NCBI RefSeq assembly: GCF_031457495.1
Contig: NZ_JAVDWM010000001.1
Coordinates: forward strand, 2,530,001-2,594,000
Origin: Sphingopyxis sp. BE259
GTDB taxonomy: Bacteria > Pseudomonadota > Alphaproteobacteria > Sphingomonadales > Sphingomonadaceae
Direction: 5' to 3'
Length of the DNA: 64,000 nucleotides
A program made the translations under genes and the position numbers. The notes beneath the pieces were generated by a model. It searched no databases, had not been told where the DNA came from, and saw only the letters and a program-made list of their open reading frames with translations. Positions 1 through 64,000 of this stretch are shown in pieces; the first letter of the stretch is position 1, and every line of letters begins with the position of its first letter.

Positions 1-658
1 GCACCAGGTTATCGGCGGCAGCGCGCATGATATGTTTGCCGACGCTCGTTGCGCCGGTGAAGATCATATGGTCGAACGCCAGCTTCGAGAATGCGACGCC
101 GACATCGGCGTCGCCGGTGAACACCGCCATTTCGCTTTCGTCGAAATATTCCGGCACCAGCCGGGCGATCAAGGCCGAGACATTTTCGGTAAACTCGCTC
201 GGCTTGATCATCGCGCGATTGCCCGCGGCCAGGATCCCCGCCATCGGCACGAAGACCATCCCGACCGGGAAATTCCACGGCGCGACGACGCCGACGACGC
301 CCTTGGGCTGATAGACGACCTCGGCCTTCGCGCCGAGCAGGCCGAGCGGAAATGTGGGTTTGCGCTTCTCGCCCTTCGCCCAGCTCGCCATATGCTTTTT
401 CGCATGTTTCAGCGCGCTGACCGACGGCATGATGTCGGTCATCAGCGTCTGTTCGCGGCTGCGGTGACCGAAATCCTCGCTGACCGCCTTGGCAAAATCC
501 TCGGCATTGTCGACCAGCAGCGCGATCGCGCGGTCGATGCGGTCGGCGCGAACGCTCAGGCTTTCGGGCATCGCCGCGGTAAAGGCGACCTTTTGCGCCG
601 CCAGCACCTCAGCCATGCGCTGCGTTTCACCGCTGATATTGGTTGCGACCGTTGCCAT
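1..658 (-). CDS. Aldehyde dehydrogenase, coniferyl-aldehyde type (partial, N-terminal 219 residues)
   Basis: NAD(P)-dependent aldehyde dehydrogenase whose 3' end lies beyond the left edge. Visible are the cofactor-binding APWNFP segment (about residues 126-131), the conserved Lys in KPSE (about 152-155) and the FTGATSVG glycine motif (about 200-207). The catalytic Glu and Cys fall outside the window. The short N-terminus without signal peptide and the text around GVVGVVAPWNFPVG resemble coniferyl aldehyde dehydrogenases (CalB-like), which oxidise aromatic or aliphatic aldehydes; that subfamily is an inference. The start ATG has a GGGAG ribosome-binding site seven bases upstream. The 160 bases up to the next gene hold nothing I recognise. 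Confidence 0.85.
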   Translation of the reverse strand, partial: MATVATNISGETQRMAEVLAAQKVAFTAAMPESLSVRADRIDRAIALLVDNAEDFAKAVSEDFGHRSREQTLMTDIMPSVSALKHAKKHMASWAKGEKRKPTFPLGLLGAKAEVVYQPKGVVGVVAPWNFPVGMVFVPMAGILAAGNRAMIKPSEFTENVSALIARLVPEYFDESEMAVFTGDADVGVAFSKLAFDHMIFTGATSVGKHIMRAAADNLV

Positions 659-821
659 TGCCCATCTCCCTGTTTGCCGGCGCGTGTTTGATCATGAGCC
701 GAGGCGGGTTGCAAGATGAAACCGGCCACGACCAAACCGCCGACCGGGGAAATGTCCAGCATGTCCGCTACGCGTCAGCCCAAGCGGCCACCGCAATTTA
801 GATCCACAATGCTAGGATGCG

Positions 822-1829
822 TCAAAATATGCCGATATTCGTTAGCCATTGCTTCAGGTGGCCCGGCCATTGCGTCGTGATCGGATCGCTCGTTGGCCGC
901 ATCCCAAAGGCATGACCGCCGCGGGCGTAGAGCCGCATGTCAACGGGCACGCCTGCATCGTTCAATGCCAACGCATAAGCCATCGGCTGTCGAACATCAT
1001 CAACGGCATCGTTCATCGCGTGGATGATAAGCGTCGGGGGGGCTGCCGCACTGACCTTGACCCACGGCTGCAATTCCAGGCTGTTCTTTCCCTTGCTGTT
1101 GTCCAGAACGCGCGCCGTATAAGCGACGATCGCGAAGTCGGGTCGCGACGATTGTCGATCGGCCGCGTCGATCAGCGCATAGGTGCGTTCGTCGGTATTG
1201 CTCATATTGATGACAAGATATGCGCCCGCCGAAAAACCGATCGCGCCAATCTTGTGCGGATCAATTCCGTAGTCAGATGCGCGGTGCCGCAGCAACGCCA
1301 TCGCGCGCTGCGCGTCTTCCAATCCCAGCAGCACCGTTGGTCGTTGCTGCTTTCCTTTCGCTCTCGGCCACACTTGCGGCGTCCGATATTTCAGCATGGC
1401 GCAAGTCATGCCATGCTGGACCACCCAGTTACATATTTCGGTGCCCTCCAGGTCCGTCGCCACCGCATGGAACCCGCCGCCGGGCAGCACGAGCATCGCG
1501 GCGCCGGTATTTTTTCCCTGCGGCCTGTAAATGGTCATGGTCGGCCGCGTGACATAGCTTGCCCAGTGCCATTTCCGTCCTCCGACCAGGGGCGAGCCAT
1601 TGCCGGTCGCCTCGGGATGGTCGCCGCTATCCGGCTTCGCAAGCGTAACGTCGGCAGGCCACAGCGGCACCTGCGTGCCGCCGCCGGATGGTTGCCACAC
1701 GCCTTCCTTTTCCACCTTCGGAACCTCGATCCGGTCAGGTGGACCGCCAGACGGCACCGGCTGACCAACCGCCGCGCTGCCGATACCGCCGACAAGCAGC
1801 AAAGCAACGATGAACCCCAATCGTGACAA
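822..1829 (-). CDS. Secreted alpha/beta hydrolase (acetyl-esterase / xylanase-associated esterase type)
   Basis: Predicted exported serine esterase. With a TTG start at 1829, preceded by GGGAG at eight bases, the protein has a signal peptide (SRLGFIVALLLVGGIGSAAV) and 335 residues. The frame can be extended to a GTG at 1874, but that puts a polar stretch before the signal peptide. Catalytic elements are an oxyanion motif LPGGGFH (about 115-121), nucleophile GFSAG (Ser about 200), Asp in HAMND (about 274) and His in GGHAFG (about 306). The family includes carbohydrate acetyl esterases annotated as endo-xylanase-like; the substrate cannot be read from sequence. It stands alone, divergent from the thiolase gene. 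Confidence 0.8.
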   Translation of the reverse strand: MSRLGFIVALLLVGGIGSAAVGQPVPSGGPPDRIEVPKVEKEGVWQPSGGGTQVPLWPADVTLAKPDSGDHPEATGNGSPLVGGRKWHWASYVTRPTMTIYRPQGKNTGAAMLVLPGGGFHAVATDLEGTEICNWVVQHGMTCAMLKYRTPQVWPRAKGKQQRPTVLLGLEDAQRAMALLRHRASDYGIDPHKIGAIGFSAGAYLVINMSNTDERTYALIDAADRQSSRPDFAIVAYTARVLDNSKGKNSLELQPWVKVSAAAPPTLIIHAMNDAVDDVRQPMAYALALNDAGVPVDMRLYARGGHAFGMRPTSDPITTQWPGHLKQWLTNIGIF

Positions 1830-2026
1830 CGCCCTATCTCCCGCTGCGAATCCCGAACCTGCCCTTATGGCCACAGCCTAAGCGCTACGGCGACACCTGC
1901 AACATCTCCGGACCAGCAGCGTCAGATACCACCCGAGAAGCAGGACGGCGCCGCGCCCCCTTTCGCCAAGGGGGCAATTCGGCTAACCGGGCCGCTGACC
2001 ATCCTTCCCCACCGGAGTCTTGTCCC

Positions 2027-3214
2027 ATGACCGCCACCGATCCCGTCGTATTCCTCTCCTATGCCCGCACCCCGATGGGCAGCATGCAGGGGAGCCTGTC
2101 CGACGCGAGTGCGACTGACCTGGGTGCCACCGCGGTCAAGGCAGCGGTCGAGCGCGCCGGGGTGGCGGGTGACGACATCGAGCGTATCTATATGGGCTGC
2201 GTCCTCCCCGCTGGTCTGGGCCAGGCGCCCGCGCGGCAGGCGGCGATCAAGGCCGGGCTGCCCAAATCGGTGCAGGCGACCACGGTCAACAAGGTGTGCG
2301 GCTCGGGCATGCAAACGGTGATCATGGGCGCCGAAGCCCTCGCCGCGGGCAGCGTCGATCTGATCGTCGCGGGCGGCATGGAATCGATGACCAACGCGCC
2401 CTATCTGCTCAAGAAGCATCGCGGCGGCGCGCGCATCGGGCACGACACCGCCTACGACCATATGTTCCTCGACGGGCTGGAAGACGCCTATGAAGCGGGC
2501 CGCGCGATGGGGACGTTCGCGCAGGATACCGCAGATGCGTACCAGCTGTCGCGGCAAGCGCAGGACGACTACACGCTCGCCTCGCTAAGCCGCGCCAAGG
2601 CCGCGATCACCGACGGCGCCTTCGCGAACGAAATCGCGCCGGTGACGATCGCGGGTCGCAAGGGCGACACCATCGTCGACACCGACGAGGCGCCGGGCAA
2701 GGCGATGCCCGACAAGATCCCGACCCTGAAGCCCGCCTTTGCCAAGGACGGCACGATCACCGCCGCGACCAGCTCGTCGATTTCGGACGGCGCCGCTGCC
2801 GTGGTCCTGACCCGTCAGTCGGTTGCCGAGGCGAAGGGTGCAAAGCCCGTCGCGCGCCTCGTCGCCCACGCCGCCCACGCGCAGGAACCGAAGGATTTCA
2901 CGATCGCCCCCGTTGGCGCGATCAACAAGGTGCTGGCCAAGGCGGGCTGGACGATAGGTGATGTCGATCTGTTCGAAGTCAACGAAGCCTTTGCCTGCGT
3001 CGCGATGTTTGCGATGCACGACCTTGGTATCCCGCACGACAAGATCAACGTCCATGGCGGCGCGACTGCGCTGGGCCACCCGATCGGCGCCAGCGGCACG
3101 CGCATCATCACGACGCTGATCGCCGCGCTGCAACGCCACGGCAAGACGCGCGGCATCGCCAGCCTGTGCATCGGCGGCGGCGAAGCGACGGCGGTCGCGG
3201 TCGAGCTGGTTTAG
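2027..3214 (+). CDS. Acetyl-CoA C-acyltransferase (thiolase)
   Basis: Condenses two acetyl-CoA or cleaves 3-ketoacyl-CoA in fatty-acid, ketone-body or PHB metabolism. The 395-residue length is typical. Active-site features are the nucleophilic Cys about 91 in VNKVCGSGM, NEAFA, His about 351 in HGGATALGHPIG and the second Cys about 381 in CIGGGEA. The reading frame is open back to 1823, but homology begins at MTATDPVVFLS, so the ATG at 2027 is used. No partner genes such as phaB or a CoA-transferase are adjacent, so biosynthetic versus degradative use is open. Both sides of the adjoining intergenic regions are free of genes. Confidence 0.92.
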   Translation: MTATDPVVFLSYARTPMGSMQGSLSDASATDLGATAVKAAVERAGVAGDDIERIYMGCVLPAGLGQAPARQAAIKAGLPKSVQATTVNKVCGSGMQTVIMGAEALAAGSVDLIVAGGMESMTNAPYLLKKHRGGARIGHDTAYDHMFLDGLEDAYEAGRAMGTFAQDTADAYQLSRQAQDDYTLASLSRAKAAITDGAFANEIAPVTIAGRKGDTIVDTDEAPGKAMPDKIPTLKPAFAKDGTITAATSSSISDGAAAVVLTRQSVAEAKGAKPVARLVAHAAHAQEPKDFTIAPVGAINKVLAKAGWTIGDVDLFEVNEAFACVAMFAMHDLGIPHDKINVHGGATALGHPIGASGTRIITTLIAALQRHGKTRGIASLCIGGGEATAVAVELV

Positions 3215-3220
3215 TTTGAC

Positions 3221-3312
3221 CGTCGCCCCCGCGAAGGCGGGGGCCGCTGGACGGTGTGCACCGCTGCCTTATGATGCAGCTGCCAACGGCCCCCGCCTTC
3301 GCGGGGGCGACG
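3221..3312. repeat. Palindromic repeat, family A
   Basis: Two inverted arms, CGTCGCCCCCGCGAAGGC on the left and its complement on the right, separated by about 40 bases. The same arms recur at 31054-31144 and 47933-48022. It lies eight bases after the thiolase stop codon and could also act as an RNA hairpin. The remaining bases to 3497 are AT-richer and probably carry the promoter of the next gene. Confidence 0.9.
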
Positions 3313-3497
3313 ATTAACGAACGCGTTGCACGGCGCCGTCGCAAGATGGCGCCGTTTCGTCGTTTCACTGCGACAATTTGCGACACTAATGTCCTGAAAA
3401 TAAACGCGCCGTTCCGGAACAATTCAAATCGACTCGCGTAAATCTATCCTTGTCATCGGGCAGTCCCCTCCCCCTGACGGATTGAAAGGATAGACCA

Positions 3498-3968
3498 ATG
3501 AAGACCAAGTTTTTGACCGCCGGCCTCATCGCGGCCCTGATGGTCCCCGGCGCCGCTGCGGCGCAGACCCGCGGCGAAGTTCGTGACAGCCGTCAGGACG
3601 TCCGCGAAGAACAGCGCGAGTTGCGTCAGGCGCAGCGTTATGGAGATCGCAGCGATGTTCGCGAAGAACGCCGCGATGTTCGCGAAGCGCGCCAGGAGCT
3701 GCGCGAGGATCGCCGCGACTGGCGCCAGGATCGTCGCTATTCCAATTATCGCGCGCCGTTCCGCTACCAGCAGTTTCGTGTCGGCGCGACGCTCCGCTCG
3801 AACTATTACGCCCCGGCCTATCGTCCCAGCTATGACAGCCGCTGGGGTGTGCCGCGCGCCGGTCGCAACCTGACCTACGTGCGTCATTACAACGACTTGC
3901 TGCTGGTCAACGAGCGTAACGGCAAGGTCGTCCGGGTTTACCGGAACCACTTCAACTGGCGCCGCTAA
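3498..3968 (+). CDS. RcnB-like periplasmic protein
   Basis: Small exported protein of 156 residues. It has a clear signal peptide (MKTKFLTAGLIAALMVPGAAAA), a central Arg/Glu/Asp-rich region (about 25-80) of repeated RxxxRE and DRR units that should form a long charged helix, and a C-terminal block (about 85-156) ending in NGKVVRVYRNHFNWRR. This layout is that of RcnB-type proteins, linked in Escherichia coli to nickel/cobalt homeostasis. Sphingomonads carry many paralogues and a metal role is not established for them. An AAGGA ribosome-binding site precedes the ATG and a strong terminator follows, so it is a single-gene unit. Confidence 0.8.
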   Translation: MKTKFLTAGLIAALMVPGAAAAQTRGEVRDSRQDVREEQRELRQAQRYGDRSDVREERRDVREARQELREDRRDWRQDRRYSNYRAPFRYQQFRVGATLRSNYYAPAYRPSYDSRWGVPRAGRNLTYVRHYNDLLLVNERNGKVVRVYRNHFNWRR

Positions 3969-3996
3969 TCGCCAAGCCAGTAAATAGAATATCAGA

Positions 3997-4028
3997 GGGC
4001 CGGGCGGGAAACCGTCCGGCCCTTTTTT
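3997..4028 (+). terminator. Rho-independent terminator after the RcnB-like gene
   Basis: GC-rich stem (GGGCCGG with CCGGCCC) around a short loop, followed by six T residues, 29 bases after the stop codon. Confidence 0.85.
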
Positions 4029-4040
4029 GTCGGTGTGTGA

Positions 4041-4502
4041 TCAATCGCCCCAGATATGGTCGGTTTGGATCCAGCCGCCGCGGCCCTTGACGTCGAAGCG
4101 GCACCAGCCCTCAGCGCACTCGGTGATCCGCCCGACCACCCCCGGTTCGGCGCGATAGGCGACCGCAGCCGCTGCGCTGGCTTCGTCGCGCAGCGGCCGG
4201 ATGCCGCCGGTGACGATCGCCGTGCGTGTCCGGCTGAGCAGCCGCGCCGCCATCCAGCCCTGCGTCCCGTCGGGATCTTCGATCTTGCGCCAGGTTTCGA
4301 AACGCGCGACGACCTTGACCGGCAAATCCTTGCGCCGATATTCCCAGATCACCGGCACGTCGGGCGACGGCCCCTTGCGCATCCGCGCCTCGTCGACGCT
4401 GATCGACGCCCAATAGGGCAGCTTAACGGGGTCGGATTGTGCCGACGCCGGTCCCACAACGGCAAGGCTGAGCAAAATCACGGCGATTTTTCGGCTGGTC
4501 AT
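4041..4502 (-). CDS. Exported SH3-domain protein
   Basis: Predicted periplasmic protein of 153 residues with a signal peptide (MTSRKIAVILLSLAVVGPASAQ) and two bacterial SH3-like domains: one around residues 35-90 (typical ...ARMRKGPSPDVPVIWEYRR...) and a second around 105-150 ending in GGWIQTDHIWGD. Such SH3b modules usually bind cell-wall components or proteins; the ligand is unknown. An in-frame TTG lies two codons upstream, but AAGGG sits six bases before the ATG at 4502, which decides the start. It converges with the RcnB-like gene across the shared terminator region. Confidence 0.82.
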   Translation of the reverse strand: MTSRKIAVILLSLAVVGPASAQSDPVKLPYWASISVDEARMRKGPSPDVPVIWEYRRKDLPVKVVARFETWRKIEDPDGTQGWMAARLLSRTRTAIVTGGIRPLRDEASAAAAVAYRAEPGVVGRITECAEGWCRFDVKGRGGWIQTDHIWGD

Positions 4503-4627
4503 CACCAACCCTTGTCAAAATCGGCGCGCATTATCAACCGGTCGCGGCGCGCAAACGCCGCATCGTCCACAGATTTGCTCGCGACGGCCCCTTGACCCCC
4601 GCCGCGCGCCGCGCTCTATCGGCGGCC

Positions 4628-5626
4628 ATGCCCGATTCATCCCGCCCCAAACGCCCGCGCGTCATCGTCACCCGCCAGTTGATGCCGCATGTCGAGGCGC
4701 GCATGGCCGAATTGTTCGACGTTGCGCTGTCGGCGCATGACCACGCCTTCACCAAGGACGAACTGAAAGCCGCAGTCGCCGACTGCGACGTGTTCGTGCC
4801 GACGGTGACCGATGAAATCGACGCCGAGGTGCTGGCGGCGGCGGGCGAGCGATTGAAGCTGATCGCCAATTTCGGCGCCGGGGTCGATCATATCGATCTG
4901 GCCGCGGCGCGCGCCAAGGGCATCATGGTGTCGAACACCCCCGGCGTGTTTACCGAGGACACAGCCGACATGACGATGGCGCTGATCCTGTCGGTGCCGC
5001 GGCGGCTGGCGGAAGGCGAGAAATTGATGCGTTCGGGGCAATGGGCGGGCTGGGCGCCCAGCGCGATGCTCGGTCACCGCGTCGGCGGCAAATTGCTCGG
5101 CATTATCGGCATGGGCCGCATCGGGCTGGCGGTGGCGCGGCGCGCGCGCGCATTCGGCCTATCGATCCATTATCACAACCGCCGCCGCCTGCCCGAGGCG
5201 ATCGAGGAGGAACTGGGCGCCAGCTATCACGCCAGTGTCGATACGCTGCTGCGGATCAGCGACATCGTCACCCTCCACTGCCCGCACACCGCCGAGACGC
5301 ACGAGATGATCCATGCGGCACGGATCGGGTCGATGAAGCCGACCGCCTATTTGATCAACACCGCGCGCGGCGAGATCGTCGACGAAAAGGCGCTGATCGC
5401 GGCGCTCCAGACCGGGCGCATCGCGGGCGCCGGGCTCGACGTTTACACCCACGAACCCGCGGTCGACCCCGCGTTGCTGGCGCTCGACAATGTCGTGCTG
5501 CTCCCGCATCTGGGCTCGGCAACGATCGAGGGCCGCGAAGCCTCGGGCGAAAAAGTCATCGCCAACATCCGCGCCTGGTGCGACGGCCACCGCCCGCAGG
5601 ATCAGGTGCTGGAGGGGTGGGCTTAG
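4628..5626 (+). CDS. D-isomer-specific 2-hydroxyacid dehydrogenase (glyoxylate/hydroxypyruvate reductase type)
   Basis: NAD(P)H-dependent reductase of 2-keto acids, 332 residues. The Rossmann motif GMGRIG is at about 161-166. The catalytic triad typical of the family is visible as Arg about 247 (NTARGE), Glu about 276 (THEP) and His about 294 (LPHLGSA). The match is closest in character to D-glycerate dehydrogenase/GyaR; the exact substrate is inferred. The open frame reaches back to a TTG at 4592, but family similarity starts just after the ATG at 4628. The following 30 bases lead into a palindromic repeat. Confidence 0.88.
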   Translation: MPDSSRPKRPRVIVTRQLMPHVEARMAELFDVALSAHDHAFTKDELKAAVADCDVFVPTVTDEIDAEVLAAAGERLKLIANFGAGVDHIDLAAARAKGIMVSNTPGVFTEDTADMTMALILSVPRRLAEGEKLMRSGQWAGWAPSAMLGHRVGGKLLGIIGMGRIGLAVARRARAFGLSIHYHNRRRLPEAIEEELGASYHASVDTLLRISDIVTLHCPHTAETHEMIHAARIGSMKPTAYLINTARGEIVDEKALIAALQTGRIAGAGLDVYTHEPAVDPALLALDNVVLLPHLGSATIEGREASGEKVIANIRAWCDGHRPQDQVLEGWA

Positions 5627-5656
5627 CGCATCACTGTTGGCGTCAGTTTTCCAACG

Positions 5657-5743
5657 CTCTGGATTGCTTCGTCGCTGCGCTCCTCGCAATGACGAAGCCT
5701 AAAAGAACTGCCGTCATTGCGAGCGAAGCGAAGCAATCCAGAG
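5657..5743. repeat. Palindromic repeat, family B (two arms)
   Basis: Left arm CTCTGGATTGCTTCGTCGC... and right arm CGTCATTGCGAGCGAAGC... face each other across about 17 bases. Related copies are at 15565, 43553, 50291 and 57526, with a single arm at 6054. The right arm ends two bases from the stop codon of the GIY-YIG gene. Confidence 0.92.
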
Positions 5744-5745
5744 TG

Positions 5746-6048
5746 TCACTCGCTGCCATCGACGATCTGAAACCACAAATCCTGCCAGAGCGGATTGTCA
5801 GCTTCGATCAACGCGAGCTTCTTAGCCCGGCTTCCGGCTTTGATCTGCTTTTCGCGCGCGATGGCGGCTTCCATCTTGGCGTGGATTTCAAACCAGACAA
5901 GCAGCTTGCAGTCGTAACGCGTTGAAAAGCCGCCGAGGCCTTCGCGATGCTGCCATATCCGTCGAACGAGATGCCCTGTCACACCCGTATAAAGCGTTCC
6001 GTTGCGCCGACTGGCGACGATATAGACTGCTGGCAGGCGTTCGCGCAT
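5746..6048 (-). CDS. Small GIY-YIG nuclease-domain protein (COG2827 type)
   Basis: Single-domain GIY-YIG nuclease of 100 residues. The motif elements are VYIV (about 8-11) and LYTGVT (about 18-23), the catalytic Arg in LVRRIWQH, and Glu in MEAAIAREKQIK followed by the typical basic RAKKLALI segment and a terminal LWQDLW. The family is related to the UvrC nuclease core; the cellular role of these minimal proteins is unsettled. The open frame continues upstream through a palindromic arm (translating as VIASEAKQS) into the next gene, but homology begins at MRERLPAVYIV, so the ATG at 6048 is chosen. There is no obvious Shine-Dalgarno; only five bases separate it from the repeat. Confidence 0.85.
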   Translation of the reverse strand: MRERLPAVYIVASRRNGTLYTGVTGHLVRRIWQHREGLGGFSTRYDCKLLVWFEIHAKMEAAIAREKQIKAGSRAKKLALIEADNPLWQDLWFQIVDGSE

Positions 6049-6053
6049 GGCCG

Positions 6054-6085
6054 CTCTGGATTGCTTCGCTTCGCTCGCAATGACG
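6054..6085. repeat. Palindromic repeat, family B (single arm)
   Basis: A single arm (CTCTGGATTGCTTCGCTT... to ...CAATGACGA) directly upstream of the GIY-YIG gene and seven bases from the stop codon of the NMO-family gene. It is the inverted partner of the arm at 5712-5743 on the other side of the gene. Confidence 0.9.
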
Positions 6086-6092
6086 AGGGTTG

Positions 6093-7496
6093 TTAATCCC
6101 CCGTCAAAATCCGATCCACCAGTTGCTTCACTGTCGGGGTGAAGTTGTTCGAATAAAAGGGATCGGTCTTGAAATTGAATGCGGCGTGGCCCGCGAACAT
6201 CAGATTTTGTTCGGGGTCGCCGCCGTGCGCGATGTCCTGCAACGTTTTCTGGATGCAAAAGCTGCGCGGGTCGGCGAGGTAGCCGGTGGTGTAATCGTCA
6301 TGGTCCTTCCACGACGAAAAACCGCAATGCGACAGGCAGCCCATGCAGTCGGTCTGGTCCTTGCGGATCACCGCCTTGTCGGCGTCGGTCACGAACACCA
6401 CCGTGTTGTCGGGGGTCTTCAGCGCCTCGGTATAGCCTTCGGCCGCCCAGTCGCGGGCGCGGGCCCGATCATGGGGGGTGACCCAGAAATTCTTGCCCTT
6501 TACCCCGACGTCGAGCTGGACGATATGATCGCCCGCTTCCTGCTTCGAATAGGGAATCTGGCGTTCCGACCGCGCTTCGAGGTCGCGCAAGAAGGGGGTG
6601 CGGACCGCGCTGGAGTAAAAGCCGGTCGGCGAGAAGCGGTGCAAAAGCACGTCGCCGTCGTCGAGGGTGCGAAGGCGATCCTTCCACGCCTGCGGGATCG
6701 GGCTTTCCTCGGTGAGCAGCGGCCGGGTGCCGTACTGGAACACGATCTGGCCCAACTCGGGATTGTCGATCCAGTTTTCCCAGTCGCGCAGATACCACAC
6801 GCCGCCCGCCATCACGATCGGCACCGTATCGGCGATCCCCTCGGCGCGCATCGTTTCGCGCACCGCGGCGACGCGCGGATAAGGATCCTGCGGGACTAGT
6901 GGATCCTCGGCATTCGACAGGCCGTTGTGGCCGCCTGCCAACCAGGGGTCTTCGTAAACCACCGCGCCCAGCAGATGCGGCACCTTATGATAGGCCCGCT
7001 TCCACAGCGCGCGAAAGGCGCGCGCCGAGCTGATGATCGGCAGATACATGACATTGTGGCGCTCGGCGATTTCGCTGAGCTTGTACGGCATCCCGGCGCC
7101 GCAGGTGACCCCGGCGACCATGCCCTTGGTCCGCGCCAGCACGCCTTCCAGAATCTGCTGCGCGCCGCCCATTTCCCACAGCACGTTGATGTTGATCGCA
7201 CCCTTGCCGCCCGACACCTCATAAGCGCGTTCAACCTGGGCCACCGCGCCTTCGATGCCGTATTGGATCAGCTCTTCGTGGCGCTCGCGCCGGGTCAGCG
7301 CATTGTAAACCTGCGGGATGATCTTGCCCTCGGCGTCATAGCTGTCGGCGTTGACCGCAGACACGGTGCCGATGCCGCCCGCCGCGGCCCACGCGCCGCT
7401 CGACATATGGTTGGTCGCCGACACGCCCTTGCCGCCCTCGACCAACGGCCAGACTTCGCGTCCGCCGTAAAGGATGGGCTTCAATCCTTTGAACAT
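6093..7496 (-). CDS. NAD(P)H-dependent flavin oxidoreductase, nitronate monooxygenase family, with C-terminal Cys cluster
   Basis: FMN TIM-barrel protein of 467 residues. The flavin/substrate region is seen in VTCGAGMPYKL (about 130-140), the catalytic His motif AGGHNG (about 187-192) and the phosphate-binding IVMAGGVWYL (about 227-236). Family members oxidise nitronates or reduce quinones or enoyl groups; the substrate here is unknown. It is longer than the usual 320-350 residues. The extra C-terminal part (from about 340) carries Cys 384, 387, 391 and 414 in a C-x2-C-x3-C...C arrangement that looks like an iron-sulfur or zinc site. The frame opens upstream to 7583, but ATG 7496 (MFKGLKPIL) begins the conserved part. 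Confidence 0.82.
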   Translation of the reverse strand: MFKGLKPILYGGREVWPLVEGGKGVSATNHMSSGAWAAAGGIGTVSAVNADSYDAEGKIIPQVYNALTRRERHEELIQYGIEGAVAQVERAYEVSGGKGAININVLWEMGGAQQILEGVLARTKGMVAGVTCGAGMPYKLSEIAERHNVMYLPIISSARAFRALWKRAYHKVPHLLGAVVYEDPWLAGGHNGLSNAEDPLVPQDPYPRVAAVRETMRAEGIADTVPIVMAGGVWYLRDWENWIDNPELGQIVFQYGTRPLLTEESPIPQAWKDRLRTLDDGDVLLHRFSPTGFYSSAVRTPFLRDLEARSERQIPYSKQEAGDHIVQLDVGVKGKNFWVTPHDRARARDWAAEGYTEALKTPDNTVVFVTDADKAVIRKDQTDCMGCLSHCGFSSWKDHDDYTTGYLADPRSFCIQKTLQDIAHGGDPEQNLMFAGHAAFNFKTDPFYSNNFTPTVKQLVDRILTGD

Positions 7497-7598
7497 TTTA
7501 GATCTCTTTCTCTCCACCGGCCGTCCATTTTTCAGCCAGTCCCCGTGCCGGTTCCGTAAGCGGAAGCGCGCGGCGAAAGTCAATGGTTCCGCCGCTGG

Positions 7599-8720
7599 CT
7601 AACCCGTAAACAGGCGGCGCCCGGCCAGCGCCCGACCATAGAGATTTTCATACGCCGCGACCATCGCCGATTCATCGAACTGCTCAGCGGCAACGCGCCG
7701 GTTCGCGGCGCCGATCCGGCCACGCAGGGCAGGATCGGTGGCAACTTCCGCCAGCGCCGCTCGAAAGCCGGCTTCATCGGCAGCAATAAAGTTCTGGTTG
7801 TCGGGCGCGACCATCGCCGCAACATCGCCGACTTCAGGACTGACGACGGGCAGCCCCGCCGCCATCGCCTCGATCACCGCAATCGGCGCCTGCTCGCTCG
7901 CCGATGATAGCGCCAGCAAGTCGAAATGGCCGATCCAGCGCGCGGGCTCGGCCATAAAGCCTGGCATCACCAGTCGGTCAGCGATCCCGCCTGCCGCCGC
8001 TTCCGCCACGATCGCCGCGCGCTCCGGTCCTTCGCCGACGATCACCAATCGGACGTCGTTCGGTAATGTCGCAACCGCGCGCACTAGCCTCGGCAAATCC
8101 TTGACTTTGCGCAGCCCGGCCACCGTCCCGATCACGACCTCCCCCGCACGCCGCTCCAGCCCCGGGATCGCCAACGAAGGCGCCGCGCCATAAGTCGCAG
8201 TGTCGATGCCGTTGCGGATCACCACCGTCCGCCGCCGCGCCCGCCACTCGTCGGCGGCGATCCGTTCGAGCAGCGTCGACGGCACCACCAGCGCCTCGGC
8301 GGTCGGCAGCGCGAGGCGGCGAAAGCCATTGCGTTTCCAGTTGCGCCGGACACTCTCGTCTTCGTTGAACCCGTCCTCGTGGTGGATCAGCGGCGGCAGG
8401 TCGCGGAACGGCGCGAACACCCGGTGCGCCATTACCCCATCCATCGCCCCCCAATTATAGCTGAGCACCAGGTCGAATTGCTGCATGTAGCGCGCAAGGT
8501 CGCGATAGCGGGCGGGGCCGGGCTTGCCATAGAGCGGCGGGGCATCGGCGGGAAATGCGACGTCTATCTTCGGATCGATTGCGTCGCGGGCGCCCATCGC
8601 CTCCGGCACCGCCGACAGGATCGTGTGGCGCGCGCGCGGTCCCATCAAATTCATCAATCGGACGGCGCGGGCCTCCTTCCCACCCAGCGAGAAGCTGGAA
8701 TGCAGGTGCAGCAGGCGCAT
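7599..8720 (-). CDS. Glycosyltransferase, GT-B fold (family 4 type)
   Basis: Predicted cytoplasmic glycosyltransferase of 373 residues. The N-terminus MRLLHLHSSFSLGGKEARAV has the family's gly-rich acceptor-side loop. The C-terminal nucleotide-sugar domain shows VIGTVAGLRKVKDLPRLV, VIVGEGPER and the EX7E-like ALSSASEQAPIAVIEAMAAG segment. It probably adds a sugar to a cell-surface glycan or lipid; donor and acceptor cannot be read. A longer frame to 8954 overlaps the upstream hydrolase gene, and similarity starts at ATG 8720. It lies 17 bases downstream of that hydrolase gene, so the two are likely co-transcribed. Confidence 0.85.
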   Translation of the reverse strand: MRLLHLHSSFSLGGKEARAVRLMNLMGPRARHTILSAVPEAMGARDAIDPKIDVAFPADAPPLYGKPGPARYRDLARYMQQFDLVLSYNWGAMDGVMAHRVFAPFRDLPPLIHHEDGFNEDESVRRNWKRNGFRRLALPTAEALVVPSTLLERIAADEWRARRRTVVIRNGIDTATYGAAPSLAIPGLERRAGEVVIGTVAGLRKVKDLPRLVRAVATLPNDVRLVIVGEGPERAAIVAEAAAGGIADRLVMPGFMAEPARWIGHFDLLALSSASEQAPIAVIEAMAAGLPVVSPEVGDVAAMVAPDNQNFIAADEAGFRAALAEVATDPALRGRIGAANRRVAAEQFDESAMVAAYENLYGRALAGRRLFTG

Positions 8721-8737
8721 GGGAGCCGTTGCGCCGG

Positions 8738-9568
8738 TCACGCGGTGGGCAGTTCCGCCACCCAGGCGTCGATTGCCCCGCGGGCTTCGGGTTCGTCCAG
8801 CGTCGGCGCATGGCCGACCCCTGGCACCTCGACCAACCGAGCGTGCGGCAGCCCTGCGACCATCTTTTCTCCCGCCGACCGCGCCAATATATCGGACAAT
8901 TCGCCGCGCAGGATCAACAGCGGCACATCGCCCAGCGCGCGGTACACCGGCCACATATCGAACGCCGCCTCGCCGCCGGTAACGCGCAGCGGCGCCGCGA
9001 TTTGCTTGTCATAATCACTGACGATCCTGCCTTCGGGGGTCAACCGGTGCGTCCGCTTGGTCAACCGCAGCCAGTCATGGATTTCATAGCTGGGGTAAAC
9101 CGCCCGGTTGAGTTCGGAATAGCTGCGCGCGGCGTGCATCCACGTCGGCTGGCTGCCGCCTGCCCCGATATAGTCGCGGATCCGATCAAGCCCGGCGGTC
9201 TGGAGTTCTGGTCCGACGTCGTTTAGCACCGCGCCGATCAGCCGTCCCGGCAGCGTCGCCGCCATCAGCATCGATACGAGCCCGCCCAGCGAGGTGCCAA
9301 TCGTCGCAAAACGATCGATTGCCATGTCGTCGAGCAGTGCGACAACATCCTGAACATAGGTCAGCGGGACATAGGTCATCGGATCCTTGGCATAAGCGCT
9401 TTCGCCGCGGCCGCGGAATTCGATGACGATCGTCTTGCGCACCTGCGCGACATGCGGCGCCAGCAGCTCGAAATCGCGGGCGTTGCGCGCGAGTCCCGGC
9501 ATGCACAGCACCGGCGGCACGCCCTCGCTGCCTTCTGGCCCCGCATAGACGCGCGCATGCAGCCGCAC
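8738..9568 (-). CDS. Alpha/beta hydrolase
   Basis: Serine hydrolase of the alpha/beta fold, at least 276 residues. It has CMPGLARNARDFELLAPH (oxyanion side), the nucleophile elbow GTSLGG (Ser about 93), the acid in LRGELSD and His in GVGHAP near the C-terminus. The GTG at 9568 is the only ordinary start codon in the frame. However, the frame stays open upstream and encodes DQYWWSGDG before VRLHARVY, which matches how such hydrolases usually begin. An ATT at 9631 with AAGGGG eight bases before it may be the real start (see findings). The substrate is unknown. It heads an apparent two-gene unit with the glycosyltransferase. Confidence 0.78.
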   Translation of the reverse strand: MRLHARVYAGPEGSEGVPPVLCMPGLARNARDFELLAPHVAQVRKTIVIEFRGRGESAYAKDPMTYVPLTYVQDVVALLDDMAIDRFATIGTSLGGLVSMLMAATLPGRLIGAVLNDVGPELQTAGLDRIRDYIGAGGSQPTWMHAARSYSELNRAVYPSYEIHDWLRLTKRTHRLTPEGRIVSDYDKQIAAPLRVTGGEAAFDMWPVYRALGDVPLLILRGELSDILARSAGEKMVAGLPHARLVEVPGVGHAPTLDEPEARGAIDAWVAELPTA

Positions 9569-9769
9569 ACCGTCGCCCGACCACCAATATTGGTCGGACC
9601 AGTCGCGGCGGCTGTCCTGTTTCGCTAAAATGGCGCGTTCCCCTTGTCGATGCGCGGTCGATGCCGACCCTGTCTATCGCCACCATACTGCCCGGTGCAA
9701 GCAATCCGTCGCGCCAAACCGTGGCGCAGGTTGCCGCCACCGGCTTTCGCCGATAAGACCGGGGCGACC

Positions 9770-11215
9770 ATGAGTGACACCCTGCTTTCCTTCGAACCCG
9801 CAACCGGTGAAGAGCTGTGGCGCGGCACGGTCAGCAATGTCGATGACGAGGTCGCCATCGCGCGGGGCGCCTGGCCCGAATGGGCGGCCAAAGCCGTCAC
9901 CTTCCGCACCGAAACGCTGCGCCGCTTTGCCGATCGCGTCAAAGCCGAAGCCGACGTGCTCGCTGACCTGATCGCGCGCGAAACTGGCAAGCCGCTGTGG
10001 GAAGCGCGCACCGAGGTCGAATCGGTCGCGAACAAGGTCAATATCTCGGTCACCGCTTATGCCGAACGCACCCCGAACCGTCGGATCGAAGGCGCAATGG
10101 GGCTGCGCAACGCGGTGCGCCACAAACCGCATGGCGCGCTGGCGGTGCTCGGCCCGTATAATTTCCCCGCCCATCTGCCCAACGGCCACATCGTTCCGGC
10201 GCTAATCGCGGGCAATTCGGTGTTGTTCAAGCCGTCGGAAAAGACCCCCGCGGTCGGCGCCAAGCTGGTCGAACTGTTCCACAGCGCCGGGGTGCCGACC
10301 GATGTCCTGCGGCTGATTATCGGCGGCCCGGAGACCGGCAAGGCGCTGGCGGGGCATCAGGGCATCGACGGCCTGCTATTCACCGGCTCGGCGCGCACGG
10401 GTCTAGCCCTAAATCGCCAGTTTGCCGACCAGCCGGGCAAGCTGCTGGCGCTGGAGATGGGCGGTAACAATCCCATCGTTGTCTGGGACACCGCCGACAT
10501 CCGCACCGCGGCGATCATCGTCGTGCAATCGGCGTTCCTCAGCGCCGGGCAGCGGTGCAGCAATGCACGGCGGCTGATCGTCCGCGACAGCCTGGCGGAT
10601 GGGTTGATCCAAGAGGTCCGCGACCTGACCAACCGTTTGATCGTCGATCATCCCCACGCCGACCCCGCGCCCTATATGGGGCCGGTGATCGATAATGAGG
10701 CGGCCGACGGCCTGACCGAAAGTTTCCTGATCCTGATGTCGAACGGCGGTCAGGTGATCCGTCACATGACCCGGCCGGTTGCTGGACGCCCATTTCTGAC
10801 CCCCGGCATCATCGATGTGACCGCAATGCCCGAACGCCCAGACATCGAACTGTTCGGCCCGCTGCTCCAGGTCATCCGCGTCGACAGTTTCGAAGCCGCG
10901 ATTGCCGAGGCGAACAACACCGCTTTCGGCCTGTCGGCGGCGCTGATCGGTGGAACACCGCAGCTGTACGATCAATTCTGGGCCAATGCCCGTGCCGGGG
11001 TGATCAACTGGAACCGCCCGACCAACGGCGCCTCATCGGCGGCGCCGTTCGGCGGCGTCGGGCTTTCAGGCAATCACCGCCCCAGCGCCTTCTATGCCGC
11101 CGATTATTGCGCCTATCCGGTTGCGAGCGCGGAAAGTGACGCGCTGCGCGCGTCGATCGGAGTTGGCCTGCGCGATCCCGAGGGCTCGCGATTGATTCCG
11201 AAGAATTACAATTAG
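9770..11215 (+). CDS. astD: Succinylglutamate-semialdehyde dehydrogenase-like aldehyde dehydrogenase
   Basis: NAD-dependent dehydrogenase of the arginine succinyltransferase (AST) pathway, oxidising N-succinylglutamate 5-semialdehyde; 481 residues. Visible are LGPYNFPAHLPNGH (cofactor site), KPSEKTP, FTGSARTG, the catalytic Glu in LEMGGNN (about 243) and Cys in SAGQRCSN (about 278). The PYNFP and NGHIVPAL wording favours AstD over other ALDHs. The frame is open to 9644, but homology starts at ATG 9770. No other ast genes are within the window, so pathway membership rests on family likeness. Divergent from the hydrolase gene. Confidence 0.85.
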   Translation: MSDTLLSFEPATGEELWRGTVSNVDDEVAIARGAWPEWAAKAVTFRTETLRRFADRVKAEADVLADLIARETGKPLWEARTEVESVANKVNISVTAYAERTPNRRIEGAMGLRNAVRHKPHGALAVLGPYNFPAHLPNGHIVPALIAGNSVLFKPSEKTPAVGAKLVELFHSAGVPTDVLRLIIGGPETGKALAGHQGIDGLLFTGSARTGLALNRQFADQPGKLLALEMGGNNPIVVWDTADIRTAAIIVVQSAFLSAGQRCSNARRLIVRDSLADGLIQEVRDLTNRLIVDHPHADPAPYMGPVIDNEAADGLTESFLILMSNGGQVIRHMTRPVAGRPFLTPGIIDVTAMPERPDIELFGPLLQVIRVDSFEAAIAEANNTAFGLSAALIGGTPQLYDQFWANARAGVINWNRPTNGASSAAPFGGVGLSGNHRPSAFYAADYCAYPVASAESDALRASIGVGLRDPEGSRLIPKNYN

Positions 11216-11328
11216 ACAATAGACCCCGGCGCAAGTCCGGGACGACGATGAAGAGGGGCAATTTTACCTTCATCAGCGTCAATAAAGCCTGCTTTGCCAT
11301 TCGGCGGGTGCGCTATCATCTAGCGTGC

Positions 11329-12117
11329 ATGGAAAAGACTCTCCCCCTTGCCGGAAAATTGTGGCTCGTTGGCGCCGGTCCGGGCGATCCCGACCTGCTA
11401 ACGCTGCGCGCCGCGCGGCTGTTGGCGAGCGCCGATCTCGTCGTCCATGACGGGCTGGTCGGCGACGGCGTGCTCGCGCTGATCCCGCGACATGTCGAGC
11501 GGATCAGCGTCGCCAAACAGCGCAGTCGCCACACGATGAAGCAGGAGCTGATCAACGAATTGCTCGTCCGCGAGACGGTGGCCGGGAAACAGGTCGTGCG
11601 GCTCAAAGGCGGCGACCCGTTCATCTTCGGGCGCGGCGGCGAAGAACTCGACGCAGCACGTGAAGCCGGTGTGGCTTGCGAGGTCGTCCCGGGCATCACC
11701 GCCGCCGCAGGCTGCGCCGCGCAGGCGGGCCTCCCCCTCACCCATCGCGACGACGCCAGCGCGGTCAGCTTTGTCGCCGGACAATGCAAGGATCTGTCCG
11801 ATCAGGATTGGTCGGGGCTTGCGGGCCACGGCCGCACCCTGGTCATCTATATGGGTATCGCCACCGCGACCGCGATCGCCGACAAGCTGATCGCCGACGG
11901 CGTATCACCCGACCTGCCCGTCGCGGTGATCGAGCGCGGCACCACCGCCGACGCGCGCGTCCTGCGCACGCTGCTCACCGACCTCGGTGACCTCGTCGCA
12001 CGCGAAGCGGTAAAAAGCCCGGCGCTGATCATCGTCGGCAAGGTCGCGGCGCGCGCCGACGCGCTCGACTGTCTCGGCGCCCCCGGCGTTGCCGCAAAGA
12101 TAAGGGATTTCACATGA
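11329..12117 (+). CDS. cobA: Uroporphyrinogen-III C-methyltransferase (siroheme branch)
   Basis: SAM-dependent methylase that converts uroporphyrinogen III to precorrin-2, here the first gene of a sulfate-assimilation cluster and so probably serving siroheme for the sulfite reductase downstream. It has 263 residues, with motif LVGAGPGDPDLLTLRA near the N-terminus, VRLKGGDPFIFGRGGEE (about 88-104) and VPGITAAAGCAAQAGLPLTH. It is a single methylase domain, without the CysG dehydrogenase/chelatase part. The ATG at 11329 starts the conserved region. A -10-like TATCAT lies only about 15 bases upstream, so a very short leader is possible. It overlaps the next gene by four bases (ATGA). Confidence 0.92.
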   Translation: MEKTLPLAGKLWLVGAGPGDPDLLTLRAARLLASADLVVHDGLVGDGVLALIPRHVERISVAKQRSRHTMKQELINELLVRETVAGKQVVRLKGGDPFIFGRGGEELDAAREAGVACEVVPGITAAAGCAAQAGLPLTHRDDASAVSFVAGQCKDLSDQDWSGLAGHGRTLVIYMGIATATAIADKLIADGVSPDLPVAVIERGTTADARVLRTLLTDLGDLVAREAVKSPALIIVGKVAARADALDCLGAPGVAAKIRDFT

Positions 12118-12410
12118 AACTGCTGACCGGCAACGACCTGAAAACAGGATTTGTCACCTGGTGGACCGGCGCCGACTGGTCGCTGCATATCGAGGACGCC
12201 GCCGATGTCGGCGAGCATGGCGAGGCGATCCTGGCGGTCGAGGACGCCGCGCGCCGGGTCAACGCCCCCTATATCATCGCCGGTGAGTTGACCGCCGATG
12301 GCCCGCGCCCCGCGCATATCAAGGACCGCATCCGCGCGCTTGGCCCGACGGTGCGCCCCGACCTGACATTGAAACCCGCCGATCCTGCGGCCGGCGACTG
12401 GGTGATCTGA
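12114..12410 (+). CDS. DUF2849 protein
   Basis: Small soluble protein of 98 residues (MKLLTGNDLKTGFVTWW... ending DPAAGDWVI). DUF2849 proteins are almost always found between the siroheme methylase and sulfite reductase genes of alphaproteobacteria, as here, and are thought to assist sulfite reduction; no biochemical role is established. Its start overlaps the stop of cobA, indicating translational coupling. Confidence 0.85.
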   Translation: MKLLTGNDLKTGFVTWWTGADWSLHIEDAADVGEHGEAILAVEDAARRVNAPYIIAGELTADGPRPAHIKDRIRALGPTVRPDLTLKPADPAAGDWVI

Positions 12411-12433
12411 TGAGTTTCATCCCAACATCCGAT

Positions 12434-12579
12434 CGTGCTGAGGAGCCCCCTTCGACTGCCTGCCTGCGGCAGTCGCTCAGGACAGGATTGAGCTCGTCGA
12501 AATGGCGTCTCGAAGCACCCAAGCGCAACGTCCTTCGAGACGGGTCTTTGCCAAGGCTCAGCCCCTCCTCAGGACAAAC
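12434..12579. repeat. Palindromic repeat, family E
   Basis: Imperfect element with ends CGTGCTGAGGAG and CTCCTCAGGACAAAC and inner arms CGTCTCGAAGCA and TCCTTCGAGACG. It fills most of the 190-base gap between the DUF2849 gene and cysI, inside what should be one transcript. A copy in the opposite orientation is at 14652-14761. Confidence 0.85.
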
Positions 12580-12602
12580 AGAAATTTTTGGCGGGATCCG
12601 AT

Positions 12603-14234
12603 ATGTATAAATATGACGAATATGACCAGCAGATGGTCGATGCCCGCGTTGCCGAATTTGCCGATCAGGTGAAGCGGCGCCTCGCCGGTGAAATCACCGA
12701 GGATCAGTTCAAGCCGCTACGGCTGATGAACGGTCTCTATCTCCAGCTCCACGCCTATATGCTGCGCGTTGCGGTGCCCTATGGCACCCTCGACGGCCGT
12801 CAAATGCGGATGCTCGCCCACATCGCGCGCAAATATGACCGCGACTATGGCCATTTCACCACCCGCCAGAATATCCAGTATAACTGGATCAAGCTCGAAG
12901 ACGCGCCCGCGATTCTCGCCGATCTCGCGTCGGTCGAAATGCACGCGATCCAGACCAGCGGCAATTGTATCCGCAATATCAGTTCCGACCAGTGGGCGGG
13001 CGCCGCCGCAGACGAGCTGACCGATCCGCGGCCATGGGCCGAGCTGCTCCGCCAATGGTCGAGCTTCCACCCCGAATTCAGCTATCTGCCGCGCAAGTTC
13101 AAGATCGCGGTGATCGCCGCCGACGAAGATCGCGCAGCAATGCGGCTTCACGACATCGGGATCCAGATCGTCGAACGCGACGGCGTTCACGGCGCCGCTT
13201 TCTATGTCGGCGGCGGCATGGGCCGCACCCCGATGATCGCGCCGCTGATCAAGGATTTCGTGCCGCTCGACGATCTGCTGAGCTATGCCGAGGCGTGCCT
13301 GCGCGTGTACAACCGCTATGGCCGCCGCGACAATATCTACAAGGCGCGGATCAAGATCCTGATCCACGAGCTGGGCGCCGACGAATATCGCCGCCAGGTC
13401 GACGAAGAATGGGCGCATGTGAAGTCGCTCGGGATCGACCCGCCCAAGGCTGAGTTCGACCGCATCGCGGCGCAATTCGCCATGCCTCCGCTCGACGCCA
13501 GCGCGCCCGATGCCATCGACCGCAGCGACCCCGACTTCGCGGTCTGGGTCGATCAGAATGTCGCCGCGCACAAGGTGCCGGGCCACGCGATCGTCAACAT
13601 CAGCCTGAAACCCGTCGGCGGCATCCCCGGCGATGCCTCGTCGGCGCAGATCGACCTGATGGCCGACCTCGCCGAACGCTACAGCCACGACGAACTGCGC
13701 GTCACCCACGCGCAGAACATCGTGCTGCCGCATGTCCGCAAGGCCGACCTGTTCGCGATCTGGCAGGCACTCGACGCCGCGGGGCTGGCGACGCCGAACC
13801 TCGACCTGATCAGCGACATCATCGCCTGCCCCGGCCTCGATTATTGCAGCCTTGCCAACGCCCGCTCGATTCCGGTCGCGCAGAAAATCGCGACGCGCTT
13901 CTCTGACCTTGGCCGCCAGAAAGAACTGGGAGAGCTCAAGCTCAAGATTTCGGGCTGCATCAACGCTTGCGGCCATCACCATGCCGGTCACATCGGCATC
14001 CTGGGCGTCGACCGCAAAGGCACCGAAAATTACCAGCTGCTGCTCGGTGGATCGGGCGCGGAAGACGTGTCGCTCGGCACGATCACCGGCCCCGGTTTCG
14101 ACGAGGACGGCATCGTCGATGCGATCGAGCGCGTCACCGACAAATATCTGGCCGAACGCACCGACGGCGAACGGTTCGTCGATACCTATCGCCGCGTCGG
14201 CATGGCCCCGTTCAAGGAGGCGATCTATGGTTGA
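12603..14234 (+). CDS. cysI: Sulfite reductase hemoprotein subunit
   Basis: Reduces sulfite to sulfide using a coupled siroheme and [4Fe-4S] centre, 543 residues. The ferredoxin-like halves of the nitrite/sulfite reductase family are visible, with TSGNCIRNI (about 123-131) and the four cluster ligands in ACPGLDYC and SGCINACGHH in the second half. No flavoprotein partner (cysJ) is in the window, so electrons may come from ferredoxin or another reductase. ATG 12603 begins the conserved MYKYDEYDQQMVDARV. The ribosome-binding site is weak (GGCGGGA), and the leader is largely made of a palindromic repeat. It overlaps the next gene by eight bases. Confidence 0.93.
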   Translation: MYKYDEYDQQMVDARVAEFADQVKRRLAGEITEDQFKPLRLMNGLYLQLHAYMLRVAVPYGTLDGRQMRMLAHIARKYDRDYGHFTTRQNIQYNWIKLEDAPAILADLASVEMHAIQTSGNCIRNISSDQWAGAAADELTDPRPWAELLRQWSSFHPEFSYLPRKFKIAVIAADEDRAAMRLHDIGIQIVERDGVHGAAFYVGGGMGRTPMIAPLIKDFVPLDDLLSYAEACLRVYNRYGRRDNIYKARIKILIHELGADEYRRQVDEEWAHVKSLGIDPPKAEFDRIAAQFAMPPLDASAPDAIDRSDPDFAVWVDQNVAAHKVPGHAIVNISLKPVGGIPGDASSAQIDLMADLAERYSHDELRVTHAQNIVLPHVRKADLFAIWQALDAAGLATPNLDLISDIIACPGLDYCSLANARSIPVAQKIATRFSDLGRQKELGELKLKISGCINACGHHHAGHIGILGVDRKGTENYQLLLGGSGAEDVSLGTITGPGFDEDGIVDAIERVTDKYLAERTDGERFVDTYRRVGMAPFKEAIYG

Positions 14235-14640
14235 GCATCTGCAAGCCGACGGCGAAGAACCCTGCGTCACCCTCGACGCTTTTCTCGAACAGTCGAATGC
14301 GACCGCGGTGCGGCTCGAATCGGATGAGGACGCGCGCGCGCTGATCCCGCATCTCGACCGGCTCGCGCTGATCGAGGTCGCCTTCCCGAAATTCCGCGAC
14401 GGCCGCGGCTATTCGTCGGCGCGCATATTGCGCGAGGCGGGCTACACCGGTGAACTGCGCGCGCAAGGCGACGTGCTCGTCGATCAGATCGGCTATCTGA
14501 AGCGTTGCGGCTTCGATACATTCGCGCCCGAAAAATCGCTCAACCCCACCGATGTCGAGGCGGCGCTGTCGCGCTGGCCCGAACATTATCAGGGCGCCGC
14601 CGACGGCGCAGTGCCGATCTGGAAACTGCGGCATGGGTAA
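14227..14640 (+). CDS. DUF934 protein of the sulfate-assimilation cluster
   Basis: Protein of 137 residues belonging to DUF934, regularly encoded between sulfite reductase and APS/PAPS reductase in alpha- and betaproteobacteria. Typical stretches are ALIEVAFPKFRDGRGYSSAR and LRAQGDVLVDQIGYLKRCGF. Function is unknown; an accessory role in sulfite reduction is inferred from the constant neighbourhood. Its start overlaps the cysI stop by eight bases and its stop overlaps the likely cysH start (ATGGGTAA), so all three are coupled. Confidence 0.88.
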   Translation: MVEHLQADGEEPCVTLDAFLEQSNATAVRLESDEDARALIPHLDRLALIEVAFPKFRDGRGYSSARILREAGYTGELRAQGDVLVDQIGYLKRCGFDTFAPEKSLNPTDVEAALSRWPEHYQGAADGAVPIWKLRHG

Positions 14641-15541
14641 ACCACAGAAATCCGTTCGTGCTGAGGAGGGGCAAAGCTTGGCGAAGACCCGTCTCGAAGC
14701 ACCGCTAGCAGTCCTTCGAGACGCCGTTTCGACAGGCTCAACGGCTCCTCAGAACGAACGGAAGAATGTCACCCAAGATCGAACCCGCGACCGCATCGAC
14801 GTCGCGCCGCGCTTCACCGACGCCGACGTCATCCGCCTGAACAATCTGTTCCGCGGCCAGGACGCCGCCGAGGTGGTCGCCAGCGTCGTCGGCGCGGGGC
14901 TGCTCGGCGACACCGCGATCGTTTCCAGCTTTGGCGCCGAAAGCGCGGTGCTGCTGCACCTGGTGGCACAGGTCGCGCCCGATATGCCGGTGCTATTTCT
15001 CGACACCGGCAAGCATTTCCCCGAAACTTTGGTGTATCGCGACACGCTGGCGGCGCGGCTGGGGCTCAACATCATCAACCTGACCCCCGATCCAGAGGAT
15101 CTGGCGGCGAAGGACGCCACCGAACTGCGCTGGTCCTACGACCCCGACGGCTGCTGCGACATCCGCAAGGTCAAGCCGCTGGAAAAGGCGATGGCGGGGT
15201 TCGACGCCTCGATCACCGGCCGCAAAGGCTTCCAGTCATCGACCCGCCAGGGCTTGCCGCGCTTTGAACTCGACGGCACCACCGGACGCCTGAAATTCAA
15301 CCCGCTCGCCAACTGGACGCGCGCCGACCTCGACGCCTATTTCGACGCGCACGACCTGCCGCGCCATCCGCTGGAATCGCAAGGCTATCCGTCGATCGGC
15401 TGCTCGCCGTGCACGTCAAAGGTTCAGCCCGGCGAAGACCCCCGCTCGGGCCGCTGGCGCGGCTGGGACAAGACCGAATGCGGCATCCACGAAGCGGTGT
15501 CGCCGATCGGCGATGACCCGGCGAACGATCCGGCGTTCTAG
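14633..15541 (+). CDS. cysH: Assimilatory adenylyl-sulfate (APS/PAPS) reductase with repeat-derived N-terminus
   Basis: Reduces activated sulfate to sulfite with thioredoxin. Visible are the nucleotide loop SSFGAESAVLLH, FLDTGKHFPET, the paired cysteines GCCDIRK and CSPC, which are the [4Fe-4S] ligands of the APS-reducing subtype, and the catalytic Cys in TECGIH near the end. From ATG 14633, overlapping the previous stop, the protein has 302 residues against about 240-260 usual. Residues about 7-43 are encoded by a palindromic repeat. No ordinary in-frame start follows the repeat. A TTG at 14678 inside it, with GAGGAGGGG six bases before, is the only alternative. Confidence 0.9.
   Translation: MGKPQKSVRAEEGQSLAKTRLEAPLAVLRDAVSTGSTAPQNERKNVTQDRTRDRIDVAPRFTDADVIRLNNLFRGQDAAEVVASVVGAGLLGDTAIVSSFGAESAVLLHLVAQVAPDMPVLFLDTGKHFPETLVYRDTLAARLGLNIINLTPDPEDLAAKDATELRWSYDPDGCCDIRKVKPLEKAMAGFDASITGRKGFQSSTRQGLPRFELDGTTGRLKFNPLANWTRADLDAYFDAHDLPRHPLESQGYPSIGCSPCTSKVQPGEDPRSGRWRGWDKTECGIHEAVSPIGDDPANDPAF
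14652..14761. repeat. Palindromic repeat, family E, inside the cysH reading frame
   Basis: Terminal inverted repeat CCGTTCGTGCTGAGGAG / CTCCTCAGAACGAACGG with inner arms CGTCTCGAAGCA and TCCTTCGAGACG. It is 110 bases long, in inverted orientation relative to the copy at 12434, and carries no stop codon in the cysH frame. Confidence 0.9.
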
Positions 15542-15564
15542 TTCATCGCATCCCCAAAAGGCGT

Positions 15565-15640
15565 CGTCATTGCGAGCGAAGCGAAGCAATCCAGGGCGTG
15601 ACAAGCCGCACTGGATTGCTTCGCTTCGCTCGCAATGACG
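15565..15640. repeat. Palindromic repeat, family B
   Basis: Nearly perfect inverted arms CGTCATTGCGAGCGAAGC... and ...GCTTCGCTCGCAATGACG around a 16-base loop, between the convergent cysH and dnaB genes. It is the cleanest short form of the family that also encloses the GIY-YIG gene. Confidence 0.93.
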
Positions 15641-15659
15641 GGCCGAGATCGGCTACGCG

Positions 15660-17183
15660 TCACTCATAATCCGCGAACGCCTGACTCTCGTCAGCCAGAT
15701 CGCTGAACTTCGTCGTCTTCGCCTCGAAGTGCATCCGGATCTTGCCCGTCGAACCGTGACGCGATTTGGCGACGATCACTTCGGCAAGACCAAAGACACG
15801 CTCCATCTCGGCGGCCCACTCCTCGTGCGCCGCGTGAATCTTTACGTCGTCGCCCTCCATCGGGCGTTTTGGCTCACGCGAGGCGACATAATAATCCTCG
15901 CGAAACACGAACAGCACCATGTCGGCGTCCTGCTCGATCGAGCCCGATTCGCGCAGATCGGACAGCATCGGCCGTTTGTCTTCGCGTTGTTCGACCGCGC
16001 GGCTAAGCTGCGACAGCGCCATCACCGGCACATGAAGTTCCTTTGCCAGAGTCTTCAAACCGCGTGAAATTTCCGAAATTTCCTGCACACGATTGTCGCC
16101 GCTTTTCGAACTGCCTGCCAGCAACTGGAGATAATCGACGATGATCAGGCCGATGCCGTGCCGTCGCTGCAAGCGCCGCGCGCGCGTCCGCAGCCCCGCG
16201 ATCGTCAGCGCCGGCGTGTCGTCGATGAACAGCGGCAAGGTCTGCAGCGTCTGCGCCGCACGCGACAGTTGCTGAAACTGCTCCTTGCTGATCTTGCCCA
16301 TGCGCAGCGCTTCGCCCGACACCCCAGATTGTTCGGCAAGGACGCGCGTCGCGAGCTGGTCGGCAGACATTTCAAGGCTGAAGAAGGCGACCTTGGCGCC
16401 CATGTTTTTTTCCGGCGGAATGCCGTCACCCTCGTCGCGGCGAAAGCGTTCGGCGGCGTTATAGGCGATATTGGTGGCGAGCGAGGTCTTGCCCATGCCC
16501 GGACGTCCGGCGAGGATCATCAAATCGCTGTTGTGCATACCGCCGATCTTGGCGTTCATGCTCGAAATCCCGGTCGTGATCCCCGACAGATGACCGCCCG
16601 AATTGAGCGCGCGTTCGGCGGCCTGCAGCGCGGTCAGGCTGGCCTGGCTAAAGCTCTTGACCGACCCCATCTCGGCCTCGCCGCCAGCGACGCGGTAGAG
16701 CGCCGTTTCGGCCTCTTCAATTTGCGCCTGCGGATCGACGCGCTCGCTGGTATCAAGGGCGTTGTCGACGAGCACCCGGCCGACGCCCGCCAGTTCGCGC
16801 AGCAGCGCGAGGTCGTAAATCTGCTTGGCAAAGTCGCGCGCCCCGATCAGGCCTGCACCGCTGCCGGTCAGCTGCGCCAGATAGCCGGGGCCGCCGACCG
16901 CCTTCATCGCCTCATCAGATTCAAAATAGGGTTTCAGTGTCACCGGCGTCGCGATGCTGTTGCGTTCGATCAACGCCATCGTCTGCTGGAAAATGCGGCC
17001 ATGCAGCGGTTCGAAAAAATGATCGGGGGTCAGCGCGACGGGCAGATCCTCGACGACTCGGTTGTCGATCAGGATCGCGCCCAGAAACGCCGCCTCTGCC
17101 TCGATATTGCGCGGCAATTGGCGGTCATCCCCGGCGGATGCCGCGATCGGTAGGCGGGCTACGTCAAGCATGGGCGGCACCAT
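15660..17183 (-). CDS. dnaB: Replicative DNA helicase DnaB
   Basis: Hexameric 5'-3' helicase of the replication fork, 507 residues. The N-terminal DnaB domain (NIEAEAAFLGAILIDNRVVE) is followed by the RecA-like ATPase with Walker A AGRPGMGKTSLA, the H1a-region FFSLEMSADQLATR, Walker B LIIVDYLQLL and H4-type LRESGSIEQDADMVLF. There is no intein. The frame extends to a TTG at 17207. ATG codons at 17183 and 17171 are the likely starts, neither with a good ribosome-binding site, so the first few residues are uncertain. Confidence 0.94.
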   Translation of the reverse strand: MVPPMLDVARLPIAASAGDDRQLPRNIEAEAAFLGAILIDNRVVEDLPVALTPDHFFEPLHGRIFQQTMALIERNSIATPVTLKPYFESDEAMKAVGGPGYLAQLTGSGAGLIGARDFAKQIYDLALLRELAGVGRVLVDNALDTSERVDPQAQIEEAETALYRVAGGEAEMGSVKSFSQASLTALQAAERALNSGGHLSGITTGISSMNAKIGGMHNSDLMILAGRPGMGKTSLATNIAYNAAERFRRDEGDGIPPEKNMGAKVAFFSLEMSADQLATRVLAEQSGVSGEALRMGKISKEQFQQLSRAAQTLQTLPLFIDDTPALTIAGLRTRARRLQRRHGIGLIIVDYLQLLAGSSKSGDNRVQEISEISRGLKTLAKELHVPVMALSQLSRAVEQREDKRPMLSDLRESGSIEQDADMVLFVFREDYYVASREPKRPMEGDDVKIHAAHEEWAAEMERVFGLAEVIVAKSRHGSTGKIRMHFEAKTTKFSDLADESQAFADYE

Positions 17184-17300
17184 GCGACGACGACGCAAGG
17201 CGCGCAACTGCCATCACGGCGGCCCTGACATGCCTGTGGACATTTTCGGGATAAGTCGTCCCTTGCCCTTCGCCCCGCGCCAAGTAGAAGCACAGGCAGC

Positions 17301-17798
17301 ATGGCCGACGCAGACCCTTCTCGACAGCGCATCATTTCGGTCGAACTCGACGAGGGTTCGATCGTCTGGCGCAATCCCGATGTCGAACAGGAACGCCGCG
17401 TCGCGATTTTCGACCTGATCGAGGATAACAAGTTCGTGCCGCAGCGCGGTCATCCCGATGGTTATGCCGGCCCCTACCGCCTGATGCTGCGCGTCGAAGA
17501 AGGCCGCCTGATTTTCGAGATCAGCCGCGAGGACGGCTCGCCGCTCGAGGCGATCATTCTGGGGCTCGGGCGTTTCCGCCGTCCGATCCGCGACTATTTC
17601 GCAATCTGCGACAGCTATTATCAGGCGATCAAGACGTCGACCGCGCAACAGATCGAGACCGTCGATATGGCGCGCCGCGGCCTGCACAACGAGGCCGCCG
17701 AGATGCTGATGGACCGGCTCGACGGCAAGATCGCGGTCGATTTCGACACCGCACGGCGGCTGTTCACGCTGATCTGCGTCCTCCACATCAAGGGTTGA
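17301..17798 (+). CDS. UPF0262 family protein
   Basis: Protein of 165 residues of the alphaproteobacterial UPF0262 family, recognisable by [41 protein letters not shown] and the C-terminal [17 protein letters not shown]. No signal peptide or membrane segment; function unknown. It is the first of four closely spaced genes (UPF0262, GH25, cdd, dcd), with three bases between its stop codon and the next start, so co-transcription is likely. Confidence 0.88.
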
Positions 17799-17801
17799 GG
17801 C

Positions 17802-18557
17802 GTGGCGACGGGGGCAATCAAGCGCAAGGATCCGGCAAGCCCACGCGGCAATTGGCGCAGCGCGATCGCGCGCCTGCTGCGGCGCGTCGGTGCGGCGATT
17901 GTGCTGCTGCTGCTCGCCACCGGCCTGGCGCTGTGGTGGGCAGCGCGCTGGACCCCCGACCGAACGCTTTATCCCACCCAAGGGGTGACGATCGACGCGG
18001 GCAATGGCGATGTGCAATGGGGATCGATCAAGGCGGCGGGCGCCGATTTTGCCTATGTGATGGGCACCGACGGTACTCGCGGCATCGACGCCCAATTCAC
18101 CCGCAACATGACGGCCGCGCGCGAGGCGGGGGTGCAGACCGGCGCGATCCACCGTTACAGCCTGTGCCAGCTCGCGACCGATCAGGCGGCCAATTTCATC
18201 CGCCACGTCCCGCGCCGCGCCGACGCGCTGCCCGCGGTGGTGTGGCTCGACTATGACGACCGCTGCCCCGACCGCCCAACCCGGGCGCTGCTATTGTCCG
18301 AACTCGCGACCTTTCTAGCGCAGATCGAGGCGCATATGGGCAAACGCAGCCTGATTGCTCCCGGCCCGGCGTTCGAAAGTGACTATCAGGTGACGAGAGG
18401 TATCGCGCGCACCATTTGGCTGCGCCGCGATTTCTTTGAACCCGATTATGCCGCGCACCCCTGGGCGATGTGGCAGGCGAATGATTATGTGCGCCTGACG
18501 GGCGCCAATGGCACCGTCGGCTGGAACGTCGTCCGCCCCGCAGGAGAACAACCATGA
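17802..18557 (+). CDS. Membrane-anchored glycoside hydrolase family 25 protein (lysozyme-like)
   Basis: Muramidase-type protein of 251 residues starting with GTG. A basic N-terminus precedes one membrane segment (VGAAIVLLLLATGLALWWAA, about 29-48), followed by a GH25 domain in the periplasm. Motifs are QGVTIDAGNGDVQWGSIKAAG, FAYVMGTDGTRG, the acidic pair in VVWLDYDD and the terminal WAMWQANDYVRLTGANGTVGWNVV. Classic family members have Asp/Glu catalytic residues at DxSxxQG and DxE. Here the first motif reads IDAGNGDVQW and the second LDYDD, so activity is uncertain. Its stop overlaps cdd by four bases. Confidence 0.75.
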   Translation: MATGAIKRKDPASPRGNWRSAIARLLRRVGAAIVLLLLATGLALWWAARWTPDRTLYPTQGVTIDAGNGDVQWGSIKAAGADFAYVMGTDGTRGIDAQFTRNMTAAREAGVQTGAIHRYSLCQLATDQAANFIRHVPRRADALPAVVWLDYDDRCPDRPTRALLLSELATFLAQIEAHMGKRSLIAPGPAFESDYQVTRGIARTIWLRRDFFEPDYAAHPWAMWQANDYVRLTGANGTVGWNVVRPAGEQP

Positions 18558-19006
18558 CCGAGGCCCGTGACGAGCTGATCGTTGCCGCCCGCGACGCCGC
18601 CAGCCGCGCTTATGCGCCCTATTCGGGCTTTCACGTCGGCGCCGCGCTGCTGCTCAAGAACGGCGACGTCGTCACCGGTGCGAATGTCGAGAACGCCAGC
18701 TATGGGCTGACCCTCTGCGCCGAAACCGCCGCGGTGGCGAAGATCGCCAATGAAGGCTGGATCGGCGAACTCGCCGAAGTCGCGATCATTGGCGGGCGCC
18801 CCGATGGCGACGCGCTGCTCGGCAGCGATCCGGTCAACCCCTGCGGCCGCTGCCGCCAGATATTAAACGAAGCCGCCGAGCGGTCGCAAACCGACATCCT
18901 TGTCCATTGCGCGTCTGGCGACGGGATGACGGTCAAGACCTACAAGCTCAGCGAACTGCTCCCCGCTGCGTTCGGACCAAAGGATCTGGGGCTGATCGGC
19001 GACTGA
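18554..19006 (+). CDS. cdd: Cytidine deaminase
   Basis: Zinc-dependent deamination of cytidine and deoxycytidine to uridines in pyrimidine salvage. At 150 residues it is of the short homotetrameric class. Motifs are [14 protein letters not shown], the catalytic CAE in [10 protein letters not shown] and PCGRCRQ, giving the three Cys ligands of that class. The start overlaps the preceding stop (ATGA). It sits 38 bases before dcd, joining two steps of pyrimidine (deoxy)nucleotide conversion. Confidence 0.93.
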
Positions 19007-19044
19007 CCGCTTGCGCGAATCTGCGCGCGCCGACAAACAACGGC

Positions 19045-19599
19045 ATGGCCATTCTTTCCGACCGCTGGATTCGCGAAGCCGCCCAGACGCAGGGCATGAT
19101 CGAACCCTTTGTCGAGGCGCAGCGCCGCGACGGGTGCATCAGTTACGGTCTGTCGTCCTACGGCTATGACGCGCGCGTCGCGCCCGAGTTCAAGATTTTC
19201 ACCAATGTCGATTCGACGATCGTCGATCCCAAGAATTTCGATCCCAAGAATTTCGTCGATCGCGAAACCGATGTCTGCATCATCCCGCCGAACAGCTTTG
19301 CGCTGGCCCGCACCGTCGAATATTTCCGCATCCCGCGCGACGTGCTGGTCATCTGTCTGGGAAAATCGACCTATGCCCGCTGCGGCATCATCGTCAACGT
19401 GACACCGCTCGAACCCGGCTGGGAAGGTCATGTGACGCTGGAGTTTTCGAACACCACCCCGCTGCCCGCCAAGATTTACGCCAATGAAGGCGCGTGCCAG
19501 TTCCTGTTCCTTCAGGGCAATGAACCGTGCGAGACCAGCTACGCCGACCGCGCAGGCAAATATATGGGACAAAAGGGCGTGACCCTGCCCAAGCTGTAA
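19045..19599 (+). CDS. dcd: dCTP deaminase
   Basis: Deaminates dCTP to dUTP, feeding dTTP synthesis; 184 residues, homotrimer family related to dUTPase. Key segments are [40 protein letters not shown] and the catalytic Glu in [12 protein letters not shown], ending [11 protein letters not shown]. The open frame runs back to 18907 inside cdd, but homology begins at ATG 19045. Confidence 0.94.
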
Positions 19600-19669
19600 C
19601 GCGGAACCTCCAGCGCCGCGGCGCGTCCTCTCTGACGAGCGGACGGGGCATCATCTGGAGGATAGACGC

Positions 19670-20182
19670 ATGTCCATGATCGCTGTCTTTATCGGGCGCC
19701 TGTTCATCGCCGTGATTTTCATCGTGTCGGGGATCAACAAGCTGATCCACGTCAACGACACCACTGCCGCGATTGCAGCCGCCGGCTTGCCCGGCGGCCT
19801 CGCGATCCCGACCGGATTGTTCGAGCTGATCGCCGGGGTATGCATCGCGCTCGGCATCGCGGTGCGGCTGTGGTCGATCCTGCTCGCGGGCTTTGTTCTC
19901 GCCACCATCCTGTTCTTCCACCGCGAATTCACCGATCCGGTGCAGGCGATGGCCGCGATGAAGAATCTGGCGATCGCCGGCGGTCTGCTCAGTCTGTTCG
20001 GCTATGGCCACACGCGCTGGAGCTATGACGCGCTGCGCCAGCGCCGCCGCGACGAACTGGCAACGCACAAGGCGCAGCAACATGCCGCCGAAGCCGAACT
20101 GCGCGCCGCGCGCGCCGAAGGTCGGGCCGCGGTCGCGGGCGAAACCGTGGTGGTCGAAAAACGCCCTTTCTGGCGCCGCTGA
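19670..20182 (+). CDS. DoxX family membrane protein
   Basis: Inner-membrane protein of 170 residues with four predicted membrane helices of the DoxX fold (IGRLFIAVIFIVSGINKL; LAIPTGLFELIAGVCIALGIAV; LWSILLAGFVLATILFF; MAAMKNLAIAGGLLSLFGYG). A charged Ala/Arg/Glu-rich cytoplasmic tail follows (about 120-170). Bacterial DoxX proteins are linked to quinone or thiol redox balance, but the role of this one is unknown. A GGAGG ribosome-binding site precedes the ATG. It is 70 bases after dcd and probably a separate unit. Confidence 0.85.
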   Translation: MSMIAVFIGRLFIAVIFIVSGINKLIHVNDTTAAIAAAGLPGGLAIPTGLFELIAGVCIALGIAVRLWSILLAGFVLATILFFHREFTDPVQAMAAMKNLAIAGGLLSLFGYGHTRWSYDALRQRRRDELATHKAQQHAAEAELRAARAEGRAAVAGETVVVEKRPFWRR

Positions 20183-20222
20183 CGCTTCGCGCTTGGCATC
20201 GGCCCTGCGCTGCGCTAGCCTC

Positions 20223-20241
20223 CCTTTACGTTTACGTAAGG
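20223..20241. promoter_or_regulatory. Palindromic operator TTACGT-TT-ACGTAA
   Basis: Perfect six-base arms with a two-base spacer, located 11 bases before the start codon of the SCCPDH-like gene. The same palindrome with a different spacer lies before the enoyl-CoA hydratase at 30197. It resembles, from memory, sites of MerR-family LiuR-type regulators of branched-chain and fatty-acid degradation. A repressor overlapping the translation start region is inferred. Confidence 0.55.
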
Positions 20242-20251
20242 GGAGGCTTCC

Positions 20252-21421
20252 ATGGCCAGCCGGGAATTTGACATCATCGTCTATGGCGCGACCGGGTTCA
20301 CCGGTCGGCTCGTTGCCGAATATCTGACTCAGCATTATGCGGGGCGCAAAGATGCGCCAAAATGGGCGATGGCAGGACGCAGCGCCGCGAAGCTGGCCGA
20401 GGTGCGCGACCTGATCGGCGCCCCCGCCGACACCCCGCTGGTCGTCGCCGATGCCAGCGATCCCGCGACACTCGACGCCATGGCGGCGCGCGCCACGGTC
20501 ATTCTGACCACCGTCGGCCCGTACCAGCTTTACGGCAGCGACCTTGTCGCCGCCTGCGTTAACGCGGGCACCGCCTATGCTGACCTGTGCGGCGAGCCCG
20601 GCTGGATGCGCGAGATGATCGACGAACATGAGGTGGCCGCCAAGGCTTCGGGCGCCCGCATCACCTTCAGCTGCGGGTTCGATTCGATCCCCTTCGACTT
20701 GGGCGTCCATTTCCTGCAAGCCGAAGCGGTGAAGCGCCACGGCAAGCCCGCGCCGCGGGTCAAGGGCCGCGTCCGCAAGATGGCGGGCGGCGCGTCGGGC
20801 GGCACCATCGCCAGCCTGACCGAGACGTTGAAGGCGGTCGCCAAAAAGCCTTCGCTGGCGCTGCTGCTCAAATCTTCGTTTGCGCTGACCCCCGGTTTCG
20901 AAGGACCGTCGCAGCCGACCGGCCTGTTCCCCGAATATGACAGCGCCACCGGCACTTGGACCGCGCCGTTCGTCATGGCGCCGATCAACACCAAGAATGT
21001 GCACCGCACCAACTTCCTGCTCGGCCACGCCTGGGGCGCGGATCTGGTCTATGACGAGATGGTGATGACGACGATCGGTGACGCCGGAAAAGCAATGGCC
21101 GAAGCGATGACCAAGGCCAACCCGTTCGGCGAATCCAAGCTGAAGCCCGGGGAAGGTCCGAGCAAGGAGGAGCGTGAAAACGGTTTCTACGACATCCTGT
21201 TCGTCGGCGAATATCCCGACGGCACGACGATCCGCGCCAGCGTTCAGGGCGATCGGGACCCCGGCTATGGCTCAACGTCGAAAATGCTCGCCGAAACCGG
21301 CATCGCCTTGCTCGCGAACAAGGGCGACGGCGGGGTGTGGACCCCGGGAGCGCTGCTCGGCGACGCTTTGATCGCCCGGCTGACCCAGCACGCCGGACTG
21401 ACTTTCCAGATCGAGGAATAA
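20252..21421 (+). CDS. Saccharopine-dehydrogenase-like oxidoreductase (SCCPDH / trans-acting enoyl reductase type)
   Basis: NAD(P)-binding oxidoreductase of 389 residues. The N-terminal Rossmann fold shows DIIVYGATGFTGRLVAEYL (about 7-25), VGPYQLYGSDLVAACVNAGT and YADLCGEPGWMREM. FSCGFDSIPFDLGV and GGASGGTIASL are hallmarks of the mammalian SCCPDH and mycobacterial trans-acting enoyl reductase group, which acts in lipid metabolism rather than lysine degradation. Substrate unknown. A GGGAGG ribosome-binding site and a TTACGT operator lie directly upstream. The thioesterase gene follows after seven bases, suggesting one operon. Confidence 0.85.
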   Translation: MASREFDIIVYGATGFTGRLVAEYLTQHYAGRKDAPKWAMAGRSAAKLAEVRDLIGAPADTPLVVADASDPATLDAMAARATVILTTVGPYQLYGSDLVAACVNAGTAYADLCGEPGWMREMIDEHEVAAKASGARITFSCGFDSIPFDLGVHFLQAEAVKRHGKPAPRVKGRVRKMAGGASGGTIASLTETLKAVAKKPSLALLLKSSFALTPGFEGPSQPTGLFPEYDSATGTWTAPFVMAPINTKNVHRTNFLLGHAWGADLVYDEMVMTTIGDAGKAMAEAMTKANPFGESKLKPGEGPSKEERENGFYDILFVGEYPDGTTIRASVQGDRDPGYGSTSKMLAETGIALLANKGDGGVWTPGALLGDALIARLTQHAGLTFQIEE

Positions 21422-21428
21422 CGCTCAA

Positions 21429-22229
21429 ATGACAAGCTCTCCCAGCGCGCTCGACGCGCTTCTGTCGACGCTGCGTACCGAAGAGGGCGTGGCCAAGGCG
21501 CATATCGACGAAGGCTGGATGCAGGGCCGTACCGCTTATGGCGGGATCAGCTCGGCGGTTGCGCTGGCCGGCACGATGATGCTGCACCCCACCGAAACCC
21601 CGCTACGCTATGCCCAGATCAGCTTTGTCGGCCCAGTCGGCGGCGATTGCACGGTGAACACGCGGGTGCTGCGCCAGTCCAAATCGTCACTGTTCGTCGA
21701 TGCCGGGGTGTTGAGCGATGCGGGTTTTGGCACCGCCGCGGTCTTCGCCTTTTCGCCCGACCGCAAAAGCCACCTCGATCACAACCGCCTGTCGATGCCC
21801 GACTGCCCTGCGCCCGAAACGCTGGAACCGGTGCCCGACCATCACGCGCGTCCGTCGTTCGTCCGCCATTTCGACATGCGTCCGACGACCGGCCCACGTT
21901 TTGCGTGGAAAAGCGAGGTCGGCGAATATCTGACCTGGGTGCGCTTTGTCGAGGAACCCGCCTGTCATCCCGCGGTCGCGCTGCTCGCAATGGGCGACGC
22001 GCTGCCCCCCGCCGCGATGGCGCTGTTCAGCGAATTCGGCCCGATCAGCTCGATGAACTGGACCGTCAACATGCTGACCGGCGATCCGAAAACCGACGAT
22101 GGCTGGTGGCTGTTGTCGGCCAAGACCGGCTATGCACGCCACGGGCTGTCGGTGCAGGACATGATGCTGTGGAACCGCGCCGGCGAACCGGTGCTGAGCG
22201 GCAGCCAGGCGATCGCGATTTACGCTTAA
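21429..22229 (+). CDS. Acyl-CoA thioesterase, TesB-like double hot-dog
   Basis: Predicted acyl-CoA hydrolase of 266 residues with two hot-dog repeats. The N-terminal half has WMQGRTAYGGISSAVALAGTM and RYAQISFVGPVGG; the C-terminal half has EYLTWVRF, SSMNWTVNML, GWWLLSAKTGYARHGLSVQD and the terminal GEPVLSGSQAIAIYA. These match the thioesterase-like (4HBT_3 / acyl-CoA thioesterase) family. Located seven bases behind the SCCPDH-like gene and likely under the same operator. Its last four bases overlap the stop of the convergent histidine kinase gene. Confidence 0.82.
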   Translation: MTSSPSALDALLSTLRTEEGVAKAHIDEGWMQGRTAYGGISSAVALAGTMMLHPTETPLRYAQISFVGPVGGDCTVNTRVLRQSKSSLFVDAGVLSDAGFGTAAVFAFSPDRKSHLDHNRLSMPDCPAPETLEPVPDHHARPSFVRHFDMRPTTGPRFAWKSEVGEYLTWVRFVEEPACHPAVALLAMGDALPPAAMALFSEFGPISSMNWTVNMLTGDPKTDDGWWLLSAKTGYARHGLSVQDMMLWNRAGEPVLSGSQAIAIYA

Positions 22230-23575
22230 GTCGCGGTCGGCAACGTCACCACTGCATCAAGGCCGCCGCCGGAACGATTGACCAGCGTCAGCGTCCCGCC
22301 CTCGCCCTCGGCAATGTCGCGCGCGATCGACAGGCCCAGTCCCGATCCACCGGTGGCGCGGTTGCGCGACCCTTCGCCGCGCGCAAACGGTTCGACCAGC
22401 GTTCGGATCTGTTCGTCGGTCAGGCCGGGGCCGTCGTCCGACACGATGATCCGCACCACACCCGGCGCCCGCTCGACCGACAGGAGCGCGCGCTGGCCAT
22501 AGGTGGCGGCATTGTCGATCAGATTGCGCAGCGCCCGGCGCAGCAACAGCGGCCGCGCCATCACCGCGGCATCGACCGCCGCAGCGACCGTCACATCCTT
22601 GCCGCGTTCGCGATAATCAGCGGCCAGTTCCTCGACCAGCCCGCGCAGCGCCACCGGTTCGCGCCCCTCGGTCCCCGCCCCTGATCGCGCCAGCGCCAAT
22701 ATGTCGGTCAGCATCGCCGCCATTTCGTCGATCGACGCGATCATCTTTTCGCGCAACACATCGTCGTCGATCTGCTCGACACGCACCCGCAGGCTGGCGA
22801 GCGGGGTCCGCAAATCGTGGCCGACCGCGCCGAGCATCCGGTCCTTGTCCGACAGCATCGTCGCAATCCGGCCGCGATAGGCATTGAACGCGATGATCAG
22901 GTCACGAACGTCCGACGGCCCCTCTTCTTCCAGCGGCGTCGCATCGCGCAATGCGGGATTGGACCGCGCCGCGCGGGTCAGGTCGCGCAGCGGCGCTGCG
23001 GCGCGCCACGCAATGACCATGATCGGAATGAGCAACAGCAAATAGAGTGACAGTGTCTGCCAGACGAGAAAGCCTTGCAGCCGGTTGCCGCCGGTCGGAA
23101 TCCGGCTGCGCACCGCGAAATAGCGACCGTCGATCTGCGCCGACACGATGACGGTCCGACCGGGGAAATTCGCGCGCAGGCGAGGCCGCTGCGGTAGCGC
23201 CCAGGCATCGACCGACTGCGCGGCGACATCGGCCTCGTTCAGCAGGTCGGCGACATAATCGGCGAGCTCGGGCATACGTACCGCCCCGGTCGGAACCGGG
23301 ACCGGCGCGTCCGAAATCACCAGCTTCTGCGCGCGCTCGTGCTCGTGCGGACGGCCGCGCTCTTCGCGCGGACCGCGCCGAAAATCGCCGCGCCGGTCGC
23401 GATCGACGGCATCAATGATCCGCGCGACCGCCATCCCGCCGCCATGCGCCAGCGTCTGCTGTTTCTGCCCCCGAACGAGCAGCGCAAAATTGATCGCCTG
23501 CGCCACAAACAGCATCAGCGCCACGGCAAAGACAAGCTGGCCGATCAGGCTGCGTGGCCACAGGCGTAGTTTCAC
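22226..23575 (-). CDS. Two-component sensor histidine kinase
   Basis: Inner-membrane kinase of 449 residues starting with a GTG that overlaps the response-regulator stop (GTGA). Order: membrane segment (about 10-30), periplasmic sensor region (about 31-165), second membrane segment (about 168-190, QTLSLYLLLLIPIMVIAW), HAMP, then the kinase core. The core has H-box VGHDLRTPLASLR, N-box RNLIDNAATYG, G1 DDGPGL and G2 GGSGLGLSIA. The periplasmic part is rich in Arg and Asp/Glu near its start. The signal sensed is not evident. The longer frame to 23629 lies within the regulator gene and is rejected. Confidence 0.92.
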   Translation of the reverse strand: MKLRLWPRSLIGQLVFAVALMLFVAQAINFALLVRGQKQQTLAHGGGMAVARIIDAVDRDRRGDFRRGPREERGRPHEHERAQKLVISDAPVPVPTGAVRMPELADYVADLLNEADVAAQSVDAWALPQRPRLRANFPGRTVIVSAQIDGRYFAVRSRIPTGGNRLQGFLVWQTLSLYLLLLIPIMVIAWRAAAPLRDLTRAARSNPALRDATPLEEEGPSDVRDLIIAFNAYRGRIATMLSDKDRMLGAVGHDLRTPLASLRVRVEQIDDDVLREKMIASIDEMAAMLTDILALARSGAGTEGREPVALRGLVEELAADYRERGKDVTVAAAVDAAVMARPLLLRRALRNLIDNAATYGQRALLSVERAPGVVRIIVSDDGPGLTDEQIRTLVEPFARGEGSRNRATGGSGLGLSIARDIAEGEGGTLTLVNRSGGGLDAVVTLPTAT

Positions 23576-24306
23576 GCCGCCGGTCCCATCCGCTTCACTT
23601 CGCACGCCAGCGTATAGCCGCCGCCCCACACCGTCTTGACGATCTGCGGATGCGCGGCATCGACCTCGATCTTCTTGCGCAGTCGGCTGACCAGATTGTC
23701 GATCGCGCGGTCGAAAATATCCGCCTCGCGCCCGCGCACCAGATCGAGCAGGCGATCGCGGCTCATCACCTGCCGCGGGTGACGGAGCAGCGCGTGGAGC
23801 AGATGATATTCGCCCGACGACAAAGCCACCTCGTTGCCGTCGCTATCGACCAGCACCCGTTCGACCTCGCGCAGCACCCAGTCGGCAAAGGCATAGCTGG
23901 TGCCGCCGGGATCGAGCGCACGGCCGCCCTGCTGGGTGCGGCGCAGCACGGTGCGGATGCGCGCCACCAGTTCGCGCGGGTTGAACGGTTTGACGACATA
24001 ATCGTCGGCGCCAATCTCCAGCCCGACGATCCGTTCGGTATCCTCGGCGCGCGCGGTCAGCAGGATGACGGGGATGGCGCTCGTCTCGCGCAGATGGCGG
24101 GTCAGCGACAGGCCATCCTCGCCGGGCATCATGATGTCGCTGACGACCAGATCGACCGAGTGGGCACGCAGCACCGATCGCGCTTCGGCGGCGCTCGCCG
24201 CCGCAGTGACCGAAAAACCTTGGCTGGTCAGATATTCGCTCAGCGGTTCACGAATCGACGGTTCGTCGTCGATCAACAGGATGCGCGGGGAATGGCTGTC
24301 GGTCAT
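23572..24306 (-). CDS. OmpR-family response regulator
   Basis: DNA-binding regulator of 244 residues. The receiver domain has acidic pair IDDEPS, phospho-acceptor Asp in VVSDIMMPGEDG, Thr in LLTARAED and Lys in YVVKPFNPRE. The C-terminal winged helix has ALSSGEYHLLHALLRHPRQVMSRDRLLDLVRGR and KTVWGGGYTLACEV. It is coupled to the downstream kinase by a four-base overlap. ATG 24306 (MTDSHSPRILLIDDE) is the start; the frame to 24507 has no homology. The EF-hand gene 148 bases upstream on the same strand may belong to the unit or be a target. Confidence 0.92.
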   Translation of the reverse strand: MTDSHSPRILLIDDEPSIREPLSEYLTSQGFSVTAAASAAEARSVLRAHSVDLVVSDIMMPGEDGLSLTRHLRETSAIPVILLTARAEDTERIVGLEIGADDYVVKPFNPRELVARIRTVLRRTQQGGRALDPGGTSYAFADWVLREVERVLVDSDGNEVALSSGEYHLLHALLRHPRQVMSRDRLLDLVRGREADIFDRAIDNLVSRLRKKIEVDAAHPQIVKTVWGGGYTLACEVKRMGPAA

Positions 24307-24454
24307 CGTCGGCCCATGGCTAAGCGGGGGTTGAAAGCTGGTTCGCCCACCGGCCGCAGGGCCGATGGGCGATAGCTGGCAGGGACCAGCGGCAAAGGCA
24401 ATGCCGGGAGGGGGGAAGAAAGCCTGCCCCGTGCCGCTGGCCCCGGCCAAATAC

Positions 24455-25087
24455 TTATTCGCTGGTGGGAGGAGCCGACCGTGCCGCGCGCTTGGCACGC
24501 CATTCACCGCGCTGCGCCTGGCGTTCCGCGGCAGTCACCTGACCATCCTTGTTGGAGTCGGACGCATCGAAGCGCGCGAGCGCCGCGGTCTGAAATTCGG
24601 CCTGGCTGATCGCCTTGTCACCGTTTGTGTCGGCCTTGGCCATCATACCGCCGCGCATCCCGCCACCGCGCATGCCATGGTGGCCGCCGCGCTTGCCGGG
24701 ACCGCGCATCGCGTGGCGTTTGCCATCGCCAGCCTCGCCCGCATCGGCGCGCTTGGCCCCGCGCTCGGCGCGTTTCGCGGCGCGATCGGTCCCGTGCTGG
24801 TCCCATTCGGCCTTGCTGATGCTGCCGTTGCCATCAGCGTCGATCGCGGCAAACCGTTTGGCCTGGCGTTCGGCCTGCTGCGCCGCGCGGTCGGTGGGAT
24901 CGACCTTGCCGTCCTTGTTCGCATCCATCTTGGCAAACATCTGCGTGGCATGCGTCTGCGCTTCGGCACGGGTCAGCGCGCCATTACCGTCGGTATCGCC
25001 CTTCGCGCCCATGCCGCCGGGCGCGGCCAGCACCGGCACCGCGATCAGCGCTGCACCCAGCGTCAAAAATGTGATTTTCTTGTTCAC
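24455..25087 (-). CDS. Exported EF-hand protein with five calcium-binding loops
   Basis: Secreted protein of 210 residues with signal peptide (VNKKITFLTLGAALIAVPVLAA). Five EF-hand loops are seen: DTDGNGALTRAE, DANKDGKVDPTD, DADGNGSISKAE, DTNGDKAISQAE and DSNKDGQVTAAE. Between the third and fourth lies a basic, Gly/His/Met/Arg-rich linker (GKRGGHHGMRGGGMRGGMM). It should bind calcium in the periplasm or outside the cell; the partner is unknown. The start is a GTG at 25087, supported by AAGGAG eight bases upstream. The open frame beyond it to 25195 is not supported. Confidence 0.85.
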   Translation of the reverse strand: MNKKITFLTLGAALIAVPVLAAPGGMGAKGDTDGNGALTRAEAQTHATQMFAKMDANKDGKVDPTDRAAQQAERQAKRFAAIDADGNGSISKAEWDQHGTDRAAKRAERGAKRADAGEAGDGKRHAMRGPGKRGGHHGMRGGGMRGGMMAKADTNGDKAISQAEFQTAALARFDASDSNKDGQVTAAERQAQRGEWRAKRAARSAPPTSE

Positions 25088-25307
25088 GTCACGAACTCCT
25101 TCATGGGGCGTCCGGACACAGGCCGGATGCCGATGAAGCGGTTCTAGGCGCCATTTGTCCCAGCCACTTGCCGGATCGGCGCAAAATTGTCGCAAATTGT
25201 CGCAAACGCGCCGCGTCGTTCATCGCCGCGCAAGCGGACGGCCACGACCCCGCCGGGCGCGCGCACCAGCGATGCGCGCGCGCCCGGTTGTTGCGGCCAA
25301 GGCCCGG

Positions 25308-25535
25308 TTACGGGCTGGTCGGCGAATCTTCGTCGTTGTCGGCGACCAGCACGATCGCGGCGACACCGGCGAGCAGGCCGACGAGCCCGATCAACCATCC
25401 GGAATTGCCTTCCAGCTCGCTTTGGCCATCGACCGTCGAAGCCGCCCGCGCGCCGCTGGCGGCCGATGCGGCAACCGGCGCGATGACCGCGGACGTCGCC
25501 GCAAGGGCGATGACGAGCTTTTTGACCATATGCAT
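25308..25535 (-). CDS. Small exported/membrane protein, unknown function
   Basis: Short protein of 75 residues. A signal-peptide-like N-terminus (MVKKLVIALAATSAVIAPVAASA) is followed by a short linker, one C-terminal membrane helix (GWLIGLVGLLAGVAAIVLV) and an acidic tail DNDEDSP. I do not recognise a family; similar small proteins are common in sphingomonads. Three in-frame ATG codons lie close together (25547, 25535, 25529). The one at 25535 has GGAG six bases before it. The 110 bases downstream and the 220 bases upstream contain no other gene I can support. Confidence 0.55.
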   Translation of the reverse strand: MHMVKKLVIALAATSAVIAPVAASAASGARAASTVDGQSELEGNSGWLIGLVGLLAGVAAIVLVADNDEDSPTSP

Positions 25536-25754
25536 TGCATTCTCCATCCGTGAACACTGTGACGTTGAACCCGACCAACGATCCGCCAGCCCGTATTGAT
25601 CCCGCGCGCTTCGGCGTTCGTCGCATTAATCGGACAGGTGGGCGGAGCCCGCCGCAACACCGCAGCGCTGGCGCAGAGCGCCAGACGGACACGATAGGGA
25701 TTGCACAACCGGGCCCACCTGCGTCTATGAACCGCGATCATAACAGGAGTGACT

Positions 25755-26249
25755 ATGCGCGTATCACGACCCCACCGACTACTGCTGGCGACGCTCGGCC
25801 TTGGCCTTCTGTCCCCCGCCACCACCGCCGCCGCCGAACCCACGCAGGGCACCGCGTGGCTGAACCGCCAAATGGCGGCGCTCGCGCAGCGCCACGGCGC
25901 TGATGGCTGGCACGTTACGGACAGCGGCCTGCGCTGGCGCCGCATCGCGGGGGACGGCACCGGGGCGCGGCCCGGCCCGACCGATAGGGTCACCGTCCAT
26001 TATGTCGGCACCCTCGCCGACGGTCAGGAATTCGACAGCTCGATCAAGCGCGGCGAACCGACCAGCTTCCCGCTCAATCGCGTCATCCAGGGTTGGCAGG
26101 AAGGCGTCGCGCTGATGGGAGTCGGCGACAAGGTCGAACTCGCCATTCCCTATCAGCTGGCCTATGGCGCCGACGGCAAAGGCCCGATCCCGGGCGCCGC
26201 GACCCTGTTGTTCACGGTCGCACTGCTGGGCATCGAACCGGCGGGATAA
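25755..26249 (+). CDS. FKBP-type peptidyl-prolyl cis-trans isomerase, exported
   Basis: Periplasmic foldase of 164 residues. The signal peptide (HRLLLATLGLGLLSPATTAAA) is followed by a single FKBP domain with the typical VTVHYVGTLADGQEFDSSIKRGEP, FPLNRVIQGWQEGVALMGVGDKVELAIPYQLAYGADGKGPIPG and FTVALLGIE. The domain is near the C-terminus as in FkpA/FklB-like enzymes. ATG 25755 has AGGAG five bases upstream and is preferred to the GTG two codons before. Confidence 0.9.
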   Translation: MRVSRPHRLLLATLGLGLLSPATTAAAEPTQGTAWLNRQMAALAQRHGADGWHVTDSGLRWRRIAGDGTGARPGPTDRVTVHYVGTLADGQEFDSSIKRGEPTSFPLNRVIQGWQEGVALMGVGDKVELAIPYQLAYGADGKGPIPGAATLLFTVALLGIEPAG

Positions 26250-26262
26250 AATGGGAAAGGCT

Positions 26263-26336
26263 TGGAGCGGGTAGCGGGAATCGAACCCGCCTAGCTAGCT
26301 TGGAAGGCTAGAGCATTACCACTATGCTATACCCGC
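26263..26336 (-). tRNA. tRNA-Gly (anticodon TCC)
   Basis: Complete cloverleaf on the complementary strand: acceptor GCGGGTA pairing with TACCCGC, anticodon loop with TCC, T-arm GGCGGGTTCGATTCCCGCT, and an encoded CCA end. It lies between the PPIase and dinB genes, on the opposite strand from both. Confidence 0.96.
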
Positions 26337-26417
26337 TCACCAAGGTCGGCGGCGATTGCCATCTTGCCCCATCTTCGTCAAGTCCGGCGTCAAGCGCCGC
26401 GTCACGCACGCCATTGA

Positions 26418-26432
26418 GAACATCGTAGCAAC
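26418..26432. promoter_or_regulatory. Possible LexA (SOS) box before dinB
   Basis: GAAC-N7-CAAC, one mismatch from the alphaproteobacterial LexA consensus GAAC-N7-GAAC / GTTC-N7-GTTC, 17 bases before the dinB start codon. SOS control of dinB is known in other bacteria; the assignment here is by pattern and position only. Confidence 0.4.
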
Positions 26433-26448
26433 ATGCTAGGCTGCGCGC

Positions 26449-27579
26449 GTGGAAGTTGCCGCAGACCTTGCCCCCGACACGCCGGTGGACGAACCCGTCC
26501 GCAAGATCATCCATGTCGATATGGATGCCTTTTACGCGTCGGTCGAACAGCGCGACGATCCGGCGCTGCGCGGCAAACCCGTCGCGGTCGGTGGGTCGTC
26601 GCGGCGCGGGGTGGTCGCCGCCGCCAGTTACGAAGCGCGAAAGTTTGGCGTCCGATCGGCGATGCCGAGCATCACTGCCAAGCGCCAATGCCCCGAGCTG
26701 ATTTTCGTGCCGCCGCGCTTCGACGCCTATCGCGAGGTGTCGCACCAGATCCGGGCGATCTTTCACGATTATGCCGATGAGGTCGAACCGCTATCGCTCG
26801 ACGAAGCCTATCTTGACGTCAGCGCCGACAAGGCCGGACTGGGCAGCGCCACCGCGACCGCAAAGCTGATCCGCCGCCGCATCAGCGAAGAAACCGGGCT
26901 CACCGCCTCCGCCGGGGTGTCGTACAACAAGTTCATCGCCAAGCTGGCGTCGGATCAGAACAAGCCCGACGGGCTGACCGTCATCCCGCCAGGCAAGGGC
27001 GGCGATTTCGTCCAGACGCTGTCGATCCGACGCTTTCATGGCATCGGCCCGGTGACGTCGGCGAAGATGGAGGGACTGGGCGTGTTTTCGGGAGCCGATC
27101 TGGCAGGCAAAGACCCGCGCTGGCTCGCCGAAAACTTCGGCAACAGCGCCGAATGGCTGTATAATCTGGCGCGCGGCATCGACCATCGCCGCGTCAAATC
27201 GAACCGTCCATTGAAGTCGCTCGGTGGCGAGCGGACCTTTTTCAACGACCTCACCACCGACACCGAAATCCGCGAGGCGCTCGCGCATGTCTGCACCGTG
27301 GTGTGGGACCGCGCCGCCAAAAAGGGCGCGCGCGGGCGGACAGTGACGCTGAAGCTGCGCTACGCCGATTTCCGGACGATCACGCGGGCGAAGTCGGTCG
27401 CGGCGGCGATCACCGATGGCGCATCGTTGCTGGCGGCAGGCGAAGCGATTTTGGCCCCGCTGTTGCCGACCGAACAGGGCATACGTCTGCTGGGGCTGAC
27501 CTTGAGCAAGTTCGAGGGCGAGGAGGATGACGAGGAGGCGGCCCCCGCAGCGTCCAACGATCTGTTGAGCCTGATTTAA
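26449..27579 (+). CDS. dinB: DNA polymerase IV
   Basis: Y-family translesion polymerase of 376 residues starting with GTG. The palm acidic residues are in HVDMDAFYASVEQRDDP and SLDEAYLDVS. The steric and finger region YEARKFGVRSAMPS and the HhH segment FHGIGPVTSAKMEGLGV are also clear. The C-terminal little-finger domain ends in an acidic stretch (EGEEDDEEAAP) and a terminal NDLLSLI, which could serve as the clamp-binding tail. No Shine-Dalgarno is visible; a possible LexA site overlaps the promoter region. Confidence 0.94.
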   Translation: MEVAADLAPDTPVDEPVRKIIHVDMDAFYASVEQRDDPALRGKPVAVGGSSRRGVVAAASYEARKFGVRSAMPSITAKRQCPELIFVPPRFDAYREVSHQIRAIFHDYADEVEPLSLDEAYLDVSADKAGLGSATATAKLIRRRISEETGLTASAGVSYNKFIAKLASDQNKPDGLTVIPPGKGGDFVQTLSIRRFHGIGPVTSAKMEGLGVFSGADLAGKDPRWLAENFGNSAEWLYNLARGIDHRRVKSNRPLKSLGGERTFFNDLTTDTEIREALAHVCTVVWDRAAKKGARGRTVTLKLRYADFRTITRAKSVAAAITDGASLLAAGEAILAPLLPTEQGIRLLGLTLSKFEGEEDDEEAAPAASNDLLSLI

Positions 27580-27583
27580 GTGT

Positions 27584-27658
27584 CGTCATCCCAGCGAAAG
27601 CTGCGATCGCTGGCGTTCCGTTATGACGATAGCGGCCCCAGCTTTCGCTGGGGCGACG
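27584..27658. repeat. Palindromic repeat, family D
   Basis: Arms CGTCATCCCAGCGAAAGCTG and its near-complement CAGCTTTCGCTGGGGCGACG around about 35 bases, between the convergent dinB and prfC genes. A second copy is at 46805-46880. Confidence 0.9.
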
Positions 27659-27679
27659 ACTTGGGTTGGGCGACGGGTC

Positions 27680-29278
<1,599 letters not shown>

Positions 29279-29355
29279 GGCGCGGGCGGTTAGCAGGTGG
29301 CAGGGCAAGTGGAAAGGGGCTGGCGCCCGCACGGCACCCGACGCATGATCGCGTC

Positions 29356-29994
29356 ATGCGCTCCCTGCTCTTCGCCTTCGCCCTTGCCGCCGTTCCCGCA
29401 ACTGCGCAGGATTCACCCTTTGTCGGCGAATATAGCTTGGCCGAGGGCCCCGACGTCGGCGGCGGGCTGCTGATCCGTAATGACGGGCGCTTTCAATATA
29501 TGCTCGCCGCGGGCGCGCTTGACGAGCGTGCCGAGGGCCGCTGGGAAGCGCGCGGCGATCAGGTCTGCCTGAGCACCGATCCCAAGCCGGTGCCGCCCAC
29601 GATGGAAAAGGGACCGCTGGTCGAGGTCGATGGCGCCGTGCCGACGCTGCTCGTGACCTGGCCCAATGGCCGCGGCATCCCGGGGGTCGATTTCACGATC
29701 GGCTTCGACCGCGGCGATCCGATCGCGGATTACACCCAGACCTATGGCTGGACGATGCCCGAGGACGACCAGCGCACCCCGCGCTGGATCGAGGTCCGCG
29801 AGGCCATCTATAACATCACCGCGCCGCGCTTTGATTTGACCGAGGCAGACAGCGGCAAGGTGCGCGCCATCATCGTCCCCAATGACATCGGCGTGGTCGA
29901 TTTCGACGACGCCTGCGCCGAAAAGACCGAACGCGGAATTACCCTGCACCGCGCCGAAGGCGACATGCGGTTCGTGCGGCTGGGCGGGGAGTAA
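29356..29994 (+). CDS. Exported protein of unknown function
   Basis: Protein of 212 residues with a signal peptide (MRSLLFAFALAAVPATAQ). The mature part opens with SPFVGEYSLAEGPDVGGGLLIRNDGRFQYML, a beta-rich pattern resembling lipocalin-like or YceI-type barrels only loosely. Two Cys (QVCLSTD and DDACAEK) could form a disulfide. I do not recognise the family. It stands alone, divergent from prfC and followed by a palindromic repeat. Confidence 0.7.
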   Translation: MRSLLFAFALAAVPATAQDSPFVGEYSLAEGPDVGGGLLIRNDGRFQYMLAAGALDERAEGRWEARGDQVCLSTDPKPVPPTMEKGPLVEVDGAVPTLLVTWPNGRGIPGVDFTIGFDRGDPIADYTQTYGWTMPEDDQRTPRWIEVREAIYNITAPRFDLTEADSGKVRAIIVPNDIGVVDFDDACAEKTERGITLHRAEGDMRFVRLGGE

Positions 29995-30032
29995 TGGCAG
30001 CTTTGTGGTGGGGAGCTGCCATTCCCCACCCT

Positions 30033-30111
30033 CGTCATTCCCGCGAAAGCGAGAACCCAGGGTGGGATCAGCCGACGCGCGCCCTGGGTTCCCGCTTTCG
30101 CGGGAATGACG
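30033..30111. repeat. Palindromic repeat, family C
   Basis: Arms CGTCATTCCCGCGAAAGC... and ...GCTTTCGCGGGAATGACG with inner CCCAGGGTGGG / CGCCCTGGG pairing. Other members: 33729 (single hairpin), 52451, 60643 and 62180. Confidence 0.92.
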
Positions 30112-30196
30112 AAGTGAAAAAACGGCAAACGTCCGCAACCGGCCGTAAGCCGCCCCGCACCCTTCCCTCTTGCACTCGACCCGCAAATGAGTCACA

Positions 30197-30214
30197 CTTT
30201 ACGTGAACGTAAAG
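30197..30214. promoter_or_regulatory. Palindromic operator CTTTACGT-GA-ACGTAAAG
   Basis: Perfect eight-base arms with a two-base spacer, 28 bases before the start of the enoyl-CoA hydratase gene. Shares TTACGT-NN-ACGTAA with the site at 20223, implying a common regulator of lipid or branched-chain catabolism. Confidence 0.6.
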
Positions 30215-30242
30215 GTAAAGACCGCGAGAGGATTTCTTCCCC

Positions 30243-31049
30243 ATGACCGACACCCCGACCTTCGATACGATCAAGCTGGAAATCAGCGACAATGTCGCGA
30301 CGATCACGCTCAACCGGCCCGACCGGCTGAACTCGATGCCGCCCGCAATGGCGGACGATATTCGTGAGGCGCTTGATCATCTGCCGGGCCTCGGCGCGCG
30401 GGCGCTGCTGATCACCGGCGAGGGGCGCGGTTTCTGTTCGGGCGCCGATCTGGCGGGGGACCGCTCAGCGGGTGGTGCAGTCAGCGGCGGCGCGCGCAGC
30501 CGCAACGCCCTGCGCGGCCATTATAATCCGATGCTGCTCGCACTGGCGAACCTCGACATTCCCGTCGTTGTCGCCGTCAATGGCCCCGCGGCGGGCGTCG
30601 GTTGCAGCTTCGCCCTGTCGGGCGATTTCACCATCGCGGGCAAGAGCGCCTATTTCCTTCAGGCCTTCGTCAACATCGGCCTCGTTCCCGACGGCGGCTC
30701 GTCGTGGCTGCTGCCGCGCCTGATCGGCGTCCCGCGGGCCTTGCAGATGATGATGCTGGGCGAAAAGATTTCAGCCGATCAGGCCGCCGACTGGGGCATG
30801 ATCTACAAGAGCGTCGAGGATGCCGATCTGATGGCCGAGGCACAGGCGCTTGCCACCCGCCTCGCGAACGGCCCGACCGTTTCGCTCGGCACCATGCGCA
30901 AAGTGCTGCGCGACGGCCTGACCCAGGATTTCGCGACGACGCTCGACGCCGAAGCCAAGGGCCAGTTTATCGCGGGCGGCACCGCCGATGCGATGGAAGG
31001 CATCATGGCATTCCAGCAAAAGCGAAAGACCGAGTTCAAGGGGCAGTGA
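30243..31049 (+). CDS. Enoyl-CoA hydratase/isomerase
   Basis: Crotonase-fold enzyme of 268 residues that hydrates or isomerises enoyl-CoA esters. It shows ATITLNRPDRLNSM, the oxyanion-hole segments GRGFCSGADL (about 62-71) and NGPAAGVGCSFALSGDF (about 114-130), and FVNIGLVPDGGSSWLLPRLIG with Asp at the position of one catalytic acid and Gly at that of the other. That is closer to PaaG-type isomerases than to the two-Glu hydratases. A GAGAGG ribosome-binding site and a perfect TTACGT palindrome are upstream. Start codon unambiguous. Confidence 0.9.
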   Translation: MTDTPTFDTIKLEISDNVATITLNRPDRLNSMPPAMADDIREALDHLPGLGARALLITGEGRGFCSGADLAGDRSAGGAVSGGARSRNALRGHYNPMLLALANLDIPVVVAVNGPAAGVGCSFALSGDFTIAGKSAYFLQAFVNIGLVPDGGSSWLLPRLIGVPRALQMMMLGEKISADQAADWGMIYKSVEDADLMAEAQALATRLANGPTVSLGTMRKVLRDGLTQDFATTLDAEAKGQFIAGGTADAMEGIMAFQQKRKTEFKGQ

Positions 31050-31053
31050 TATA

Positions 31054-31144
31054 CGTCGCCCCCGCGAAGGCGGGGGCCGCTATCGTTTTACCCCGCCAGG
31101 CCAGTGCAACACCGACAGCGGCCCCCGCCTTCGCGGGGGCGACG
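31054..31144. repeat. Palindromic repeat, family A
   Basis: Same arms as at 3221 (CGTCGCCCCCGCGAAGGC and complement), filling the 100 bases between the convergent enoyl-CoA hydratase and HD-domain genes. Confidence 0.92.
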
Positions 31145-31149
31145 GCTGT

Positions 31150-31752
31150 TTACTCCGCCGCTTCCTCGGCCATCACCTTCTTGTAGATGCTGTTCTTCGG
31201 ATAGCCGCAGACCCGCATCACCATCGGCTCGAAAAACGTCAGCGGTTCACTGTCGTAGTCGGGGTCGAAGGCCGGCGCGTCATATTTTTCACAGAATTCT
31301 GCGCACGCCGCGTAATAGGGACTGTCCCTGAACTGATCGCGCATGTCGCGGTCGAGGCCGATATAGTGGAAGAAATAATGGCCCTGGAAAATCCCGTGGT
31401 GCTGGACGATCCACAGATTTTCTTCTGACAGGAACGGCTTCAGGATCGCCGCCGCGACGTCGGGATGGTTGAACGCCCCCAGCGTGTCGCCGATGTCGTG
31501 GAGCAGCGCCATCACGACATATTCCTGATCGCGCCCGTCGCGATGCGCCCGGGTTGCGGTTTGCAGGCAATGTTCCAGCCGATCGACCGGAAAGCCGCCA
31601 TAATCGCCGCCGAGCAGCTTCAGATGATCGAGGATGCGCTTGCCGTTCTGCGGCGCGAACTCTTTCTGCTCGCGCGCGATGATGTCCCAGTCATTCTGCG
31701 TCCCCTCGATCATCGATCGGAACGTCGCATGCTCGTGCGTCATGTCGTTCAT
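31150..31752 (-). CDS. HD-domain protein, COG4341 (PhnZ-like) type
   Basis: Soluble metal-dependent protein of 200 residues. Metal-binding residues are seen in EHCLQTATRA, ALLHDIGD, FNHPD and VQHHGI, with a later acidic YDAPAFDPDYD. The arrangement is that of the COG4341 HD group, which includes phosphohydrolases and the mixed-valent diiron oxygenase PhnZ. Whether this one is a hydrolase or an oxygenase cannot be decided by eye. A strong GAGGAGAGG ribosome-binding site precedes the ATG at 31752. Confidence 0.8.
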   Translation of the reverse strand: MNDMTHEHATFRSMIEGTQNDWDIIAREQKEFAPQNGKRILDHLKLLGGDYGGFPVDRLEHCLQTATRAHRDGRDQEYVVMALLHDIGDTLGAFNHPDVAAAILKPFLSEENLWIVQHHGIFQGHYFFHYIGLDRDMRDQFRDSPYYAACAEFCEKYDAPAFDPDYDSEPLTFFEPMVMRVCGYPKNSIYKKVMAEEAAE

Positions 31753-31823
31753 GGCAACCTCTCCTCTATTTTAGGGGAGCCTATCCTGTTCGTTGTTATT
31801 TGCAACCTTGTGGCCATCGCCGG

Positions 31824-32531
31824 TCATTCGAACTCGGCGTTCACCACCCCATATTTGATCGCTTCGTCCGGCGTCAGGCAGCGCCGGGTTGATTGGTCCG
31901 CACCGCTCCCTTTCACCGCTTTCTGCTTGTACATGATGTCGGTGAGCAGTTCGCGCGACAGGAACATGCGGATCATGAAGTCATTGTCTTCGCTGGCCAG
32001 CTGCGCCGCGTCCTGCTCGATCTCGCCGATCAGTTCGGTCGTTGCATCGGTCCCCAGCGCCACGCTATAATCGATCGCGCCGCGATCGCCGGTGCGCGTG
32101 AACATATGGACCATAAATTGGCCGCCAGGATCGATGGTGCGCGACCGCCCGCCCATGAACATGAAGTTGCAGGCGCTGTAACAGGCCCACCCCGACGGGA
32201 TACGGGTGATCACGTCCAGCGTATCGCGGATCAGTCGTCCCGCTTCGTTGCCCGCGCGCGCATCGCCGCCCGGCGAGCTGAGCCATATTTCATCGAGATC
32301 GGGATGTTTGGCGAGCGCCGCCTTCAGCCGCGGCACGACATCCTTGTCGATCCGCCCCTCGCCCTTGATGATCTTCCACCCCTTTTGTTCGAAATAGGTG
32401 AAGGTCATCTGCGGCTTGGTCGACCAGCCGGGATTGAGCGGGCAGGTCGGATTGATCGGATCTTTCGCGGGGGCCGCAGCCAGGGTCAGCACGGCCGCCG
32501 CGCCCAGCACAAGGCGCGTCCATCGCGTCAC
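31824..32531 (-). CDS. Exported ClpP/crotonase-fold protein (COG3904-like)
   Basis: Protein of 235 residues starting at a GTG that overlaps the preceding stop (GTGA). A signal peptide (TRWTRLVLGAAAVLTLAAAPA) leads to a ClpP-like core. LDEIWLSSPGGDARAGNEAGRL corresponds to the substrate-binding turn. WACYSACNFMFMGG holds a Ser at the nucleophile position. FMVHMF holds a His where ClpP and SppA-type proteases have the catalytic or structural equivalent. It would act in the periplasm. Substrate unknown; activity is inferred only from position of Ser and His. Probably co-expressed with the upstream exported protein. Confidence 0.75.
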   Translation of the reverse strand: MTRWTRLVLGAAAVLTLAAAPAKDPINPTCPLNPGWSTKPQMTFTYFEQKGWKIIKGEGRIDKDVVPRLKAALAKHPDLDEIWLSSPGGDARAGNEAGRLIRDTLDVITRIPSGWACYSACNFMFMGGRSRTIDPGGQFMVHMFTRTGDRGAIDYSVALGTDATTELIGEIEQDAAQLASEDNDFMIRMFLSRELLTDIMYKQKAVKGSGADQSTRRCLTPDEAIKYGVVNAEFE

Positions 32532-33088
32532 GCCGCCACCACATAGCGCGCCTGCCCCGGCTCCTTGCACATGCGCTTCGTGACCCGCGTTTCTTCACCC
32601 TCGACGATGATAAAATCGGTCACGTTCATGCAGCGCCGGCCGCCGCGTTCGTCATTGATCGACGCAACCGTCGATGATCCGCTGACCTCGGGCCGCGTCG
32701 CGCTGGTCCAGTTCGATGTCGCGCCGACTGCTTCGCCGCGCGTCACCTCTTCGGTCGCCGCCGCCGCCTGGACCTGCTCGGCGGGATCGAGGCGGCAGGC
32801 GATCGCGTCGGTCAAAGTCCCGCTGACCTCTGAAATCGGCACATAGCTATAAACGCCCGCCTTGCTTGCCGCGTCGCCGACCGCATCGTTCAGCACATTG
32901 CCCAGGATGTTGCGGCCGATGCTGCTGCCCTTCTTGCCTTTCGGACAGCCGCCATTGCCCTCTTCGCTGGGTTTCGGCGCCGGGGTCGTCACCTTGCGCA
33001 GCAGTCCGCCGAACTGCGCCTGCGCGGGCGCCACCGCAAGCATCCACGCCGCCAGCACCGCCGGAGCTCCCCAATATTTACGCATCAT
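32528..33088 (-). CDS. Exported protein with 17-kDa-antigen-like C-terminus
   Basis: Protein of about 186 residues with signal peptide (YWGAPAVLAAWMLAVAPAQA). A Gly/Lys segment (GNGGCPKGKKGSSIGRNILG) is followed by a hydrophobic GNVLNDAVGDAA, then DAIACRLDPAEQVQAA and a C-terminal domain with SNWTSATRPEVSGSS, RRCMNVTDF and RVTKRMCKEPG. The last part recalls the surface-antigen domain of rickettsial 17-kDa proteins, but the likeness is weak. ATG codons at 33088 and 33085 are both possible. It precedes and overlaps the ClpP-like gene. Confidence 0.65.
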   Translation of the reverse strand: MMRKYWGAPAVLAAWMLAVAPAQAQFGGLLRKVTTPAPKPSEEGNGGCPKGKKGSSIGRNILGNVLNDAVGDAASKAGVYSYVPISEVSGTLTDAIACRLDPAEQVQAAAATEEVTRGEAVGATSNWTSATRPEVSGSSTVASINDERGGRRCMNVTDFIIVEGEETRVTKRMCKEPGQARYVVAA

Positions 33089-33236
33089 CCGCCCTACCCC
33101 AATCATCGCCACAATCAGCATCTTGGCGACGCGTCTATCCGGCCTTCATGCCATCCGCTGTGATTTTCATCAACTCTTGGCGAAATCTCATCCAGACAGG
33201 TTGAATTAAGCCTGAATATGTCACACTAACCGCGCC

Positions 33237-33677
33237 ATGCTGTCGCAAAAGACCCGCTATACGATCCGTGCCTTCCAGCATCTTGCCGATCATTGGGGCA
33301 AGGGGCAGGTGCAACTGGCGGATATTGCCGAGGCGCAGAATATTCCGCCCAAATTCCTGACCGTCATCCTGTCCGAAATGGCGCGCGAAGGCCTGCTCAT
33401 TTCACAGCGCGGCCGCGATGGGGGCTATCAGCTCGCGCTGCCCCCGATCGACATCAGCTATGGCGATCTGGTGCGCCTGACCCGCGGGTCGCTTGCGCTC
33501 GTGCCCTGCGCGGCGCGCAACGCGCACGAACATTGCAAAAATTGCCTGCCCGAATCCGAATGCCGGCTGCGCAGCCTGATGTTGAAAGTGCGCGACGACA
33601 CCGCATCGATCCTCGACCGCATCACGCTGGCCGACCCGATCGCGCTGGAGCCGCTGTTCGACGAGGTGGTGGGGTAG
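33237..33677 (+). CDS. Rrf2-family transcriptional regulator
   Basis: Winged-helix regulator of 146 residues: MLSQKTRYTIRAFQHLAD, recognition region IPPKFLTVILSEMAREGLLISQRGRDGGYQLA. A cysteine set follows in the region where IscR/NsrR bind an iron-sulfur cluster: Cys in VPCAARNAHEHCKNCLPES and then ECRLRS. Four Cys spaced C-x8-C-x2-C-x6-C suggest redox or iron sensing; the ligand set is not that of classical IscR. The target genes are not evident. Divergent from the exported-protein pair, which could be controlled by it. Confidence 0.88.
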   Translation: MLSQKTRYTIRAFQHLADHWGKGQVQLADIAEAQNIPPKFLTVILSEMAREGLLISQRGRDGGYQLALPPIDISYGDLVRLTRGSLALVPCAARNAHEHCKNCLPESECRLRSLMLKVRDDTASILDRITLADPIALEPLFDEVVG

Positions 33678-33728
33678 ATCCGCAATGGCTGGTTGCCACC
33701 GATAAAGGACGTTCCGCGTTTTTTACTT

Positions 33729-33756
33729 CGTCATTCCCGCGGAAGCGGGAATGACG
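33729..33756. repeat. Palindromic repeat, family C (single short hairpin)
   Basis: CGTCATTCCCGCGGAAGCGG... folds on itself to end in GGGAATGACG. It is half of the usual two-arm element, lying between the Rrf2 gene and tRNA-Ala. Confidence 0.8.
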
Positions 33757-33831
33757 AAGTTTAATAATGGCAGCCTCCCAACTCAAAGCGGCCATTGACG
33801 TCAAGCAAGCCCCGCACCGCCACCAACAAAA

Positions 33832-33853
33832 AAGGCCCGCTTTCGCGGACCTT
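33832..33853 (-). terminator. Terminator of tRNA-Ala
   Basis: Hairpin AAGG-CCCGC-TTTC-GCGGA-CCTT just downstream of the tRNA on its own strand, followed there by a run of T (A-run at 33828-33833 on the given strand). Confidence 0.7.
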
Positions 33854-33864
33854 CTTTGAAGAAG

Positions 33865-33940
33865 TGGTGGAGCCTAGCGGGATCGAACCGCTGACCTCCT
33901 GCATGCCATGCAGGCGCTCTCCCAGCTGAGCTAAGGCCCC
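33865..33940 (-). tRNA. tRNA-Ala (anticodon GGC)
   Basis: Full cloverleaf on the complementary strand: acceptor GGGGCCT / AGGCTCC with the A and CCA end encoded, D-arm TAGCTCAGCTGGGAGAGC, anticodon stem CTGCA/TGCAG with GGC, and T-arm CAGCGGTTCGATCCCGCTA. Confidence 0.96.
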
Positions 33941-34068
33941 ACATCTTCGCTGGATCGCCCTCACCATGACGGCTGCTGCGATCGGGTTGCCGCCTTTAAC
34001 AGTGCGGGCGGTCGATGCAAGGGGCCAAATGCATCTTTCGACGCGTTTTGGATCCCGCACCGGAAAAA

Positions 34069-34392
34069 TCAGGTTTCGACGTCGTCGTCGTCCGCCGTCG
34101 CAACGCCCAGATCGTCGTCACCGCCCAGGTCAACGTCATTGTCCGGCGAATCATTGTCTTCATCGACATCGACGTCCAGATCCAGATCCTCGTCGACGAC
34201 GACCTCTTCCTTGACGGTCTTGCCGGGCTTTTCAACCTCGAACGGGGTCGATTGCTTCGATTTCAGGACCGATTCCGGAATCCAGTTGTAACCGCAATTG
34301 ATGCAGTTGATCGGATCATCCTTGGTCAAATCATAGAATCGGGTGGCGCATTTCGGGCAGCTGCGTTTCGTGCCCCATTCAGCCTTGATCAT
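34069..34392 (-). CDS. FYDLN-acid protein (TIGR02300 family)
   Basis: Protein of 107 residues, typical of alphaproteobacteria. The N-terminal zinc-ribbon-like part has CPKC and CINCG with the family signature ATRFYDLTKDDP between. The C-terminal half is a long acidic tail (DEDLDLDVDVDEDNDSPDND...). Function unknown; it regularly lies next to aroA and the cmk-rpsA region, as here, transcribed divergently. A GAGG ribosome-binding site is five bases before the ATG. Confidence 0.9.
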   Translation of the reverse strand: MIKAEWGTKRSCPKCATRFYDLTKDDPINCINCGYNWIPESVLKSKQSTPFEVEKPGKTVKEEVVVDEDLDLDVDVDEDNDSPDNDVDLGGDDDLGVATADDDDVET

Positions 34393-34516
34393 AAATGCCT
34401 CGTAACCTTCTGGAAACAGAATAAAATTTTAGGAGAGCGACGGACGCCTGCGCGGCGTCCATCAAATCGGCGTGCGCCTTGCCAGATTGTAAGGGCGCTG
34501 TCAAAAGCCGCTCGCC

Positions 34517-35845
34517 ATGACCGATCACACCGCCATCCCGCGCAGCTTTTCCGCTTCCGTTCCGCTCAAGGGCCGGATCGCGATTCCCGGCGACAAAAGC
34601 ATCTCGCACCGCGCTTTGATGCTGTCGGCGCTCGCGGTGGGGACAAGCCGCGTGACGGGCCTGCTCGAAGGCCATGACGTGCTCGCCACCGCAGCGGCGA
34701 TGCGCGCGATGGGCGCCAGCATCGAACGCCGCCCGGACGGCGAATGGGTAATCGACGGCGTCGGCGTCGGCGGGTTGCTCCAGCCACGCGAAGCGCTCGA
34801 CATGGGCAACAGCGGCACCTCGACCCGGCTGCTGATGGGATTGGTCGCGAGCCACCCGATCACCGCCACTTTCGTCGGTGATGCCAGCCTGTCGGGCCGC
34901 CCTATGGGCCGCGTCATTGATCCGCTAAGCGCCATGGGCGCCGACATCAGCGCGTCGCCGGGGGGCCGCTTACCATTGATGGTGCGCGGCCTCGCTCCTG
35001 CGATCCCGATGTCCTACCGCCTGCCCGTCGCCTCGGCGCAGGTGAAAAGCGCGGTACTGCTCGCGGGTCTGAACACCGGGGGGGTCACCGAAGTGGTCGA
35101 GCCGGTGCCGACGCGCGATCATAGCGAGCGGATGTTGCGCGGTTTCGGCGCCAATCTGAGCATCGAAATCGATCCCACGGGCACGCGCCATATTTGCATC
35201 ATGGGCGAAGCCGAACTCAAGCCGCAGACGATCGTCGTTCCCGGCGATCCGTCGTCGGCCGCCTTCTTCATCGTCGCTGCGCTGCTCGTGCCCGGCTCCG
35301 ACATCACCATCACCAATGTCGGGTTGAACCCGACCCGCGCCGGGCTGATCGATGTGCTGCGCCAGATGGGTGGAGACATCGAAGCGATCGACCCGCGCGA
35401 GGTCGGCGGCGAGCCCGTCGCCGACCTGCGTGTCCGCCACAGCGCTCTCACCGGCATCGACGTTGATCCCGCGGTCGCGCCGAGCATGATCGACGAATTC
35501 CCGATCCTGTTCGTCGCCGCGGCGCTGGCCAAGGGCCGCACCACCACGACCGGCCTCGACGAACTGCGCGTCAAGGAAAGCGACCGGCTGGCGGTGATGG
35601 CGACCGGCCTGAAAGCGATCGGCGCGCACGTCACCGAGACCGAGGACGGCCTGATCATCGACGGCACCGGCGGCGATCCGCTGCCCGGCGGCGCGACAAT
35701 CGCCGGGCACCTCGATCACCGTATCTGCATGAGCTTCGCGATCGCCGGACTTGTCACCGGGTCACCAGTGACGGTTGACGACATCGCCCCGGTAGCGACA
35801 AGTTTCCCCAATTTCGAACGCCTGTTGGAGGAACTCCAGACATGA
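34517..35845 (+). CDS. aroA: 3-phosphoshikimate 1-carboxyvinyltransferase (EPSP synthase)
   Basis: Sixth step of the shikimate pathway, joining shikimate-3-phosphate and phosphoenolpyruvate; 442 residues. Motifs: GDKSISHRALMLSALA (about 24-39), GNSGTSTRLLMG (about 97-108), RPMGRVIDPLSAMGA, KSAVLLAGLNT, DPSSAAFFIVAALLVPGS, IDEFPILFVAAALA and LRVKESDRLAVMA. First of three coupled genes (aroA, exported protein, cmk). TTGCCA at 34482 may belong to its promoter, but no clear -10 follows at the right distance. Confidence 0.95.
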   Translation: MTDHTAIPRSFSASVPLKGRIAIPGDKSISHRALMLSALAVGTSRVTGLLEGHDVLATAAAMRAMGASIERRPDGEWVIDGVGVGGLLQPREALDMGNSGTSTRLLMGLVASHPITATFVGDASLSGRPMGRVIDPLSAMGADISASPGGRLPLMVRGLAPAIPMSYRLPVASAQVKSAVLLAGLNTGGVTEVVEPVPTRDHSERMLRGFGANLSIEIDPTGTRHICIMGEAELKPQTIVVPGDPSSAAFFIVAALLVPGSDITITNVGLNPTRAGLIDVLRQMGGDIEAIDPREVGGEPVADLRVRHSALTGIDVDPAVAPSMIDEFPILFVAAALAKGRTTTTGLDELRVKESDRLAVMATGLKAIGAHVTETEDGLIIDGTGGDPLPGGATIAGHLDHRICMSFAIAGLVTGSPVTVDDIAPVATSFPNFERLLEELQT

Positions 35846-36372
35846 TGACATATCGCCCACGGCTGATCATGGCGCTTGGCGCCCTCTCCATCGCCGCGGC
35901 GGCGCTCACCGCGCCGTCGGCCATCGCCCAGCAACGCGCGGCCGACCCGTTCGTCCGCGCCGATACCAGCTTTTCGCCGCATCGGCTGAACCGCGCTGTC
36001 CGGCCACAGGCGATCGGCAAACCCGTCAATTGCTTCGACGACGAATGCGAATGGATCGACACGGCCGGGGTCGCGCACAGCTTCGGCGGCAAATTGCTGG
36101 CGATCAAACTGATGGCGGTGGCCCCCGGCGACCGCCGCGCCTTGTCGGCGCTGGGCATCGGCACCGCGCGCGACCGGTCGGCGGTACTGACCCGGGTCCG
36201 GGCGTTCCTGCCCGAAATCAAGGTCACCTGCCTGGACCCCGGCCTAGCGGGCGAAGGCGAAGGCATCGCGTCGTGCGGCGGTTCGTTCAAAAGCGGTGGC
36301 TGGATAAAATTGCTGTTCGGCCCCGACAATCGGCTGACCAGCGCCCGCATCGACGCGTTCCAGATCAACTGA
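35842..36372 (+). CDS. Exported protein of unknown function between aroA and cmk
   Basis: Protein of 176 residues with signal peptide (RLIMALGALSIAAAALTAPSAIA). Cys pairs NCFDDEC and TCLDPG...ASCGG may form disulfides in the periplasm. No family recognised. It overlaps aroA by four bases and cmk by one, so it is translated from the same message although unrelated to aromatic synthesis. Confidence 0.75.
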   Translation: MMTYRPRLIMALGALSIAAAALTAPSAIAQQRAADPFVRADTSFSPHRLNRAVRPQAIGKPVNCFDDECEWIDTAGVAHSFGGKLLAIKLMAVAPGDRRALSALGIGTARDRSAVLTRVRAFLPEIKVTCLDPGLAGEGEGIASCGGSFKSGGWIKLLFGPDNRLTSARIDAFQIN

Positions 36373-37001
36373 TGATCATCGCCGTCGACGGGCCGACCGC
36401 ATCGGGAAAAGGCACCATCGCCCGCGCGCTGGGCGATCATTTCGGCCTGCCGGTCCTCGACACCGGGCTGCTGTATCGCGCCGTCGGCTATCAGACCCAG
36501 CTGAACCATGGCGACGCCGACAACGCCGCCGACGCGCTGGCGGCGTGCGATTTTCCGGGCGCGCTGCTCGACGACCCGGCGCTGCGCTACGAAACCACCG
36601 GCGGCCTCGCCAGCCGGGTGTCCGTCCACCCGCAAGTCCGCGCTGCGCTGTTCCAGCGCCAGGTCGATTTCGCCAATCAGCCCGGCGGCGCGATCCTCGA
36701 CGGGCGCGACATCGGCACCGTCATCGCGCCGCATGCCGATGCCAAACTGTTCGTGACCGCCAGCGCCGACGTCCGCGCCCGCCGCCGTCATGCCGAGATG
36801 CTGTCGCGCGGCGTCGATGTCACTTATGACGCCGTCCTCGCCGATGTTCACGCCCGCGATGCCCGCGACACCGGGCGCGCCGACGCGCCGCTGCTGCGCG
36901 CCGACGATGCGATGTTGCTCGACAACAGCGACATGCCCCGCGACGCCGCAATTGCCGCCGCGATCGCGTTCGTCGAAGGCCGTTTAAACGACCGCGGCTG
37001 A
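36372..37001 (+). CDS. cmk: Cytidylate kinase
   Basis: Phosphorylates CMP and dCMP with ATP; 209 residues. P-loop MIIAVDGPTASGKGTIARAL at the N-terminus, LDTGLLYRAVG, LDGRDIGTVIAPHADAKLFV and the lid RARRRHAEMLSRG. The start ATG shares a base with the preceding stop (TGATG). The open frame upstream to 36030 is inside the exported-protein gene. cmk followed by rpsA and ihfB is a conserved order in proteobacteria. Confidence 0.94.
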   Translation: MIIAVDGPTASGKGTIARALGDHFGLPVLDTGLLYRAVGYQTQLNHGDADNAADALAACDFPGALLDDPALRYETTGGLASRVSVHPQVRAALFQRQVDFANQPGGAILDGRDIGTVIAPHADAKLFVTASADVRARRRHAEMLSRGVDVTYDAVLADVHARDARDTGRADAPLLRADDAMLLDNSDMPRDAAIAAAIAFVEGRLNDRG

Positions 37002-37015
37002 GCGGGCTTTCGACC

Positions 37016-37044
37016 TTGCCTTTGGCGGGTTTGCGGACTATAGG
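37016..37044 (+). promoter_or_regulatory. Candidate sigma-70 promoter between cmk and rpsA
   Basis: TTGCCT and TATAGG separated by exactly 17 bases, starting 14 bases after the cmk stop. It would start an RNA near 37051, about 225 bases before the rpsA start codon. Confidence 0.5.
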
Positions 37045-37110
37045 CGCCCGGTCCGACGGGCCTGTCAGCCGGTCGAGGCATGGACAGCCGCCGCCCCGAA
37101 CTGGAGCGTC

Positions 37111-37144
37111 GGGCGTGACGGATTGATTCCGCCGCGCCCTTTTT
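37111..37144 (+). terminator. Hairpin with T-run in the rpsA leader (attenuator or small-RNA end)
   Basis: Imperfect stem GGGCGTGACGG / CCGCCGCGCCC around a short loop, followed by TTTTT. It lies about 95 bases after the candidate promoter start and 133 bases before rpsA. It may terminate cmk transcription, attenuate rpsA or end a short RNA. The rest of the 276-base gap holds GC-rich inverted segments but no open frame I support. Confidence 0.5.
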
Positions 37145-37277
37145 GCTTTGCCCCTGCCCCGTCCGAACCGGTCCGAAGGATGTTCTGCATCGCATCCGGC
37201 GCGCGGGACATATCGGCCATTAAGACCAGCGGATCCAACCGCTTGGCCGGAACAAATGAAGTAAGGATATCATATAT

Positions 37278-38990
37278 ATGGCCACTACGGCTTTCCCGAC
37301 GCGCGACGATTTCGCCGCGATGCTCGACGAATCGCTTGGTGGTGCCGACGGCGGCTTTGAAGGCCGCGTCGTCAAGGGCACCGTGACCGCGATTGAAAAC
37401 GACCTGGCAGTGATCGACATCGGTTTGAAGAGCGAAGGCCGCGTGCCGCTGCGCGAATTCGCCATGCCGGGCCAGAAGGCCGACATCAATGTCGGTGACG
37501 AAGTCGAAGTCTATGTCGACCGCGTCGAAAACGCCAATGGCGAAACCATGCTGTCGCGCGACCGCGCTCGCCGCGAAGCTGCCTGGGACCGCCTGGAAGA
37601 AGAATTCAACAAGGAAGCCCGCGTCGAAGGCGTCATCTTTGGCCGCGTCAAGGGCGGCTTCACCGTCGATCTCGGCGGCGCCGTGGCGTTCCTGCCCGGT
37701 TCGCAGGTCGATATCCGCCCGGTGCGCGATGTCGGCCCGCTGATGGACCTGCCGCAGCCCTTCCAGATTCTCAAGATGGATCGCCGCCGCGGCAACATCG
37801 TCGTGTCGCGCCGCGCCATCCTGGAAGAAACGCGCGCCGAACAGCGCTCGGGCCTGATCCTGAACCTCGAAGAGGGCCAGATCATCGAAGGCGCCGTCAA
37901 GAACATCACCGATTATGGTGCGTTCGTTGATCTCGGCGGTATCGACGGCCTGCTCCATGTCACCGACATGAGCTACAAGCGCGTCAACCACCCGAGCGAA
38001 GTCATCAACATCGGTGACACCGTCCGCGTCCAGATCATCCGCATCAACCGCGACACCCAGCGCATCAGCCTGGGCATGAAGCAGCTTGAGAGCGATCCGT
38101 GGGAAGGCGTTGCCGCCAAATATCCGGTCGGCGCGAAGCTGTCGGGTGTCGTTACCAACATCACCGATTACGGCGCGTTCGTCGAACTGGAAGCCGGCAT
38201 CGAAGGCCTGGTCCACGTCAGCGAAATGTCGTGGGTCAAGAAGAACGTCCACCCCGGCAAGATCGTTTCGACCAGCCAGGAAGTCGACGTCATCGTTCTC
38301 GAAGTCGACAGCGACAAGCGCCGCATTTCGCTGGGCCTCAAGCAGGCTCAGTCGAACCCCTGGGGCGCGTTTGCCGATGAACATCCGGTCGGCTCGGTCG
38401 TCGAAGGCGAAGTCAAGAACGCAACCGAATTCGGTCTGTTCGTCGGCCTGCCCGGCGACGTCGATGGCATGGTCCATATGTCGGACATCGCCTGGGGCAT
38501 CTCGGGCGAAGAAGCGCTGCACCTCCACCGCAAGGGCGAGGCCGTGCAGGTCGTCGTGCTCGACGTCGATGTCGAAAAGGAACGCATCAGCCTCGGCATC
38601 AAGCAGCTTGAAAAGGGTGCGCCCGCGGTTGGCGGCGGCACCGCCGCTGCCGGTTCGGTCAAGAAGAACGACGTGATCACCGTCACCGTCCTCGAAGTTC
38701 GCGACAACGGGCTGGAAGTCCAGGCCGGCGACGATGGCGCCACCGGCTTCATCAAGCGCGCCGACCTTGGCCGCGACCGCGACGAACAGCGCGCCGAGCG
38801 CTATCAGGTCGGTCAGAAGTTCGATGCAATGGTCATCGGCTTCGATCGCTCGAAAAAGCCGAACTTCTCGGTCAAGGCGATGCAGATCGCCGAAGAGAAG
38901 CAGGCTGTGGCGCAGTACGGCTCGTCGGACTCGGGTGCCTCGCTCGGCGACATCCTTGGCGAAGCACTGAAGGCCGGCAAGAAAGATTAA
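37278..38990 (+). CDS. rpsA: 30S ribosomal protein S1
   Basis: Ribosomal protein that unfolds and recruits mRNA; 570 residues with six S1 (OB-fold) repeats at roughly 25-91, 110-175, 196-264, 281-351, 368-438 and 460-530. Repeats 3 and 4 carry the characteristic ITDYGAFVDLGGIDGLLHVTDMS and ITDYGAFVELEAGIEGLVHVSEMS patterns. Codon use is markedly biased (AAG, GAA, GGC), as expected for high expression. AAGGA lies ten bases before the ATG. It is followed by its own terminator. Confidence 0.96.
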   Translation: MATTAFPTRDDFAAMLDESLGGADGGFEGRVVKGTVTAIENDLAVIDIGLKSEGRVPLREFAMPGQKADINVGDEVEVYVDRVENANGETMLSRDRARREAAWDRLEEEFNKEARVEGVIFGRVKGGFTVDLGGAVAFLPGSQVDIRPVRDVGPLMDLPQPFQILKMDRRRGNIVVSRRAILEETRAEQRSGLILNLEEGQIIEGAVKNITDYGAFVDLGGIDGLLHVTDMSYKRVNHPSEVINIGDTVRVQIIRINRDTQRISLGMKQLESDPWEGVAAKYPVGAKLSGVVTNITDYGAFVELEAGIEGLVHVSEMSWVKKNVHPGKIVSTSQEVDVIVLEVDSDKRRISLGLKQAQSNPWGAFADEHPVGSVVEGEVKNATEFGLFVGLPGDVDGMVHMSDIAWGISGEEALHLHRKGEAVQVVVLDVDVEKERISLGIKQLEKGAPAVGGGTAAAGSVKKNDVITVTVLEVRDNGLEVQAGDDGATGFIKRADLGRDRDEQRAERYQVGQKFDAMVIGFDRSKKPNFSVKAMQIAEEKQAVAQYGSSDSGASLGDILGEALKAGKKD

Positions 38991-39020
38991 TTTCAAACTT
39001 GCATAGCGAAACGAACGAAA

Positions 39021-39055
39021 AGGCCCGCAGAGCGTCCCTCTGCGGGCCTTTTTCT
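39021..39055 (+). terminator. Rho-independent terminator of rpsA
   Basis: Perfect stem AGGCCCGCAGAG / CTCTGCGGGCCT with a short loop and a following TTTTTC tract, 30 bases after the rpsA stop codon. Confidence 0.9.
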
Positions 39056-39193
39056 TTCAGTGATATATTTTGACCAAACAGTGATTCATGATAGTCTTCG
39101 CGCGCGTTGGGAGGGGTCTCACGCACAGAATGGACCGGCAACGACCGGACGCCTGCTTCGGCGGGAGAGCGTGATTTATAATAGGGGAAGCCA

Positions 39194-39472
39194 ATGATCC
39201 GGTCAGAACTGGTTCAGAAGATCGCGAGCGAAAACAGCGATTTGCGTGTCGACGAGGTCGAGCGCATCGTGGATACTTTTTTTGATTCCATCGTCGAGCA
39301 GCTGGCCGCCGGGGGCCGCGTCGAGCTGCGCGGGTTCGGGGCGTTCTCGACCCGTTCGCGCGAATCGCGCACCGGCCGCAACCCGCGCACCGGCGCGTCG
39401 GTCGACGTGAAGGCGAAAAATGTCCCCTATTTCAAACCCGGCAAAGAAATGCGCGAGCGCCTGAACGACTAA
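39194..39472 (+). CDS. ihfB: Integration host factor subunit beta
   Basis: DNA-bending protein of 92 residues, partner of IhfA. Shows [41 protein letters not shown] and the DNA-contacting beta-arm [29 protein letters not shown] with its Pro. A ribosome-binding site AGGGGA is five bases before the ATG. Upstream, TTGACC at 39070 and TAGTCT at 39092 may form its promoter. The 150 bases after the gene contain nothing clear. Confidence 0.93.
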
Positions 39473-39622
39473 ATCAGTGCGCCGAGCGATCATCGAGCCG
39501 GGTGCAGACGTTAAGTTTCGCCCGGTTGCGATGCAAATATCTGTGATGGCAATCATACTGCCTTTAAGGTGTGCGCCCGGCTGCAATGGCTAAACCGCGC
39601 ACCGATGTCACTTCGCGTCCGA

Positions 39623-40390
39623 TCAGTTCTTGAGCCGGTATCCAGTCCGAAACATCCAGAAAATCACCCCCAGGCACAGCGCGAAAAACAGCGCGACCGC
39701 GCCCATGCTCACCCCGATGCCGACGTCGCCCTGCCCAAAGAAGGTCCAGCGAAAACCGCTGATCAGATAGACGACGGGATTGAACAAGGTCACCGTCCGC
39801 CACGCCGCGGGCAGCATGTCGAGCGAGTAGAAGGCGCCGCCCAAAAAGGTGAGCGGATAGATGACGAGCATCGGGATCACCTGCAACTGCTCGAAACTCT
39901 GCGCCCAGATGCCGATGATGAAGCCGAACAGGCAAAATGTCACCGCCATCAACAGCATGAAGCCGACCATCAAAAGGGGATGCGCCACCTGGACATCGAC
40001 GAACAGATGTGCGGTGGCAAAGATGATCGCGCCGATAATCACCGACTTGGTCGCCGCCGCACCGACATAGGCGATCACCGTTTCCAGCGGTGACAGCGGC
40101 GCCGACAGCATCTCGTAAATCGTTCCGGTCCATTTGGGCATATAGATGCCGAACGACGCGTTGCTGATGCTTTCGGTGAACATCGTCAGCATCATCAGCC
40201 CGGGGACGATGAAGGCGCCGTAAGGCACGCTGCCAACCTCGCTCATGCGGCTGCCGATCGCCGATCCGAACACGACAAAATACAGCGCAGTAGTGATGAC
40301 CGGCAGCGCCAGACTGGTCCACACGGTGCGCCCGAAGCGGGCCAGTTCAAAAGCATAGATTGCGCGCACGCCGCGCCAGTTCGCGGTCAT
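39623..40390 (-). CDS. ABC-2 type transporter permease
   Basis: Inner-membrane exporter subunit of 255 residues with six membrane segments ([102 protein letters not shown]). It has the ABC-2 signature [21 protein letters not shown] between the second and third. Most like YadH-type permeases. Substrate unknown. Its start overlaps the stop of the ATPase gene by four bases, so the two form one exporter. Confidence 0.9.
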
Positions 40391-41325
40391 GCGGCCTCTC
40401 CCTTGGTTTCATGGACCAACCCGACGAAAATATCCTCGAGCGAACTTTGTTTTGTGTGCAGATCCTTGAACGCGATCCCGATGTCGCTCATCCGCCGCAA
40501 AAGCGACGGCACCCCAGTCGCTTCGGCCTGGCTGTCGAATTCATAAACCAGCTCGTGGCCATCGCCCGCCAGTTCAAGCGTCCAGTCGGCCAGCTCGGCG
40601 GGGATAGCACCCAGCGGTTCGGCCAGGTTGAGCGTGAGCGTCTTGCGCCCCAGTTTCTTGATCAGCGCGTGCTTTTCCTCGACCAGGATCAGGCGCCCAC
40701 CGGTGATCACCCCGACCCGGTCGGCCATTTCCTCGGCCTCTTCGATATAATGGGTTGTGAGGATGATCGTCACGCCGCGCTCGCGCAGCCCGTGGACCAT
40801 CTGCCACATATCGCGGCGCAGCTCGACATCGACCCCCGCGGTCGGTTCGTCGAGAAACAGGATTTCGGGCTCGTGGCTCAGCGCCTTGGCGATCATCACC
40901 CGGCGCTTCATCCCGCCCGACAGCTCCATGATTTTCGACCCGCGCTTGTCCCAGAGTGACAGGTCGCGCAGCAATTGTTCGATGAACAGGGGATCGCGCG
41001 GCTTGCCGAACAGCCCTCGCGAAAAACTGACCGTCGCCAGCACCGTTTCGAACGCATCGGTGTGCAATTCCTGCGGCACCAGCCCGATCATCGTCCGCGC
41101 CGCCCGATAGTCGCGCGCATGATCACGGCCAGCAACAGTCACCGTCCCCGCCGTCGCGGTCACAATGCCGCAGACGATGCTGATCAGCGTCGTCTTGCCC
41201 GCGCCATTCGGCCCGAGCAGCGCGAAAATTTCGCCTTTGTTGATGGTAAGGTCGACATCGCGAAGCGCGACGTGGCCGCTTTTATAGGTTTTCCCGAGGC
41301 CGGAAATTTCAAGCACTGCTGTCAT
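40387..41325 (-). CDS. ABC transporter ATP-binding protein
   Basis: Nucleotide-binding subunit of 312 residues paired with the ABC-2 permease. Walker [15 protein letters not shown]-loop LVPQELH, signature LSGGMKRR, Walker [13 protein letters not shown] and switch His in [19 protein letters not shown]-terminal extension of about 90 residues follows the ATPase core, as in YadG/DrrA-type exporters. No drug-resistance or polysaccharide gene is adjacent that would suggest the cargo. Confidence 0.93.
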
Positions 41326-41416
41326 GCCCCGCCGTCTAGCCGACCCACCCGGCGGCGGGAAGCGGCAAACATCGCTTGACCTGCCCTAGCCCATCGGCTT
41401 GATCGGCACCGCCTGT

Positions 41417-41502
41417 GCGGACGTGGCGAAATCGGTAGACGCAGCAGACTTAAAATCTGCCATCCTCTGGATATGCGGGTTCAAGTCCCGCCGTCCGCAC
41501 CA
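41417..41502 (+). tRNA. tRNA-Leu (anticodon TAA)
   Basis: Class II tRNA with acceptor GCGGACG / CGTCCGC plus A and CCA, D-arm GTGGCGAAATCGGTAGAC, anticodon TAA in CTTAAAA, a long variable arm and T-arm GCGGGTTCAAGTCCCGC. Directly precedes the lipoprotein gene on the same strand. Confidence 0.96.
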
Positions 41503-41607
41503 GCACCATCCTTTGCACCGCCCCGCGGCCCGATGCCACTTTCGGTTTTGTGTGGCGCGGCTATGATGGCGCCGATGACAGCGAAAATCGACCAAGGGCA
41601 GAACAGG

Positions 41608-43083
41608 ATGCGGATCGCCGCGACGGCGGGCCTGCTCCTGCTCAGCCTTGGCAGCTGCGGGCTGTTCGGCGAGCGCGGTCCGGTCAGGATCGCCGCGATG
41701 GGGCCGCTCAATCCCGCCGCCAGCCCGCTGACCGGCGAATTGTCCGCCGCCAATATCGCGCTGCTCGATGCGACGTCGCAGGGGCTGGTCAGCTATGATG
41801 GCGAGGGTCAGATCGACACTGGCCTCGCCGATCGCTGGACGGTGACCACCGACGGGCGCAGCTATATTTTCCGCCTGCGCGAGGCAAAATGGACCAATGG
41901 CCGCAAAGTGACGGCGCAGGATGTCGCCGCAATCCTGCGCGCCTATCTGGCGCCCGCCAGCCGCCACGTCCTCAAAAGCGATTTCCCCGAGATCGAGACG
42001 ATCCGCGCGATGACCGATACTGTTATCGAAATCCGCCTGTCGGTGCCGCAGCCCGCGATCCTCGAACTGCTCGCGCAGCCGTCGATGGCGATCGTCAACC
42101 GCGGCATGGGCTGGGGACCGATGCGGTCGCGCAAGATCGGGCGGGCCATATTGTTGTCGCCCGCCCCCGACCCGCTTGCCGAGGATGCGGCCGCCGCCGA
42201 AGCCGCCGCGAACGATCCCGCCGCGTCGATCGAGCTGGTCGGCACCTCGCCCGCCGGCGCGCTGGCGCGGTTCAAGAACGGCTATGCCGACGGGGTGATC
42301 GGTGGCCGCTTTTCCACCCTGCCCTATTTCGCGGCGTCGAACATCGGCCGCTCGCGACTGGTCGTCGACCCCGCCCCCGGCCTGTTCGGCCTGTCGTTTG
42401 TCCGTGCCGAGGGGTTTCTGGCCACCGACGCCAATCGCGATGCGCTGATGCGCGCGATCCGGCGCGAGCGGCTGGTCGAGGCGTTCGGTCTGGAGGAATG
42501 GCAGCCGCAATTGACGCTGCGCCCCGCGGTCCACACCCGCGACGGCGGCCCCGCGCCGCTGCGCCCGGCCTGGGCCGATTATGACGATGCGTCGCGGCAG
42601 GCGCAGGCGAAGCGGATCGTCGATGCGTGGCGCGCCGCCGGGCGCGACATCGAACCGCTGCGGATCGCGGTTCCCGATTCGCCCGGCGGCCGCATCCTCT
42701 TTGCCTATGTCGCCGCCGATTTCGCCGCGATCGGCGTCCCCAGCCGCCGCGTCGCGATGGCCTCCACCGCCGACCTGCGCCTGATCGACGAGGTCGCCCC
42801 CAATGATGACGCGCTGTGGGCGCTGCGCCGCCTGTCGTGCCGCCGCGACACACTGTGCAATCGCGAGGCGCAGGACCTGATCGAACAGGCAATGCGCAAC
42901 ATCGACATCGGCCAGCGTGCCGCGCAGATCAGCGACGCCGAAGTCGTGCTGGCCCGCTACACCCCGTTCATCCCGCTCGCCACGCCGCTGCGCTGGTCGG
43001 TCGCGGCGCAGCGGCTGACCGGGCTGCGCCCCAACCCCCGCGCCCAGCACCCATTGAATCACATGATCGCCGCTCCCAATTAA
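41608..43083 (+). CDS. Solute-binding lipoprotein, SBP_bac_5 (oligopeptide-binding) type
   Basis: Predicted lipid-anchored binding protein of 491 residues. Signal peptide and lipobox MRIAATAGLLLLSLGSC; mature part with ALLDATSQGLVSYDGEGQIDTGLADRW, RSYIFRLREAKWTNGRKVTAQDVAA and the C-terminal EVVLARYTPFIPLATPLRW, which are hallmarks of OppA/DppA-type proteins. No permease or ATPase genes are next to it, unusual for the family, so it may serve a distant transporter or act otherwise. ATG 41608 has AAGGG nine bases upstream; ATG 41575 is an alternative. The frame further upstream overlaps the tRNA. Confidence 0.82.
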   Translation: MRIAATAGLLLLSLGSCGLFGERGPVRIAAMGPLNPAASPLTGELSAANIALLDATSQGLVSYDGEGQIDTGLADRWTVTTDGRSYIFRLREAKWTNGRKVTAQDVAAILRAYLAPASRHVLKSDFPEIETIRAMTDTVIEIRLSVPQPAILELLAQPSMAIVNRGMGWGPMRSRKIGRAILLSPAPDPLAEDAAAAEAAANDPAASIELVGTSPAGALARFKNGYADGVIGGRFSTLPYFAASNIGRSRLVVDPAPGLFGLSFVRAEGFLATDANRDALMRAIRRERLVEAFGLEEWQPQLTLRPAVHTRDGGPAPLRPAWADYDDASRQAQAKRIVDAWRAAGRDIEPLRIAVPDSPGGRILFAYVAADFAAIGVPSRRVAMASTADLRLIDEVAPNDDALWALRRLSCRRDTLCNREAQDLIEQAMRNIDIGQRAAQISDAEVVLARYTPFIPLATPLRWSVAAQRLTGLRPNPRAQHPLNHMIAAPN

Positions 43084-43087
43084 AGCG

Positions 43088-43546
43088 ATGGCGCCGATCG
43101 TGGCGCATTACGAAAGCACCTCCATGGCCCCCACGCCGCCCAATCCCGACGCCATTTTCGACGCGCTGATCCAGAACCGCAACGACCCGGCGGCACTCCG
43201 CAAGCGGGTCGAGACGCTGGAAATCCTGCTCGAACGCAGTTTTGTCATTCCCGGCATCAACCGGCCGGTCGGGCTCGACGCCATCGTCGGGCTGGTCCCC
43301 GTGGTTGGCGACCTCATCGCCGCGACGATGGGCGCCTATCTGATCTGGGAAGCGCGCAACCTTGGTATGCCGAAATGGAAACTGTGGCGGATGGCGGGCA
43401 ATTTGGGCGTCGACACCGCGCTCGGTGCGATCCCGCTGGTCGGCGACGCGTTCGACCTGTTCTTCCGCTCGAACACCCGCAATCTCAAGATCATCAAGCG
43501 CCACCTCGACAAGCATCACCCCGGCACGATCATCATCGATCAATAA
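43088..43546 (+). CDS. DUF4112 membrane protein
   Basis: Protein of 152 residues (140 if the ATG at 43124 is used). The DUF4112 domain covers about 45-140: ERSFVIPGINRPVGLDAIVG, LVPVVGDLIAATMGAYLIW and LGAIPLVGDAFDLFFRSNTRNLKII, with two short hydrophobic hairpins rather than full membrane helices. Function unknown. It follows the lipoprotein gene by four bases, indicating co-transcription. Confidence 0.85.
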   Translation: MAPIVAHYESTSMAPTPPNPDAIFDALIQNRNDPAALRKRVETLEILLERSFVIPGINRPVGLDAIVGLVPVVGDLIAATMGAYLIWEARNLGMPKWKLWRMAGNLGVDTALGAIPLVGDAFDLFFRSNTRNLKIIKRHLDKHHPGTIIIDQ

Positions 43547-43552
43547 TTTCAT

Positions 43553-43648
43553 CGTCATTGCGAGGAGCCGAAGGCGACTCGGCCATCCAGGGCGCGCGTA
43601 AACCGCTCTGGATTGCTTCCCCCGGCTTTCGCCGGGGTCGCAATGACG
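43553..43648. repeat. Palindromic repeat, family B (diverged)
   Basis: Begins CGTCATTGCGAGGAGCCG and ends in GGGGTCGCAATGACG. The arms are less conserved than at 15565, and the right arm contains an inserted CCCCGGCTTTCGCCGGGG mini-hairpin. Confidence 0.8.
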
Positions 43649-43727
43649 AAGCGTGGAGTAGAGCCCTTCCCCTTCGGTGTCTGACGATGCTAGCACAGCG
43701 TCATCACACCGCACGGGAGACCGCATA

Positions 43728-45833
43728 ATGATCCGCGCCAGCCTTGCCGCGCTTGCCCTCAGCTGTTCGTTCGCCGCGGTTGCCGCCGCGCAGGAGGCCG
43801 ACCCCTATCTGTGGCTGGAAGATATTGAGGGCAAAAAGGCGCTCGATTGGGTCGCGCAGCAAAATGCCGCGACTGACAAACTGATCACCGCCCGCCCCGG
43901 ATTCGAGGCCGACCGCGAGCGCGCTCGCGAAATCCTCGACGACGATCGCCAGATCGCGATGCCCGGCGCGGTGATGGGCGAGACGATCACCAATTTCTGG
44001 CGCGACGCGTCCAACCCGCGCGGACTGTGGCGGCAAAGCCCGCTCGATGCGTATCTGGCGGGCAAGCCGGTGTGGACGACGCTGATCGACGTCGATGCGC
44101 TGGGCAAGGCAGAAAAGCAGAGCTGGGTGTGGCACGGCGCCGACTGCCTTGCCCCCGCCTACACCCGCTGCCTCGTCTCGCTCAGCCCCGGCGGCACCGA
44201 TGCCGACATCGTGCGCGAATGGGACCGCACCACCAGACGCTTCGTCGACGGCGGCTTCACGCTGCCGCAGGCCAAGAGCAGCGTGACGTGGGAAGATGCC
44301 GACACGCTACTGGTCGCGACCGATTATGGCGCGGGCAGCATGACCGCGTCGGGCTATCCGCGCATTGTCAAACGCTGGAAACGCGGCACACCCCTGACCG
44401 CCGCCGAAACCGTGGCCGAGGGCGAGAGCGAAGACGTCGGCATGAACGTCTTCGCCTTCACCGACGGCGACAAACGCTGGCCGATGATCAGCCGCGGCAA
44501 GACATTCTACACCGCCGACATCAAGCTGCGCGGTAGCGGCGCGTCGCGCTATATCTCGACCATCGTCCCCGATACCGCGAGCGTCCGCGACGTCATCGAC
44601 GGGCAGCTGATCGTCTTCCTCAACCAGCCATGGGCCGACATTCCCGCGGGCTCGCTCGTGTCGCTGTCGCTCGCCGACATGGCGGCCGACCGTCAGGTGC
44701 CGATCGTCACCGCGATGATCCCGACCAAGGCGCAGGCGATCGAGGAGGTGTCGGCGACCGACACGATCCTGTGGGTCAAGGCGCTCGACGATGTCGAGGG
44801 CAAGCTGTTCGCGCTGCGCCGCGACGCCGCGACCGGCAAATGGCGCCAGCAGGAGGTGCCGCTCGCCGCCAACGCCACCGTCGGCATCGCCGGGACGATC
44901 GGCAAGTGCGACGTCGTGCTGGCGACGGCCGAGACTATGCTGATGCCGCCGACCCTCTACGCCGTCGCCGATGCCAAGCCGCCGCAGCCGGTGCAGACCC
45001 TGCCCGCGACCTTCGATGCCAAGGATATGACGGTCGAAAAACGTTTCGCGACGTCGAAGGATGGCACCAAAATCCCCTATTTCATTGCGCGCAAGAAGGG
45101 CGCGACCGGCCCCGTCCCGGCACTCGTCCACGCCTATGGCGGGTTCCGCGCCGCGCAGACCCCCGGCTACCTCACCGGCCAGCCTTATCGCGCCGGTCCG
45201 CTGGGGCTGTTCTGGGTCGAGGACGGCAACGCCTATGTCCTCGCCAACATCCGCGGCGGCGGCGAATATGGCCCCGCTTGGCACCAGGCGGCGCTGCGCG
45301 AAAAACGCCAGAACAGCTTCGACGACCTTCATGCGGTCGCCGAGGATCTGGTCGCCACCGGGGTCAGCACCAAAGGCAAGATCGCGATCTCGGGCCGCTC
45401 GAACGGCGGCGTCCTGGTCGGCGCTGCGATGACGCAGCGCCCCGACCTCTATGGCGCGGTAATCTCGGGCTCGCCGATCAAGGACATGCGGCGCTATGAC
45501 AAGATGCTGGCCGGGGCATCATGGGTCGCCGAATATGGCGACCCCGACGTGCCAGAGGACTGGGCCTTCCTGTCGAAATATTCGCCCTATCAGGCGCTGC
45601 GCAAGGGCATCACCTACCCGCCGATCTTCCTTTACTTGTCGACCAAGGACGACCGCGTTCACCCCGGCCACGCCCGCAAATATGCGGCGCGGCTCAAGGA
45701 ACTGGGCAACGGCGTCTATTATCACGAATATATGGAGGGCGGCCATTCGGTCGGCGCCGACCATGCCGAGGATGCGGTGCGCGCCGCGATGCTCCACGCC
45801 TTCCTGCTGCGCGAACTGGTAGAGAAGAAATAG
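43728..45833 (+). CDS. Exported prolyl oligopeptidase family (S9A) serine peptidase
   Basis: Periplasmic peptidase of 701 residues with signal peptide (ASLAALALSCSFAAVAAAQ). The N-terminal part (about 20-410) is the seven-bladed propeller, starting EADPYLWLEDIEGKKALDWV. The C-terminal alpha/beta hydrolase domain carries HAYGGFRAAQ, ANIRGGGEYGPAWHQA, the Ser in SGRSNGGVLVGAA (about 571), Asp in STKDDRVHPGHARK and His in GGHSVGADH. It cleaves after Pro or similar residues in short peptides. The frame upstream of ATG 43728 to 43677 has no homology; GGGAGA precedes the ATG. Confidence 0.92.
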   Translation: MIRASLAALALSCSFAAVAAAQEADPYLWLEDIEGKKALDWVAQQNAATDKLITARPGFEADRERAREILDDDRQIAMPGAVMGETITNFWRDASNPRGLWRQSPLDAYLAGKPVWTTLIDVDALGKAEKQSWVWHGADCLAPAYTRCLVSLSPGGTDADIVREWDRTTRRFVDGGFTLPQAKSSVTWEDADTLLVATDYGAGSMTASGYPRIVKRWKRGTPLTAAETVAEGESEDVGMNVFAFTDGDKRWPMISRGKTFYTADIKLRGSGASRYISTIVPDTASVRDVIDGQLIVFLNQPWADIPAGSLVSLSLADMAADRQVPIVTAMIPTKAQAIEEVSATDTILWVKALDDVEGKLFALRRDAATGKWRQQEVPLAANATVGIAGTIGKCDVVLATAETMLMPPTLYAVADAKPPQPVQTLPATFDAKDMTVEKRFATSKDGTKIPYFIARKKGATGPVPALVHAYGGFRAAQTPGYLTGQPYRAGPLGLFWVEDGNAYVLANIRGGGEYGPAWHQAALREKRQNSFDDLHAVAEDLVATGVSTKGKIAISGRSNGGVLVGAAMTQRPDLYGAVISGSPIKDMRRYDKMLAGASWVAEYGDPDVPEDWAFLSKYSPYQALRKGITYPPIFLYLSTKDDRVHPGHARKYAARLKELGNGVYYHEYMEGGHSVGADHAEDAVRAAMLHAFLLRELVEKK

Positions 45834-45870
45834 CGCCCGTGGGAGCGGGTTTGCATGCCGCTGAGGGCGG

Positions 45871-45956
45871 TGGTGGACAGGGCTGGATTCGAACCAGCGT
45901 ACGGAAACCCGGGCAGATTTACAGTCTGCTGCCTTTAACCACTCGGCCACCTGTCC
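45871..45956 (-). tRNA. tRNA-Tyr (anticodon GTA)
   Basis: Class II tRNA on the complementary strand: acceptor GGACAGG / CCTGTCC with A and CCA, D-arm GGCCGAGTGGTTAAAGGC, anticodon GTA in CTGTAAA, long variable arm and T-arm GCTGGTTCGAATCCAGC. Confidence 0.96.
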
Positions 45957-46035
45957 ATGGGGTCCGCTTTGGGAAGCGGTCCAATGGCGAAACGAGGCTT
46001 GCCTGTCAATGGCAGTCATGGGAAAGGCGCGCGCT

Positions 46036-46803
46036 ATGAGACAAATTTCCCGCCATCGTCGCCCCGCCGGCCAAGCGCCGCGCGGACAGGCCATCCGCTT
46101 CTGGGGTCGCCACGCGGTTTTTGCCGCGCTCGCCAACCCCGAACGCACCGTCAAGCGCATCTGGGGCACCCGCGAAGCCCTGGGCCAGCTCGACCTGCCG
46201 CCGGTCGTTCCCATCTCTTATGCCGAGGTCACCGACCTGGCGCGACTCGTCGCCCGCGATGCGCCGCATCAGGGCCTGGTGATCGAGGTCGATCCGCTGG
46301 AGGGCGTCTATCTGGGCGACCTGTTGCAGGAAGAGGTCGACGCGGGCAGCAAGCGCCCGCTGGTCGTCCTCGACCAAGTGACCGACCCGCACAATATCGG
46401 CGCGGTGCTGCGCTCGGCCGCCGCGTTCGACGCGGCCGCGATCATCACTCAGGACCGCCATAGCCCCCCCGAAAGCGGCGTGATCGCGCGCTCGGCATCG
46501 GGCGCGCTCGAAATCGTGCCTTGGGTCCGCGTCGTCAACCTATCACGCGCGCTCGAGGAAATTGCTGAGGCGCAATATTGGCGCATCGGGTTGATGGGCG
46601 ACACCGAAACGACGCTCGGATCGACGCTCGACGGCAGCAAGGTGGCGCTGGTGCTGGGGTCCGAAGGCGACGGGATGCGCCACAATGTCATGGAACATTG
46701 CGACGTGCTGGCGAAACTGCCGATCTCGCCGCGCATGGAAAGCCTGAATATTTCCAATGCTGCCGCGGTCGCGCTTTATGCGGTGGCGACGGCGGGGAAA
46801 TAG
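46036..46803 (+). CDS. rlmB: 23S rRNA (guanosine-2251-2'-O)-methyltransferase RlmB
   Basis: SpoU-class (SPOUT) methyltransferase of 255 residues. Substrate-binding N-terminal domain with WGRHAVFAALANPER; catalytic motifs VLDQVTDPHNIGAVLRSA, VLGSEGDGMRH and ISPRMESLNISNAAAVALYA. The basic N-terminus (MRQISRHRRPAGQAPRGQ) is common in alphaproteobacterial members. ATG 46036 has AAAGG eight bases before it; an in-frame ATG at 46009 is possible. A family D palindrome follows immediately. Confidence 0.92.
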   Translation: MRQISRHRRPAGQAPRGQAIRFWGRHAVFAALANPERTVKRIWGTREALGQLDLPPVVPISYAEVTDLARLVARDAPHQGLVIEVDPLEGVYLGDLLQEEVDAGSKRPLVVLDQVTDPHNIGAVLRSAAAFDAAAIITQDRHSPPESGVIARSASGALEIVPWVRVVNLSRALEEIAEAQYWRIGLMGDTETTLGSTLDGSKVALVLGSEGDGMRHNVMEHCDVLAKLPISPRMESLNISNAAAVALYAVATAGK

Positions 46804-46804
46804 T

Positions 46805-46880
46805 CGTCATCCCAGCGAAAGCTGGGATCGCAGGCGTCTTGCCCCGAAGCGAGCGGCCCCAGCTTTCGCTGGGGCGACGA
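46805..46880. repeat. Palindromic repeat, family D
   Basis: Arms CGTCATCCCAGCGAAAGCTG and CAGCTTTCGCTGGGGCGACG around a 30-base centre, between the convergent rlmB and ferredoxin genes. Second copy of the element at 27584. Confidence 0.92.
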
Positions 46881-46887
46881 TTCCGCC

Positions 46888-47205
46888 TTAATCCTCAGCG
46901 GCGATCCGCACCTTCAACCCATCCAGCGCCTCGCTGAACGGCAACTGGCACGACAGGCGCGAACCCGCATCGCGATCGGTGGTCGAATCGAGCAGGTCGT
47001 TCTCGTCCTCGCTCATCGCGGGCAGCTGATCCGCCACGCCAGCCTCGACATGAACATGGCACGTCGCGCACGAACAGCACCCACCGCACAGCGCCAGCAG
47101 TTCGTCGAACCCGGCGTCGCGGATATTTTCCATCACCGTCAGGCTGGTGTCGCCCTCGATCTCATGTTCGGTTCCGTCACGCGTCACGACAATCAGCTTG
47201 GCCAT
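46888..47205 (-). CDS. [2Fe-2S] ferredoxin
   Basis: Electron carrier of 105 residues. Cluster ligands in [10 protein letters not shown] and the later [12 protein letters not shown]-like segment [14 protein letters not shown] and [10 protein letters not shown] match the adrenodoxin/putidaredoxin group that serves cytochromes P450 or cluster assembly. Neither a P450 nor an isc gene is in the window. ATG 47205 ([11 protein letters not shown]) is preferred; an in-frame ATG four codons upstream exists. Divergent from the AlkA-like gene. Confidence 0.92.
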
Positions 47206-47306
47206 GCTAGTCCCCATATCTTCGTTGTTGGTGGCGCTATGTCGCGCGTTGCGCGCCAAATCAAGCACTGCTAGTGATAGGTTGTGGAACAAAAGGGGAA
47301 TATGTG

Positions 47307-47924
47307 ATGGGCCTGACCCAGCAGCAGCTGAACGCGGGAATCGACGCGCTGGCGGCGCGCGACGATAACTTCGCGCGCGCGCTGGGCAATGCGGGCTATC
47401 CCGAACCGCGTATCCGGGCGCCGGGCTACGCCACCCTGCTCCGCACCATCGTCGGCCAACAGGTCAGCGTCGCCGCCGCCACGTCGATCTGGAACAAGCT
47501 GGAGGCGCAATTCGGCGAAGGCTGCCCGGCCGAGGTGATGGCGGCGGCCGAATTCGACACGCTGCGCGCCTGCGGCCTGTCGGGGCAGAAACAGGGCTAT
47601 GCCAAAAGCCTCGCGCAGTTGATCCTCGACGGCGAACTGCAATTCGGCGCCCTACCCGCCGATGACGAGGAGGCGATCGCGCTGCTCACCAAGGTCAAGG
47701 GCATTGGCCGCTGGTCGGCCGAAATCTACCTGCTGTTTGCCGAGGGGCGCCCTGACATCTGGCCCGCGGGCGACCTGGCGGTGCAGGAAGCCGTCGGCCG
47801 CATCCTCCAACTCGAAGCGCGGCCGAGCGAAAAGGCGGTGCGCGAACTCGCCGAACCCTGGCGCCCGCATCGCGGTGCGGCGGCGATCTTCAGCTGGCAT
47901 TGCTATAACATGGCGGTGATTTGA
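47307..47924 (+). CDS. DNA-3-methyladenine glycosylase II-like (AlkA / HhH-GPD)
   Basis: Base-excision repair glycosylase of 205 residues. The HhH-GPD core has [19 protein letters not shown], the hairpin-helix-hairpin [20 protein letters not shown] and the catalytic Asp in [14 protein letters not shown]. It lacks the N-terminal Ada/AlkA-type extension and C-terminal cluster cysteines, so it is the compact alkyl-adenine type. AGGGG is eight bases before ATG 47307; the upstream frame to 47274 is short and unsupported. Confidence 0.9.
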
Positions 47925-47932
47925 GGGCATTT

Positions 47933-48022
47933 CGTCGCCCCCGCGAAGGCGGGGGCCGCCGTCGGCCTTCTGCTTCGTCGCCGGGTAAACCGGAAGCGGT
48001 CCCCGCCTTCGCGGGGGCGACG
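47933..48022. repeat. Palindromic repeat, family A
   Basis: Arms CGTCGCCCCCGCGAAGGC and complement around a 35-base centre, directly after the AlkA-like stop codon and before the trigger-factor terminator. Confidence 0.92.
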
Positions 48023-48026
48023 GCTT

Positions 48027-48061
48027 AAAAAAAGGCCGGGTGCAGCATCCTCCACCCGGCC
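48027..48061 (-). terminator. Terminator of trigger factor (possibly bidirectional)
   Basis: Stem GGCCGGGTG / CACCCGGCC with seven T on the tig strand; on the other strand five T follow, so it can serve the AlkA-like gene too. Confidence 0.85.
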
Positions 48062-48085
48062 CTTTTTGTGATTGTCAGCCGAAGC

Positions 48086-49696
48086 TTATTTCTTCGCCGC
48101 GGCCTTTTTAGCCGGAGCCTTCGCCGCGGGCTTTTCCGCCGCTGCCTTAGCCGGAGCAGCCTTCTTCGCCGCCGCGGGCTTTTCCTCAGCCTTGGCCTCA
48201 GCCTTCTTCGCCGGCGCCTTCTTGGCGGGCGCAGCCTCGGCGGCCTCTTCCTTCACATCGGCCTTTTTGGCAGCCGGCTTTTTCGCCGCTGCCTTCTTGG
48301 CCGGCTTGTGGTCGTGATCATGGTCGTGGTCGTGGCCGCAACCCGGACCATGGACATGGCCCGCGTCGTCATCGGCTTCGATCGCCGCTTCCAGTTCCTC
48401 GCGGGTGGTTTCGCGGTCGCTGATCTCGGCCTTTTCGAACAGGAAGTCGACGACCTTGTCCTCATAGAGCGGCGCGCGCAGCTGGGCCGCGGCGAGCGCG
48501 TCCTGCTGGACATATTCCATGAACCGGCCACGATCTTCAGGGCGGTACTGCTGCGCCGCCTGCATGATCAGGCGCTGCATTTCCTGCTGCGACACCTGGA
48601 CGCCATGCGCCTGGCCGATTTCCGACAGGAGCAGGCCCAGGCGGACGCGGCGGACCGCGATCGCGTGATAATCGTCGCGGTCGGCTTCCAGCTCAGCCTT
48701 CGCCGCGGCCGGATCGTCCTCGCGTTCGACTTCCTGTTCCAGCTGCTGCCAGATCTGGTTGAATTCGGCTTCAACCATCGTCGGCGGCACGTCGAAATCA
48801 TGCGCCGCGGCCAGTTGGTCGAGCAGCTTGCGCTTCATATAGGTGCGGGTCAGGCCGTTCAGTTCCTGCTCGACCTGATCCTTCATCAGCTCTTTCAGCT
48901 TGTCGAGGCTTTCCAGACCGAGCGTCTTGGCGAACTCGTCGTCGATTTTCGACGCCGCGGGAACCTTCACTTCCTTCACCGTCACGGCGAATTCGGCCTT
49001 GGCACCCTTCAGATTCTCGACCGGATATTCGTCGGGGAAGGTCACTTTGACCGTCTTGTCGTCGCCGACCTTGGCGCCGATCAACTGGTCCTCGAAACCC
49101 GGGATCAGCTGGCCCGAACCGATTTCGACCGCCATGTCCTCACCAGTGCCGCCGTCAAATGCGACGCCATCGACGCTGCCGGCGAAATCGATGATGACCT
49201 GATCGCCCGCCGCGGCCTTCTTGGTCTTCGGCGCGTCTTCGAACCGCTTCATCTGCGAAGCGAATTCTTCGATCTTTGCCATCACCGCCTTATCGTCGGT
49301 GGGCACAGTGAGCCGTTCCAGCTTCAGGCCGTCGATCGACGGGGTCTTGATGTCGGGCAGCACTTCCAGCGCCACGGTGACTTCGGCGTCCTTGCCGGTT
49401 TCATAACCATCGGCCAGCGTGACCGCGGGCTGCAACGCGGGGCGCAGCTTTTCCTTGGTCATCAGATCGCGGACGCCAGCGTCGATCGCCTTGTTCAGCG
49501 CGTCGGCCGACAGCGCCGGGCCATGCATCTTGCGGATCAGATTCGGCGGCACCTTGCCGGGACGAAAGCCGGGCATCCGGACGGTCGGGGCGATGCTCTT
49601 CACCTCGTCGTCGACGCGCGCGTCGATGTCCTTGGCGGTGATGGTCACGCGATATTCGCGCTTCAGGCCTTCGTTCAGCGTTTCGACGGTCTTCAT
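48086..49696 (-). CDS. tig: Trigger factor with extended His/Asp- and Lys/Ala-rich C-terminal tail
   Basis: Ribosome-associated chaperone and prolyl isomerase, 536 residues against about 430-450 usual. Order: ribosome-binding domain with GFRPGKVPPNLIRK (about 40-53), FKBP domain (about 155-245, GDQVIIDFAGSVDG), the helical chaperone domain to about 435, then an unusual tail. The tail has HVHGPGCGHDHDHDHDHKP followed by about 70 residues of AAKK, PAKK and KAEE units like histone H1. The tail may bind metal and nucleic acid. The frame upstream of ATG 49696 runs into the tRNA and is rejected. Confidence 0.93.
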   Translation of the reverse strand: MKTVETLNEGLKREYRVTITAKDIDARVDDEVKSIAPTVRMPGFRPGKVPPNLIRKMHGPALSADALNKAIDAGVRDLMTKEKLRPALQPAVTLADGYETGKDAEVTVALEVLPDIKTPSIDGLKLERLTVPTDDKAVMAKIEEFASQMKRFEDAPKTKKAAAGDQVIIDFAGSVDGVAFDGGTGEDMAVEIGSGQLIPGFEDQLIGAKVGDDKTVKVTFPDEYPVENLKGAKAEFAVTVKEVKVPAASKIDDEFAKTLGLESLDKLKELMKDQVEQELNGLTRTYMKRKLLDQLAAAHDFDVPPTMVEAEFNQIWQQLEQEVEREDDPAAAKAELEADRDDYHAIAVRRVRLGLLLSEIGQAHGVQVSQQEMQRLIMQAAQQYRPEDRGRFMEYVQQDALAAAQLRAPLYEDKVVDFLFEKAEISDRETTREELEAAIEADDDAGHVHGPGCGHDHDHDHDHKPAKKAAAKKPAAKKADVKEEAAEAAPAKKAPAKKAEAKAEEKPAAAKKAAPAKAAAEKPAAKAPAKKAAAKK

Positions 49697-49796
49697 TGCC
49701 TTGGTCTTATCCTTGCTCAAAATCTCGTATCGATGAACCCCGGCCACATGGCGGGGCTCCCCTATCCCGGCAGCATCCCCATCAGATCGTCGGAAC

Positions 49797-49881
49797 TGGT
49801 GCGGGCGAAGGGACTCGAACCCCCACATCTTGCGATACTGGTACCTAAAACCAGCGCGTCTACCAATTCCGCCACGCCCGC
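49797..49881 (-). tRNA. tRNA-Leu (anticodon TAG)
   Basis: Class II tRNA on the complementary strand: acceptor GCGGGCG / CGCCCGC with A and CCA, D-arm GTGGCGGAATTGGTAGAC, anticodon TAG within TTTAGGT, variable arm and T-arm GGGGGTTCGAGTCCCTTC. It is 100 bases upstream of tig on the same strand. Confidence 0.96.
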
Positions 49882-49947
49882 AGAGGCTGTCGGCCGGGTG
49901 CACAAAGCCGCGCGCTATGCCGCGCACGCCCGTGCGGGCCGCGCGGG

Positions 49948-49975
49948 GCTATAGCAGACGCATCGCTTAGGGCAA
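49948..49975 (-). promoter_or_regulatory. Candidate promoter of tRNA-Leu(TAG), possibly reading into tig
   Basis: On the tRNA strand TTGCCC and TATAGC with a 16-base spacer, about 67 bases upstream of the mature tRNA. Confidence 0.4.
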
Positions 49976-50048
49976 GCGCCGAAAGCCCGCCATTTGCCGG
50001 TGGAACGGGCGCCGCTCGTGTTCGTTGTTAGGGGCAAGGAGAACCCCA

Positions 50049-50267
50049 ATGACCTACGCCTCGAACCTGCATGTCCGCGCCACCGATCCCTTCCCGAAAC
50101 CTAAGCCCGACATCATCGAACCGATGGCGCCGCCGGAGCATCCGATCCAGCCGACGCCGCAGGAAGACCCGGCGGGCCAGCCGCAGGAAATTCCCGGCAG
50201 TCCGGGCGGCGGCGACATCGACGAACCGGGCCGCGGCCCCGACGAGGTGCCGCCGCAGCAGGTTTAG
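50049..50267 (+). CDS. Small proline-rich protein, unknown function
   Basis: Protein of 72 residues: a short polar N-terminus (MTYASNLHVRATDPFPKP) and then a Pro/Gly/Glu-rich disordered chain with repeated PxEP and QPQE turns and no Cys or Trp. No signal peptide or membrane segment. AAGGAG lies seven bases before the ATG, a strong argument that it is translated. I do not recognise a family. The longer frame from 50025 lacks a ribosome-binding site. Confidence 0.6.
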   Translation: MTYASNLHVRATDPFPKPKPDIIEPMAPPEHPIQPTPQEDPAGQPQEIPGSPGGGDIDEPGRGPDEVPPQQV

Positions 50268-50290
50268 CCTCGACTAAACCCAATCTGCAT

Positions 50291-50372
50291 CGTCATTGCG
50301 ACGAGCGTAGCGACGCGGCAATCCGGGGTAGCGCAAGCCGCTCTGGATTGCTTCGCTTTGCTCGCAATGACG
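50291..50372. repeat. Palindromic repeat, family B
   Basis: Left arm CGTCATTGCGACGAGCGT (one diverged centre) and right arm CTCTGGATTGCTTCGCTT...GCAATGACG, around about 20 bases. Confidence 0.88.
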
Positions 50373-50396
50373 CGTCCTCAGGCCGGGCTTATGCGG

Positions 50397-50876
50397 TCAG
50401 CCGGTGCAGAAAGCTATGAAGCGTTTGATCGCCTGTTTGCCGCTCGCGGTTCCCGCCATCGCGACCGTCCCGCCGCCATCGGTCATCCGCAGCCAGCCGT
50501 TCGCGGCAAAGGCCGTGATGAAGGCCGAACCGCCCGCAATCTCTTCAGACGAGAAATAGGGCATTTCATCGACGTCGGTCGTCCCGGTAACGCGCAGCGT
50601 CGCGTTGCCCGACACCAGCTTGATCGCCTTCAGGTCAGGCGAATTTCCCGAAATCCCGGCAAAGATGCGGTTGCCGCCCTGCTCACAGCGGAAATTCAGC
50701 GGCTGGTCGTCGGTACCGTCGACTTCATAGGCCAGGATCGCGTCGGACACGCGGTCTTCATTGACCCGCATCGCCCAGTCATAGCCGTCGTTCACCGCTG
50801 GCGCGGGCGCCGCGAGCGCTGCCGCGTTGGTCAGCGCCCATCCGCACGCCGCCAAAACCAAAAGCCGCTTCATCAT
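50397..50876 (-). CDS. Exported protein of unknown function
   Basis: Periplasmic protein of 159 residues with signal peptide (MMKRLLVLAACGWALTNAAALA). The mature domain shows ILAYEVDGTDDQPLNFRCEQGGNRIF, alternating strands with GNATLRVTGTTDVDEMPYFSS, and a terminal IKRFIAFCTG; two Cys may pair. No recognised family. ATG 50876 follows AAGGA at seven bases. It is 91 bases downstream of gatB on the same strand. Confidence 0.7.
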   Translation of the reverse strand: MMKRLLVLAACGWALTNAAALAAPAPAVNDGYDWAMRVNEDRVSDAILAYEVDGTDDQPLNFRCEQGGNRIFAGISGNSPDLKAIKLVSGNATLRVTGTTDVDEMPYFSSEEIAGGSAFITAFAANGWLRMTDGGGTVAMAGTASGKQAIKRFIAFCTG

Positions 50877-50967
50877 CAGTATGTCCTTCGAATCCTGCCA
50901 CGCCGATGGCACGTCCATGCCATCGAAGCGACTGAATTCGCTGTGAACTCAATCACTGGATGAGCGG

Positions 50968-52434
50968 TCAGCCGAGCGCCTTTTTGAGCAGCTCGTTGAC
51001 CACCTGCGGGTTCGCCTTGCCCTGCATCGCCTTCATCGTCTGGCCGACGAAAAAGCCGAACAGCGCTTCCTTGCCGCCCTTATACTGCTCGACCTTGTCG
51101 GCGTTCGCGGTCAGGATTTTGACGATTTCCGCTTCGATCGCGCCGGTGTCGCTCGTCTGCTTCAGCCCGTCGCGCTCGACGATCGCCGTTGCGCCGTCGC
51201 CGCTCTCCAGCATCTTCTCGAACACCGCTTTCGCAATCGTTCCCGAAATGGTGCCGTCGGCGACCAGACCGAGCAATTCGGCCGCCTGCGCGGGACTGAC
51301 GGGGGAATCCGATATGTCGCGGCCCATGCGGTTGAGCGCCCCGAACAGCTCACTCGTCACCCAGTTCGCGGCCGCGACCGGCTTCACGCCTGCCTCCAGC
51401 AAGGTGTCGAACCACAACGCCGCCTCGACCTCGGCGGTCAGCACATCGGCGTTATACGGCGAAATCCCTGCGGCCAGATAGCGCGCGCGCTTCGCGTCGG
51501 GCAGTTCGGGCAGGCTGTCGCGACACTCGGCCAGAAACGCATCGTCGAGTTCGAGCGGCAGCAGGTCGGGATCGGGGAAGTAGCGGTAATCATGCGCGTC
51601 TTCCTTCGACCGCATCGACCGCGTCTCGTTGCGATCGGGGTCGTAGAGCCGCGTTTCCTGCACCACCGTGCCGCCGCTCTCGATCAGTTCGACCTGGCGC
51701 TTCGCCTCGCCCTCGATCACCGCCATCACAAAGCGGACCGAATTGACATTCTTCGTCTCGGTGCGCGTGCCGAATTCGTCGCCGGGTTTGCGGACCGACA
51801 CATTAACATCGGCGCGCATCGAGCCTTCTTCCATATTGCCGTCGCACGACCCGACATAGCGCAGGATCGAGCGCAGCTTGCGCACATAGGCCCCCGCTTC
51901 GGCGGGCGAGCGCATGTCGGGGCGCGAAACGATCTCCATCAGCGCGACGCCGCTGCGGTTCAAATCGACGTAGCTCATCGTCGGATGCTGGTCGTGCATT
52001 AGCTTGCCGGCGTCCTGCTCGACATGGATGCGCTCGATCCCGATCACCTTGTCGGTCGGAATCCCCGCCTTCTCATCGGCGGCGATCGTCAGCGAACCTT
52101 CGCCGACAAGCGGATGATAAAGCTGAGAAATCTGATAGCCCTGCGGCAAATCGGCGTAGAAATAATTCTTGCGGTCGAACCGCGACCATTTGTTGATCTG
52201 CGCCTCGATCGCCATGCCCGTGCGCACCGCCTGGCGGATGCACTCGCGGTTCGGCACCGGCAGCATCCCCGGCATCGCGGCGTCGACCAGCGACACCTGC
52301 GTGTTCGGCTCGGCCCCGAACGCCGTCGCGGCGCCCGAGAACAGCTTGGCGTTGGAGGTGACCTGCGCATGAACCTCAAGGCCGATCACGACCTCCCACT
52401 CGCCGGTTTCGCCCTGAACTCGATAATCACTCAT
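50968..52434 (-). CDS. gatB: Asp-tRNA(Asn)/Glu-tRNA(Gln) amidotransferase subunit B
   Basis: tRNA-binding subunit of the GatCAB enzyme that converts misacylated Glu-tRNA-Gln or Asp-tRNA-Asn; 488 residues. Signature [22 protein letters not shown] at the N-terminus, [41 protein letters not shown] and the C-terminal YqeY-like domain ending [32 protein letters not shown] lies eight bases before ATG 52434. A family C palindrome separates it from gatA. Confidence 0.95.
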
Positions 52435-52450
52435 CATCCGCATCCTTTGT

Positions 52451-52524
52451 GCGTTCCCGCGAAAGCGGGAACCCAGAGTGGGGCAGCGCTAGGCCGCCCT
52501 GGGCTCCTGCGTTCGCAGGAGCAC
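52451..52524. repeat. Palindromic repeat, family C, between gatA and gatB
   Basis: Arms GCGTTCCCGCGAAAGCGGG... and a diverged ...CTCCTGCGTTCGCAGGAGC. It occupies nearly the whole 99-base gap inside the gatCAB unit. Confidence 0.85.
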
Positions 52525-52533
52525 ACCACTAAA

Positions 52534-54015
52534 TCACCACCACTTCTCCGCCCGCGCGGTAAAGCCCGCCCGCTCTTCAATTGCCAGCCCGGCGTTCAGC
52601 ACGCCCTGCTCGTCGAATGCCTTGCCGATGATCTGCAAGCCCAGCGGCAAACCTTCGCGGTTCAGCGCCGCGGGGACCGACATGGCGGGCAGCCCCGCGA
52701 GGCTCGCGGGCACCGCGAACACGTCGTTGAGATACATTGCCAGCGGATCGGCCATCTTTTCGCCCAGCCCGAACGCCGCCGACGGCGCCGTCGGCGCGAG
52801 GATCACGTCGCACACCCCGAACGCCTGCTCGAAATCGCGCGCGATCAGCGTCCGCACCTTCTGCGCCTGCGTGTAATAGGCGTCGTAAAAGCCCGCCGAC
52901 AGCACATAGGTGCCGATCATGATGCGGCGCTTGACCTCCGCCCCGAAGCCATCGGCGCGCGTCGCGGCATACATATCCTGCAACCCCGCCCCGTCGGGCA
53001 GGTCGCGCAAACCGTAGCGCACGCCGTCATAGCGCGCGAGGTTCGATGACGCTTCGGCGGGCGCGATGATATAATAGGCGGGCAGCGCATATTTGGTGTG
53101 CGGCAGGCTGATCTCGACGACCGCGGCCCCCGCATCCTTCAGCATCGCGATCCCGGCGTCCCACATTGCGTCGATGTCGGGGTCGATGCCCTCCAATCGA
53201 TATTCCTTGGGAATCCCGACCGTCTTGCCCTTGAGATCACTCGACAAGGCCGCTTCCCAATTGGGCACCGCCATATTCAGGCTGGTCGCGTCCTTGGGAT
53301 CGAAGCCCGCCATATTCTCGAGCATGATCGCGCAATCGCGCACGTCGCGCGCCATCGGCCCCGCCTGATCGAGCGAGCTGGCGAACGCCACGATGCCCCA
53401 GCGCGAGCACCGGCCATAGGTCGGTTTGATCCCCGAAATGCCGGTGAAGGCCGCGGGCTGGCGGATCGAGCCGCCGGTGTCGGTCCCTGTCGCCGCAGGG
53501 CACAGCCGCGCCGCGATCGCAGTCGAACTGCCGCCCGACGATCCGCCCGGCGCCAGCGCCGCATTGCCGCCGTCCTTGCGCTTCCACGGCGAGATCACAT
53601 TGCCGAAGTAGGAGGTTTCGTTCGACGACCCCATCGCGAACTGATCGAGGTTCAGCTTGCCCAGCATCCCGGCGCCCGCGTCCCACAGCTTTGCCGACAC
53701 GGTCGATTCATAACGCGGGACAAAGCCTTCGAGCATATGGCTCGCCGCGGTGGTCTGGACCCCGTCGGTGCAGAACAGGTCCTTCATCCCGATCGGCACA
53801 CCCGAGAGCGGCCTCAGCGTCCCCGCCGCCCGGTCTGCATCGGCGACCTTCGCTGCGGCCAGCGCATGCTCGGGTGTTTCGACGATAAACGCATTCAGCG
53901 CCTTCGCCCCCGCGACATTGGCGTTGAACGCCTCGGCAACCTCGACGGCGCTGAAATCGCCCGCGCGGTGGCCGTCGCGGATCTGCGCGACGGTCAGGTT
54001 GGTGAGGTCAGTCAT
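52534..54015 (-). CDS. gatA: Asp-tRNA(Asn)/Glu-tRNA(Gln) amidotransferase subunit A
   Basis: Glutaminase subunit of GatCAB, amidase-signature family, 493 residues. The Ser-cisSer-Lys triad is in PIGMKDLF (Lys about 78), GGSSGGSS and [15 protein letters not shown]. The C-terminal half has [11 protein letters not shown] and [13 protein letters not shown]. Its ATG overlaps the gatC stop (TAATG). Confidence 0.96.
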
Positions 54016-54317
54016 TATTCGATCACCTTAGGCACGCCAAAGAAGCCGTGCATCGCAGCCGGCGCGTTCGCCAACACGTCGTCGCGGCGGTTGCCGCCGG
54101 TCAGCGGGTCGGCGTCGATCACATCGTCGCGCAGCCGCAGCGTGTTGGGGATCACCGCAGTCATCGGCTCGACCCCGCTCACATCGACCTCGCCGAGTTG
54201 CTCGACCCAGCCCAGAATGCCGTTGAGTTCGCCTTCCATCGCGGCGGCTTCGGCATCGCTGATCGCGATGCGCGCCAGCGACGCTATTTTCCTGACCGTT
54301 GCCTGATCGATTGTCAT
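54015..54317 (-). CDS. gatC: Asp-tRNA(Asn)/Glu-tRNA(Gln) amidotransferase subunit C
   Basis: Small stabilising subunit of GatCAB, 100 residues: [45 protein letters not shown] and the terminal FFGVPKVIE. First gene of the gatC-gatA-gatB unit, overlapping gatA by one base. Confidence 0.95.
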
Positions 54318-54381
54318 CTATTTCGCCTTTGCGGGAGAAGGAGCGCCGCTAGCATCCCCGCTTGTGCGCTTCAAGCCGTGC

Positions 54382-56145
54382 CTATTCGAACGCCCCCGAT
54401 TCCGGCACCCCATTCACTAATATCCGCCGCTGTGCCACCGTTTCGACCGTCACCACCGCCGTCGACAGATCAATTTCGAGCCGCGCCGGGCGGGTCTCGC
54501 GACCAATATCGCCCTGCACCCAGCGCCCGTCCTTGTTGCGCGATACGAAATCGAAATTCGTCGCTTCGCCCGGTTCATTCTGCCCCAGCACCCCGATCCG
54601 GTCGTCGCCCAGCCACACCGCCACGCACGCCTTGGCGCGGCTGCACATATAGGTTCCGGCGATGCGTTCCAGCGCGTCGGCAGGCAGCGCCCGATCGGCG
54701 GGGATGACGCGCAGCCGCTCGGCCAAGGGCTTGAGCAACACCGGACCCCGCGGCCCGGTCAGATCCCAGCGATTCTTCGCTGTCAGCGCCGCTTTCGCTG
54801 CATCCGCGCGCGGCTTTTGCGGCGATTTCGCCAGTTTCTGCAACGCCGCCCGTCCCTTGGGTCCGAAATCAAACGCCATCGCCGCCCAATCGAATCTTTC
54901 GACCTTGGTTGCGCCCGACGTCAGCCGCGCCAGCTGGTCGCGGGTCGAAATCGCCCCGAAATCGACGATCGGCAGCGCCAGGAACAGCGCCAGCAGAGCG
55001 ACCCCGATCGCCAGCTTCTGCTGCAACGGCCGCAGCACATCGTCGAAATCGCGCCGCCCCTTCACCACCGCCCATAGGCCAGCCAGCCCATAAACCAGCG
55101 CGATGCCCGCCGCGATCACCCCCCATATCCGTTCGGGCGTCCAGCCATATTGGCCGATCCGCAGCTGCATCGAATAATAAGCGATCCCCGCCAGCGGCAG
55201 CACCGCGACCGCCAGCACCGGCGCCGCCCAGCGCAGCAGCGGATTGGTCGCGCGGTCGTCGGCGCCGTTGCCGATCACCGCATTGGCCAGCAGCACCGCA
55301 AACGCCGCCGCCGCCAGCATCAGCGCGGCGGTCGAAAAGCCAGATGCCCACAGCTTTGCCAGCCCGGTTCCCGCCAGCGAGAGCAGGAAAATTACCAGCG
55401 CCGCCGCCAGCACCGGCGCCAGCACCGCCAGCACGATCATCACCAGCCGCTGCAACGTCGAAACCAGCTTGTCGCGTTCGCGCAGCAAGCCGACCGCGCC
55501 GCCGAACGCTGCGCCCGCAAGCATCCACCCGAACCATTCGCCGTTCAGCAGATCGCGGATCAGGTCGATCCCGATCAGGTGGAACATCTCCGAAATCAGG
55601 AAGGTCAGCAGGAACGCGGTGCCGACGAACGCCAGGCCCGCCGCGCCGATCACCGCATCGGTCCACGCATGGCTGTGCAGCCGGGCGTAGGGCATGTCCC
55701 ACAGCTTCCAGAACCGCCAGTCGGGCGCGACATCGCGGCGGGTCTGGAACAAAGGCGTCGCGACCAGCACCGCCAGCATCCCCGACCAGAATGGCCATTC
55801 GATCGGATTTCCCTGCAAATTATACGCCGCCGTCTGCCACGCGATCAGCCCCAGCACCGCGCCCCACAACAGCGCAAAGCCCAGCGCCCAGTGCCAGCGG
55901 CGCAGCTCGACCCCCAGCACGAACACCACCGCCGCCACCGCCACCGCAGTCGCCAGCGCGCTGCGCCACTGCGCCAGTGCTTGGTCATGGTCGTGATCGA
56001 CCAGCGCGTGGAACGCCAGCCCCGCGGCCGCGCAAATCGCGGCCATGATCCACGGCCGCAGCGGCCAAGGCGGGTCGTTATCGTCCAGGCGTGCGGAAAC
56101 TCGGAGCGAATCGGCGGCGGGGCCGGTTGCGAGCGCGTCGGTCAT
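54382..56145 (-). CDS. DUF4153 multi-pass membrane protein
   Basis: Inner-membrane protein of about 587 residues with some ten hydrophobic helices between residues about 30 and 390 (for example WIMAAICAAAGLAFHALV, LATAVAVAAVVFVLGVEL, AVIGAAGLAFVGTAFLLTFL, LAIGVALLALFLALPIV). A periplasmic or cytoplasmic C-terminal domain of about 190 residues carries IAGTYMCSRAKACVAVWLGDD. DUF4153 proteins have no assigned role. Start codons at 56145 (MTDALATG) and 56154 (MWGMTDAL) are both possible. The frame stays open for 584 more codons antisense to the next gene, which I treat as an artefact. Confidence 0.8.
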   Translation of the reverse strand: MTDALATGPAADSLRVSARLDDNDPPWPLRPWIMAAICAAAGLAFHALVDHDHDQALAQWRSALATAVAVAAVVFVLGVELRRWHWALGFALLWGAVLGLIAWQTAAYNLQGNPIEWPFWSGMLAVLVATPLFQTRRDVAPDWRFWKLWDMPYARLHSHAWTDAVIGAAGLAFVGTAFLLTFLISEMFHLIGIDLIRDLLNGEWFGWMLAGAAFGGAVGLLRERDKLVSTLQRLVMIVLAVLAPVLAAALVIFLLSLAGTGLAKLWASGFSTAALMLAAAAFAVLLANAVIGNGADDRATNPLLRWAAPVLAVAVLPLAGIAYYSMQLRIGQYGWTPERIWGVIAAGIALVYGLAGLWAVVKGRRDFDDVLRPLQQKLAIGVALLALFLALPIVDFGAISTRDQLARLTSGATKVERFDWAAMAFDFGPKGRAALQKLAKSPQKPRADAAKAALTAKNRWDLTGPRGPVLLKPLAERLRVIPADRALPADALERIAGTYMCSRAKACVAVWLGDDRIGVLGQNEPGEATNFDFVSRNKDGRWVQGDIGRETRPARLEIDLSTAVVTVETVAQRRILVNGVPESGAFE

Positions 56146-56229
56146 TCCCCACATCTGGGCTTGTTTCACAGGCCAGCGCAAGCCAAACAGCGCACCAGTC
56201 CGTCTCCCCCTCCCCCCATGGAGCCCCCA

Positions 56230-57522
56230 TTGGCCCGCAAATTTCTTTACGTCATCGCCGCCATCATCCTGCTGATCCTTGCTGCCGGGGTCGTGTATCA
56301 GCTTTATCCCGGCTGGCTCGCGCGGGTCGCTTTCGTGCCCAGCGCCGAATTCAAGCAGCAGGCGGCGGTCGAACCCAATGCCTATGACGATCCCAAAATG
56401 TGGTTCGCGCGGCCCGGGATGACGAACGACCCGTCGGCCTGGCGCCCCGCCGCCGGAGGATCGGATGCAGCCGCGCCCGACGGCGCCGACGCCCAATCGC
56501 GCGATCAGCTCATCCCGCCCGCAACCGCTGCCGAAACCTCCGCACCGCCCGTCGAACGCGGCGACGCTGCGGTCTTTTTCGTCCACCCAACCAGCTATTA
56601 CAGCCGCTCCAGCTGGAACGCCCCGCTCACCGATCGCGATTCGGACCACCGCGCCAACCTGTTCGTGCAGGGCATGGCCAGCGCCTTTGCCGATGCCGGC
56701 GAAATCTGGGCGCCGCGCTATCGCCAGGCGACGCTTGGCGCTTTCCTCGCCGAAGATCGCGTCACCGCGGGCAAGGCAATCGACGCCGCCTATCGCGACG
56801 TCGAAGAAGCCTTCGACGCCTTCGTCGCCGCCCAGCCCAAAAACAAACCGATCATCCTTGCCGGCCACAGCCAGGGCGCGCTCCACCTCACCACCCTGCT
56901 CAAGAACAAGATCGCCGGGACGCCGCTCGCGAAGCGGATCGTCGCCGCCTATGTCATCGGCTGGCCGATCAGCCTCGACACCGACATGGCGGCACTTGGC
57001 CTGCCCGCGTGCGAAACCCCCGGGCAGAAAGGCTGCATCCTCGGCTGGGCGACCTTTGCCGATCCCGCCGACCCCGAAATGGTCACCGCTGCCTATGACG
57101 GCACCATCGGTTTCGACGGTCGTCCACGCGCGGGCACGCGGATGCTGTGCACCAACCCGCTGACCGGCACCCGCGACGCCGCGGCGGCGTCCGATGCCAA
57201 TCTGGGCACCCTGGTTCCCACCGAAGGGTTCAAAAGCGGGTCGCTCAGCGTCGGGAAGATCGGCGCCAAATGCGACGACACGCGCGGCCTGCTGATGATC
57301 GGCGACGCCGAGGTGGCGAAGAATTTTGTCGTCGCGGGCTATGTGCTGCCGGGCAACAATTACCATGTGTACGACATCACCCTGTTCTGGGCGAACGTCC
57401 GCGCCGACGCGCTGCGGCGGCTGGCGGCATATGAGGGCAAGCCGTCGCCGGTGCCAGCAGCGGCGACGGCGCTGCCGGTAACGCCAGTGGTGCCCGCAAC
57501 TGCATCGGCCCCCAAGTCCTAA
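56230..57522 (+). CDS. DUF3089 protein (membrane-anchored alpha/beta hydrolase-like)
   Basis: Protein of 430 residues with one N-terminal membrane helix (ARKFLYVIAAIILLILAAGV), then a linker and a DUF3089 domain of alpha/beta-hydrolase type: DAAVFFVHPTSYYSRSSWNAP, WAPRYRQATLGAF, the nucleophile-like ILAGHSQGALHL (Ser in GHSQG) and FVVAGYVLPGNNYHVYDITLFW. Substrate unknown. The TTG at 56230 with GGAG six bases upstream yields the usual (M)ARKFLY beginning. An in-frame ATG at 56218 adds four residues. The C-terminal tail is Pro/Ala-rich. Confidence 0.82.
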   Translation: MARKFLYVIAAIILLILAAGVVYQLYPGWLARVAFVPSAEFKQQAAVEPNAYDDPKMWFARPGMTNDPSAWRPAAGGSDAAAPDGADAQSRDQLIPPATAAETSAPPVERGDAAVFFVHPTSYYSRSSWNAPLTDRDSDHRANLFVQGMASAFADAGEIWAPRYRQATLGAFLAEDRVTAGKAIDAAYRDVEEAFDAFVAAQPKNKPIILAGHSQGALHLTTLLKNKIAGTPLAKRIVAAYVIGWPISLDTDMAALGLPACETPGQKGCILGWATFADPADPEMVTAAYDGTIGFDGRPRAGTRMLCTNPLTGTRDAAAASDANLGTLVPTEGFKSGSLSVGKIGAKCDDTRGLLMIGDAEVAKNFVVAGYVLPGNNYHVYDITLFWANVRADALRRLAAYEGKPSPVPAAATALPVTPVVPATASAPKS

Positions 57523-57525
57523 CCT

Positions 57526-57608
57526 CGTCATTGCGAGGAGCGAAGCGACGCGGCAATCCAGAGCGCGCGTAAACCGCTCTGGATTGCTTCGCTTCGCTCG
57601 CAATGACG
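57526..57608. repeat. Palindromic repeat, family B
   Basis: Arms CGTCATTGCGAGGAGCGA... and CTCTGGATTGCTTCGCTT...GCAATGACG around the spacer GCGCGCGTAAACCG, starting three bases after the DUF3089 stop codon. Confidence 0.92.
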
Positions 57609-57633
57609 ATATTTTGGGACTAATGGCAGCAAT

Positions 57634-58095
57634 ATGATCACCACCGCCGCCCCCGACTTCGCCGCACAATTCCCGAACGGCGGCCGCCTGATCGGCCTCG
57701 ACGTCGGCACCAAGACGATCGGCGTCGCCACCTGCGACAGGAACTGGAGCTTCGCCACCCCCGACACGACGATCATCCGCAAGAAATTCTCTGCCGACCT
57801 CGAAACGCTCAAATCGGCACTCACCGCCCACGCCGTTATCGGCCTCGTCGTCGGCCTGCCGCTCAACATGGACGGCAGCGACAGTCCGCGCACCCAAAGC
57901 ACCCGCGCCTTCGCGCGCAACCTTCTACCGCTCGGTCTGCCGATCCTTCTGTGGGACGAACGCTGGTCGACCGCCGCGGTCGAGCGCGCGATGATCGCCG
58001 CCGACGTCAGCCGCGCCAAACGCGCCGAACGGATCGACAGCGCCGCCGCCGCCTTCATCTTGCAAGGCGCGATCGACGCGATGACGCGCGCTTGA
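57634..58095 (+). CDS. ruvX: Holliday junction resolvase-like RuvX (YqgF)
   Basis: RNase H-fold nuclease of 153 residues implicated in pre-16S rRNA maturation and possibly junction resolution. Acidic residues: Asp in [37 protein letters not shown] and the final Asp in [14 protein letters not shown]. Its stop overlaps the next start (TTGA). It opens a group with DUF1294, pyrB and pyrC-like, all on the same strand. Confidence 0.92.
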
Positions 58096-58409
58096 CCGAA
58101 TATATCGCTTACTGGCTCGCCGCTGCCAACGGCATCGCCTTCGGCCTGATGGTCGCCGACAAACGGCGCGCCGAAGCCACTGTGCGTCGGATACCGGAAT
58201 CCACCCTGCTTCTCTGGGCCTTCCTGGGTGGCGCTTTCGGTACCGTCCTTGCCGCGCGCCTCGTCCGCCACAAGACGCGCAAGCAGCCCTTTGCCACCTG
58301 GATGCTGATTTGGCTCTGGCTCCAGATCATTCTGCTCGGACTTTGGGCGCTCGAATTATTGGGGCCAATCGTCGCCGCAGCGCTTGCCTATTTTCCTCGC
58401 CCTGCCTAA
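58092..58409 (+). CDS. DUF1294 membrane protein
   Basis: Membrane protein of 105 residues starting with TTG inside the ruvX stop. Segments: [20 protein letters not shown], a basic loop with [33 protein letters not shown], the family's [12 protein letters not shown] loop and [19 protein letters not shown]. The loop signature identifies DUF1294; role unknown. Codon pattern and position argue it is real although it has no ATG. Confidence 0.78.
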
Positions 58410-58422
58410 ACGCTCCCCTTTA

Positions 58423-59418
58423 ATGACATCATCAACAATCCGACCCGCCAGCGACTATCCGCCCGGCGGCGATGCCTTTCGCCATCGCCACCTGATCGGC
58501 ATCGCCCAGCTGACCCCGTGGGAGATCAGCTACGTCCTCGACGCCGCCGAAGAATGGGTCGATCTGAACCGCGCCGGCGCCGCAAAATATAATGACAAGC
58601 TCGCGGGCCTCACCATCATCAACGCCTTTTTCGAAAACTCGACCCGCACGCTTTTGTCCTTCGAAATCGCCGGAAAACGCCTCGGCGCCGACGTCGTCAA
58701 CATGCACGCCGCGCAGTCGAGCGTGAAAAAGGGCGAGACGCTGATCGACACCGCAATGACGCTCAACGCGATGCGCGCCGACGCGATGGTGATCCGCCAC
58801 GGCAGCTCGGGCGCGGTGCAACTGATCGCGGGCAAGGTCGACTGCCCTGTCCTCAACGCCGGCGACGGCCGCCACGAGCATCCGACACAGGCGCTGCTCG
58901 ACGCGCTCACCATCCGCCGCCGCCTCGGCCGTGTCGAAGGGCTGACCATCGCCATCTGCGGCGACGTGCTGCACAGCCGCGTCGCGCGCTCGAACATCCT
59001 CGCGCTCACCCTGCTCGGCAACGAGGTGCGCGTGGTCGCGCCAGCAACGCTCACCCCGCCTGCAATCGACCGTATGCATGTGACGACCTTCACCGACATG
59101 GACGAGGGACTGAAGGACGCCGATGTCGTGATGATGCTCCGCCTCCAGAACGAGCGCATGGACGGCGCCTATCTGCCGTCGGCGCGCGAATATCACGCAC
59201 TCTACGGCCTCAGCCCCAAGCGCCTCGAAAAGGCGAAGCCCGACGCGATCGTGATGCACCCCGGCCCGATGAACCGCGGGGTCGAAATCGACAGCAGCGT
59301 CGCCGACCACCCCACCCGCTCGACGATCACCGAACAGGTTGAAATGGGGGTCGCGGTCCGCATGGCGTGCCTCGACATATTGACGCGCCGCCAGCGGGGG
59401 GTCGCGGGATGGAACTGA
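58423..59418 (+). CDS. pyrB: Aspartate carbamoyltransferase catalytic subunit
   Basis: Committed step of pyrimidine synthesis; 331 residues. Carbamoyl-phosphate site [13 protein letters not shown] (about 53-65), [28 protein letters not shown], and aspartate-side [10 protein letters not shown] and [11 protein letters not shown]. No regulatory pyrI; instead it overlaps a degenerate pyrC by ten bases, the arrangement of class A ATCases in which the dihydroorotase-like protein is a structural partner. Start ATG 58423. Confidence 0.95.
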
Positions 59419-60623
59419 AACCGCTCCTGATCAGCAATGCGCGGATGCTGGGCGGCGAGAGTGGCAGGCTGCTTGTCATGGACGGCCGCATCGCAGCACT
59501 CAACCCGGCTGAGACGCCGGACGGCACCGAAACCGTCGACGCCAAGGGCCAGTGGCTCGCCCCCGGCATCATCGACCTTGGCGTGTTCGCGACCGACAAG
59601 CCCGCCTTCCACTTCGGCGGCATCACCCGCGCCGCGCTGATGCCCGACGCCGGACCGCTCGACGACCCCGGCCTGGTCGAGCGCGCCGCGAAGGGCGGCA
59701 AGCCCGACCTGTGGGTCCACCCCCTCGCCGCTGCAACCAAAGGCCTCGCGGGCCGCGAACTCGCCGAAATCGGCCTGATGAAAAGCGCCGGTGCCCGCGC
59801 CGTCGCAACCGGCCGCGCCCGCGTCGCCGACAGCGGCGTGATGCGCCGCGTCCTCGCCTACGCCGCGTCGCTCGGCCTCGTCACGATCATCCACGCCGAA
59901 GACGAAGGCCTTACCGCCGGCGCCGTCGCGACCGATGGCGAAATGGCGACCCGCCTCGGCCTCGCCTCCTCACCCGCCGTCGCCGAAGCGATCGCCATCG
60001 CCCGCGACCTCGCGCTCGTCGAGGAAACCGGCGCGCCGGTCCATTTCCGCCAGGTCACTACGGCAAAAGGCCTCGACCTGATCCGCGCCGCCAAGGCGAA
60101 GAAGCTGCCCGTCCTCTGCGGCATCACCCCGGCCCATCTCTTCCTGTCCGACACCGCGATCGGCGATTTCCGCACCTTCGCGCGTCTGTCGCCGCCGCTG
60201 CGCAGCGAGGACGACCGCCAAGCGTGCCTCGCCGCGGTCGCCGACGGCACCATCGACGTCCTCTCGTCGGGCCACGACCCGCGCGGCCCCGAAGACAAAC
60301 GCCTGCCCTTTGCCGAGGCTTTGCCCGGCATGGCGGGCGCCGAAACTTTGCTCGCCCTCGGCCTGAACCTCGTCCGCGACGGCCATGTGTCACCCGCCCG
60401 CCTGTTCGACCTGCTCGCCGCCACCCCCGCCTGCCTGCTCGGCGTCAACGCGGGCCGCCTGACTGTGGGCATGGAAGCCGATCTTATCCTGATCGACGAC
60501 GGCACCCCGTGGCAGGTTGATGCCAAGAAGATGGCGGCCTACGCCGGGAACACTCCGTTCGACGGCATGCCGGTGCAAGGCCGCGCGACCGCGATGTGGA
60601 AGGGCGGCTTGCGGGTGCGGTAG
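59409..60623 (+). CDS. Dihydroorotase-like protein lacking metal ligands (PyrC'/PyrX type)
   Basis: Amidohydrolase-fold protein of 404 residues co-translated with pyrB. The scaffold is dihydroorotase: [71 protein letters not shown] and ADLILIDDG. The HxH metal pair after IID is missing (LGVFATD in place of LHVHLRD), the STAE-type His region reads [11 protein letters not shown], and the catalytic Asp of TDHAPH is a Gly (SGHDPR). It is therefore probably non-catalytic and needed for ATCase assembly, as shown for pyrC' in pseudomonads; a true dihydroorotase must lie elsewhere. Confidence 0.88.
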
Positions 60624-60642
60624 TCCGCCCGTTCCCCACACT

Positions 60643-60720
60643 CGTCATTCTCGCGAAAGCGGGAACCCAGAGCGCGCGTCGGTCTACCTATCCTGAGTTC
60701 CCGCTTTCGCGGCAATGACG
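60643..60720. repeat. Palindromic repeat, family C
   Basis: Arms CGTCATTCTCGCGAAAGCGG... and ...CCCGCTTTCGCGGCAATGACG, each with one base different from the consensus, in the gap before the convergent Hsp70-like gene. Confidence 0.9.
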
Positions 60721-60758
60721 AGGTTGGAAATGGAACGGCAACAGTAGCGACACCCACA

Positions 60759-62060
60759 TCAAACCGCCCACTCCCCCGGATCATCCGCCTCGCCAATCAA
60801 CGCCAGTCCATGCGCGATCGACGTCAGTTCGCCGCCGCCCGCAATCCGCTCCGCCCCGAACCGCCGTTCGAACAGCGCGCGGATCGCGGGGATCAGCGAC
60901 GATCCACCGGTCAGGAACACCCGGTCAATGCCCGCCGCCGCCACGCCCGCCCGAACCAGTGCCGCATCCATCGCCGCCTCGATCCGCCGCAGATCATCGG
61001 CGATCCACGCCTCGAAATCGGCGCGGCGCACCACGGCCTCGATCGCGATCCCATCGCCCGAAAAGCGAAAATCCGCCTCTTCCGCGCTCGAAAGCGCGCG
61101 CTTCAGCCGTCCCACCGCGTCGTACAGCGGAAACCCCTGCTCATGTTCGATCAGCGCGATCATCCGCCCGATCGGTTCGGGATCGACCGCATCGCGCTGC
61201 AACCGCTCCAGCTCGCTTAACGTGCGCCGGTTGCGCATCAGCGCCAGCCGCGACCAGTCAGCAAAATCGCGGAAATGCCCGCCCGGAATCTCGAGCAATT
61301 TGTCGAACGAGCGGTACAGCCCGCCCTTGCCCAGCAAAGGCAGCACCAACTTGTCGACAATCCGGTAGTCGAACCGGTCCCCCGCAATCCCGATCCCCGC
61401 CGACGCCAGCGGCACGCAGCGCCGCGGCGCCCCCGGTTCGGCGACCCGCACGATCGAAAAGTCGGTCGTCCCGCCGCCGAAATCGGCGACCAGCACCGTC
61501 GCGGGTTCGGTCAACCGCGCCGCATAGCTGTGCGCCGCGCCCAGCGGCTCGTGCACATAATATATCTCGGTGCCGAACGCGCCGAGCATCGCGTCATAGC
61601 GTTGCCGCGCCAACGCCGCATCGGGCCGCGCCCCGGCATATTCCACCGGCCGCCCGACGATCACCCGCCGCGGCAGCGTGTCGAGCCGCCCCCCCGCGTG
61701 CGCGACCAGCCGCTGCAGGAACAGCCGCCCCAGATCCTCGAACCGGTACGGCTTGTTGAAGATCAGCGCCCGCTCGAACGACGCGCTCGCGGCAACGCTC
61801 TTGAACGACTGGACAAAACGGCTGTCGAGCGGCGATTGCAGATATTCGGCGATCGCCCACGGCCCCGCCTCATGCGCCACCCCCTGCCACGCGCGTTCTT
61901 CTTCCCAGAAACACAGCGCCGACCGGAACACCGCCCCGGTCGCGTCGTCCCCGGCAAACTCCACCAGATCCGACCCGCCCTGCCCGTCGGTCAAGGCAAC
62001 CACCGTATTGGTGGTCCCGAAATCGAGCCCGAGCGCGCGCGCCGTGGCATGGCTGGTCAT
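60759..62060 (-). CDS. Hsp70-family protein, YegD-like
   Basis: Actin-fold ATPase of 433 residues. Nucleotide motifs: GLDFGTTNTVVAL (about 11-23), VADFGGGTTDFSIV (about 190-203) and VFLTGGSSLIPAIRALF (about 387-403). It lacks the peptide-binding domain and lid of DnaK (about 640 residues), like E. coli YegD. A chaperone role is assumed from the family, not shown. ATG 62060 begins MTSHATARALGLDFGTT; the frame to 62120 is an unsupported extension. No J-protein gene nearby. Confidence 0.88.
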   Translation of the reverse strand: MTSHATARALGLDFGTTNTVVALTDGQGGSDLVEFAGDDATGAVFRSALCFWEEERAWQGVAHEAGPWAIAEYLQSPLDSRFVQSFKSVAASASFERALIFNKPYRFEDLGRLFLQRLVAHAGGRLDTLPRRVIVGRPVEYAGARPDAALARQRYDAMLGAFGTEIYYVHEPLGAAHSYAARLTEPATVLVADFGGGTTDFSIVRVAEPGAPRRCVPLASAGIGIAGDRFDYRIVDKLVLPLLGKGGLYRSFDKLLEIPGGHFRDFADWSRLALMRNRRTLSELERLQRDAVDPEPIGRMIALIEHEQGFPLYDAVGRLKRALSSAEEADFRFSGDGIAIEAVVRRADFEAWIADDLRRIEAAMDAALVRAGVAAAGIDRVFLTGGSSLIPAIRALFERRFGAERIAGGGELTSIAHGLALIGEADDPGEWAV

Positions 62061-62179
62061 GGCGGGCTCCTGCGGGGGTTGGCGGGCGGCGCCTATTGCA
62101 TGGGGCGCGGCGACGGGCAAGGCGGAGACGGACGCGGTTGACGATCCATGTCGAACCGTCTGCGGCGTCCCTACACCCT

Positions 62180-62258
62180 CGTCATTCCCGCGAAAGCGGG
62201 AACCCAGGGCGTGCGTCGGCCGATCCCACCCTGGGTTCCCGCTTTCGCGGGAATGACA
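62180..62258. repeat. Palindromic repeat, family C
   Basis: Consensus-like copy (CGTCATTCCCGCGAAAGCGG...) in the 447-base gap between the Hsp70-like and SPOR genes, which holds two repeats and a terminator but no gene. Confidence 0.93.
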
Positions 62259-62288
62259 AGCTCTATCAAGTCAGCGACCTTCTAAACG

Positions 62289-62393
62289 TCGTCATGCTGA
62301 ACTTGTTTCAGCATCCATGGCCCAAGCCCTCATCTTGCGCCGCCACGAGGGAAACGACAGACCATGGACCCTGAAACAAGTTCAGGGTGACGA
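62289..62393. repeat. Palindromic repeat, family F
   Basis: CGTCATGCTGAACTTGTTTC and GAAACAAGTTCAGGGTGACG arms with inner CAGCATCCATGG / CCATGGACCCTG pairing, about 105 bases. Only copy of this family in the window. Confidence 0.85.
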
Positions 62394-62436
62394 TAGTTTG
62401 ATGGCTGTTTTTATCGAAACCAGCCCTAACCCAAAC

Positions 62437-62469
62437 AGAAAAAGGGGCGCGGCTCTGCGTCCGCACCCC
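62437..62469 (-). terminator. Terminator of the SPOR lipoprotein gene
   Basis: Stem GGGGTGCGG / CCGCGCCCC followed on the gene's strand by TTTTTCTG, 39 bases after its stop codon. Confidence 0.85.
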
Positions 62470-62507
62470 TTTTCCGTGGATCCCGCCGACAGGCTGGGAA
62501 ACTCAAA

Positions 62508-63926
62508 TCATCGCGAAGCAAGCCGCAACGGGCTGGCTTTCGACGCCCACTGGATGCTCTCGCTGCCGCCCATCGCGCGGATGAAGCAGGTCTGACCCTG
62601 CGCCTTCAGCTCGCGGCACAGATTGTTCGCATCGGCGCGGGTCGCCAGACCGTTGACGGTCAGGCGATAAAAGGTGCGGCCCTTGACCGTCGCGGCGTGG
62701 CTTGATGCCGGAAAATTGGCCAGCATGGCGCTGCGTTTTTTCAGCCCGCCCCATTTTTCCTTGGCGATGCCCAGACTGTCATAAGCGCCCAGCTGCACGG
62801 CCCAACCGGTCGGCTTTTTCGCATTGAAAGCGATTGCCTTCGGAATCAGCACGGTTGCCAGTTCCAGCGCCTGCTGCTGCGCCGGGCGGATCCGACCTTC
62901 GCCCGCCACGCGCGGAGCGGCGCGATACGGCGCGGCGTCGGCCAAGATGACCTCGCTCGCCGCCTGCGGCTGTGGCAATTCAGTGACCGGTACGACGCCA
63001 TCGGCGGTGCGCTTCGGCATCGGCAGCTCGACGCTGCGAATGGCGTTGCTGGCATCCGCCAGGACCGGCGCCACCACCGGCGGCGGCGGTGCATAGGCCT
63101 CGACCGGTGCCGGATCGGCGCTGGCGAGTTCGACGGGGGCCGGTTCGACGGGCGACGGCACGGCGGCCAGCTGGGTGTCGGCATAATTGCTCAGCGCCAG
63201 GCGCACCGGCATCCCGGCGTCCTGCCGCACGTCGGTGCCGATCAGGCTCGCGACGCGCAGTTGCTGGTTCGGCGTTTCGGCCAGTTTCGACCATTCGGCC
63301 ATCCGCGCTTCCAGCTTGGCTGGCGACAGGTCCTGCGATGCCAATATGCGCGCCTGCGCCCAACGCCCGGACAGGGCATAGGCCAGCGCCAGATTCTGCC
63401 GCGTCCGCGCGCCAGCCTCGGGGGCGCGCGCCGCTTCGCTCAGCACATAAATCGCGCTTTCGCTATCGCCTGCCAGCGCCAGCGCCAGTCCGATGTCCGA
63501 TGCGGGGACCGTGTCGCGGTGCGCTTGCAACAAGGCAACCGCCTCGCCGCTCTGGCCCTGCGCGATCTGCGCCAGAGTCAGCGCGATGATCGTGTTGCTG
63601 TCGCTGGCGCCCAATTCCATCGCTTCGGTCAGCGCGGTCGTGGCCGATGCAAAGCGGCCGTCGTTCAAATAGGCTTGGCCCAGCAGCGCGCGATAGCTTG
63701 CGTCGCGCGGGCTTCCTGCCACCGCTGCTTCGGCCAGTCCGACCGCCTTGCTGATCTTGCCTGCTTCCAGCGCGGCGCGCGCCTGCGTCGCCGATTTGGC
63801 GGCGGCGGCGGGCTTGCCCGCGGCGCGCGACGGCGCCTCGGCCATCGCGCCCATCCCGCTGCATCCGGTCGCAACACTCAGGACAAAGCCTGAAATGGCC
63901 AGGTTCATCAGCATTTTGCGGTTCAT
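62508..63926 (-). CDS. TPR and SPOR-domain lipoprotein
   Basis: Envelope protein of 472 residues. A lipoprotein-like signal (LAISGFVLSVATGCSG) is followed by tetratricopeptide-type repeats (about 45-215: AAVAGSPRDASYRALLGQAYLNDGR and similar). Next is a Pro/Ala/Val-rich linker (about 265-335) and a C-terminal SPOR domain (about 383-460, WAVQLGAYDSLGIAKEKWGG to GQTCFIR) that binds denuded peptidoglycan at the division site. It probably acts in cell division or wall remodelling. AGGGG lies eight bases before the ATG. Confidence 0.85.
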   Translation of the reverse strand: MNRKMLMNLAISGFVLSVATGCSGMGAMAEAPSRAAGKPAAAAKSATQARAALEAGKISKAVGLAEAAVAGSPRDASYRALLGQAYLNDGRFASATTALTEAMELGASDSNTIIALTLAQIAQGQSGEAVALLQAHRDTVPASDIGLALALAGDSESAIYVLSEAARAPEAGARTRQNLALAYALSGRWAQARILASQDLSPAKLEARMAEWSKLAETPNQQLRVASLIGTDVRQDAGMPVRLALSNYADTQLAAVPSPVEPAPVELASADPAPVEAYAPPPPVVAPVLADASNAIRSVELPMPKRTADGVVPVTELPQPQAASEVILADAAPYRAAPRVAGEGRIRPAQQQALELATVLIPKAIAFNAKKPTGWAVQLGAYDSLGIAKEKWGGLKKRSAMLANFPASSHAATVKGRTFYRLTVNGLATRADANNLCRELKAQGQTCFIRAMGGSESIQWASKASPLRLASR

Positions 63927-63949
63927 CTTATGGTCCCCTCTGGACTGGT

Positions 63950-64000
63950 TCAGCGCGGCATCGTCTGGCGCGTCGGACGAGCGGCCGGCAGGCGGCTCGC
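63950..64000 (-). CDS. Possible C-terminal end of an upstream gene (partial)
   Basis: The frame ending TGA at 63950 encodes ASRLPAARPTRQTMPR up to the window edge. It ends 23 bases before the SPOR gene on the same strand, as an operon partner would. Sixteen residues are too few to name it. Confidence 0.35.
   Translation of the reverse strand, partial: ASRLPAARPTRQTMPR

Follow-up and report, generated by a model that had tools for sequence, protein, structure and literature searches.

Small GIY-YIG nucleases as probable partners of CGTC-tagged REP palindromes in Sphingopyxis and other bacteria

The nuclease gene of the window and its palindromic arms

The window, i.e., the whole 64,000-nucleotide stretch of the Sphingopyxis sp. 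BE259 genome analyzed here, harbors a small GIY-YIG nuclease gene enclosed by two inverted copies of a short repeat, and the locus raises the question of whether the nuclease and the repeat belong together in function. The original prediction, made from the sequence alone, had placed the gene 2 and 5 bases from inverted 32-base arms, and this was confirmed here for the gene at 5746-6048 and the arms at 5712-5743 and 6054-6085 (Table 1). Both arms represent one 32-mer, CGTCATTGCGAGCGAAGCGAAGCAATCCAGAG, in inverted orientation. A third arm, separated from the left arm by 17 bases, follows downstream of the nuclease gene, where its core was detected with up to one mismatch in 17/17 orthologous loci. 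The upstream side of these 17 loci carried a tag-outward arm core in 13, a whole doublet in 3, and only an inward core in 1. Owing to the third arm and the varied upstream side, the arrangement "arm, gene, arm" forms the usual core of a structure that extends further.

The ~100-residue nuclease contained PF01541 as the only domain found, with a score above the cut-off, and no NCBIfam family exceeded its cut-off for this protein. The putative family name, COG2827, is that of the original prediction. The active-site Tyr, Arg, and Glu of GIY-YIG enzymes have a catalytic role, and Y18, R28, and E65 were invariant in the family alignment of the window nuclease (16 rows).

Table 1. Coordinates of the nuclease locus and of the short doublets in the window
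Feature	Position	Strand	Remarks
GIY-YIG nuclease gene, 100 aa	5746..6048	-	ATG 6048-6046, TGA 5748-5746; PF01541 E 4e-13
Left arm	5712..5743	+	CGTC tag outward; 2 bases off stop codon
Right arm	6054..6085	-	Identical inverted copy; 5 bases off start codon
Third arm, long variant	5657..5694	-	Past left arm
Neighbor gene	6093..7583	-	One border of insertion site; presumably nitronate-monooxygenase-like
Convergent neighbor gene	4592..5626	+	Other border of insertion site; presumably 2-hydroxyacid-dehydrogenase-like
Short doublet of window arm	15565..15640		One hairpin, z -14.1
Short doublet of window arm	50291..50372		Fold z -5.0
Short doublet of window arm	57526..57608		Fold z -8.9
Diverged short doublet of window arm	43553..43648

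The genome consists of one 3.67-Mb contig, in which the window-arm pattern was present in 106 copies (51 + 55), the reversed-pattern control giving 0. Tag-outward pairs, 20–22 bases apart, numbered 39 and made up 78 of the 100 arm places listed (hand count). The core GTCATTGCGAG, with up to one mismatch, showed 13 matches in the window against 2.2 expected, a number reached in none of 100 shuffles; two of the 13 (23007 and 34511) stand alone and resemble chance matches. The short arm pairs predicted earlier at 15565, 50291, and 57526, and in diverged form at 43553, were all located. Three of the doublets, folded as DNA, formed long hairpins (z -5.0 to -14.1); the lone window arm folded weakly, with an imperfect 5-bp stem and a z of -0.1. 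The doublet spacer followed the consensus CCAGAGYGG, ~9 bases, and CCRCTCTGG, and in the gene-bearing copy the nuclease gene replaces only the central loop (~9 bases) between CCAGAG and CTCTGG. The window arm starts with a CGTC tag, as do many other arms, and the tag was not clear in three arm families of the same genome (at L002, L003, and L005). A CCA-like tail was present as AATCCAG in the window arms; among the 57 distinct arms from named genomes, most had CCAG or CCAT.

Two further observations concern other doublets of the window. At the convergent site 57526-57608 and its orthologous sites (L266-L295), the doublet families differed between Sphingopyxis species, with ATTGCGAG, CAATCTCC, GAGCGAAGTCGAG, and CCCGGACTTGATCCGGG types being present, as if doublets swap or the site is favored. 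Two ATTCCCGCG-type (dRS3-like) doublets, 60641-60726 and 62174-62260, flank a gene at 60759-62120 (- strand), which we take to be Hsp70/actin-like from its appearance.

According to the available text of PMC3733652, CGTC-tagged REPs constitute one of two large REP superfamilies and apparently have no dedicated transposase. The same text describes the CGTC superfamily (Di Nocera, De Gregorio and Rocco 2013) as including Neisseria dRS3 and Rickettsia RPE-4/RPE-6, with a CGTC tag, AT next to the tag, a CCA tail, mostly inverted dimers, and a mostly intergenic location as its traits, and with alphaproteobacteria as its main hosts, among which S. chlorophenolicum and S. wittichii are named (PMC3733652). 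The ATTCCCGCG-type arms, with an 8-bp stem and a 4-base loop, have the sizes that this text gives for CGTC-1, whereas the window arm, with its shorter imperfect 5-bp stem, differs from the stem of 8–9 bp and loop of 4–5 bases given there for the superfamily (PMC3733652). The present arms share its tag, the AT beside the tag, the CCA tail, the inverted dimers, the largely intergenic location, and the alphaproteobacterial hosts; by these traits, the arms appear to fit the CGTC-tagged REP superfamily. The two named hosts are presumably both sphingomonads.

Flanking arms at other GIY-YIG genes and their match to nuclease subfamilies

For other GIY-YIG genes, the best inverted repeat between the 250 bases upstream and the 250 bases downstream of the nuclease match was scored, and a Smith-Waterman (SW) score of at least 16 was counted as a pass. 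The source genome has eight PF01541 matches, one of which is UvrC-like (a 755-residue frame, L007, which we take to be UvrC) and has no flanking repeat. Six of the seven non-UvrC genes were flanked by inverted arms of six different sequences, i.e., the types ATTGCGAG, CCCGGACTTGATCCGGGG, CCCCCGCGAAGGCGGGGG, CCCCTGCGAAGGCAGGGG, CCTGCGAATGCAGG, and GAGCGAAGTCGAG; the seventh, L001, scored 11, which is below the threshold. The six arms differed in repetitiveness in a 404-kb genome sample, three having 15, 11, and 5 matches, one having 2, and two having none. The genes L001 and L002 (G000:C1:1821073 and 2953556) belong to another, more distant GIY-YIG type (MxFWTY...); L002 adjoins GAGCGAAGTCGAG-type long palindromes, and at L001 palindromes were seen by eye only further downstream.

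Across the four samples, arms flanked 146 of the 182 unique GIY-YIG loci (own genome 6/7, relatives 62/69, class-wide 16/29, and named genomes 62/77). The flanks of most sampled GIY-YIG genes are thus not unrelated, as the original prediction had required, and this extends well beyond sphingomonads. The counts were made after removal of UvrC (L007), the window-gene duplicate L039, the duplicate L126, and L156-L158, which are the same contigs as L071, L072, and L077. As controls, 3/330 ORFs of the own genome passed, as did 1/30 loci of the neighboring gene and, when more distal flanks at the named loci were paired, 0/71 and 0/73; on these controls, a chance or hot-spot association was rejected. 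In addition, 99.5% of 4000 random positions scored 14.5 or less. The inverted-repeat score was kept because a generic detector of "GTC plus hairpin" proved too permissive, finding both arms outward at 94/182 loci vs. 33/330 ORFs.

The remaining 36 of the 182 loci, including 15/77 named ones, were below the threshold. Three extra many-gene genomes gave 7/20 passes, with three loci already counted and 6/17 passes among the new loci; these 17 stand outside the 182, and together 152/199 pass. Several loci below the threshold showed two arms by eye, with stem differences at paired positions, which makes the score a conservative one for them; the class-wide rate (16/29) nevertheless remains weaker. 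The arm-flanked named hosts include Sphingopyxis, Novosphingobium, Erythrobacter, Pseudomonas, Pseudoxanthomonas, Luteimonas, and Sapientia, and also MAGs labeled SAR202, Anaerolineae, Planctomycetota, and Hydrogenedentota. The named misses include loci labeled Nitrosomonas, Elusimicrobia, and Dehalococcoidia, together with a number of loci from Sphingobium and Erythrobacter. Small GIY-YIG genes numbered up to 9 per genome in a relative and 11 in one genome of the class. It was also observed that in some subfamilies the frame runs into the downstream arm, as in L065, L088, L092, L094, L101, L104, and L108, and that nuclease C-termini in this group are encoded by the palindrome (e.g., ...MDAETSSA and ...GSSPG).

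The arm sequence and the nuclease clade had been expected to co-vary between genomes, and they did so. With flank-homologous pairs excluded, a Mantel test of arm against protein similarity gave r 0.59 over 146 loci (null maximum 0.158, 1000 permutations), a value to be read with the fact that only ~350 flank bases were compared for L069-L108, where some homology may be missed. The correlation was r 0.69 within the genus (63 loci, null maximum 0.185) and r 0.64 over the 17 distinct genus loci (null maximum 0.414). Among these 17 loci, a common arm was found in 8/8 pairs with a protein similarity of at least 0.8, all 8 stemming from two subfamilies only, and in 0/1 pairs at 0.7–0.8, 4/26 at 0.6–0.7, and 0/101 below 0.6. 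On a FastTree tree of the nucleases, the arm label changed 22 times vs. a shuffled mean of 69.3, and 0/200 shuffles reached so low a count; the tree was built from 101 columns and has many forks open, near-copies favor such clustering, and the 8 unlabeled arms were counted as a group of their own. The GGGCTTGACCC arm group was not clustered on the tree (4 changes vs. a shuffled mean of 4.9). The 62 arm-flanked named loci, retrieved with one query protein, carried TCCCGCG-type arms in 61 cases and exactly ATTCCCGCG in 46, loci with other-phylum labels being among those with such arms. In the 57 distinct arms of this set, an 8-bp stem was 85% Watson-Crick in register vs. 20–43% when slid, and one stem position was T-A in 38 and C-G in 16. 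Hence, arms are specific to nuclease subfamilies in these data.

Site history and arm copy number in Sphingopyxis

The clade of the window nuclease was present in 17 of 80 Sphingopyxis genomes, in all 17 at one site, with flanks ~80–93% identical, one near-identical pair aside, and one gene of this clade was seen per genome. The occurrence of a single conserved site in the 17 carriers suggests that the window copy is old and was vertically inherited within Sphingopyxis. Genus-wide, the 63 arm-flanked loci fell into only 17 flank clusters, and the other subfamilies were placed at other sites. The reading frame was intact in most of the copies read, and the decayed ones include L052, with a stop, and L055, which ends prematurely. 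In L053 and L054, from the near-identical genomes G016 and G079, the window-clade gene has a disrupted start, and the upstream arm of G016 is shortened as well.

Among the best 30 of 78 loci of the neighboring gene, the nuclease gene was present in 7, and the other 23 lacked both the gene and window-type arms, 300 bases being examined where the next gene was unrecognized. At least four gene-less sites (G077, G020, G033, and G045) consist of a bare short convergent gap, and seven gene-less sites hold other palindromes, as judged by eye. Of the terminal inverted repeats and target-site duplication of a classical IS or MITE pair, inverted arms are present, and no duplication was seen when filled and bare sites of diverged species were compared by eye; no transposition event was seen either. 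The original prediction had named three outcomes that would speak against it, i.e., mostly unrelated flanks, no co-variation of arm and clade, and gene-less loci keeping both arms; none of these appeared, owing to the flanking rate, the co-variation, and the joint absence of gene and arms at the gene-less sites.

The number of arms followed the cognate gene in three families across the 80 genomes, which include the source genome. The median number of window-type arms was 67 in the 17 gene carriers vs. 6 in the other 63 genomes (p 5e-8); for CAATCTCC-type arms it was 39 in at least 8 carriers vs. 1 in 72 others (p 4e-5), and for ATTCCCGCG arms 49 in at least 6 carriers vs. 5 in 74 others (p 0.0012). 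These p values ignore species relatedness, the carriers of the CAATCTCC and ATTCCCGCG clades are those among the matches listed, so that a few may be missed, and genomes with decayed or start-disrupted copies (G022, G026, G016, and G079) were counted as carriers. Six non-cognate gene-arm pairs were compared as well, five of which gave p 0.013–0.033 and the sixth 0.45. As five non-cognate pairs were also below 0.05, part of the copy-number link reflects a shared repeat-rich background; the cognate signal is stronger than this background. G041 has 83 window-type arms and no window-clade gene. The source genome has 49 ATTCCCGCG arms, and none of its eight GIY-YIG genes has a ATTCCCGCG arm; its locus L008 carries the related CCCCCGCG arm.

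A proposed REP-nuclease partnership, its rivals, and known systems

A gene flanked by its own repeat, short doublets, and vertical inheritance resemble the arrangement of RAYTs and GTAG repeats, and a partner or mobilizer role is proposed on this basis. The best reading of the sequence comparisons appears to be a partnership between REP and nuclease that operates in the manner of REP-RAYT but through an unrelated enzyme; the nucleases would be dedicated partners, and probably mobilizers, of CGTC REPs. A functional partnership of the two is very likely, whereas the actual mobilizing role of the candidate nucleases is given as somewhat probable. The system looks RAYT-like in that each repeat family has a single stable gene instead of an autonomous element that multiplies. 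The prediction of an autonomous element with short derivatives was supported in part: the REP-RAYT parallel, with the gene placed in the loop of a doublet of its own REP, is strongly supported, and no autonomous transposition was seen, the gene copy lying at one site in 17 species, target duplication not being observed, and some arm-rich genomes having no cognate gene.

In the proposed mechanism, stand-alone small GIY-YIG nucleases would act in trans as partners of CGTC-tagged REP palindromes, and each subfamily would recognize its own arm through the hairpin and the tag. The source element would be the arm-gene-arm unit, with the short arm-spacer-arm doublets as its non-autonomous derivatives. 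Doublets may be amplified when the nuclease nicks the tag and hairpin in single-stranded DNA, the joining step being done by host repair or replication. GIY-YIG enzymes hydrolyze DNA without the covalent intermediate of RAYTs, and strand joining would thus need host help. Recognition, nicking or cutting, and any part in dispersal are what we infer here, and the whole explanation (partner, source element, and amplification) is considered to be on the probable side. It is about an even question whether these tiny hydrolytic nucleases form a new class of mobile element, spread over several phyla, that recognizes and disperses subfamily-specific CGTC-tagged hairpins. The likelihoods given for the different readings overlap because the readings are not mutually exclusive.

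The rival that survives best, though unlikely, is a domesticated hairpin nuclease that trims or resolves its cognate REP hairpins or cruciforms, with the arms regulating the gene and with dispersal being past or due to others. It is consistent with the vertical inheritance, with the intact frames in most copies read, and with RAYTs, for which the available text of PMC6006769 likewise describes, as a general rule, a single full-length gene for each REP type. The scattered presence (17/80 genomes) and the decayed copies (L052 and L055), however, do not suggest a needed function.

We consider it rather unlikely that the nuclease is a homing-like parasite of REPs, which cuts the doublet loop and has its gene copied in by host repair via the arms, the REPs spreading otherwise. 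An active homing gene should occupy many doublets, but one window-clade gene was found vs. at least 39 empty doublets in the source genome, and the abundance of arms follows the cognate gene, which homing alone does not predict. In favor of homing are the exact position of the gene in the doublet loop, where it replaces ~9 bases, and the subfamily specificity for arms, which fits a target-specific endonuclease; GIY-YIG is moreover a homing-endonuclease fold in the available text of PMC1564403.

A third gene or a RAYT elsewhere might mobilize the short doublets and carry the arm-bounded nuclease gene as cargo, which would suit those arm-rich genomes that have no cognate nuclease. RAYTs are rare in the genus: the RAYT-type transposase domain PF01797 was matched in 15/80 Sphingopyxis genomes, with 65/80 having none, and a RAYT of the source genome was ruled out as the mobilizer since PF01797 had no match there. 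For the 10 loci examined out of the 17 PF01797 matches in the genus, no CGTC-arm core of the three families sought was found, and in 0/10 did a CGTC arm form the top-scoring inverted repeat of the flanks; two of these loci, L301 and L305, are cut by contig ends and have misplaced flanks there. The PF01797 genes L298, L302, L303, and L304 have flanking inverted repeats unrelated to CGTC arms. A recurrent single protein family with subfamily-matched arms is also not expected of cargo, and this reading is improbable. Least probable is that doublets gather between convergent genes as terminators and the gene lies nearby by chance or common site preference, a reading which would suit the different palindrome families found at the same convergent sites in different species, but which is opposed by the contrast of 146/182 loci with 3/330 ORFs, by matching close arms on both sides, and by the arm-clade co-variation.

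If the REP-nuclease partnership with mobilization is true, a ~100-residue protein would disperse DNA by hydrolytic cutting and host repair; in the literature searched, such a route was seen for none of the REPs. The origin of CGTC REPs, among them the dRS3-type repeats reported without a mobilizer, would then be accounted for, as would the abundance of small GIY-YIG genes in some genomes (up to 9 and 11). As these genes lie between palindrome copies in many bacteria, and as related nucleases tend to share a palindrome that recurs across the genome, the small GIY-YIG nucleases are good candidates for the long-missing spreader of a major class of bacterial repeats.

No link between GIY-YIG genes and REP-type palindromes was found among the literature matches listed, a search outside which most subscription journals and preprints lie, so that one could be missed. 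The nearest solved relatives by profile are the UPF0213 small GIY-YIG proteins (PDB 1zg2, E 1e-12; 1ywl, E 9e-10), which are likewise small and single-domain and are named only as hypothetical proteins. The homing endonucleases of the I-TevI type have the GIY-YIG fold, and their genes resemble the window gene in the same catalytic fold and in being embedded in a repeated host element; the window nuclease is unlike them in its ~100 residues with only PF01541, in its REP palindrome flanks, and in the single gene of its clade seen per genome. The CGTC palindromes, which the available text of PMC3733652 describes without an associated transposase, are here tied to a concrete gene family, subfamily by subfamily. 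The closest parallel is the REP-RAYT system (REPtron), in which the gene is likewise flanked by inverted copies of its matched repeat and many short inverted doublets are present. REP-RAYT differs in pairing an HUH single-tyrosine transposase with GTAG repeats, whereas here an unrelated PF01541 GIY-YIG nuclease is paired with the CGTC tag; if the nuclease does mobilize the repeats, this enzyme class would set the system apart from REP-RAYT as a new kind.
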